From NCBI GenBank assembly GCA_903915465.1, contig CAIWTA010000279.1, positions 1 through 34,385 of the forward strand: a stretch of DNA of 34,385 nt, in the 5' to 3' direction. Shown here piece after piece: positions 1 through 34,385 of this stretch. The DNA is from an uncultured Bacteroidales bacterium. GTDB taxonomy: Bacteria; Bacteroidota; Bacteroidia; Bacteroidales; FEN-979. Made by a program: the position numbers and the translations under genes. The notes under the pieces were generated by a model that saw only the letters and a list, made by a program, of their open reading frames with translations, was not told where the DNA came from and made no database searches. How positions within the stretch are numbered: position 1 is the stretch's first letter; each line of letters starts with the position of its first letter.

Positions 1-1
1 A

Positions 2-35
2 GTTAAAAAAATAATTTTTAGAAAATTATTTTAAC
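2..35. other. AT-only imperfect inverted repeat at the left edge
   Basis: The two arms (GTTAAAA... and ...TTTTAAC) pair over about 14 bp with a three-A bulge and a short TAG loop. Runs of T follow at 47-62. It could be the terminator of a gene lying left of the window. No coding sequence is visible between here and the first tRNA at 406: positions 1-405 hold this repeat, AT-rich DNA and the promoter at 195-225. Confidence 0.3.
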
Positions 36-194
36 GAAGAATGAGCTTTTTCCGATTTTTTATTAGCATATTAATTATCATATATATCACATAAACAAAT
101 CGTTGTGGTTCTATTATTAAAATTTCCCGGTTGGATTTGGTCTGCTATTTACTTATTGAATTGATTTTTATTGTACAGAAAGCATAAAAAAGTC

Positions 195-225
195 TTTGAT
201 ATCATTTTAAAAGTTTATACTTTTG
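195..225 (+). promoter_or_regulatory. Bacteroidetes-type promoter for the tRNA-tuf operon
   Basis: A -33 box TTTG (195-198) is followed by exactly 19 bases and a -7 box TACTTTTG (218-225), a full match to the Bacteroidetes consensus TTTG-N19-TAnnTTTG. Transcription would start near 232, giving a leader of about 170 bases before tRNA-Thr. The same two boxes with the same spacing occur before tRNA-Asp (25717-25747). Confidence 0.85.
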
Positions 226-405
226 CAGTCCTTTTGGAAAAAAGGTTGGTGTTGATTTTTAAGCATTAACAGCAAGAAATTGAAAATGTGTTGAATAGGG
301 GTCATATAATAGCAATAACTGGCGATATTTTTCTTTTTTAGTAGGAAGTTATTTGACTTTTACCAAATGGAAAATTGTGTATAATTTTCTACAGGAACAA
401 TTAAT

Positions 406-478
406 GCCGATGTAGCTCAGCTGGTAGAGCAGCTGATTTGTAATCAGCTGGTCGGCGGTTCGATCCCGTCCATCGGCT
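406..478 (+). tRNA. tRNA-Thr (anticodon TGT)
   Basis: Cloverleaf of 73 bases. The acceptor arm GCCGATG pairs with CATCGGC, and the D arm contains TAGCTC...GAGC. The anticodon stem GCTGA/TCAGC has loop TTTGTAA with anticodon TGT at 439-441, and the T loop is TTCGATC. The 3' CCA is not encoded. It is the first gene after the promoter at 195-225. The 135-base spacer to tRNA-Tyr shows only weak possible hairpins. Confidence 0.97.
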
Positions 479-613
479 CGTAATCCGGGATAACACCGGA
501 GGTGATGAGTTCTTTGAAAGAATGTTTCAAATAGTTGGGGTAAGTTGAAGTTTGGCAAAAGCGAGGACTCTAAGGTCTAATTTTCGCCAGGTATCATAAA
601 TCTTAGCTAAAAT

Positions 614-698
614 GGGGAGATACCAGAGCGGTCAAATGGGGCAGACTGTAAATCTGTTGGCGCAGCCTTCGGAGGTTCGAATCCTCCTCTCCCCACCA
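614..698 (+). tRNA. tRNA-Tyr (anticodon GTA)
   Basis: Class II tRNA of 85 bases with a long variable arm. The acceptor GGGGAGA pairs with TCTCCCC, the anticodon loop CTGTAAA carries GTA, and the T loop is TTCGAAT. The 3' CCA is encoded (696-698), unlike the other five tRNAs in this window. Confidence 0.97.
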
Positions 699-727
699 GG
701 CGGGTTTGAGAATGAGTGTACGTCACA

Positions 728-885
728 TGCACACCCAAACCCAAACACACACCCACTTCGCGGAAGTAGCTCATTTGGTAGAGCGGAAGCCTTCCAAGCT
801 TCAGGTGGCGGGTTCGAGCCCCGTCTTCCGCTCTTTTATTTTTTTTACACACACACACTTTCACACCCAAACTCACACTCACTTC
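728..885 (+). repeat. CA-rich repeated spacers flanking tRNA-Gly
   Basis: The spacers before tRNA-Gly and before tRNA-Thr(GGT) share the 11-mer CACACCCAAAC (730-740 and 862-872), further CACAC-type low-complexity sequence, and the same hexamer CACTTC directly before the mature tRNA 5' end. The two spacers probably share an origin, for example by duplication of a tRNA-spacer unit, or they carry a common processing signal. Role unknown. Confidence 0.55.
760..832 (+). tRNA. tRNA-Gly (anticodon TCC)
   Basis: Cloverleaf of 73 bases. The acceptor GCGGAAG pairs with CTTCCGC, the anticodon loop CTTCCAA carries TCC, and the T loop is TTCGAGC. CCA is not encoded. It lies inside the tRNA operon between two CA-rich spacers. 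Confidence 0.97.
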
Positions 886-957
886 GCCTTTGTAGCTCAG
901 GGGTAGAGCACTTCCTTGGTAAGGAAGGGGTCAGCAGTTCAATTCTGCTCAAAGGCT
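886..957 (+). tRNA. tRNA-Thr (anticodon GGT)
   Basis: Cloverleaf of 72 bases. The acceptor GCCTTTG pairs with CAAAGGC, the anticodon loop TTGGTAA carries GGT, and the T loop is TTCAATT. CCA is not encoded. It is a second threonine isoacceptor in the same operon and the last tRNA before tuf, 92 bases upstream of the tuf start. Confidence 0.96.
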
Positions 958-1049
958 CAGACGAGGCGAATTTGTGTTTAAATACATTGGATAAGAAAGA
1001 ATAAGATCAAGTTTTAACAATAATAACCCGTAATTAAACAAAATTTTAT

Positions 1050-2237
1050 ATGGCAAAAGAAAAATTCAATCGTTCCAAACCGCACGTAAACGTTGGAACT
1101 ATTGGTCATATTGACCACGGTAAGACCACCCTGACTGCTGCTATTACTTTAGTATTAGCAGATAAAGGATTATCCGTATACAGGTCGTTTGATTCAATTG
1201 ACAATGCTCCTGAAGAAAAAGCAAGGGGTATCACAATTAATACTGCCCATATCGAATACCAAACCGCAAACCGCCATTATGCTCACGTTGACTGTCCTGG
1301 ACATGCTGACTACATTAAGAACATGGTTACCGGTGCGGCTCAGATGGATGGCGCTATTGTAGTTGTTGCTGCAACTGATGGACCTATGCCACAAACCCGT
1401 GAGCATATCCTTCTGGCTCGCCAAGTAGGTGTTCCTAAGATTGTTGTCTTTATGAATAAATGCGACAGCGTTGATGATCCCGAATTACTTGACCTGGTTG
1501 AAATTGAAATCAGGGAACTGCTTACTTTCTACGGATTTGATGGTGAAACAACCCCGATTATCCGCGGTTCTGCATTGGGTGGACTGAATAAAGAGCCACA
1601 ATGGGTTGAAAAGATCATGGAACTTATGGATGCTGTAGACAGTTACATTCCATTGCCAGTTCGTGATGTTGACAAGCCTTTCCTGATGCCTGTTGAAGAT
1701 GTATTTTCTATCACTGGTCGTGGTACAGTTGCAACCGGTAGAATTGAAACCGGTGTAATCAACACGAGTGATCCTGTTGAAATTATCGGGATGGGTGCTG
1801 AGAAATTGAAATCTGTGGTAACGGGTGTCGAGATGTTCAGGAAGATTCTCGACAGAGGAGAAGCCGGTGACAATGCAGGTCTGTTGCTTCGCGGTATTGA
1901 TAAAGATGAGATCCGTCGTGGTATGGTTATTGCAAAACCAGGTTCCATTACACCTCATAAGAAATTCAAGGCTGAGGTTTACATCCTGAAAACCAAAGAA
2001 GGTGGACGTCATACCCCATTCCATAACAAGTACCGTCCTCAGTTCTATTTCCGCACCACTGACGTCACAGGTGAGATAACTTGTCCTGAAGGTGTAGAAA
2101 TGATCATGCCAGGCGACAACCTGACAATCACTGTCGACCTCATTTCCGAGATCGCAATGAGTAAAGGTCTGCGTTTTGCAATCCGTGAAGGTGGCAGAAC
2201 TGTTGGTGCCGGTCAGGTTACAGAGATCTTAGAATAA
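1050..2237 (+). CDS. tuf: Elongation factor Tu
   Basis: GTPase that delivers aminoacyl-tRNA to the ribosomal A site in the cytoplasm. The 395-residue length is normal for the family. The G1 loop GHIDHGKT is at about residues 19-26, the switch I motif RGITINT at about 59-65, DCPGH (G3) at about 81-85, and NKCD (G4) at about 136-139. The C-terminal beta-barrel domains follow, with the conserved [16 protein letters not shown] stretch that contacts tRNA. The ATG start fits the family N-terminus [20 protein letters not shown]. The gene follows four tRNA genes and appears to share their promoter, since no separate promoter is visible in the 92-base A-rich gap. A strong hairpin follows the stop codon. 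Confidence 0.98.
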
Positions 2238-2253
2238 TTATTTGTAAAATTGG

Positions 2254-2284
2254 ACAGGAATTCTTTCTTGTTAAGGATTCCTGT
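2254..2284 (+). terminator. 12-bp hairpin between tuf and tRNA-Trp
   Basis: ACAGGAATTCTT (2254-2265) pairs with AAGGATTCCTGT (2273-2284) over 12 bp including one G-U, around a 7-base loop. Only a short T-rich stretch (ATTTGT) follows, so it may be a partial terminator or an RNA processing site rather than a full stop. No consensus promoter was found between it and tRNA-Trp, which suggests that some transcription reads through. Confidence 0.55.
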
Positions 2285-2316
2285 ATTTGTCATAAAAAAC
2301 TAGGGTTTAATTGTAC

Positions 2317-2389
2317 ACGGGTGTAGCTCAACTGGTAGAGTGGCGGTCTCCAAAACCGTAGGCTGTGGGTTCGATTCCTACCACCCGTG
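2317..2389 (+). tRNA. tRNA-Trp (anticodon CCA)
   Basis: Cloverleaf of 73 bases. The acceptor ACGGGTG pairs with CACCCGT, the discriminator base is G, the anticodon loop CTCCAAA carries CCA, and the T loop is TTCGATT. The 3' CCA is not encoded. It sits 15 bases before secE, the usual tuf-trnW-secE-nusG order. Confidence 0.97.
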
Positions 2390-2404
2390 CAAAAGATTAG
2401 ATAG

Positions 2405-2602
2405 ATGGCTAAAACAAAGGTAGTTACGTATTTTAAGGAAAGTTATGACGAATTAATGCATAAAGTTTCCTGGCCAACCTGGAGTGAATTGCAAGGAAGT
2501 GCGATTGTCGTGTCCATTGCTTCCCTGATCATCGCGTTTGTGGTGCTCCTGATGGATGAGGCTTTCAAAAATTTACTCCTGCAGTTTTACAAACTTTTTT
2601 AG
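2405..2602 (+). CDS. secE: Preprotein translocase subunit SecE
   Basis: Small essential subunit of the SecYEG protein-conducting channel in the inner membrane. The 65 residues match the short single-span form of the family. An amphipathic N-terminal part carries the conserved ELxxKVSWPTWSEL motif at about residues 16-29, and one transmembrane helix spans about residues 31-50. It begins 15 bases after tRNA-Trp and is followed 60 bases later by nusG, the near-universal secE-nusG pairing. The ATG start is the only sensible one. Confidence 0.96.
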   Translation: MAKTKVVTYFKESYDELMHKVSWPTWSELQGSAIVVSIASLIIAFVVLLMDEAFKNLLLQFYKLF

Positions 2603-2662
2603 ATTACCAGGTAGAAATATCTAATGTTTTCTTGGATCGTCTAATAGTTTCAATTTGACAGC

Positions 2663-3205
2663 ATGGGTGAGTTGGTTAAAAAGTGGTATGTTATCAGAGC
2701 AATCAGTGGAAATGAGAAAAAGGTAAAACAATACCTTGAAAGCGAGATTTCCATTCTGAAGTTGCAGGATTCCATTTCACAAGTGCTGATTCCTACTGAA
2801 AAGGTTTACTTAATCCGGAACGGGAAGAAAGTAAGCAAAGAGCGGAATTATTTTCCAGGTTATGTGCTGATTGAAGCTGTTTTGACTGGTGAGATTCCAC
2901 ATATCATCAAGAATGTTCCTGGAGTTCTGGGATTTCTTGGTGCAAAAGGGGAACCACATCCTTTGCGTCCTGCTGAAGTTAAGCGTATACTCGGCAAATT
3001 TGACGAGCTGGCTGAACAGGGTGAAGAGATGAATATTCCCTTTATTGTAGGAGAAACAGTTACTGTTATTGATGGTCCATTTAACAGTTTTAGCGGGGTT
3101 ATCGAGGAGATTAATGAAGAGAAGAAGAAACTGAAAGTCATGGTTAAGATTTTTGGCAGAAAAACTCCGCTGGAATTAAGTTTTATGCAAGTGCAGAAAG
3201 AGTAG
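2663..3205 (+). CDS. nusG: Transcription termination/antitermination factor NusG
   Basis: General transcription elongation factor that binds RNA polymerase through its N-terminal NGN domain and links it to Rho or the ribosome through a C-terminal KOW domain. Of 180 residues, the NGN domain covers about 5-115, beginning [16 protein letters not shown] and including the FPGYVLIE strand. The KOW motif, around [16 protein letters not shown], lies at about 130-145. It stands between secE and rplK in the usual order and is probably co-transcribed with the ribosomal protein and RNA polymerase genes it serves. Confidence 0.97.
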
Positions 3206-3251
3206 AACGACCCGGTACACAGATCCGGTAAATCATTAAATTATTTAAACA

Positions 3252-3695
3252 ATGGCAAAAGAAATAAGTGGAATTATTAAGTTACAGATCAAGGGAGGAT
3301 CTGCCAATCCATCGCCACCAATTGGTCCAGCATTGGGTGCCAAAGGGGTGAACATCATGGAGTTTTGTAAGCAGTTCAACGCACGTACGCAAGATAAAGC
3401 CGGAAAGGTTATTCCGGTTATTATTACTGTTTATCGCGATAAATCCTTTGATTTTATCACAAAGACACCGCCGGTTGCCGTTCAATTACTTGAAGCTACT
3501 AAGTTACAAAAGGGTTCCCCGGAACCTAACCGGAATAAGGTAGGATCCGTGACTTTGGCACAGGTTCAAAAGATTGCGGAAGACAAAATGACGGATTTGA
3601 ATGCCTTTACCTTGGAATCAGCCATGAATATGGTTGCTGGAACCGCACGTAGTATGGGGATTACCATTTCCGGTGAGGCACAAAAAACCAACTGA
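3252..3695 (+). CDS. rplK: Ribosomal protein L11
   Basis: Large-subunit protein of the GTPase-associated centre that binds 23S rRNA. It has 147 residues. The N-terminal domain has the conserved proline-rich [21 protein letters not shown] segment (about residues 18-38), and the C-terminal domain binds rRNA. The ATG start and family N-terminus ([13 protein letters not shown]) agree. Gaps of 46 bases upstream and 51 bases downstream place it within the operon. Confidence 0.97.
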
Positions 3696-3746
3696 TCCCC
3701 TTCAGGATTGTTGAACGGTTAGTACAAATTTTATAAAACGAGTGAA

Positions 3747-4442
3747 ATGGCTAAGTTGACTAAAAAACAGAAAGAGGCTTTAGGGAAGTTTGATAAAAAT
3801 GCTGTTTATGCCTTGTCAGATGCTGTAGGAGTTGTAAAGGAAATTACCAATACAAAATTTGATTCCTCTATCGATATCGATATTCGTTTAGGAGTTGATC
3901 CCCGAAAGGCGAACCAGATGGTGAGAGGCATTGTGACATTACCACATGGAACAGGAAAAGTAACACGGGTGCTGGTTCTTTGTACTCCTGATAAGGAAGA
4001 TGAAGCAAAAGAAGCTGGTGCTGATTTTTGCGGATTGGATGAATACATAGAGAAGATTAAGGGTGGATGGACTGATGTCGATGTTATCATTACTATGCCA
4101 AGTGTTATGGCAAAAGTCGGTGCACTTGGAAAGATTCTTGGACCAAGAGGTCTGATGCCAAATCCGAAAACGGGCACTGTTACCATGGAAGTAGCCAAAG
4201 CTGTTAAAGAAGTAAAAGCGGGAAAGATAGATTTCCGTGTTGATAAATTCGGAATCATTCACGCTTCTGTTGCAAAAGCATCTTTTGAAAAAGAGAAGAT
4301 CGTGGAGAATGCCAGAGAATTGTTGCACAGCGTTGTCAAACTTAAACCTGCTTCAGCAAAAGGTACTTATATCAAGAGTATTTATTTATCAAGTACTATG
4401 AGCCCCGGTGTTCAGGTAGAACCGAAATCGATTACTGCCTGA
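3747..4442 (+). CDS. rplA: Ribosomal protein L1
   Basis: Large-subunit protein that forms the L1 stalk and in many bacteria represses its own rplKA operon. Its 231 residues are a normal length. The signature region [25 protein letters not shown] lies at about residues 115-140. The gene follows rplK and is 29 bases from rplJ, which leaves no room for a long structured L10 leader. I did not identify an L1 operator. Confidence 0.97.
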
Positions 4443-4471
4443 TTTTTATGAACATTTGAGAGAGCAGAACT

Positions 4472-4993
4472 ATGAAAAAAGAAGAAAAGAATCAGTCCGT
4501 TAATGTCCTTGCGGAGAAATTATCTGTTTCAAATAATTTCTACCTTACCGATATTTCGAACTTAAATGTAGCGACCTCTAACAGGCTGAGGAGAATTTGC
4601 TTTAAACGCAATATTCAACTCAAAATGGTTAAGAATACTTTGCTGAAGAAGGCTATGGAAAAATCTGGTAAAGATTTTTCACCCCTCTATGATATTTTAC
4701 AAGGGTCAACTTCAATTATGTTTTCTGATGTCGCAAATGATCCGGCAAAAATGATCCGGGAGTTCCGGAAAACAGCCCCCAAACCGATTCTCAAAGCCGC
4801 TTATGTGGAAGAGATGGTTTATGTGGGTGACGACCAACTGGATGCATTAATCAACATAAAGTCGAAGAATGAAATGATCGGTGTTGTAATCGGTATGTTG
4901 CGCTCACCATTACAGAATGTTATGTCAGCACTGCAATCTGGAAACAACCTGCTTTCGGGCATTGTTAAAACACTATCAGAAAAGCCGGAATAA
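4472..4993 (+). CDS. rplJ: Ribosomal protein L10
   Basis: Stalk base protein that anchors L7/L12 dimers to the ribosome. It has 173 residues. The conserved RNA-binding N-terminal half includes FYLTDISNLN and the MVKNTLLKKAM segment (about residues 50-62). The C-terminal helix that carries the L7/L12 dimers follows. rplL comes next after a 96-base AT-rich gap with no clear terminator. Confidence 0.96.
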   Translation: MKKEEKNQSVNVLAEKLSVSNNFYLTDISNLNVATSNRLRRICFKRNIQLKMVKNTLLKKAMEKSGKDFSPLYDILQGSTSIMFSDVANDPAKMIREFRKTAPKPILKAAYVEEMVYVGDDQLDALINIKSKNEMIGVVIGMLRSPLQNVMSALQSGNNLLSGIVKTLSEKPE

Positions 4994-5089
4994 AGGTTTT
5001 TCAAAACTATCTCCAACGAACAATTCGTGTTCTTGTAGAAAAAAATAATAAATAATGAATTATTAATAATTAAAAAAAACAGAATTAAA

Positions 5090-5461
5090 ATGGCAGATTT
5101 AAAAGCTTTTGCAGAACAGTTAGTAAATTTAACAGTAAAAGAAGTAAACGACCTAGCTAAGATTTTAAAAGATGATTACGGCATCGAGCCTGCAGCCGCC
5201 GCAGTTGCTATAGCAGCACCTGCTGCCGTTACTGCAGTGGAAGTTGAGCAAACTTCTTTTGATGTAATTCTTAAATCAGCCGGCCAGGCTAAATTGGCTG
5301 TTGTTAAATTGGTTAAGGAATTAACAAGTTTGGGCTTGAAAGAAGCGAAAGAACTGGTTGATGCAGCTCCAAAACCAATAAAAGAAGGTATTACTAAGGA
5401 TGAAGCACAAGCATTATTGAAACAATTACAGGAGGCAGGTGCAGAGGTTGAAATTAAGTAA
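5090..5461 (+). CDS. rplL: Ribosomal protein L7/L12
   Basis: Multicopy stalk protein that recruits and stimulates translational GTPases. It has 123 residues. The N-terminal dimerisation helices cover about residues 1-32. An alanine-rich hinge lies at about 35-50. The C-terminal domain has the conserved FDVILKSAG start, the helix [24 protein letters not shown], and a final EAGAEVEIK. The hairpins that follow at 5486-5564 could lower expression of rpoBC relative to the ribosomal proteins. Confidence 0.97.
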
Positions 5462-5485
5462 GAGAAATAACTTTCGTACAATAAT

Positions 5486-5525
5486 TTGGCAATAGATCTC
5501 TTCATTATGAAGGGATCTGTGCCAA
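5486..5525 (+). terminator. Hairpin 1 in the rplL-rpoB gap (attenuator or processing site)
   Basis: TTGGCA (5486-5491) pairs with TGCCAA (5520-5525). Inside this, AGATC pairs with GATCT and CTTC with GAAG, with one- or two-base bulges and an ATTAT loop. Only TTTGTT follows, so termination would be partial. In E. coli the same gap holds an attenuator and an RNase III site (known); a similar role here is inferred. Confidence 0.6.
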
Positions 5526-5537
5526 TTTGTTATTGAT

Positions 5538-5569
5538 GTAAAGACATTCCTGATGCGTCTTTACCTTTG
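5538..5569 (+). promoter_or_regulatory. Hairpin 2 in the rplL-rpoB gap with an embedded TACCTTTG
   Basis: GTAAAGAC (5538-5545) pairs perfectly with GTCTTTAC (5557-5564) around an 11-base loop. The descending arm runs into TACCTTTG (5562-5569), a match to the -7 promoter box TAnnTTTG. No TTTG or TTG box lies 19-21 bases upstream, so an internal rpoBC promoter is possible but weakly supported. If it were used, the leader would be about 55 bases. Confidence 0.45.
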
Positions 5570-5631
5570 AACGCGATTATTCAGGTTACTTTTTAACCGG
5601 TCTCATTATCTGAGACAGAAAAATTAAGACC

Positions 5632-8600
5632 TTGGCTTCACAAAAAATTGAACGGATCAATTTTGCTAACACAAAGATCCAGTACGAATATCCTGATTTT
5701 CTTGATATTCAATTAAGGTCATTCAGGGATTTTTTCCAACTCGAAACAAATCCTGAGAATCGGGTCAATGAAGGACTTTATAAAGTTTTTGCAGAGAACT
5801 TCCCAATCTCTGATGCCAGGAACAACTTTGTTCTCGAATTTCTGGATTACTATATAGATCCTCCGCGTTATTCCATAGAAGAATGCATCGAGAGAGGATT
5901 GACTTATAGCGTTCCCCTGAAAGCAAAACTTAAACTTTATTGTACAGATCCTGAGCATGAGGATTTTGAGACTATTATTCAGGATGTTTATCTGGGAATG
6001 ATTCCCTACATGACACCACGCGGAACTTTCTGCATTAATGGCGCAGAAAGAGTTGTAGTTTCTCAATTACACCGTTCGCCTGGTGTGTTTTTCAGCACGA
6101 GTTTTCACGCTAATGGTATCCAGCTTTATTCTGCCAGGATCATCCCATTTAAAGGCTCCTGGATTGAATTTACCACCGATATTAACAGCGTGATGTATGC
6201 CTATATCGACCGTAAAAAGAAACTGCCTGTCACCACATTACTAAGAGCTATCGGTTACGAAAGTGATAAAGACATTCTGGAGATTTTCGGACTTGCCCAG
6301 GAAATTAAAGTCAGCAAAACTGCCTTAAAGCGCATCCTTGGTACGAAACTGGCCGCACGCGTCGTACGTACCTGGATTGAAGATTTTGTGGATGAAGATA
6401 CCGGTGAAGTTGTTTCTATCGAACGTACGGAGGTAATCATCGAACGGGAAACGATTTTGGTTGATGAACATATTGAACAGATTATTGATGCAGGCATAAA
6501 AACAATCCTGATTCACCGGGAAGAAGCCGGAATGACCGACTATTCAATCATCTTTAATACCCTTCAAAAAGATACTGCCAACTCTGAAAAGGAAGCTGTG
6601 GAATATATTTACCGCCAGCTCAGAAATGCAGAACCTCCGGATGAAGAGACAGCAAGGGGCATTATTGACAAGCTGTTTTTCTCAGATAAACGGTATGACC
6701 TTGGAGATGTTGGTAGATACCGGATCAATAGAAAACTAGGGTTAGATATTCCAATCGAAACCAGGGTTCTTACAAAAGAAGATATTATTTCCATTATTAA
6801 ATACCTCATTGAGCTGGTTAATTCTAAAGCCGATGTGGATGATATTGACCATCTGAGTAATCGTAGAGTCCGGACTGTCGGAGAACAGCTATATAATCAA
6901 TTTGGTGTCGGTCTCTCACGTATGGCACGCACCATTCGTGAAAGGATGAATGTCAGAGACAATGAGGTCTTCACCCCGATGGATTTAATCAATGCCAAAA
7001 CGTTATCCTCTGTTATCAATACGTTCTTTGGAACAAACCAGCTTTCTCAGTTCATGGATCAGACGAACCCATTGGCTGAATTGACCCACAAAAGAAGGAT
7101 TTCTGCACTTGGACCTGGCGGTTTATCTAGGGAAAGAGCAGGATTTGAAGTTCGGGACGTACATTATACTCATTATGGACGTCTGTGTACGATTGAGACA
7201 CCGGAAGGTCCGAATATCGGGCTTATTTCATCACTTTGTGTTTATGCAAAGATTGATAAACTTGGATTTATTGAAACTCCTTACCACCGCGTCATCGAGG
7301 GAGTCGTGAAATTACAGGAAGAACCTGTTTATCTGACTGCTGAAGAGGAAGAAAGGAAAATTATTGCCCAGGCAAGGACTCCAATGGATGATTTGGGAGA
7401 CATAGTGGAAAGCAAGGTAAAAGTGAGATATCTTGCCGACTATCCTATTATTGAAAAGGAAAAAGTCGACCTTATTGATATTGCACCGAATCAAATTGCT
7501 TCAATTGCTGCATCACTTATCCCTTTTCTCGAACACGATGATGCAAACCGTGCCCTCATGGGATCGAATATGATGCGTCAGGCAGTTCCTTTGTTGAACC
7601 CTGAAACCGCCTTAGTAGGTACCGGGATTGAAGCCTCTGTTGCCCGTGATTCCCGGGTACTCATCAACTCTGAAGGTGATGGCGTGGTTGAGTATGTTGA
7701 CGCAAAAGAGATCATCATCCGCTATAACCGTGAAGAAAAAGAGCGATTAGTTAGTTTTGATGAAGATACACGATCGTATAACCTCACAAAGTTTGCACGT
7801 ACCAATCAGAATACTTGTATCAACCTTCGACCAATTGTAAGAAAAGGCGATATTGTTATGAAGGGACAGGTATTATGTGAAGGATATGCAACAAAAGACG
7901 GAGAATTAGCCTTGGGACGTAACCTGATGGTTGCTTTTATGCCGTGGAAAGGGTACAACTTTGAGGATGCAATAGTTATCTCCGAAAAGGTTGTTAAAGA
8001 AGATATTTTTACATCTATCCATATTGAAGAATTTACACTGGAAGTCAGGGATACCAAACGAGGCGTTGAAGAATTGACCAATGATATTCCCAACGTCAGC
8101 GCAGAAGCGACGAAAGAGTTAGACGAAAACGGACTGATACGGATTGGTGCTGAGGTAAATGAAGGCGATATCCTAATTGGAAAAATAACACCAAAAGGAG
8201 AAAGTGACCCAACTCCTGAAGAAAAATTGTTAAGAGCAATTTTCGGAGATAAAGCCGGCGATGTAAAAGATGCCTCACTAAAAGCACCGCCATCAATGAA
8301 GGGCATCGTAATTGATAAAAAATTATTTTCGAGGGTTATCAAAGATCGAAAAGCGAAAGCAAAGGAAAAAGATGACCTGAAAAAGATGGAAGATGACCAT
8401 TTGAAAGATGTAGAAAAGCTGAAAGTAAAATTGGTCGAAAAAATGAACGTCCTGGTTAACGGAAAGATTTCACAGGGGGTATACAATAATTTCAAAGTTG
8501 AAGTTGTTCCGAAAGGCACAAAATTTACACAAAAGACACTTCTTGATCTCGATTGTCTGAGCGTAAATCCGAATAAATGGACGACTGATAAAGACCGGAA

Positions 8601-9441
8601 TGATCAAATAAAGATTTTGGTCAACAATTATATCATTAAGTACAAAGAACTGTTAGGAGTATTTAATCGGAAAAAATTTATTTCGATTGTTGGAGATGAT
8701 CTTCCTGCAGGAATACTCCAAATGGCGAAGGTTTACATCGCAAAGAAACGTAAACTGAAGGTTGGAGATAAGATGGCAGGGCGACATGGGAATAAAGGGA
8801 TTGTTGCAAGGATTGTGCGTGAAGAGGATATGCCATTTTTAGAAGACGGCACACCTGTTGATGTTGTGTTGAATCCCTTGGGCGTCCCTTCCCGTATGAA
8901 TTTAGGGCAAATCTATGAAACCATCCTTGGTTGGGCCGGGAAAAAGCTTGGGCAACGGTTTACTTCACCGATTTTTGACGGTGCAAGACAGGATGAAATT
9001 AATGCCTATCTGGTAAAAGCAGGCCTCCCGGAAAATGGGAAAGTATATCTTTATGATGGCTTATCTGGTGCCCGGTTTGATCAACCCACTACCGTTGGAT
9101 ACATCTATCTGATGAAACTTCACCACATGGTTGATGATAAGATGCATGCCCGTTCAATAGGTCCCTATTCATTGATAACACAACAACCTTTGGGCGGGAA
9201 GGCACAGTTCGGAGGCCAGCGCTTTGGAGAAATGGAAGTCTGGGCACTGGAAGCATTTGGCGCTGCAAATATATTGCTGGAGATCCAGACAGTCAAATCA
9301 GATGATGTGAATGGACGTGCAAAAGCCTATGAAGCAATTGTGAAAGGTGAAAATATGCCAAATCCCAGCATTCCGGAATCTTTCAATGTATTGGTTCATG
9401 AACTTCGCGGACTTGGCTTGCAGGTTAACTTTGACGCCTGA
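5632..9441 (+). CDS. rpoB: RNA polymerase subunit beta
   Basis: Catalytic core subunit of RNA polymerase, 1269 residues. The start is TTG: the reading frame upstream meets a stop at 5611-5613 with no ATG between, and translation from TTG gives [15 protein letters not shown], which fits Bacteroidetes RpoB. The rifampicin-pocket region [20 protein letters not shown] (nt about 7040-7100), followed by RISALGPGG, carries the ordinary Asp, His and Ser residues, so no resistance change is seen there. [12 protein letters not shown] and the C-terminal [20 protein letters not shown] clamp region are present. A lysine-rich, probably coiled-coil insertion lies at nt about 8335-8470. The 170-base gap before it holds two hairpins; rpoC follows after 68 bases. 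Confidence 0.98.
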
Positions 9442-9509
9442 TATATACCTGGCACCGAATCATACATTTATCGAACACGAAATTAATTTCAAACGTCAAC
9501 TCTCATAAT

Positions 9510-12500
9510 ATGGCATATAGAAAAGACACTCCCTTGGTTGGTAGCTTTTCAAAGATCACAATCAGCCTGGCTTCACCTGAGAAAATTCTTGAGAAGTCAA
9601 GTGGTGAAGTGCTGAAACCCGAAACAATAAATTACAGGACATATAAACCTGAAAGAGATGGCTTGTTTTGCGAGCGTATTTTCGGTCCTGTAAAAGATTG
9701 GGAATGTCATTGCGGGAAATACAAACGAATCCGATACAAAGGTATTGTTTGCGACCGGTGCGGAGTTGAAGTGACAGAAAAGAAAGTCCGTAGAGAGCGG
9801 ACTGGTCATATTCAGCTCGTTGTTCCTGTAGCACATATCTGGTTCTTCCGCTCCTTGCCTAATAAAATTGGTGCTTTGCTTGGGTTACCCACCAAAAAGC
9901 TGGACACCATTATTTATTATGAAAAATATGTAGTAATAAATCCTGGAATCAAGAAAGTTGACGGGATTAACTATCTCGATTTTCTTTCTGAAGAAGAGTA
10001 TTTTGATATTATAGAAAAACTTCCTCCTGATAATCAGTATCTTGATAATTCGGACCCAAATAAATTTATTGCTGAGATGGGAGCTGAAGCTCTTTGTGCA
10101 CTGCTTGGAAAACTTGACCTAGATAAGGAATCTTTTGATCTGAGGCATAAAGCAAGCACAGAAACATCGCAACAGCGCAAGGCAGAAGCCCTGAAACGTT
10201 TGCAGGTTTTTGAGGCATTTCGAGATGCCCAGAAAAGATTAGAAAACAGACCTGAATGGATGATTGTTAAGGTTGTTCCTGTTATTCCTCCCGAGTTGAG
10301 ACCTTTGGTGCCTCTGGATGGTGGACGTTTTGCTACTTCCGACCTGAACGATCTTTACAGAAGAGTGATAATCCGTAACAACCGCCTTAAAAGACTTATT
10401 GAGATCAAGGCTCCTGACGTTATTATGCGCAATGAAAAGCGAATGTTGCAGGAAGCAGTTGATTCACTATTTGACAACTCCCGTAAAGCAAGCGCTGTAA
10501 AAACAGAATCCAACAGGGCATTAAAATCTTTAAGCGATAGTTTAAAAGGAAAACAGGGAAGATTCCGTCAAAACCTTCTTGGAAAAAGAGTTGACTATTC
10601 AGGCCGTTCGGTTATTGTTGTCGGCCCTGAGCTGAAACTAAACGAATGTGGGTTGCCTAAAGATATGGCCTCCGAACTTTTCAAGCCTTTTATCATCCGC
10701 AAAATGCTTGAAAGGGGTATCGTTAAAACTGTAAAATCTGCCAAGAAGATTGTGGATCGTAAGGACCCTGTGGTCTGGGATGTTCTTGAAAATATTCTGA
10801 AAGGGCATCCTGTTCTACTTAACCGTGCACCAACATTGCACCGGTTGGGGATTCAGGCCTTCCAGCCTAAACTCATTGAAGGGAAAGCCATTCAATTACA
10901 CCCACTCGTGTGTACTGCTTTCAACGCCGACTTCGACGGTGACCAGATGGCAGTTCATGTCCCGTTAGGCCATGCGGCAATTCTTGAAGCACAATTGTTG
11001 ATGCTGGCTTCCCATAATATTTTGAATCCTGCAAACGGCGCTCCCATTGCAGTTCCTTCACAGGACATGGTTCTTGGGTTGTATTATATGACAAAAGCGC
11101 GTAAAAGTGAGCCAGGTACCCCGGTTATTGGAGAAGGAATGACATTCTATGGGCCCAAAGAAGTCATTATTGCTTATAATGAACGAAGAGCAGATCTTCA
11201 TGCCATTATTAATGTGAGGATGAAGATCCGTGAAGATGAGAAAGAAACCATGAAGATCATGGAGACTACTGTTGGACGGATAATTTTCAACCAGGTAGTT
11301 CCTGAAAATTATGCTTATATAAACCAGGTTCTAACCAAAAAAGCCTTAAGAGATATTATAGGTGATATCCTGAAGAAGACAGGAACAGCAAAAACTGCCA
11401 AATTTCTCGATGATATCAAAGATCTCGGATATAAAATGGCATTCCAGGGTGGACTTTCATTTAACCTCGATGATGTCATTATTCCTCTTTCAAAAGAAGA
11501 ACTTATCAATGAATCAGTTGCTGAAGTAGATGAGGTTGTGAGCAACTATAATATGGGATTCATTACGAACAATGAGCGTTATAATCAGATTATTGATATC
11601 TGGACTCACACCAACTCACAGCTCACGCAAAAATTGATGACCCAATTATCAAAAGATAAACAGGGATTCAACCCGGTATATATGATGCTGGATTCTGGCG
11701 CAAGAGGTTCCAAAGAGCAGATTCGCCAGTTATCCGGAATGCGTGGTTTGATGGCAAAACCTCAAAAATCAGGTGCTTCAGGTGGTGAAATTATTGAAAA
11801 CCCAATTCTTTCTAATTTCAAGGAAGGTCTTTCTGTTCTGGAGTATTTTATTTCTACGCACGGTGCACGTAAAGGTCTGGCAGATACTGCTCTGAAGACT
11901 GCAGATGCCGGATACCTGACACGTCGTTTAGTGGATGTTTCACAGGATGTGATAATTTCTGAAGAGGATTGTGGAACACTCAGAGGTTTAACTATTTCAG
12001 CATTAAAGAAAGCGGAAGAAACAGTGGAATCTCTATATGACAGAATTCTTGGCCGTGTAGCACTGCACAATATTCATCATCCTCAGTCAGGTGATCTGAT
12101 TGTTCCTGCAGGACAGGATATTACGGAAGAAACCGCCAACATTATTGAAAATTCCCCATTAGAGACCGTCGAAATCCGTTCAGTTCTTACGTGTGAATCG
12201 AAAAAGGGGGTTTGTGCAAAATGTTATGGGCGAAATCTTGCAACAGGTAGAATGGTTGAAAGAGGAGAAGCTGTAGGCGTTATTGCCGCCCAGTCAATCG
12301 GAGAACCCGGTACTCAGCTGACTCTCCGGACGTTTCACGTGGGGGGGGTTGCAGGTGCTCATATTGCCAGTACATCGAGGATTGAGGCCAGGTATGGAGG
12401 AATTCTTGAAATAGATGAACTTCGTTCAGTTGATTATATCAATTCCAGTACCGGACAGAAGTTTGAGATTGTAATTGGTCGTTCAGCTGAAATGCGAATT

Positions 12501-13796
12501 GTTGACAGCAACACGAAGATCGCCTTAAGCTCAGGGAACATCCCCTATGGTGCAAATCTTTACTACAAGAGTGGTGATGCAGTAAAAAAAGGTGATGTGA
12601 TCAGCGACTGGGATCCCTACAATGCCGTCATTCTTTCAGAAGTTGCAGGAAAAATTGGCTTTGAAAGCATCATCGAAAATGTTACCTTCCGTGTTGAATC
12701 TGATGAACAAACTGGATACCACGACAAGGTTGTAATTGAATCCCGTCAAAAGGCAAAAAACCCTTCTATCAACATTCTCAATTCAACCGGTGATGTTGTT
12801 AGAATTTACGATATTCCTGTAGGATCTCACATCATTATTGAAGATGGTGCCAAAATCAAGGCAGGGGAAGTTCTTGTCAAAATTCCACGTGCCATTGGTA
12901 AAGCCGGTGATATCACCGGAGGTTTGCCAAGGGTGACAGAATTGTTTGAAGCCAGAAATCCTTCTGATCCCGCTGTTGTTTCTGAAATTGACGGTGTGGT
13001 TTCTTTCGCTAAAAAACTGAAAAGAGGAAACCGTGAAGTACTCATCACCTCAAAAACAGGTGAAGAGAAACATTACCTGATCCCAACTACAAAGCAGATC
13101 CTTGCCCAGGAAAATGATTATGTAAAAGCTGGTACAGCCCTTTCAGAAGGCGCGATGACTCCGAGCGATATTCTGGCAATTAAAGGCCCCATGAAGGTTC
13201 AGGAATACATCGTAAATGAAATCCAGGAAGTTTATCGTCTGCAAGGTGTCAAAATCAATGACAAGCATTTTGAAACTATTGTAAGACAGATGATGCGTAA
13301 GGTTGAAGTCGAAGATCCTGGTGATTCCAAATTCCTGGAAGGCGAATTGGTTAATAAAATTGATTTCCAGGAGGAAAATGACTGGATTTATGGAAAGAAA
13401 GTAGTTCTTGATCCTTTAGACTCCATCACACACAAGGCTGGTCAGATTATCAGTGCAAGAAAACTCAGGGATGAGAATTCAATGCTGAAAAGAAAAGACA
13501 AAAAGCTTGTTGAAGCCAGGGATGCACAACCGGCAACAGCACGTCAGGTGCTGCAAGGAATTACCAGGGCTTCATTACAAACAAAGAGCTGGATTTCTGC
13601 AGCGTCATTTCAGGAAACGACCAAGGTACTTACACAAGCTGCCATTAACGCAAAGCAGGATGACCTCATGGGATTAAAAGAAAATGTTATTGTCGGTCAT
13701 CTTATTCCTGCCGGCACAGGCCTGCGTGAATATGACAACCTGATCGTTGGAAGCCGGGAAGAATACGAAACATTGATGGCTTCAAAAGAAGAATAA
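9510..13796 (+). CDS. rpoC: RNA polymerase subunit beta'
   Basis: Catalytic subunit that carries the active-site magnesium of RNA polymerase, 1428 residues. The N-terminal zinc knuckle uses C66, C68, C81 and C84. The catalytic loop NADFDGD is at residues 472-478 with Asp 474, 476 and 478. The bridge/trigger region around [21 protein letters not shown] and the second zinc site ([15 protein letters not shown]) are present. The C-terminus has the usual [16 protein letters not shown] motif. The ATG start fits the family ([16 protein letters not shown]). It is followed 15 bases later by a DUF3467 gene, so the two are almost certainly on one transcript. Confidence 0.98.
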
Positions 13797-13811
13797 AATA
13801 AAACTACACCA

Positions 13812-14123
13812 ATGCAAGATAAAAACAGTACTACAAACCAACTAAACATTGAATTGTCAGATGAAGTTGCTGAAGGAACCTATTCTAACCTCGCAATCAT
13901 CACACATTCACCTTCAGAATTTGTCATTGACTTTATTAAGATGATGCCCGGTGTACCAAAGGCAAAGGTTAAGTCCCGAATCATTCTTACTCCGCAACAT
14001 GCAAAACGGCTCTATAAAGCTTTGAAGGATAATGTATCCAGATACGAAGGCACCCACGGTGAAATAAAGGACCCGGAGGGAGATATGCCATTTAATATGG
14101 GAACCCCAACGGCTCAGGCATGA
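13812..14123 (+). CDS. DUF3467 family small protein
   Basis: Cytoplasmic protein of 103 residues with no signal peptide or membrane segment. The core resembles DUF3467: a SDEVAEGTYSNLAIITHSPSEFVIDF strand pair (about residues 17-42), then FIKMMPGVPKAKVKSRIILTPQHAKRLYKALKDN (about 42-75). In Bacteroidetes this family commonly follows rpoC (known). Its function is not established. The 15-base gap and the shared terminator at 14168-14201 tie it to RNA polymerase expression, which suggests a role in transcription or simple co-regulation (inference). Confidence 0.88.
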   Translation: MQDKNSTTNQLNIELSDEVAEGTYSNLAIITHSPSEFVIDFIKMMPGVPKAKVKSRIILTPQHAKRLYKALKDNVSRYEGTHGEIKDPEGDMPFNMGTPTAQA

Positions 14124-14131
14124 ATCAAAAC

Positions 14132-14157
14132 GACCGGTTTGGAGAATATTGCCGGTC
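14132..14157 (+). other. Small hairpin after the DUF3467 gene
   Basis: GACCGG (14132-14137) pairs with CCGGTC (14152-14157) around 14 bases, followed by TTTG. It stands just before the stronger terminator at 14168-14201 and may act with it or stabilise the mRNA 3' end. Confidence 0.4.
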
Positions 14158-14167
14158 TTTGCCAATT

Positions 14168-14201
14168 CTCTGATCTTTACCAATTTGATCAGGGTTTTTT
14201 T
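14168..14201 (+). terminator. Intrinsic terminator of the rplK-rpoC-DUF3467 operon
   Basis: CTCTGATC (14168-14175) pairs with GATCAGGG (14187-14194) over 8 bp (one G-U) around an 11-base loop, followed by seven Ts. The hairpin overlaps the last codons of the convergent thioredoxin-like gene, whose stop codon is at 14189-14191. Confidence 0.88.
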
Positions 14202-15415
14202 GTTTCTATTGAGTCTTCCATCTTTTTAAGCGCTTCCTCATAATAATTTGTAGGGTATGACAGCTTTTTCGCCAGCGAGATAGCAATTTGTTCGTACTTG
14301 ATGGCCTCTTTGGTGTTGCCTGTCTTGAAAAGTATAGAAGCATAAGTATCATTGTTCAACGGTTCACTTTTTATTGAAATGGATTTTTTCGACCACGAAA
14401 GTGCCTTATTCAGGTACTTTGTGGCGTTTGGAATGACATTTTCCGAACAGATCTGTGAAACACTTCCGGCTGTGTTATTCAGCATATTATAGTCGTCAGA
14501 ATAATAATTTTCCAGGTTCTCAAAGGCAAGGTCAATAAATTTTTGACTCTCTCTGTGCATCTGGCAAGAGTTAAGGTCAGATGTGAAGATAACTTTTTTT
14601 GCTCCATCAAACCCGGATTGCATAATTTTTCGCTTCATCATGCCGTACGTTGTATCAGTTGCAGAGGCAGTGCGGGTTTGCTTCATCAGGGCAGTCAGGT
14701 AGGTTTCGAATATCTTCTGATTGACTGAATCTTTGGTATACAATCTGGCATAATCATGCTGATGCCTGACTAAGAAGTCAAATTGTGGCATATCCATGTC
14801 ATTCACATACTTTTGAATAATTGACCAACTTGACCTGCTGAACATTTCTGCCTCACTTTTTGCTGAGAAATATTTCTGAAGAATGGGTTGGACCGGCAAA
14901 TATGCATCAGAAAGTTTAATCAGAAAGGATTGAATAAAATCATCCGAATTCTCACCGTTGTTATACTTTTTGATATATGCTGACAGGTTTTCTTCGGGAT
15001 TAAGTGCTGTTTTTCCCATATTGATGTAATCCGGTATTTTTCTGGCGGCGCCGACTTTTTCATGAACAATTTCCCCACCCTGATTGATGAATAAAAGTGT
15101 CGGGTAATATCGAACTTCATATTTATTTCGAATTTGCACTCCTTCTCCTTTCTCCATATCAATGCTTACACATATAAATGTGCTGTTATAATAATCTGCT
15201 ATAGTATCATTCGTGAAAATATTAGTTGCTAACCACTTACATGGGCCGCACCAGGAAGCGAAGGCATCCATGAAAATGAGCTTATTTTCTTTTTTTGCCA
15301 AAGCAAGAATCTCCGACCAGGGTTTTTCAACAAATTTTATGCTGCGGTTCTGTGAATAACCATCAGAAATGGTAATCAGAATAGTAAACAGCAGAATCAA
15401 GAATAATTTTTTCAT
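14189..15415 (-). CDS. Exported thioredoxin-fold protein
   Basis: Protein of 408 residues with a signal peptide (hydrophobic residues 4-17, likely cleavage near GYSQ at 19-22), so probably periplasmic. A thioredoxin domain follows at about 25-130. The active site WCGPC is at 55-59, preceded by LIFMDAFAS, and the cis-proline segment RYYPTLLFI lies at about 101-109. This resembles the thioredoxin_7/DsbD-gamma type used in disulfide reduction or repair. The remaining 270 residues are helical, with a TPR-like end (GNTKEAIKYEQIAISLAKK), and match no catalytic family I recognise. Its 3' end overlaps the terminator of the convergent rpoC operon. No clear -7 box was found upstream. Substrate unknown. 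Confidence 0.85.
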   Translation of the reverse strand: MKKLFLILLFTILITISDGYSQNRSIKFVEKPWSEILALAKKENKLIFMDAFASWCGPCKWLATNIFTNDTIADYYNSTFICVSIDMEKGEGVQIRNKYEVRYYPTLLFINQGGEIVHEKVGAARKIPDYINMGKTALNPEENLSAYIKKYNNGENSDDFIQSFLIKLSDAYLPVQPILQKYFSAKSEAEMFSRSSWSIIQKYVNDMDMPQFDFLVRHQHDYARLYTKDSVNQKIFETYLTALMKQTRTASATDTTYGMMKRKIMQSGFDGAKKVIFTSDLNSCQMHRESQKFIDLAFENLENYYSDDYNMLNNTAGSVSQICSENVIPNATKYLNKALSWSKKSISIKSEPLNNDTYASILFKTGNTKEAIKYEQIAISLAKKLSYPTNYYEEALKKMEDSIETKKP

Positions 15416-15468
15416 GACAATTCTTTTTAGCTATGCAATTATACATAAAAAGTAAATCTCTATTCTTC

Positions 15469-15484
15469 TATATTTGTACTTTTG
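15469..15484 (+). promoter_or_regulatory. Two adjacent -7 boxes before the DUF2520 operon
   Basis: TATATTTG (15469-15476) and TACTTTTG (15477-15484) both match TAnnTTTG. Neither has a clear TTTG or TTG box 19-21 bases upstream. A start of transcription near 15483-15491 would make the TTG at 15482 unusable, which supports the ATG at 15503 as translation start. Confidence 0.5.
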
Positions 15485-15502
15485 GTAAAAACTCCTGACC
15501 AA

Positions 15503-16288
15503 ATGGTGCGCAAAGCAATTCAAAAAATTGTCTTTATCGGAGCTGGAAACCTGGCTGCAAACTTTGCTTTGGCCTTATTTCAGAAAGGGTACAATATTTT
15601 CCAAATATACAACAGAAGCCAAAATACAGGTAAAAGTCTCTCTGAAAAAGTAGGGGCAAGATATACTGACGACCTGCGGAAACTTTCTAAAAATGCCGAT
15701 CTTTACATCATTGCAGTAAATGACAACAGCCTGAAAATGATTATTGAACAAATCCAGGTCGGTAATAAGCTGATTGTCCACACTTCAGGATCAATGAAAA
15801 TGAACATCCTGAAAAATGCTTCAAAAAACTTTGGAGTGTTATATTCCCCTCAGACATTTTCAAAGGAACATCCGTTAAACTTTCGCGGAGTGCCGGTTTG
15901 CATTGAAGCGAACCTTCAGGAAAATGAGTCATTGTTGCGGGATCTTGCTCTTTCCCTTACCCGTAATGTGCACATCGTTAATTCCGAGAAACGAAGAATG
16001 ATTCATTTAGCGGCAATTTTTGCAAATAATTTTACAAATTTCATGTATGTTATTGCTGAGGACCTTTTAGAAAAAGAAGGTTTGGATTTCAAAATTCTTC
16101 AGCCAATCATCAGACAAACCGCTGCAAATGCCCGTCATAAAAGGATATTTCACTTCCAGACGGGACCGGCAATCCGGGAGGACACAGCAGTTATGAAAAA
16201 CCATCTCACCCTGCTCAAAAAGCACCCGGGATATCAGCAGGTGTATGGGCTGATTTCAAAAATGATTATCCAATTAAAAAACAAATGA
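15503..16288 (+). CDS. Rossmann-fold / DUF2520 dehydrogenase-like protein
   Basis: About 261 residues from the ATG at 15503. A TTG at 15482 is in frame but lies at the predicted transcription start, so I prefer the ATG. The N-terminal NAD(P)-binding domain begins KIVFIGAGNLAANFALAL (a GxGNxA Rossmann loop). The C-terminal DUF2520 helical domain has the HLAAIFANNFTNFMY segment seen in the family. This is the ProC/6-phosphogluconate dehydrogenase-like fold; the substrate is unknown. The stop is directly followed by the ATG of the KdsC-like gene, so the two are translationally linked. Confidence 0.85.
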   Translation: MVRKAIQKIVFIGAGNLAANFALALFQKGYNIFQIYNRSQNTGKSLSEKVGARYTDDLRKLSKNADLYIIAVNDNSLKMIIEQIQVGNKLIVHTSGSMKMNILKNASKNFGVLYSPQTFSKEHPLNFRGVPVCIEANLQENESLLRDLALSLTRNVHIVNSEKRRMIHLAAIFANNFTNFMYVIAEDLLEKEGLDFKILQPIIRQTAANARHKRIFHFQTGPAIREDTAVMKNHLTLLKKHPGYQQVYGLISKMIIQLKNK

Positions 16289-16807
16289 ATGAGTTATAAG
16301 AATTTATTGAAGAATGTGAGTACTTTCATCTTTGACTACGATGGGGTTTTATCAGATGGAAGTATTATTACACTTTCTGACGGAGAAGCATACAGGACAA
16401 CCAATGTGAAAGACGGCTATGCCTTGCAATTAGCCATAAAGAAAGGTTACCGGGTGGCCATCATTTCCGGTGCAGGCGCTGAAAATATGGTAAACCGCCT
16501 GAAAGCTCTAAAAATTACAGATATTTTCCTGGGTGTAGAAAATAAACTTCAAAAGTTCAATGAATATTTGGCTGAAAACTCCCTGGATCCTTCGGAGGTT
16601 TTATTTATGGGAGATGATATTCCCGATTATGAAGTCATGATTCACACAGGAGTTCCTGCATGCCCTTGCGATGCTGTTGAAGAAATCCAACGTATTTCAA
16701 AATATATTTCCCATTCGCCTGGAGGAAAAGGTTGTGTGAGGGATGTTGTTGAACAGGTGCTTAAGATACAAGGTAAATGGATGAATGATGATGGATACCA
16801 TTGGTAG
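16289..16807 (+). CDS. kdsC: KdsC-like HAD phosphatase (KDO 8-phosphate phosphatase)
   Basis: HAD-family phosphatase of 172 residues, the size of the compact tetrameric KdsC type without a cap domain. Motif I is DYDGVLSDG with Asp16 and Asp18. Motif II is the serine of AIISGAG, motif III the lysine in ENKLQKF, and motif IV GDDIPD. KdsC releases phosphate from 3-deoxy-manno-octulosonate 8-phosphate in lipopolysaccharide core synthesis (known), and lpxB lies in the same region. Motif I has Tyr where many KdsC proteins have Val or Ile. It abuts DUF2520 upstream and overlaps the UbiA gene by 23 bases. A related HAD substrate cannot be excluded. Confidence 0.82.
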   Translation: MSYKNLLKNVSTFIFDYDGVLSDGSIITLSDGEAYRTTNVKDGYALQLAIKKGYRVAIISGAGAENMVNRLKALKITDIFLGVENKLQKFNEYLAENSLDPSEVLFMGDDIPDYEVMIHTGVPACPCDAVEEIQRISKYISHSPGGKGCVRDVVEQVLKIQGKWMNDDGYHW

Positions 16808-17738
16808 AATATCACGGTTGATCCGGCTCCCCAACTTAGCCATTATTATTCTGACTCAGGTTCTTCTCCGGTATTGTATTATCAGGCCGATCCTGTTTTC
16901 ACGATCGCCTGAAATGATCTCCGGTAATATTGATTTTTTCTTACTTGTTCTCACAACCGTTTTAATCGCAATTGGCGGATATATCATCAATGATTATTTC
17001 GATATTCCGATTGATGAAGTCAATAAACCCGGAAAAAACAGCGTTGGAAAAGAAATAAAAGAGAGAACAGTTATAATACTTTGTTGGCTGATTAATGGAC
17101 TTGCTATTGTCCTTGGCTTCTTTCTGGCTTACAGATTGAAGTCATTGTCATTCGGGTTAGTTTTTCCATGTATTTCCATATTACTCTGGTTTTACTCGGC
17201 CAAGTATAAGAGAACTTTTCTTTTGGGAAATATCGTCTCGCTTCTATCAGCATTGGTGATCTTTATTGTCTGGTATTTCGAGTTCCTGTATCTTCAGCTA
17301 AATCCCGAAAACTTTGTTATTGTCCTGGATAACATAAAGCTTACAACAAGATTTTTTCTTGTGTATGGCTTATTTGCTTTTCTGGTTTCACTTTTTCGTG
17401 AAATTATTAAGGATCTTGAGGATGTTAAAGGGGATCTGCAAAATGGATGCACCACCTTACCGGTAGTCTGGGGCATGAAGAAAACAAAATTTATTGCAGC
17501 ATTTCTGATCCTGCTTGTCGCGCTATTGGTGATTTATTGCAGTTTGATTGCATTTAACATGGCGCAGATCGGGATTTTTTTATATTTGCTGGGAGCTGTT
17601 GAATTTCCATTGATTTATTTGTTGATAAGAATATTTTTTTTGCATAAAGATGAAGAGTGGCAATTTTTAAGCAGCGTTTGTAAAATCATTATGGTTGCCG
17701 GTATTCTTACTATGCAGTTAATTTCTAGTGTCATCTAA
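16785..17738 (+). CDS. UbiA-family prenyltransferase
   Basis: Integral membrane protein of about 317 residues with about eight to nine hydrophobic helices. The first aspartate-rich motif, NDYFDIPIDEVN, is at about residues 68-79. The second, KDLEDVKGD, is at about 208-216. Both bind prenyl diphosphate through magnesium in this family. It resembles the Bacteroidetes geranylgeranylglycerol-phosphate geranylgeranyltransferase-like branch, but the acceptor cannot be read from sequence. Three in-frame ATGs (16785, 16788, 16791) are possible starts; all overlap the end of kdsC. Maf begins 6 bases after its stop, so it belongs to the same operon. Confidence 0.86.
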   Translation: MMMDTIGRISRLIRLPNLAIIILTQVLLRYCIIRPILFSRSPEMISGNIDFFLLVLTTVLIAIGGYIINDYFDIPIDEVNKPGKNSVGKEIKERTVIILCWLINGLAIVLGFFLAYRLKSLSFGLVFPCISILLWFYSAKYKRTFLLGNIVSLLSALVIFIVWYFEFLYLQLNPENFVIVLDNIKLTTRFFLVYGLFAFLVSLFREIIKDLEDVKGDLQNGCTTLPVVWGMKKTKFIAAFLILLVALLVIYCSLIAFNMAQIGIFLYLLGAVEFPLIYLLIRIFFLHKDEEWQFLSSVCKIIMVAGILTMQLISSVI

Positions 17739-17744
17739 AATCTT

Positions 17745-18329
17745 ATGATAAACCGTAGATTCCAGGGAAAGAACCTCATCCTTGCATCTCAATCGCCCCG
17801 ACGTCAGTATTTGCTGAAGGAGCTGGGTTTGAACTTTGAGATCATGCCCACCCACGTTGACGAAGTCTATCCGGAAGGGATGACACCTGCACAGATTGCA
17901 GTGTTCCTGGCGGAGTTAAAAGCAGGAAGCTTTGATACATCCAGGTTGCATGAAAATTCTATCGTTATTGCTGCGGATACTTTAGTATGCATCGATAATG
18001 AAATCCTTGGGAAACCTGGCAATTATTTTGAAGCCGTAAGCATGCTGGAAAAATTATCCGGCTCGAAACATACTGTTATTACTGCAGTCTGCCTTAAGTC
18101 CAGACGTAAACAAAAAACGTTCCACGTTGTTTCAGATGTATATTTCCGCGAATTGAACAAGGATGAAATAGATTATTACATCAAAAATTTTCAACCTTTT
18201 GACAAAGCTGGTGGGTATGGTATCCAGGAATGGATTGGGTACATAGGAATCAGTAAGATTGAAGGTTCTTACTTTAACATTATGGGTTTGCCGGTTAAGG
18301 AGCTATACGAGGAATTGTTAGACTTTTAG
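17745..18329 (+). CDS. maf: Maf-family nucleotide pyrophosphatase
   Basis: Cytoplasmic house-cleaning enzyme of 194 residues that hydrolyses non-canonical or modified nucleoside triphosphates (family knowledge). The substrate loop LASQSPRRQYLLKELG is at about residues 13-28, the catalytic segment AADTLVCIDNEILGKPG at about 78-94, and the family motif KAGGYGIQE lies further on. It is the last gene of the DUF2520-kdsC-UbiA-maf operon. Only 16 bases separate its stop from the end of the convergent secreted-protein gene, and no terminator hairpin is visible there. Confidence 0.94.
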   Translation: MINRRFQGKNLILASQSPRRQYLLKELGLNFEIMPTHVDEVYPEGMTPAQIAVFLAELKAGSFDTSRLHENSIVIAADTLVCIDNEILGKPGNYFEAVSMLEKLSGSKHTVITAVCLKSRRKQKTFHVVSDVYFRELNKDEIDYYIKNFQPFDKAGGYGIQEWIGYIGISKIEGSYFNIMGLPVKELYEELLDF

Positions 18330-18345
18330 TGATTTCACTCAAGGA

Positions 18346-19053
18346 TTATTTTGTTTCCGGACATTTACACTCTGAATCTGAAGCAATTTCCAAAGTCACA
18401 TCATCAATAAAATAATAGGCCGATTTAAAAGTAGGATCGAGTTTTTGGTCATTCTGTACAAGGACAAAATTATTGTCATCGCCGAAATTCCCGATAGTAA
18501 GGTAAGATTCTCCGCCTTTCGCCGTGTAGAATCCTTTGATGCACGTCCATTCCTGTTTATCTGATAAGACGGTTCCATTCGCAATTGATGTATAGGGAAG
18601 ATGAAGTTCCCCTGTGCTAAGACCTTTGAGTTGTGTTTGTGATACAACAACACCGAGTTCATGAAGTGCACAAGTACCGTTACCAGGGCTGACGAACATC
18701 CTGATACAGTAAACCTGACCAGACTTCAAGGGTTCCTTCAGCGTGGTTTCCAGGTATTCGAAATATATATTTCTGTGGAGATTTTCTGAAATAAACCCCA
18801 TATACCCATGACCGGAATGTGCTACCTGGCCCCCTTTACAGTTAAATTCTGTGCCGAAATTCATAACTTCGCAGCAATCGTTAAAATAGTCTGGTGTACC
18901 TGAGTTAGGGCTGAACCATTCTTCTGCTAAACGATACTGACCTGACGTTGTAGGGCAACCATTCTTGTTTTCAAAATCTGCATTTGGTACCAGATTCTGT
19001 GAAAAAAGCCGAATTGGTAGAAATATCAGGAGAATGAGGAGATTCTTATTCAT
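18346..19053 (-). CDS. Secreted protein of unknown function
   Basis: Protein of 235 residues with a signal peptide (residues 1-19, likely cleavage after LFSQ). The mature part starts NLVPNADFENKNGCPTT, a start typical of Bacteroidetes secreted beta-sandwich (carbohydrate-binding-like) domains that often precede OmpA modules. Here the chain stops after a C-terminal CKCPETK with no OmpA domain and no obvious type IX sorting signal. Eight or so cysteines suggest disulfides. A -7 box on the minus strand (19077-19084) gives a leader of about 17 bases. It could bind a sugar or peptide ligand at the surface; this is inference. Confidence 0.75.
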   Translation of the reverse strand: MNKNLLILLIFLPIRLFSQNLVPNADFENKNGCPTTSGQYRLAEEWFSPNSGTPDYFNDCCEVMNFGTEFNCKGGQVAHSGHGYMGFISENLHRNIYFEYLETTLKEPLKSGQVYCIRMFVSPGNGTCALHELGVVVSQTQLKGLSTGELHLPYTSIANGTVLSDKQEWTCIKGFYTAKGGESYLTIGNFGDDNNFVLVQNDQKLDPTFKSAYYFIDDVTLEIASDSECKCPETK

Positions 19054-19076
19054 ATGGAATTTGTAAATTTACATCC

Positions 19077-19084
19077 CAAAGCTA
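19077..19084 (-). promoter_or_regulatory. -7 box of the secreted-protein gene
   Basis: On the minus strand the sequence reads TAGCTTTG, a match to TAnnTTTG. Transcription would begin near 19070, about 17 bases before the ATG at 19053. No matching -33 box was found at the normal spacing. Confidence 0.4.
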
Positions 19085-19097
19085 CGGGATTTATTCC

Positions 19098-19105
19098 TAA
19101 TTTTG
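19098..19105 (+). promoter_or_regulatory. -7 box of the surE operon
   Basis: TAATTTTG matches TAnnTTTG, with no good TTTG box 19 bases upstream. It lies 13 bases from the divergent -7 box at 19077-19084, so the two promoters would overlap and could interfere with each other. Confidence 0.45.
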
Positions 19106-19146
19106 CCTACTTATTACAGTAAACCAAAGAGTTTCTAATTTATTTC

Positions 19147-19920
19147 ATGAAAAATTTGCCGCTCATTTTTATTTCGAACGATGATGGAATTAATGCCCCC
19201 GGGTTGCGGGCATTAATTAATATGATGCGGGAGATCGGAAGGGTAGTTGTTGTGGCTCCGGATAAACCGCAGTCAGGAACTGCACATGCAATCACGATCC
19301 ATACCCCTTTAAGATTACATCTCATAAAGCAAGAAGCTGAATATGAAGAGTACAGTTGCAGTGGAACACCGGCGGATTGTGTGAAACTGGGTTTTAAAGT
19401 TGTTCTCCGTGGCAAACCTGACCTTTTGGTATCTGGTATCAACCATGGATCGAACGCTTCAGTCAGCATCATCTATTCTGGTACAATGGCAGCTGTGTTT
19501 GAAGGAGCGATGTCGGGCGTTCCGTCCATTGGATTTTCTTTGGTGGACCTTTCAGTTGATGCCGACTTCAATCCTTCTGCGAAATTTGTTAAGGTAATAA
19601 CTCAGGCCGTTCTCACGAATGGTTTACCAGTAGGGGTTTGTTTGAATGTCAATATTCCGAAAGCTGATGAAGGTGATATTCAGGGAGTTAAAATTTGTCG
19701 GCAATCTGCAGGATGCTGGCAGGAAGACTTCGACGAAAGGACCGATCCTATTGGTAGAAATTATTATTGGCTGAAAGGAATTTTTATCAAAAGTGATAAC
19801 GGCCTTGATACAGACGAAGAAGCACTTGCAAATAATTATGTTTCGATTGTTCCTGTGCAATTTGACTTCACTGCTCATACGGCCATTGAAGAACTTCATA
19901 AATGGAAACTGGATGTTTAA
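19147..19920 (+). CDS. surE: 5'-nucleotidase SurE
   Basis: Metal-dependent 5'(3')-nucleotidase that removes phosphate from nucleoside monophosphates; in E. coli it is linked to stationary-phase survival. It has 257 residues. The metal site SNDDG is at residues 10-14, SGTAHAITIHTPLR at about 42-55, and the second metal-site region SGINHGSN at about 95-102 followed by YSGTMAAVFEGA. The ATG start agrees with the family. The last 8 bases overlap the start of the 90-residue membrane protein gene, so translation of the two is coupled. Confidence 0.96.
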   Translation: MKNLPLIFISNDDGINAPGLRALINMMREIGRVVVVAPDKPQSGTAHAITIHTPLRLHLIKQEAEYEEYSCSGTPADCVKLGFKVVLRGKPDLLVSGINHGSNASVSIIYSGTMAAVFEGAMSGVPSIGFSLVDLSVDADFNPSAKFVKVITQAVLTNGLPVGVCLNVNIPKADEGDIQGVKICRQSAGCWQEDFDERTDPIGRNYYWLKGIFIKSDNGLDTDEEALANNYVSIVPVQFDFTAHTAIEELHKWKLDV

Positions 19921-20185
19921 AAAAGACGCTTATTGGATCGGGATTTTAATAGGAATTGCCTTTCCTGTTATCTGTTTTGGAATCCTTTATGGGATTAAAT
20001 TTTTACTTGGCTATTTCTTTCCTGCAGTGCAGCAGTTTACTGAAAACAAAATGATGTTTGTCAGTGTCGTTTTAAATGTCATACCATTACGATACTTATT
20101 TGTGGCTAAGGATTGGAAAAAAACTGCCCAGGGAATTTTGTTGATCACTGTCGTTCTGATGGTTACCGTTTCTCTCGCTTTCTAA
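19913..20185 (+). CDS. Small membrane protein between surE and lpxB
   Basis: Protein of 90 residues starting at the ATG at 19913. A longer in-frame start at 19793 would lie inside surE and is rejected. Three hydrophobic segments (about residues 6-32, 43-57 and 66-88) predict an inner-membrane protein. I recognise no family motif. It overlaps surE by 8 bases and shares one base with the start of lpxB (TAATG), so the three genes form one tightly coupled unit. A function linked to lipid A synthesis is possible from context only. Confidence 0.78.
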   Translation: MFKKDAYWIGILIGIAFPVICFGILYGIKFLLGYFFPAVQQFTENKMMFVSVVLNVIPLRYLFVAKDWKKTAQGILLITVVLMVTVSLAF

Positions 20186-21306
20186 TGAAGTACTACATTA
20201 TTGCCGGTGAAGCTTCCGGGGATCTGCACGCATCAAACCTGATGCGTGAGCTCAGAAATCAGGACCCTCAGGCAACTTTTCGTTGTTGGGGTGGAGATCT
20301 TATGCAAAAGCAGGGAGGTGAATTAGTGAAGCATAACAGGGATATGTCTTTTATGGGTTTTCTGGAAGTCATTTTCCATCTTCAAACGATTGCAAAATAT
20401 CTGTCTTTATGTAAGAAAGACCTTCTCGATTACCATCCAGATGTACTCATTTTAGTGGATTATCCGGGATTTAACCTTCGGATTGCAAAGTTTGCCCATT
20501 CGAATGGAATAAGGACTTTTTATTATATCTCGCCGCAACTCTGGGCCTGGCGTTCCTCAAGGGTAAAAATTATTAAACAGTCAATCGAACGGATGTTTGT
20601 AATCCTTCCATTTGAGAAAGAATTCTATCTTCATCACGATTACCCGGTTGATTTTTTAGGACATCCGTTGTTGGATGAAATCAACGCCACAGGTAAATTT
20701 CAGGACAAGGCTTCTTTTCTGAGAGAAAACGGATTGAATAAACAGCCACTTGTCGCATTGTTGCCTGGCAGCAGGAAGCAGGAAATCAGGAAAATTTTAC
20801 GAATTATGCTCCAGGTCATTCCTGATTTTAAGGAGCATCAGTTTGTTATCGCAGGTGCTCCTTCAGTTCCGGCGGCCTTTTACAGGAATCTTATCGGCGA
20901 TCTGCCTGTGAAAGTTATTTCAGGAACAACTTACGATCTCCTTCATAACTCAGAAGCAGCACTGGTAACTTCAGGAACTGCAACGCTGGAGGTTGCTCTT
21001 TTGAGAATCCCACAAGTTGTTTGCTATAAGGGAAGTTACTTTTCGTACATAGTAGCCAGGTTAGTTGTACATGTCAAATTTATTTCCCTGGTTAATCTCG
21101 TCATGGATAAGGAAATCGTTAAGGAGTTGATCCAGAATGATCTTACTAGAGAGCATCTTTCGCTGGAATTGAATAGGATATTGTTTAACCAGGAAGCCCG
21201 TAAGAAAATTACGTCTGCTTATGCTTCGTTGAGCGAAAAATTGGGTGGGAAGGGGGCTTCAAATAAAATTGCCCGGTTGATGATACAATACATAAAGCAG
21301 AAATAA
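20185..21306 (+). CDS. lpxB: Lipid A disaccharide synthase LpxB
   Basis: Glycosyltransferase (GT19) of 373 residues that joins UDP-2,3-diacylglucosamine and lipid X into the lipid A disaccharide at the inner membrane. The start at 20185 gives MKYYIIAGEASGDLHA, the invariant N-terminus; an upstream in-frame ATG at 20113 lies inside the preceding gene and is rejected. Other signatures are YYISPQLWAWRSSR, LPGSRKQEI (nucleotide-sugar binding), and TSGTATLE near the C-terminal domain. Together with the KdsC-like gene it shows that the cell makes lipopolysaccharide. Confidence 0.96.
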   Translation: MKYYIIAGEASGDLHASNLMRELRNQDPQATFRCWGGDLMQKQGGELVKHNRDMSFMGFLEVIFHLQTIAKYLSLCKKDLLDYHPDVLILVDYPGFNLRIAKFAHSNGIRTFYYISPQLWAWRSSRVKIIKQSIERMFVILPFEKEFYLHHDYPVDFLGHPLLDEINATGKFQDKASFLRENGLNKQPLVALLPGSRKQEIRKILRIMLQVIPDFKEHQFVIAGAPSVPAAFYRNLIGDLPVKVISGTTYDLLHNSEAALVTSGTATLEVALLRIPQVVCYKGSYFSYIVARLVVHVKFISLVNLVMDKEIVKELIQNDLTREHLSLELNRILFNQEARKKITSAYASLSEKLGGKGASNKIARLMIQYIKQK

Positions 21307-21377
21307 GTTTTACTTCCATATAATTTCAAGTTAAAAAAATCTATATTTTTATGACCTCATTTTTATTTATTTCAAGG

Positions 21378-22502
21378 ATGAAAAATCTTCTGTTATTTTT
21401 GTTCATAACAATTACACTGTTTTCCTGCAATTCCGGTGTTGAGAAACGGAATGAAACGACCTCAGGTGTTAAACCAAAGGAGAATAGCTCAATTTCAACC
21501 TCCAAAGAAGTTGCACCCAATATTCAACAAAATACACCGGCTCCTGTTCAAAACCAACCAGCAACAACAGCAAAGCTAAACTCAAATCAAACGCTGAATA
21601 ATACAACTCCTGTGCCCAAAAATCAGACGGTTAAATTACATCCGACGAAAAAGGATCCCAATGACCCCAGCAGGAATTTATTGAATGCCTACGCTAATAA
21701 TAAGATTAACAGTGTGGTTATTCCTTTTCAAAAGGGAGATAATCCAAATTTAAAGGCCTCTCAAAGTTATTTTCTGAACGCATCGAGAAAAGCAAAAGAG
21801 GGTGATCACAAAGGCGCCATTGAAGATTATACCAAGTCAATTGCACTTAGTAAAAATGCAACAGTGTACATGAAAAGAGGCTATTCCTATTTACTACTCC
21901 AGGACTATCAGTCTTCTCTTATTGACATGAACGAAGCGATCAAAATGGCCCCGGTTCTGGATAAAGCATATTTTGCAAGAGCCGTTTGTCGTTTCGAGAT
22001 GCAGGATTTCAAAACGGCAGAGGAAGATTTGAGGGTATTTCTGGAAACTGATAAAACCAATGCACTTGCATACAACTACCTTGCAGCCATAAAATTTATG
22101 CAGAAAAATTTTAAAGAAGCACTTGATAATTATAACGAAGTCGCTAAATTGGATCCAGCTTTTCCTGATGTTTATACTAATCGCGGGATGATGCGCCACA
22201 ATCTCGGCGACCTGACAGGTGCAATTCAGGATTATGACCTCGCTTTAAAGCACGACCCTTCAAATTCTGCTGCCTACAACAATAAAGGAGCTGCTGAAAT
22301 GACGCTGAAAGAGTATCAGCCTGCCCTGAATGATCTGAATATGGCAATCAAGATCAAGGAGGATTATGCGGATGCATATGATAACCGCGGGAAGGTGAAG
22401 ATCAAACTGGGCGATCAGCAAGGGGCTTGCGAAGACTGGCAGAAGGCATATTCCCTGGGACTTGAAGCTTCCCGGGAGTTGATTATCAAATTCTGCAAGT
22501 AG
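21378..22502 (+). CDS. TPR-repeat lipoprotein
   Basis: About 374 residues from the ATG at 21378. The start at 21351 adds nine residues before a complete signal peptide and is less likely. The signal peptide ends in a lipobox with Cys17 (TLFSC), so the protein should be lipidated. A Thr/Asn/Gln/Pro-rich linker follows (about 20-105), then about seven TPR repeats to the end, the last carrying GACEDWQKAYSLG. TPR arrays bind proteins; no enzyme domain is seen. It is a paralogue of the next gene. TATATTTT at 21342-21349 is a near match to a -7 box. Partner unknown. Confidence 0.85.
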   Translation: MKNLLLFLFITITLFSCNSGVEKRNETTSGVKPKENSSISTSKEVAPNIQQNTPAPVQNQPATTAKLNSNQTLNNTTPVPKNQTVKLHPTKKDPNDPSRNLLNAYANNKINSVVIPFQKGDNPNLKASQSYFLNASRKAKEGDHKGAIEDYTKSIALSKNATVYMKRGYSYLLLQDYQSSLIDMNEAIKMAPVLDKAYFARAVCRFEMQDFKTAEEDLRVFLETDKTNALAYNYLAAIKFMQKNFKEALDNYNEVAKLDPAFPDVYTNRGMMRHNLGDLTGAIQDYDLALKHDPSNSAAYNNKGAAEMTLKEYQPALNDLNMAIKIKEDYADAYDNRGKVKIKLGDQQGACEDWQKAYSLGLEASRELIIKFCK

Positions 22503-22557
22503 AAGACTAAAGTCTAAAGTCTAAAGTCTAAAGTCGAAAGTCAAGAGTCGAAAGTCG
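22502..22557 (+). repeat. Heptanucleotide tandem repeat
   Basis: Eight consecutive units of the form AAAGTCT/AAAGTCG, the outer ones diverged (first GAAGACT, sixth AAAGTCA, seventh AGAGTCG). It begins at the stop codon of the TPR lipoprotein gene and ends 9 bases before the next TPR gene, filling the whole gap. Similar short tandem repeats are common between Bacteroidetes genes. Copy number could vary by slippage. Confidence 0.85.
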
Positions 22558-22566
22558 GGAAATCGA

Positions 22567-23526
22567 ATGAAACCCATTAATTATAAGCGGAAATATTTCT
22601 TTCCACCGGAATTCAGATATATTTTTCTTCTTTTCTTTCTTAGTCTTACTTTCATTTCCTATTCCCAGAAAACTGTCAAGGAAGTCGTGCAGGATGGGAT
22701 TTCCAAAGCAAAGCTCGGGGATTTCAAAGAAGCCATAAAATCTTTCGAATTGGCTATTTCCATGGACTCAACAGGGGCAGAGTCTTATTATAACCGTGGA
22801 ATTGTCAAGAGTGAGCTAAAGGATTATGATGCTGCCATAAATGATTTTTCGAAAGTCATTGCGCTCCGTCCGACTTATCCGGAACCCTATTATAATCGCG
22901 GCCTTGCGGAGAATTGTAAGAAAACCTATATGGTCGCAATTGTCGATTATACGAAAGCAATTAATTTAAAAGCCGATTTTCCTGCTGCATACCTGAACCG
23001 GGGTTTATCAAAATTTGACCTGAAAGATTACAAGGAGGCAATAATGGATTTCAGCCGTGCCCTTCAGTACCAACCTGATAATGCTGCAGCTTATTATAAT
23101 CGTGGGCTATCTTACTTTTCTTTGAATGATTATTCAGCTTCAATCACCGATTTTGACAAGGCTATCAAATACGATTCTGCTTCATCTGCGTATTATTCCG
23201 GCAGGGGTGCTGCCAAAGCCGCTGCAGGAAACATGGAAGAAGCCATCGTCGATTTTGATGCGGCAATTCGCCTGAATCCTTTGGATATCAATAATTGCCT
23301 GAATAAAGGCTTAGCTCACCTCTACCTGAAGAACTATAAGGCTTCTTTACAGGATTATTCAAAGGCTATCGAAATTGATTCAACCAATCCGGAGGGATAT
23401 GTTAACAGAGGAGTTTCCAGGCAATATCTTGATGACAAACCCGGGGCATGTGAGGATTGGAAAAAAGCCGCCGAATTAGGTTCAGTTAAAGCGAAAAGTT
23501 ACTTTGATAAATATTGTTCTCCGTAA
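22567..23526 (+). CDS. Exported TPR-repeat protein
   Basis: Protein of 319 residues. A positively charged N-terminus of about 17 residues precedes a hydrophobic stretch (18-31) and SYSQ, so it has a signal peptide but no lipobox and should be periplasmic. About eight TPR repeats fill residues 38-310, most with the AYYNRGxxxxxLxDYxxAIxDFxxAI pattern. The last carries GACEDWKKAAELG and the chain ends FDKYCSP. The shared C-terminal signature and the adjacent position make it a paralogue of the TPR lipoprotein upstream. Probably a scaffold for an envelope complex; partners unknown. Confidence 0.86.
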   Translation: MKPINYKRKYFFPPEFRYIFLLFFLSLTFISYSQKTVKEVVQDGISKAKLGDFKEAIKSFELAISMDSTGAESYYNRGIVKSELKDYDAAINDFSKVIALRPTYPEPYYNRGLAENCKKTYMVAIVDYTKAINLKADFPAAYLNRGLSKFDLKDYKEAIMDFSRALQYQPDNAAAYYNRGLSYFSLNDYSASITDFDKAIKYDSASSAYYSGRGAAKAAAGNMEEAIVDFDAAIRLNPLDINNCLNKGLAHLYLKNYKASLQDYSKAIEIDSTNPEGYVNRGVSRQYLDDKPGACEDWKKAAELGSVKAKSYFDKYCSP

Positions 23527-23572
23527 TTGTATGACCTTTTCTTTTGATGCCGATTAAAGCACAAAAGCAAAT

Positions 23573-25708
23573 TTGGTTACCCGAAAAGAGATTCTTCATA
23601 GATATCCATTTTTCAGACTTGTTCTGCCGATGATCCTGGGAATTCTTACAGGAATGTCCCCGGCAACAACAGTCCCATTACCTTTTCCGGTTTTTGCTTC
23701 CCTTTTACTTCTTCTCTGGTTTCTGCCATTTTTCTCGAAAGCAATTTTCTCTTTTAAGTTCAGATGGATTTCAGGGCTGGTAATTTTTGTACTTCTGTTT
23801 GTTTTATCTTATGAAATCACGCTTTTCAACATTGGGAAGTCAGCAAAAAGTAGTGTCCGGGATTTTCCGTTGAAGGAAAGGTTTTATGTTGCTGATATTA
23901 TTGAACCCGTTGTACAAAAGACAAAAAGTACCAAAGCTATCCTTAGGATTTCTGCATTTAAGGAAAATGGAAAATGGTACAAAGTAAATGAGAAAGTGCT
24001 GGCATTTATTCGAAAAGAGGAAAAATCTCAAAAATTGTTTTATGGGGATCATTTGATAATCAGTTGTCTGTTAACCGAGCCTGAGCCTTCAGTAATTCCA
24101 GGCAGTTTTGACTATAAGCGGTTTCTTAAGCTCAGAGGGATTTTTCTCAAAACATCTATTAACAAGCAACATTGGAGCCAGATTGGTTGTAACGGGCGTA
24201 ATTTGCTTTTTTATAAAGCCCTTTTGTGGAGGAGACAGCTTCTTGAAATTTTGAAGCAACGCGGTATGGAAGGTAGGGAATTTGGCGTTGCTGCAGCTCT
24301 GTTGTTAGGTTATGTGGATGAAATAGACAGTGATTTGATGAAAGATTATGCAGCGACCGGAGTGCTGCATATTTTATCTGTATCAGGAATGCATGTCGGA
24401 ATGATTTTTTTAGTGCTGGAAAAGTTACTCAGCTTCCTCGATAGATGGAGATCCGGAAGAATCATAAAGACCCTCTTATCAATACTTCTTATATGGTTCT
24501 ACGCATTAATCACCGGACTTTCGCCTGCAGTGCTTCGGGCAGCAGCCATGCTGAGTTTGGTGATTGTTGGAAAGAGTCTGAAGAGAAGCCCTGACACCCT
24601 GAATATTTTGGCTGCCTCATTTTTTTTTCTTTTGGTTTGGGATCCAAAACTGCTGATGGATATGGGCTTTCAGCTTTCATATCTCGCAGTTGTCGGCATT
24701 GTCTTGCTTTATAAACCTATTTATGATAGAATCGTCTGCACAAACTGGATTCTCGATAAAGTGTGGTCGCTCATTTCTGTCTCGATTGCGGCACAGGTTA
24801 TCACGACACCATTAAGCATATTTTATTTTCACCAGTTTCCCAATTATTTTTTACTGGCAAACATTTTTGTCGTTCCATTCTCCAATCTTATTATTTATAC
24901 AGGAATTCTTACGCTTATTTTGAGTGGAATTCCTTTTTTGTCAATGGTTCTTGCAAAATTATTAACCTGGTCTGTAGGATTTCTGAATTGTTCAATTCAT
25001 TTTATCGGCTCTCTTCCAGGCTCGGTTACTCATGGGATATTTATTGAAATACAGGAAATGGCTTGCATTTATGGAATGCTCATCATGTTTTGTCTTTTTA
25101 TCTGTCTCAAACGTAAGAGATGGCTTTTCTTGTTTTTTTCGCTGTTGATGTTCCTCCAGGGAAGTTTTCTTTTGAAAAAAATATCACGTTACAATGTCAA
25201 ACAATTTTTTGTTTACAATGTCAGAAATTCAACACTCTACGATTGTATCGGCAGGGGATCCAGTATCCTGATAGGCGACATAGGCAGCCTCGAAAACCCG
25301 CTTTTTGCCGACAATCTGAAGAAGGGTTGGGGCGCACTAGAAGCAACCAGTAAATATCAGCTGTTATTCCTTCCTGGTATCAGAAATGATAGACCTTTCA
25401 AGGATCCAGGTATCTTTTTCAAAAAAGGAAGTTTTTTTCAGTTTTATCATAAACGTATTGGAATTCTTCATAAAAAGATTCCCCAGGGCACGATGCAGAA
25501 ACTTAAATTGGAACTGGATTGGCTCATAATTTGCGGCAATCCAAAGATACAATTGTCTGATATATCGCGGATTTACAGCGTTAAGGCAATAATCATTGAT
25601 AATTCAAATTATCCCTGGAAGGTCAGGGAATGGATGAAAGAAGCCGGAGAGATGAAATTAACCTGTTATTCTGTTCCAGGCGCTGGTTCGTTTGTTGCAG
25701 ATTTTTAA
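23573..25708 (+). CDS. comEC: ComEC/Rec2-family DNA uptake channel
   Basis: Inner-membrane protein of 711 residues that in competent bacteria carries single-stranded DNA into the cytoplasm. The start is TTG at 23573: the frame is closed by a stop at 23555-23557, and no ATG lies between. N-terminal membrane helices precede a DUF4131/OB-like soluble part (about residues 90-215). The competence domain then begins GVAAALLLGYVDEIDSDLMKDYAATGVLHILSVSGMHVGM and spans about eight helices. The C-terminal 180 residues form a soluble domain without the HxHxDH metallo-beta-lactamase motif of Bacillus ComEC, as is usual in Bacteroidetes. Whether it supports natural uptake here is unknown. tRNA-Asp follows. 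Confidence 0.9.
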   Translation: MVTRKEILHRYPFFRLVLPMILGILTGMSPATTVPLPFPVFASLLLLLWFLPFFSKAIFSFKFRWISGLVIFVLLFVLSYEITLFNIGKSAKSSVRDFPLKERFYVADIIEPVVQKTKSTKAILRISAFKENGKWYKVNEKVLAFIRKEEKSQKLFYGDHLIISCLLTEPEPSVIPGSFDYKRFLKLRGIFLKTSINKQHWSQIGCNGRNLLFYKALLWRRQLLEILKQRGMEGREFGVAAALLLGYVDEIDSDLMKDYAATGVLHILSVSGMHVGMIFLVLEKLLSFLDRWRSGRIIKTLLSILLIWFYALITGLSPAVLRAAAMLSLVIVGKSLKRSPDTLNILAASFFFLLVWDPKLLMDMGFQLSYLAVVGIVLLYKPIYDRIVCTNWILDKVWSLISVSIAAQVITTPLSIFYFHQFPNYFLLANIFVVPFSNLIIYTGILTLILSGIPFLSMVLAKLLTWSVGFLNCSIHFIGSLPGSVTHGIFIEIQEMACIYGMLIMFCLFICLKRKRWLFLFFSLLMFLQGSFLLKKISRYNVKQFFVYNVRNSTLYDCIGRGSSILIGDIGSLENPLFADNLKKGWGALEATSKYQLLFLPGIRNDRPFKDPGIFFKKGSFFQFYHKRIGILHKKIPQGTMQKLKLELDWLIICGNPKIQLSDISRIYSVKAIIIDNSNYPWKVREWMKEAGEMKLTCYSVPGAGSFVADF

Positions 25709-25716
25709 AAAAGATG

Positions 25717-25747
25717 TTTGAGGATTGATAAAATTAGTATACTTTTG
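25717..25747 (+). promoter_or_regulatory. Bacteroidetes-type promoter of tRNA-Asp
   Basis: TTTG (25717-25720), 19 bases, TACTTTTG (25740-25747): a full consensus match, identical in both boxes and in spacing to the promoter at 195-225. Transcription would start about 7 bases after the -7 box, just before the tRNA at 25761. Confidence 0.88.
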
Positions 25748-25760
25748 CACTCTCAATTGA

Positions 25761-25834
25761 GGATCGGTAGTTCAGCTGGTTAGAATGCCGCCCTGTCACG
25801 GCGGAGGTCGCGGGTTCGAGTCCCGTCCGGTCCG
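25761..25834 (+). tRNA. tRNA-Asp (anticodon GTC)
   Basis: Cloverleaf of 74 bases. The acceptor GGATCGG pairs with CCGGTCC (one G-U), the anticodon loop CTGTCAC carries GTC, and the T loop is TTCGAGT. CCA is not encoded. It is a single-gene unit with its own promoter and terminator. Confidence 0.97.
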
Positions 25835-25843
25835 CAGAAAATA

Positions 25844-25876
25844 AAAACCCTGTAACAAAACAAGTTACGGGGTTTT
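25844..25876 (+). terminator. Terminator of tRNA-Asp
   Basis: AAAACCCTGTAAC (25844-25856) pairs over 13 bp (one G-U) with GTTACGGGGTTTT (25864-25876) around a 7-base loop; T-rich sequence follows. The A-run on the 5' side means it could work in both directions. Confidence 0.88.
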
Positions 25877-26224
25877 GCTTTTATAGATACTAAGCAATAC
25901 ATATATTACAAGTATTGTTTTCACACTATCACTCTGAGAAGTTTACCTGCTTTCCTTTTGAAATTTCAATCACTACCTTCAAATCAGGAATCACACCAAA
26001 ATTTCGTTGACGTCAAAAAGAAAGGGCGCTGAGAAACCTGAAAAGTTGTTTGATAATTCAAAATATGGTCTGAATATTTTGTTCTGAAATACCAGAACGA
26101 AACCTTTGAGCAATATCTTTGGTGCCTGATGTGGTGATTATTGTCTGACGGGCATGTCCGTATGTTTGGGATAACCTCTTTGTTTTTTGCTAATTTTGTA
26201 CTTCATTTTTCAAAACTATTATAG
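25877..26224. other. Gene-free gap between tRNA-Asp and valS
   Basis: About 350 bases with no intact gene. The only regulatory signal seen is the valS promoter near 26165-26198. Short open stretches on the minus strand (for example about 25940-26010 and 26070-26190) lack starts and match no family I know; they could be decayed coding DNA or chance. No attachment-site duplicate of the tRNA 3' end was found. Confidence 0.5.
26165..26198 (+). promoter_or_regulatory. Probable valS promoter
   Basis: TAATTTTG (26191-26198) matches the -7 box TAnnTTTG. A TTTG lies at 26165-26168, 22 bases upstream instead of the usual 19, so the -33 box is imperfectly placed. The start of transcription would be near 26205, about 20 bases before the ATG at 26225. 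Confidence 0.55.
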
Positions 26225-28861
26225 ATGGATCTTGCTCCAAAATACAATCCTTCGCTTGTCGAAGACAAATGGTATCAATACTGGATGAACCAGGGATTCT
26301 TTCATTCCAAACCAGATGATCGGGAACCTTATACAATCGTAATCCCTCCCCCGAATGTGACCGGCGTTTTGCATATGGGTCATATGCTGAACAATACGAT
26401 CCAGGATATTCTCGTCAGGCGTGCGCGGATGCAGGGAAAGAATGCCGAATGGCTTCCGGGTACAGATCATGCCTCCATTGCCACTGAAGCAAAAGTGGTT
26501 GCAAAACTGAAGGAAGAGGGAAAAGACAAATCCCAGCTGACACGTGAAGAATTCATGGAACATGCCTGGCAGTGGAAGGAAAAACATGGCGGTATTATTC
26601 TTGAACAACTCAAGAAACTTGGTGCTTCCTGCGACTGGGACAGGACCCGCTTTACTATGGACGAATCATTATATGATTCCGTGATTGACGTGTTTATCGA
26701 TTTGTATAAAAAAGGATATATATACCGCGGCGTTCGGATGGTTAACTGGGATCCGAAAGCATTGACAGCACTTTCCGATGAAGAGGTGATATATAAGGAA
26801 GTAAACTCAAAATTGTATTATGTTCGATACAGAGTTGAAGGAACGCAGGACGAATGGATCACCGTTGCAACTACACGGCCGGAGACTATCCTTGGAGATA
26901 CTGCTATCTGTGTTCACCCCCAGGATGACCGCTACCGTCATCTGAAAGGAAAGAAAATCCTGGTTCCGCTGATCAACCGGCAAATTCCTGTGATATTTGA
27001 CGAATATGTCGACCGCGAATTCGGAACAGGTGCTTTAAAAGTGACGCCAGCACACGATATCAACGATTATAATCTTGGATTGAAATATAAGCTTGAGATA
27101 ATTGATACTTTCAATCCTGATGGTACCATGAGCGAAGCAGCCCGGTTGTTTATCGGGGAAGACCGCTTTTCTGTAAGAAAGAAAATGACCGAAGCTTTGA
27201 AAGAGAATGGTCACCTGGTAAAAGTACAGGAATATGTTAATAAAGTCGGATTTTCAGAACGTACTGATGCAGTAATCGAACCGCGTATTTCACAACAATG
27301 GTTCATGCGGATGAAGGATCTTGCAAAGCCTGCTCTGGAATTGGTCGAAAACGATGCGATCCGGTTTTATCCTGCAAAATACAAAAACATGTACCGGCAT
27401 TGGATGGAAAATGTGACCGACTGGTGCATTTCGCGACAGCTCTGGTGGGGGCAGCAGATACCAGCATGGTACCTGCCAAATGGGGAATTTGTTGTTGCCA
27501 AAAAATGCAATGAAGCATTGATTATAGCACAAAAACAGTATCCGTCACTCAATCTGAAAGAGAAAGATCTCCGTCAGGACGAGGATGTTCTGGATACATG
27601 GTTCTCTTCCTGGTTATGGCCAATTTCTGTTTTCGATGGAATCCGGAATCCTGATAATGCTGAAATCCGGTATTATTATCCGACTACTGTGCTGATTACT
27701 GCTTCTGATATTATTTTTTTCTGGGTTGCCCGGATGATCATTGCCGGGTGGGAATACCGAAAGGAAATCCCTTTTAAGGATGTGTATTTTACAGGAATGG
27801 TCAGGGATAAACTCGGCAGAAAAATGTCTAAATCGCTTGGTAATTCTCCTGATCCGGTTGATCTTATGCAGCGTTACGGTGCCGATGCGGTGAGGGTCGG
27901 AATGCTTCTTTGCTCACCTGCAGGAAATGACCTGCTTTTTGATGAAGGATTGATTGAACAAGGACGGAATTTCAGTAATAAAATATGGAATGCATTACGC
28001 CTCGTGAAGGGCTGGTCAGTTGATGAGACATTCACACAACCTGAATCCGCCAAGGTTGCCTGTCAGTGGTTTGATACTGTATTAAACAGTGCTGTCGGGA
28101 ACATCAATGGGCAATTCGATCAATACCGGCTTTCGGAAGCTCTTATGGCTGTTTATAAATTAGTTTGGGATGACTTTTGCTCATGGTATCTGGAGATTAT
28201 TAAACCAGCATACCAACAGCCTATTGACCTTACAACCTACGAAAGCGCGCTCGGATTTTTTGAAAATCTAATGAAACTTTTACACCCGTTCATTCCCTTC
28301 ATTACTGAAGAGGTTTGGCATTCCATAAGGGAAAGGGGAGAAGATGAAACCATTATGTACAAAATGATGCCTGCTCAGAAAGCAACGGATAAAACGCTTA
28401 TTGAAAGATTCAGCGTTGCAGAAGATGTAATCTCTGAAATCCGTTCGATCCGTAGAGAGAAAAATATTCCATTCAAGGATCCGATCACTTTATTTATTAA
28501 GAAAAACTACGAAGAGCAGCCAGACACTACTTTTGATTGCATTGTTTCAAAACTCTGTAATCTCAATGAGTTGATTTACACGGATGAAAAGGTTCCGGAT
28601 GCCATTTCCTTTATCATTCGTAACACAGAATTCTACATTCCGTTTCTGAAAAATATTGATCAGGATGCAGAGATTCTCAAGCTGAAAGAGGAATTAGGTT
28701 ATACCAAGGGTTTTCTTTCATCAGTCGAGAAAAAACTCAGTAATCAGAAATTCGTGGATGGAGCGCCTGAAGAGGTTGTTAATGCGGAAAAGAAAAAGAA
28801 ACTGGATGCTGAATCAAAGATAGCTCTTATTGAACGGCAGATTGCAGCAATGAAAACATAG
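26225..28861 (+). CDS. valS: Valyl-tRNA synthetase
   Basis: Class I aminoacyl-tRNA synthetase of 878 residues that charges tRNA-Val. The HIGH-type motif HMGH is at residues 50-53 after PPPNVTGVL, and KMSKS is at 533-537. A CP1 editing domain lies between them ([17 protein letters not shown]). The anticodon-binding helical domain contains [14 protein letters not shown], and a C-terminal coiled coil (about 805-878), typical of ValRS, ends the chain. All landmarks are intact. It stands alone on the plus strand; an 8-base tandem repeat follows its stop and the next four genes run the other way. Confidence 0.98.
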
Positions 28862-28876
28862 CGTTGAGTATTTGCA

Positions 28877-28908
28877 CTCATCAACTTATCAACTCATCAA
28901 CTTATCAA
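28877..28908. repeat. Octanucleotide tandem repeat after valS
   Basis: Three full units (TCAACTTA, TCAACTCA, TCAACTTA) flanked by partial ones. It lies in the 60-base gap between the convergent ends of valS and the lipoprotein gene. Like the heptamer repeat at 22502-22557 it is a short intergenic array that can change in copy number. Confidence 0.8.
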
Positions 28909-28921
28909 TGGGAATGACGGG

Positions 28922-29341
28922 TTAATTGCCGTATCGTACCGTCCATTTCAGGTTTTGCAAAGAATCAAGCGGGAATTCCATCCTCTTTAATATTATATAT
29001 TTCGATCGAACGGAATCCCATGGGTGCTTTTCGAAGGTTCCGGAAGCAAGAAAGAAAAATGATATTATGGAATCTTTGTTTTGGCTTATGATTTCATCCC
29101 ATTTTTTCTCACTTGAAAGTAAACCAATAGTATTTGCAAGGAGTTTCGTCACCTCAGGCCGATTTTGCTGAAGAGTGGTATCAGGATAATTTAGCTGATA
29201 AAAAACCAGGAGATCCTTGTTTGTGTTGTTGTTAACAAGAATCGTATAAGTAGGCTTCGTTTCAGGCATATCACTTTTTACACAAGAAGTGAAATCCAAA
29301 CCCAGGATGATAATAAGTAAAATGATTATTTGTTTTTTCAT
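28922..29341 (-). CDS. Small lipoprotein of unknown function
   Basis: Protein of 139 residues. The signal peptide ends in a lipobox with Cys20 (DFTSC), so the mature protein of about 120 residues should be lipidated. The mature part has a beta-rich start (TYTILVNNNTNKDLLVFYQ), a charged middle, and ends LKWTVRYGN. I do not recognise a family. The gene begins 42 bases after the stop of the subtilase-like gene in the same direction, so the two are probably co-transcribed. A partnership with that protein is inference from position only. Confidence 0.75.
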   Translation of the reverse strand: MKKQIIILLIIILGLDFTSCVKSDMPETKPTYTILVNNNTNKDLLVFYQLNYPDTTLQQNRPEVTKLLANTIGLLSSEKKWDEIISQNKDSIISFFFLASGTFEKHPWDSVRSKYIILKRMEFPLDSLQNLKWTVRYGN

Positions 29342-29383
29342 GTTAAATTGCTCTCAGCATTCAGGAACAGGATGTAGATTATA

Positions 29384-31048
29384 TTATTTTTTTGTTTTTG
29401 CTCTGCTAATGTTTTCTGCAAGTTTTAGTGCTTCCAGCGCATTGACAACTCCCCCCGTTTTTGATAACATGGAAAAACCAACTTTTGTTTTTTCAAGAGA
29501 TTTAAGGTTTGGGAGTGTCACTTTCAGTTCAGGATGGAGAGTAGATGAGGCTAACAAGATATCTTTAAGTTCAATCGCTGTAAGCTCAGGATAATATGAC
29601 CATACCAATGCAGCAACACCTGATACAACAGCGCATGCCATTCCTGTGCCAAACGAAGTTCCATACTTGTCTCCAGGATAAAGAGAAATTATTTTTACAC
29701 CTGGAGCAAACAAATCCACTTCCTGCTTTCCGTAATTTGAAAATGCCGCACAAAGCTCCTTGTCAGCTTTCATGGAAGAGGCTCCGACAGTGATCCAATT
29801 CTCTGCTTTTGTGCCATCCAGGAACTTATTATCGGGGAAATAGTCGGCCTCATCCAGGTTCTTTGCCTCATTCCCTGCTTCATGGATGATCAGGACATTG
29901 TGAATTCCGGCAAACGTAACTGCTTCATCAATCCAATTTTTCTGTGGAGAAAAGGTCTTTCCTATGCTAAGGTTAATAATATTTGCACCATTTTCCACGG
30001 CATACCGGATGGCAAGCGCCACATCTTTATCCCGTTCATCACCTTTCAGCGTTACCCTTAGTACCATGAGCTCAACATTCTGAGCGACACCTTCAACTCC
30101 GGATTTGTTATCTCTGCAGGCGCCGATAATTCCGGAAATCATTGTTCCCTGGGCAGGAAACGGTCCTTTGACATCATTATTCCCATACTTTATGTCAGCA
30201 ATATCTTCCGGATTATCTCCAATGATTTTTCTTGGTTCGAATTCCAGGTTCAGATATTTTTGAAGGTATAAAGTTGTTTTTTCCTTCATTTCCGGCAATG
30301 TCCTTTTTGTAAATCCTTGACTGTAAAGGCCGATCATGAAATCCTTGGCGGAGATGACATACGGACGTGTAGAAGAAATACCATAAACATCACGCTCTGT
30401 AAAAGTCGTCTGGTCAAGATGGACCTCTATTACACTTTCCGCTTCATTCAATTTCTTTTCAAAAACTTCGGTATTAAATCGTAATATCTGGAATTTTGAT
30501 TGTTCTCTTTCATAAAATTCTCTGCACCGGACGTATGTTTTATATTCGTTTTGTTGGTCCGCCGGAACATTATCCAGGGATTTGATGTCCTTAAACAACG
30601 GATTTAGTTTCCTGTATATCCTGACCTGTTCAAGGTTCTCATATGCTATGTTTTCTCCACTTCCATTTCCAAGAAAATTCCATCCATGGAGGTCATCAAT
30701 GTATCCGTTCTTATCATCATCAATGCCATTGTCAGGGATTTCATCTTTATTGACCCAGATTCGACCTTTCAGATCAACATGATTGATATCAACGCCACAA
30801 TCAATCACAGCTACCACAATTTTTTTCCCGGGGGGCTTACCTTTTAAAAATTCCTCATAAGCACGGTTTACGGATGCTCCCTGAATCCTGGTTTTTTTAG
30901 AATCAGAATTATACCAGTTCAGCCAGTTTTTGTCAAGCGAATCAACTGTTGAAACCGGGTTTGCTTGCTGTTGAGGCATTCCTGCCAGATCAAGAACAGA
31001 GAAGAACAGGCACAGGAGTGAAAGGAAAGGCAGAATTATTTTTTTCAC
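29384..31048 (-). CDS. Exported subtilase-fold protein lacking catalytic His and Ser
   Basis: S8 (subtilisin-like) protein of 554 residues starting with GTG at 31046-31048. A signal peptide covers about residues 1-23. The Asp motif AVIDCGVD is intact (Asp83), followed by the calcium-loop-like DNGIDDDKNGYIDD (106-119) usual in Bacteroidetes S8 members. At the His motif the sequence is AQGTMISGIIGA, with Gln300 (codon CAG) in place of His. The oxyanion Asn is kept (HEAGNEA, Asn393). At the Ser motif GTSMAxP it reads GTGMACAVVSGVAAL, with Gly469 (codon GGA) in place of Ser. About 215 residues separate the Asp and His positions, a large insertion. The frame is open throughout and the rest of the fold looks conserved, which suggests a maintained non-catalytic protein rather than a decaying gene. 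Confidence 0.88.
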   Translation of the reverse strand: MKKIILPFLSLLCLFFSVLDLAGMPQQQANPVSTVDSLDKNWLNWYNSDSKKTRIQGASVNRAYEEFLKGKPPGKKIVVAVIDCGVDINHVDLKGRIWVNKDEIPDNGIDDDKNGYIDDLHGWNFLGNGSGENIAYENLEQVRIYRKLNPLFKDIKSLDNVPADQQNEYKTYVRCREFYEREQSKFQILRFNTEVFEKKLNEAESVIEVHLDQTTFTERDVYGISSTRPYVISAKDFMIGLYSQGFTKRTLPEMKEKTTLYLQKYLNLEFEPRKIIGDNPEDIADIKYGNNDVKGPFPAQGTMISGIIGACRDNKSGVEGVAQNVELMVLRVTLKGDERDKDVALAIRYAVENGANIINLSIGKTFSPQKNWIDEAVTFAGIHNVLIIHEAGNEAKNLDEADYFPDNKFLDGTKAENWITVGASSMKADKELCAAFSNYGKQEVDLFAPGVKIISLYPGDKYGTSFGTGMACAVVSGVAALVWSYYPELTAIELKDILLASSTLHPELKVTLPNLKSLEKTKVGFSMLSKTGGVVNALEALKLAENISRAKTKK

Positions 31049-31063
31049 GTCAGGAGGGAAAAA

Positions 31064-31128
31064 GAAAACTCCCCCAAAATTAGCGATTATAATTAATTAT
31101 AGCCGCAACTTTTTTCAAGGGAGTTTTC
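31064..31128 (-). promoter_or_regulatory. Nested dyad covering the subtilase-like gene promoter / upstream terminator
   Basis: An outer inverted repeat GAAAACTCCC (31064-31073) / GGGAGTTTTC (31119-31128) encloses AAAA/TTTT, GCG/CGC and the perfect palindrome TATAATTAATTATA (31088-31101), the inner elements all centred on one point near 31094.5. On the minus strand, TAATTTTG (31082 to 31075), a match to the -7 box, lies inside, and T-rich DNA follows the outer arm. It could end transcription from the sugar transferase gene, act as an operator for the subtilase-like gene, or both. Confidence 0.6.
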
Positions 31129-31203
31129 AGTTTGTCAAACAGCGAATGGAGTAATGAATACTACATCCTGAAAGGGGCTGACAAGTGCATTTACTCAGTT
31201 TTT

Positions 31204-32748
31204 CTACTTACTTCTGGCTTTATGTATCAGGATGTTATTAAAAGCTTTGAAGAAATATTTCACATCAGTTAGAAAAGGATGTTTTTCGTATGCATTCAAA
31301 TAATCAAGTTCGTTTTTCTGGATTTCATCAAGCGTTTTTGGTGTGGGGAATTGGGCGTAATATGGAGGAATGAGACCTGGTTTGACTTTGATGCGCTTTT
31401 CCTGGAGCTCTTTGCTGTACAAGTTGAAATAGTGATGGCTTAAAGGCCGAATACCTACTATTTTCATGTTTCGCTTTATGAAGACGTTGATGAACATTGG
31501 TACTTCATCCAGCCAGGTTTTCCTTAGAACCCTTCCAACTGTAGTTACACGCGGATCATTTTTGAATTTACCTCCTTCTTCGAGGTTGTATTTCTGATGC
31601 ACGTAAGCTTGCAGGTATTCTGAATAGGAGTGCATCGTACGGAACTTATAAACTTTAAATTGTTTCCCGTCTTTTCCTATCCTTGGTAACCGGATGAGGA
31701 TTCCGTGTGTGGGGTCACCGTTTTTATGAGGGAATTGGGATTTCCGGACTTTCCAATAAAGGATGTCGCCAATTGGTTTTTCCTCAACGATCTCAAACCC
31801 GCATGAAATAAGCCGTCCTAAAGTTTCTGTTTCTGATATGACACGCTTTTTCCCTTTGGTAATAAGAAAGTAAATTTTTCTGGTATATTTTAGTTTCGGA
31901 CAAACGCGATGGTACAGATAATCCAGTAGGTAAACGAAATAGTTGATGATGTACGGATATCTTCTGAGAATCTTTATTTTCCTGAGTGCATAGGTTTCTC
32001 CACACCCAAGAAATGTTCCTCCGACAGGGAGTTTTGAATTGACAGTTTCAAAAAACTTATTGATCCTGCGGATATCATTAATGGGTTGAAGATTGACGAT
32101 TCCAGAATAGAAGCCGGAAGGGTAGTTGATAATATTGAAACGGGTATTTGTTGAAACAACAAGGGTCTTAGGATCTGTTATATCGATATTTTTTCCAATC
32201 CAATCAAAAGCGTCTTCACTTGATTCTTCAATTATTGAATCGCGAAGGATGGAAATATCACGAGGAAAATAAAGTGATGCGTTCATCTGGGGAACCGAAG
32301 CCAGTTGTTCAATTTCTTCCTTCTCCAGATCAATTCCTATCCAGTCTTTGATAAATAGAGAACCCCTGCAGGTGAAGTAGAAGAGGCCCAGCAAAGATTC
32401 GAAAATCGTAGCGATGATGATGGTTCCGAAAATGAGCGAATTTGAATAATGGGGTATATGAAACAGCGCAATCATCATAGTTATAATGGAGAGAATGATG
32501 AAATTGCTTATGATAATAGAATTGAAGATAATCTTATACCCTTGCCTTTCTCCGATTCTGAATTTTCTGAAGAGAAAGGAGATGATAAACCAAATGACCA
32601 GTATTGAAAATGAAACTCCAATATGAGATAAATCAAATTTCGCTGCAATTACTTTGTGATTGATTATCATTGCCAGCAGAATACAGACAATCAGCAAGAC
32701 ACAATCAGCTATTCCAAGAAGCACACGTGAAATTGTAGAAGATTTCAT
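31204..32748 (-). CDS. Membrane sugar-phosphate transferase, atypical
   Basis: Protein of 514 residues. Four transmembrane helices lie at about residues 9-36, 42-60, 74-97 and 103-125. The C-terminal part (about 348-514) is a bacterial sugar transferase (Bac_transf) domain: RLPRIGKDGKQFKVYKFRTM, then RKTWLDEVP with the Asp414-Glu415 dyad needed for catalysis in this family, and IVGIRPL. Such enzymes move a sugar phosphate from a UDP-sugar to undecaprenyl phosphate, the first step of exopolysaccharide or O-antigen synthesis. The hydrophobic re-entrant helix normally just before this domain is missing. Residues about 150-345 instead resemble the later half of a class I methyltransferase (LPVGGTFLG, CGFEIVEE). 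The sugar substrate is unknown. Confidence 0.82.
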   Translation of the reverse strand: MKSSTISRVLLGIADCVLLIVCILLAMIINHKVIAAKFDLSHIGVSFSILVIWFIISFLFRKFRIGERQGYKIIFNSIIISNFIILSIITMMIALFHIPHYSNSLIFGTIIIATIFESLLGLFYFTCRGSLFIKDWIGIDLEKEEIEQLASVPQMNASLYFPRDISILRDSIIEESSEDAFDWIGKNIDITDPKTLVVSTNTRFNIINYPSGFYSGIVNLQPINDIRRINKFFETVNSKLPVGGTFLGCGETYALRKIKILRRYPYIINYFVYLLDYLYHRVCPKLKYTRKIYFLITKGKKRVISETETLGRLISCGFEIVEEKPIGDILYWKVRKSQFPHKNGDPTHGILIRLPRIGKDGKQFKVYKFRTMHSYSEYLQAYVHQKYNLEEGGKFKNDPRVTTVGRVLRKTWLDEVPMFINVFIKRNMKIVGIRPLSHHYFNLYSKELQEKRIKVKPGLIPPYYAQFPTPKTLDEIQKNELDYLNAYEKHPFLTDVKYFFKAFNNILIHKARSK

Positions 32749-33046
32749 GAATATGGTTTTACTTCAATTGTCATATGCAACAGGTCCCCAAAATCGCACA
32801 CAAAAATCCAGAAAAATCCCCTTGTAAAATAAGGCCAATAAAACCAAAACTCCCATTGTCTTGAGTGATGTCAACCTGCTTGTAAATATAGTTTGTCTGT
32901 GAAAAATGTGCACAACAAAGGTAGATACTTTTTCTTGAATTCCTACACAAAATGATAGTTCAACTGGATCAAGTTATAAACCAATCGCACTTGTGTGCGA
33001 TTATGGTGTGCGATTATAGCTGCTTGCCTGCCTACTTCTGAAGACA
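32749..33046. repeat. Gap with four copies of a GTGTGCGATT motif
   Basis: The reverse complement AATCGCACAC is at 32792-32801 and the 8-base core AATCGCAC at 32983-32990. The direct form GTGTGCGATTAT occurs twice, at 32993-33004 and 33006-33017. The middle pair forms a hairpin with a perfect 8-bp stem (32983-32990 with 32995-33002) and a TTGT loop. No gene is seen in this gap. The repeats could be protein-binding sites or a terminator-like end of the methyltransferase transcript. Confidence 0.6.
32916..32923 (-). promoter_or_regulatory. Possible promoter of the sugar transferase gene
   Basis: On the minus strand this reads TACCTTTG, a match to the -7 box TAnnTTTG. A TTTG (reverse of 32948-32951) lies 24 bases upstream, longer than usual. 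It would leave a leader of about 160 bases before the ATG at 32748. Confidence 0.4.
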
Positions 33047-33799
33047 CTATTTGAGGCAATAATATATAGTTTCAGAAGGATTCAATCCATGCTTTTTGAT
33101 AATCTCAGGAGACAATTGTCTGATATAATTTAACGGTGTTACAGTAAACCCGGCCTGTTGAAGCCTGTCAGCGTAATCCAGTCCATATATCCGTTTATGA
33201 TCCAGGTGACCATACACCTTATCTCTCAATTCATTTGTGTTGATATTGGGATCTTCAAATGTTTTCTCCCTTTTTGTATCAATTGGAACCTGATGAATAG
33301 CATATCCATTTGGTTTGAGAATTCTGTACAATTCTTTCATGGCTTCAAAATCATTTTGTATATGCTCCAAAACATGGGATGATATTACTACATCAAAAGT
33401 ATTATCAGAAAAGGGGATATGCGTTATATCAAAATGAAGGTTGGCCCGCGGTGAATTCAGATCTGCCGAATAGTAATTGTCTGGATTAAGCTTTGAGAAG
33501 AAGGAAATCGAACCTTTTTCCGGCGCAAAATGCAGGATTTTTAAACCGGGCCTTTCCAAGATGTTTTTTTCATTATCAAGAAAATAGTAAAGATTTCTGT
33601 GTCTTCGGCCAGCACCGCAACCTGGGCAAGCACCAAGCCCTGACAAAAGAAATGTCCTGAAACTTCTTTTGCAGCAAGGACATTCAACATTATCTCCGAT
33701 AAAGAATAATCGTCTAATTCCGTAGTAGAATGATATTAAATCTTCATAGATGAATTTCGGAATCAGAGGCTTGATAGCATACCATGTCGTGGCGTTCAT
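33047..33799 (-). CDS. Zinc-knuckle class I methyltransferase
   Basis: Protein of 250 residues. A cysteine cluster (C40, C42, C43, then C58, C61) followed by GAGRRHR forms a zinc-knuckle-like N-terminal module. The SAM-dependent methyltransferase type 11 domain follows: LKILHFAPEKGS takes the place of the usual glycine-rich motif I, the acidic strand YYSADL binds SAM, FDITHIPFSDNTFDVVISSHVLEHI is the classic motif IV region, and ILKPNGYAIHQVP follows. Members of this type are frequent in surface-glycan gene clusters. It runs in the same direction as the sugar transferase, but the 298-base gap suggests separate regulation. Substrate unknown. Confidence 0.88.
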   Translation of the reverse strand: MNATTWYAIKPLIPKFIYEDLISFYYGIRRLFFIGDNVECPCCKRSFRTFLLSGLGACPGCGAGRRHRNLYYFLDNEKNILERPGLKILHFAPEKGSISFFSKLNPDNYYSADLNSPRANLHFDITHIPFSDNTFDVVISSHVLEHIQNDFEAMKELYRILKPNGYAIHQVPIDTKREKTFEDPNINTNELRDKVYGHLDHKRIYGLDYADRLQQAGFTVTPLNYIRQLSPEIIKKHGLNPSETIYYCLK

Positions 33800-33850
33800 T
33801 TTTTAAATAGCTTGAAAAACAGAGGATTGGTTCGACGAATTCAAAAAGAA

Positions 33851-33878
33851 ACAGATCGCAAACATTGATGCGATCTGT
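33851..33878 (-). terminator. 10-bp hairpin, probable minus-strand terminator
   Basis: ACAGATCGCA (33851-33860) pairs perfectly with TGCGATCTGT (33869-33878) around 8 bases. On the minus strand the stem is followed by TTCTTTTTGA, as in an intrinsic terminator for transcripts coming from the right, for example the FemAB remnant. Two smaller hairpins lie just to the right (33891-33906 and 33917-33933). Confidence 0.65.
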
Positions 33879-33890
33879 CAGAAGGACTAA

Positions 33891-33933
33891 GTGCGCCCAG
33901 ACGCACATTAAATGACCGGGAACAAAAATCCCG
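33891..33933. other. Two small tandem hairpins
   Basis: GTGCG/CGCAC (33891-33895 with 33902-33906) and CGGGA/TCCCG (33917-33921 with 33929-33933), with 6- and 7-base loops. Beside the hairpin at 33851-33878 they make a structured segment. No gene was recognised between 33800 and 34066. Confidence 0.4.
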
Positions 33934-34066
33934 TAATATAAGCGAGTATGATGTAATCAAGATTGTGTTCTGCAAACAAGTTGAATCAGCAAGGAATGAA
34001 ACGAGTTGTTACAGAGAAACAGAAGTCTAATGGCAAACCACCCTGAGGTGATTGTTGCGGGGGAGT

Positions 34067-34285
34067 TCATTGTTCGCGGTTCAAATATGTTCCCACACCT
34101 AAACTCATGACGAATTTCCCCACAGCATAAAGCAATGGTTTATGGGCTATGACATATCTGGGGGTTTCAACCAATTCTCCTCCGAATTTTGACTTGAAGT
34201 TTCTAACGTCATAGGGAACATCAGGTTTTCCGGCTCCCATAAAATTAAGGGTACCTCTATTAACTAATTTTTGAAAAAAATAAAT
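34067..34285 (-). pseudogene. C-terminal remnant of a FemAB-like protein
   Basis: An open frame on the minus strand is closed by a stop at 34286-34288 on its upstream side and ends with TGA at 34067-34069. From the ATG at 34240 it encodes 57 residues beginning MGAGKPDVPYDVRNFKSK, then FGGELVETPRY and KPLLYAVGK. This is the conserved C-terminal end (FMGAGKP...FKxKFGGELVE) of Bacteroidetes FemAB-like GNAT-fold transferases, which attach amino acids to peptidoglycan precursors. The family is over 300 residues long, so about five sixths is missing. The sequence to its right is AT-rich and non-coding. It is most likely a truncated gene left by a deletion or rearrangement. Confidence 0.75.
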
Positions 34286-34288
34286 TCA

Positions 34289-34385
34289 ACCAAAATAATC
34301 TACTCATATAAACTACAAATCGACTCTTGCTTTTTGATATTTATTGATCTTTCTATTTGACGTTCTTTGACAAATTTGCAATAAA
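34289..34385. other. AT-rich right edge with GTTCTTTGAC
   Basis: No gene is seen. GTTCTTTGAC near 34362-34371, followed by AAATTTGCA, resembles the segment found some 100 bases before 16S rRNA genes in Bacteroidetes. An rRNA operon just beyond the window is possible, but the window ends before it could be tested. Confidence 0.3.

Follow-up and report, generated by a model that had tools for sequence, protein, structure and literature searches.

The window analysed here is an entire contig of 34,385 bases (C279) from a draft genome of 4.07 Mb in 329 contigs, with a completeness of 98.95. It bears genes that we take to be rpoB, rpoC and tuf, and on that naming the contig is therefore chromosomal. 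Its minus strand carries a gene for a protein of the S8 family, whose frame contains no internal stop in the ORF reading, followed by a gene for a small lipoprotein-like protein (Table 1). The S8 protein matches PF00082 (Peptidase_S8) over residues 74-502 (E=1.8e-40; 139.5 bits against a curated cut-off of 21.8). This was the sole family returned by the Pfam scan, which gave no match to the I9 prodomain, a type of domain that can escape Pfam when it is weak. Judging from the look of its N-terminus, the protein is probably exported to the periplasm or the surface. Upstream of the gene, at 31108-31075 on the minus strand, TTG is followed after 23 nt by TAATTTTG, which ends 26 nt before the GTG; the arrangement, which has a long spacer, resembles the promoter consensus of Bacteroidota. 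A sigma-70-type site with a 12/12 match was also observed within the subtilase coding sequence (30936-30908, minus strand), but as three such sites were counted against 6.9 expected by chance, it is probably meaningless.

Table 1. Features of the S8 gene and its downstream neighbour in the window
Feature	Position	Strand	Basis
Gene for the probable subtilase-fold pseudoprotease, 554 codons, GTG start	29384..31048	-	ORF, Pfam, structure model
Signal-peptide-like N-terminus, about residues 1-28	30965..31048	-	sequence by eye; helix 2-18 in model
Asp83, catalytic Asp kept	30800..30802	-	homologue alignments
Cys84, private, beside Asp83 (elsewhere mostly Ser or Gly)	30797..30799	-	homologue alignments
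Helical insertion, about residues 136-265, separating the Asp element from the His element; common to the aligned family	30254..30643	-	alignment and model
Gln300 (CAG) replacing the catalytic His	30149..30151	-	homologue alignments
Leu334 replacing a near-invariant Pro; presumed S2/S4 loop (1bh6 alignment and BPN' numbering)	30047..30049	-	
Ile362 replacing a near-invariant Phe; presumed S1 wall (1bh6 alignment and BPN' numbering)	29963..29965	-	
Glu390 replacing Ala/Gly/Ser, three residues N-terminal of the oxyanion Asn; presumed S1 wall (1bh6 alignment and BPN' numbering)	29879..29881	-	
Asn393, oxyanion Asn kept	29870..29872	-	homologue alignments
Phe466 replacing mostly polar Ser/Asp/Asn/Gln, immediately preceding GTS	29651..29653	-	homologue alignment
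Gly469 (GGA) replacing the catalytic Ser	29642..29644	-	homologue alignments
Ala473 replacing the near-invariant Pro that follows the catalytic Ser	29630..29632	-	homologue alignments
Lipoprotein-like gene, 139 aa, conserved Cys20, 42 nt past the S8 stop	28922..29341	-	position-only link to the S8 gene

Homologues were collected with the window protein as the query, at E<=1e-60 in the order (matches in 60 of 393 genomes) and at E<=1e-100 in the class (151 of 395), its own genome being counted each time. The matches listed at these two thresholds, together with L091 and L034, make up a set of 217 aligned proteins; three duplicates of the window (L001, L092 and L174) and the loci L185-L265, which belong to the synteny, Rhs and viral comparisons, were left out of the counts. 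Among the matches listed, 213 of the 217 read D-H-N-S at the catalytic triad and the oxyanion Asn, three are partial, and the window protein is the one D-Q-N-G case. The three partial proteins are truncated (two lack the Asp end and one lacks the Ser end) and keep their remaining key residues intact. The triad-keeping relatives, which are widespread, resemble the window protein in length, N-terminal segment, helical insertion, calcium-like loop and C-terminus; the nearest, L005 (545 aa; 54-55% amino acid identity), carries the motifs EHGT and NGTSFSCP. In a first set of full-length others, the His and Ser columns were each invariant (140/140), and among the matches listed 216 proteins span both columns, of which 215 retain both residues, the window protein being the exception.

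In the alignments with homologues and with solved subtilisins, QGT of the window protein falls on HGT, and its GTG falls on GTS together with the helix that follows. These alignments bear out the original prediction, made from the letters alone, that Gln300 and Gly469 stand in the places of the catalytic His and Ser, and they agree with it, as does the ORF reading, that Asp83, Asn393, the calcium-like loop NGIDDDKNGYIDD and the intact frame are kept. With one residue of the triad left and the oxyanion Asn present, the protein is predicted to be incapable of S8 catalysis.

Subtilases with a DDDNNGY-type loop are carried by many IMG/VR viral contigs (L193, L197 and L219-L261), and in all 32 viral stretches aligned the His and Ser of the triad are both present. 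In the alignment of these 32 with L034 (A6), 32 of the 33 subtilases read D-H-N-S and one does not reach the Asp column. A viral scan with L034 as the query found no relatives. The contig of L034 (CALPVI020000059.1) is labelled 'Actinomyces viscosus', and its subtilase groups in the tree with the same-class genomes of the window, so that the contig is probably mislabelled or mis-binned. Homologues of about 40% identity at 89% query coverage also occur in three plasmid records, the 1.85 Mb Vibrio replicons NZ_CP046066, NZ_CP046163 and NZ_CP045356, at positions where the PLSDB table, itself incomplete, lists no gene.

The structure of the protein was modelled twice. A first model, built from 9 sequences, had a mean pLDDT of 63.9, with residues 264-302 below 50 and residue 300 of low confidence; its PDB matches were to subtilases, such as 3vv3 (E 5.4e-15). 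The replacement model, built from 34 sequences, reached a mean pLDDT of 70.7 and superposes on 8coy_A with Z 38.4 (rmsd 2.4 over 310 residues), on 3vv3_A with Z 37.6 over 294 residues and on subtilisins with Z of about 32; this fold match and the above-threshold Pfam match both assign the protein to the subtilase fold. In this model, the strand 77-83 terminates at Asp83, the helix 300-309 begins at Gln300 and the helix 468-485 has Gly469 as its second residue, so that the three residues occupy, as modelled, the places of the canonical catalytic elements. The original prediction had noted that Ser465 lies close by and had nevertheless set the register at Gly469, a choice that holds in the model, where Ser465 closes the strand 461-465. 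Residues 393-396 have pLDDT below 50. Residues 136-265 are mostly helical, an insertion also present in triad-keeping relatives. Among solved structures, the best sequence match is 3vv3 (E 2.8e-32). By their PDB titles, 3vv3 (deseasin MCP-01) and 8coy (Plasmodium SUB1) are proteases; they have the fold in common with the window protein, which differs in its lack of His and Ser and in the long helical insertion that separates its Asp element from its His element.

The loss of His and Ser is accompanied by further private changes at the same site, beyond those first reported: C84, L334, I362, E390, F466 and A473. Among the matches listed, ten residues of the window protein (C84, P252, Q300, L334, I362, I382, E390, F466, G469 and A473) are absent from the other 213 full-length proteins, the truncated ones being omitted from this test, and eight of the ten fall within 48 of 466 columns that constitute a catalytic and substrate-cleft set (Fisher p=2.8e-7, for a set chosen with the private residues already in view). 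This set consists of seven short segments, defined by the catalytic residues and subsites of subtilisin through the 1bh6 alignment; its presumed S2/S4 and S1 labels follow the BPN' numbering. No other homologue of the larger set has more than four private residues in the cleft set (mean 0.25). In a smaller set of 141 sequences, eight of 12 private residues lie there (p=2.6e-6), the next highest count being five in L166. As sequences without close relatives gather more private residues, the comparison between sequences is biased, but the contrast between the inside and the outside of the cleft within the window protein is not. Plain windows around D83, H300, N393 and S469 gave p values of 0.0025-0.012 at a radius of 1-2 and 9e-5 to 0.0035 at a radius of 3-8; after removal of Q300 and G469, they gave 0.004-0.04 at a radius of 3-8 and the non-significant values 0.2 and 0.33 at a radius of 1-2. 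At a radius of 7-8, the triad-keeping but deeply diverged L126, which has many private residues everywhere, shows 5-6 against the 6 of the window protein.

The conserved columns and the identities to clade-mates point the same way. Among the 140 full-length others, 82 columns are at least 95% conserved, and the window protein departs from them at six (H300Q, P334L, F362I, V373I, S469G and P473A). Its identity to 16 clade-mates, a measure independent of the private residues, is 0.477 within the cleft set, compared with 0.659 among the mates (lowest 0.601), and 0.601 over the remaining core (residues 77-130 and 300-505), compared with 0.605. In the N-terminal segment, the helical insertion and the C-terminus, the values are 0.477, 0.316 and 0.439, compared with 0.503, 0.306 and 0.433 among the mates. 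At the level of sequence, the changes are local to the active-site cleft, and elsewhere in the core the degree of conservation matches that of the relatives with a complete triad.

The whole case is one gene in one genome, and the rival that survives best is a pseudogene in early decay: a useless protease that lost its active site and drifts, its frame intact by chance. In its favour, the gene is a lone copy, and a whole-genome protein search found no full-length S8 match in the other 42 genomes of the family, four congeners included, so that the gene is dispensable in the family. Drift would, however, hit conserved columns alike, whereas seven of the 23 columns with at least 90% conservation are changed within the cleft set and one of 79 elsewhere, a count independent of the private residues. 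Nor does the gene bear a stop or a frameshift, and the relaxation, as read from this one sequence, is confined to the cleft set. The ratio of first- and second- to third-codon-position divergence between the window gene and eight relatives is 0.49-0.57, compared with 0.37-0.60 for pairs among them; third positions differ by 0.57-0.66 between the relatives and are presumably near saturation. The terminal branch of the window protein (0.51) resembles those of the other lone tips of its clade (0.49-0.70; fork support 80, with the inner order unsettled). Since a drifting gene would lose conserved residues everywhere, and here the damage is local, the cleft alone being relaxed or re-selected while the rest of the core is normal, these observations favour a maintained pseudoprotease over a decaying gene, and we consider the pseudogene unlikely. 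The original prediction of a maintained pseudoenzyme is thus supported by a double loss unique in the set, cleft-focused changes, an intact frame, an unaccelerated branch and a conserved remaining core. It had also suggested looking for Gln and Gly in orthologues, and such sharing is not seen: among the matches listed, Gln occurs in none of the 216 others, and no Gly stands at the Ser column in the 215 others that extend to it. Judged from this one sequence, the loss of catalysis would be old enough to have allowed about eight cleft changes to accumulate.

An alternative hypothesis is that the protein is still a hydrolase, or has become a different enzyme, with a new site built from the acidic pair Asp83/Glu390 or from one of Ser465, His389, Cys84 and Cys472. 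New chemistry can arise in pseudoenzymes, and both Cys84 and Glu390 are private and located in the old active site. Against this, Ser465 ends a strand in the model instead of opening a helix, and His389 and Cys472 are already found in 125 and 13, respectively, of 140 triad-keeping relatives, so that neither is a compensating change; a new active site therefore appears very improbable. A sequencing or assembly artefact, for which the draft state of the genome might speak, can practically be dismissed, as eight separate in-frame substitutions are scattered along an open frame and yet converge in the cleft of the fold, on a contig that also carries what we take to be RNA polymerase and elongation factor genes.

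The origin of the gene was also considered. Duplication beside an active paralogue is unsupported, since the two other PF00082 matches of the genome are different proteins on other contigs (C283 and C187), with different architectures and with His and Ser motifs by eye. Nor is there any sign of recent transfer in the composition, the GC3 of the S8 gene (0.374) lying inside the range of seven other window genes (0.355-0.425). In six genomes of the genus and family, no S8 match was found within 8-9 kb after valS, and no match to the TPR or comEC-like genes of the window within up to 1.5 kb before it; the thioredoxin-like gene of the window has a weak match before valS in two of the six. As these genomes lack matching valS flanks, they offer no shared site for testing a recent island.

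The lipoprotein-like gene downstream has no Pfam family above the cut-off. Matches to it were found in 25 of 393 genomes of the order and, by profile search, in three of 43 genomes of the family, its own genome counted in both. In the five genomes that appear among the order-level matches to both proteins (G128, G200, G342, G422 and G423), the two are on different contigs, so the adjacency is not repeated there. The lipoprotein family (the window protein and those at L093, L204, L205, L207, L208, L210, L211 and L212) has a conserved Cys, has no Pfam family above the cut-off in the members scanned and repeatedly follows Rhs-type ORFs, whose C-terminal domain bears a HEYGHxLQS motif. By reading, six of eight loci with flanks (L093, L204, L205, L207, L208 and L210) adjoin Rhs-type or HEYGH ORFs, the exceptions being L206 and L209. 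Both ORFs scanned with the NCBIfam Rhs core model match it, that of L208 below the cut-off, and five Rhs-type ORFs scanned gave no Pfam family above the cut-off. HEYGH is invariant in the seven sequences chosen for alignment. At L211 (G347:C1:168000-186000), nine lipoprotein and seven HEYGH matches alternate over 18 kb behind one long Rhs-type ORF, and this stretch is a cassette array. The HEYGH-domain ORF and the lipoprotein may form a toxin/partner pair that seems to be undescribed. PMC3482391 describes metallopeptidase toxins of the HExxH type linked to Rhs, Tox-MPTase1-5. The HEYGH domain was not found in the genome of the window, nor in G002 and G019, both of which have a lipoprotein match, while the same query matches six of nine genomes. 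The gene directly upstream of the window lipoprotein is the S8 gene and not an Rhs toxin gene; the lipoprotein thus resembles an orphaned member of a family that is mostly linked to Rhs, located behind a dead protease.

Among known systems, the closest analogue is CspC of C. difficile, a pseudoprotease that regulates germination and carries D105, T170 and G485 at the triad positions, according to PMC6636752. The two proteins share the subtilase fold, a retained Asp and the change of Ser to Gly, whereas His is replaced by Thr in CspC and by Gln here. CspC also contains a prodomain and a jelly-roll domain, and the cspBA-cspC locus encodes the Csp proteins, which act in spores (PMC6636752, PMC12880746); CspC pairs with CspA in a heterodimer of pseudoproteases, which is proposed to relay germination signals to the active CspB (PMC12880746), and relatives in other families retain the triad (PMC6636752). 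The window protein instead has a helical insertion and no I9 match in the Pfam scan, and no subtilase is adjacent to it, in contrast to the Csp locus with its active CspB. It scores 47.2 bits with the NCBIfam CspC model NF040808 (cut-off 675) and 128.4 bits with the mycosin model TIGR03921 (cut-off 278.75). CspC is absent from the best 50 structural matches listed for the model, which carries no weight. With a score below the Csp cut-off and no adjacent subtilase, the window protein is not a Csp protein, although by analogy it may work like one.

Dead subtilases seem little described in bacteria, as far as the open-access literature of one library goes: the bacterial cases of subtilisin-like pseudoproteases are, by title, from C. 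difficile or a relative, and no pseudoenzyme, pseudoprotease or inactive subtilase of Bacteroidetes/Bacteroidota was found there. Under non-peptidase homologues and subtilase, the bacterial paper that surfaced reportedly concerns SprP of Pseudomonas aeruginosa.

Taken together, the likely explanation, resting on a single sequence, is a pseudoprotease of the subtilase fold that is maintained, specific to its lineage and probably exported, and in which both the catalytic His and Ser were lost and other cleft residues altered while the scaffold was conserved. With its signal-peptide-like N-terminus and remodelled cleft, the protein could plausibly have a binding, chaperone or decoy role, either periplasmic or surface-located. 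On the model of the dead subtilases CspC and CspA, it might bind a peptide or another protein within or close to the altered cleft, thereby sequestering, sensing or regulating a partner, and the neighbouring lipoprotein would, from its position, be the first candidate partner. A more speculative option, which we regard as doubtful, is that the two proteins form a shield that captures or blocks incoming effector proteins or peptides, an ancestral protease having turned into a non-catalytic part of a defence or receptor; it is suggested by the adjacency of the two genes and by the lipoprotein relatives that often follow Rhs genes with HExxH C-terminal domains.

If the maintained pseudoprotease is the right reading, catalysis would have been lost independently here, within a large family whose other examined members retain the triad as far as they extend, and the loss would be recorded in a compact group of changes in the cleft. 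The protein would then offer a natural experiment on the role of a subtilase scaffold that has stopped cutting.
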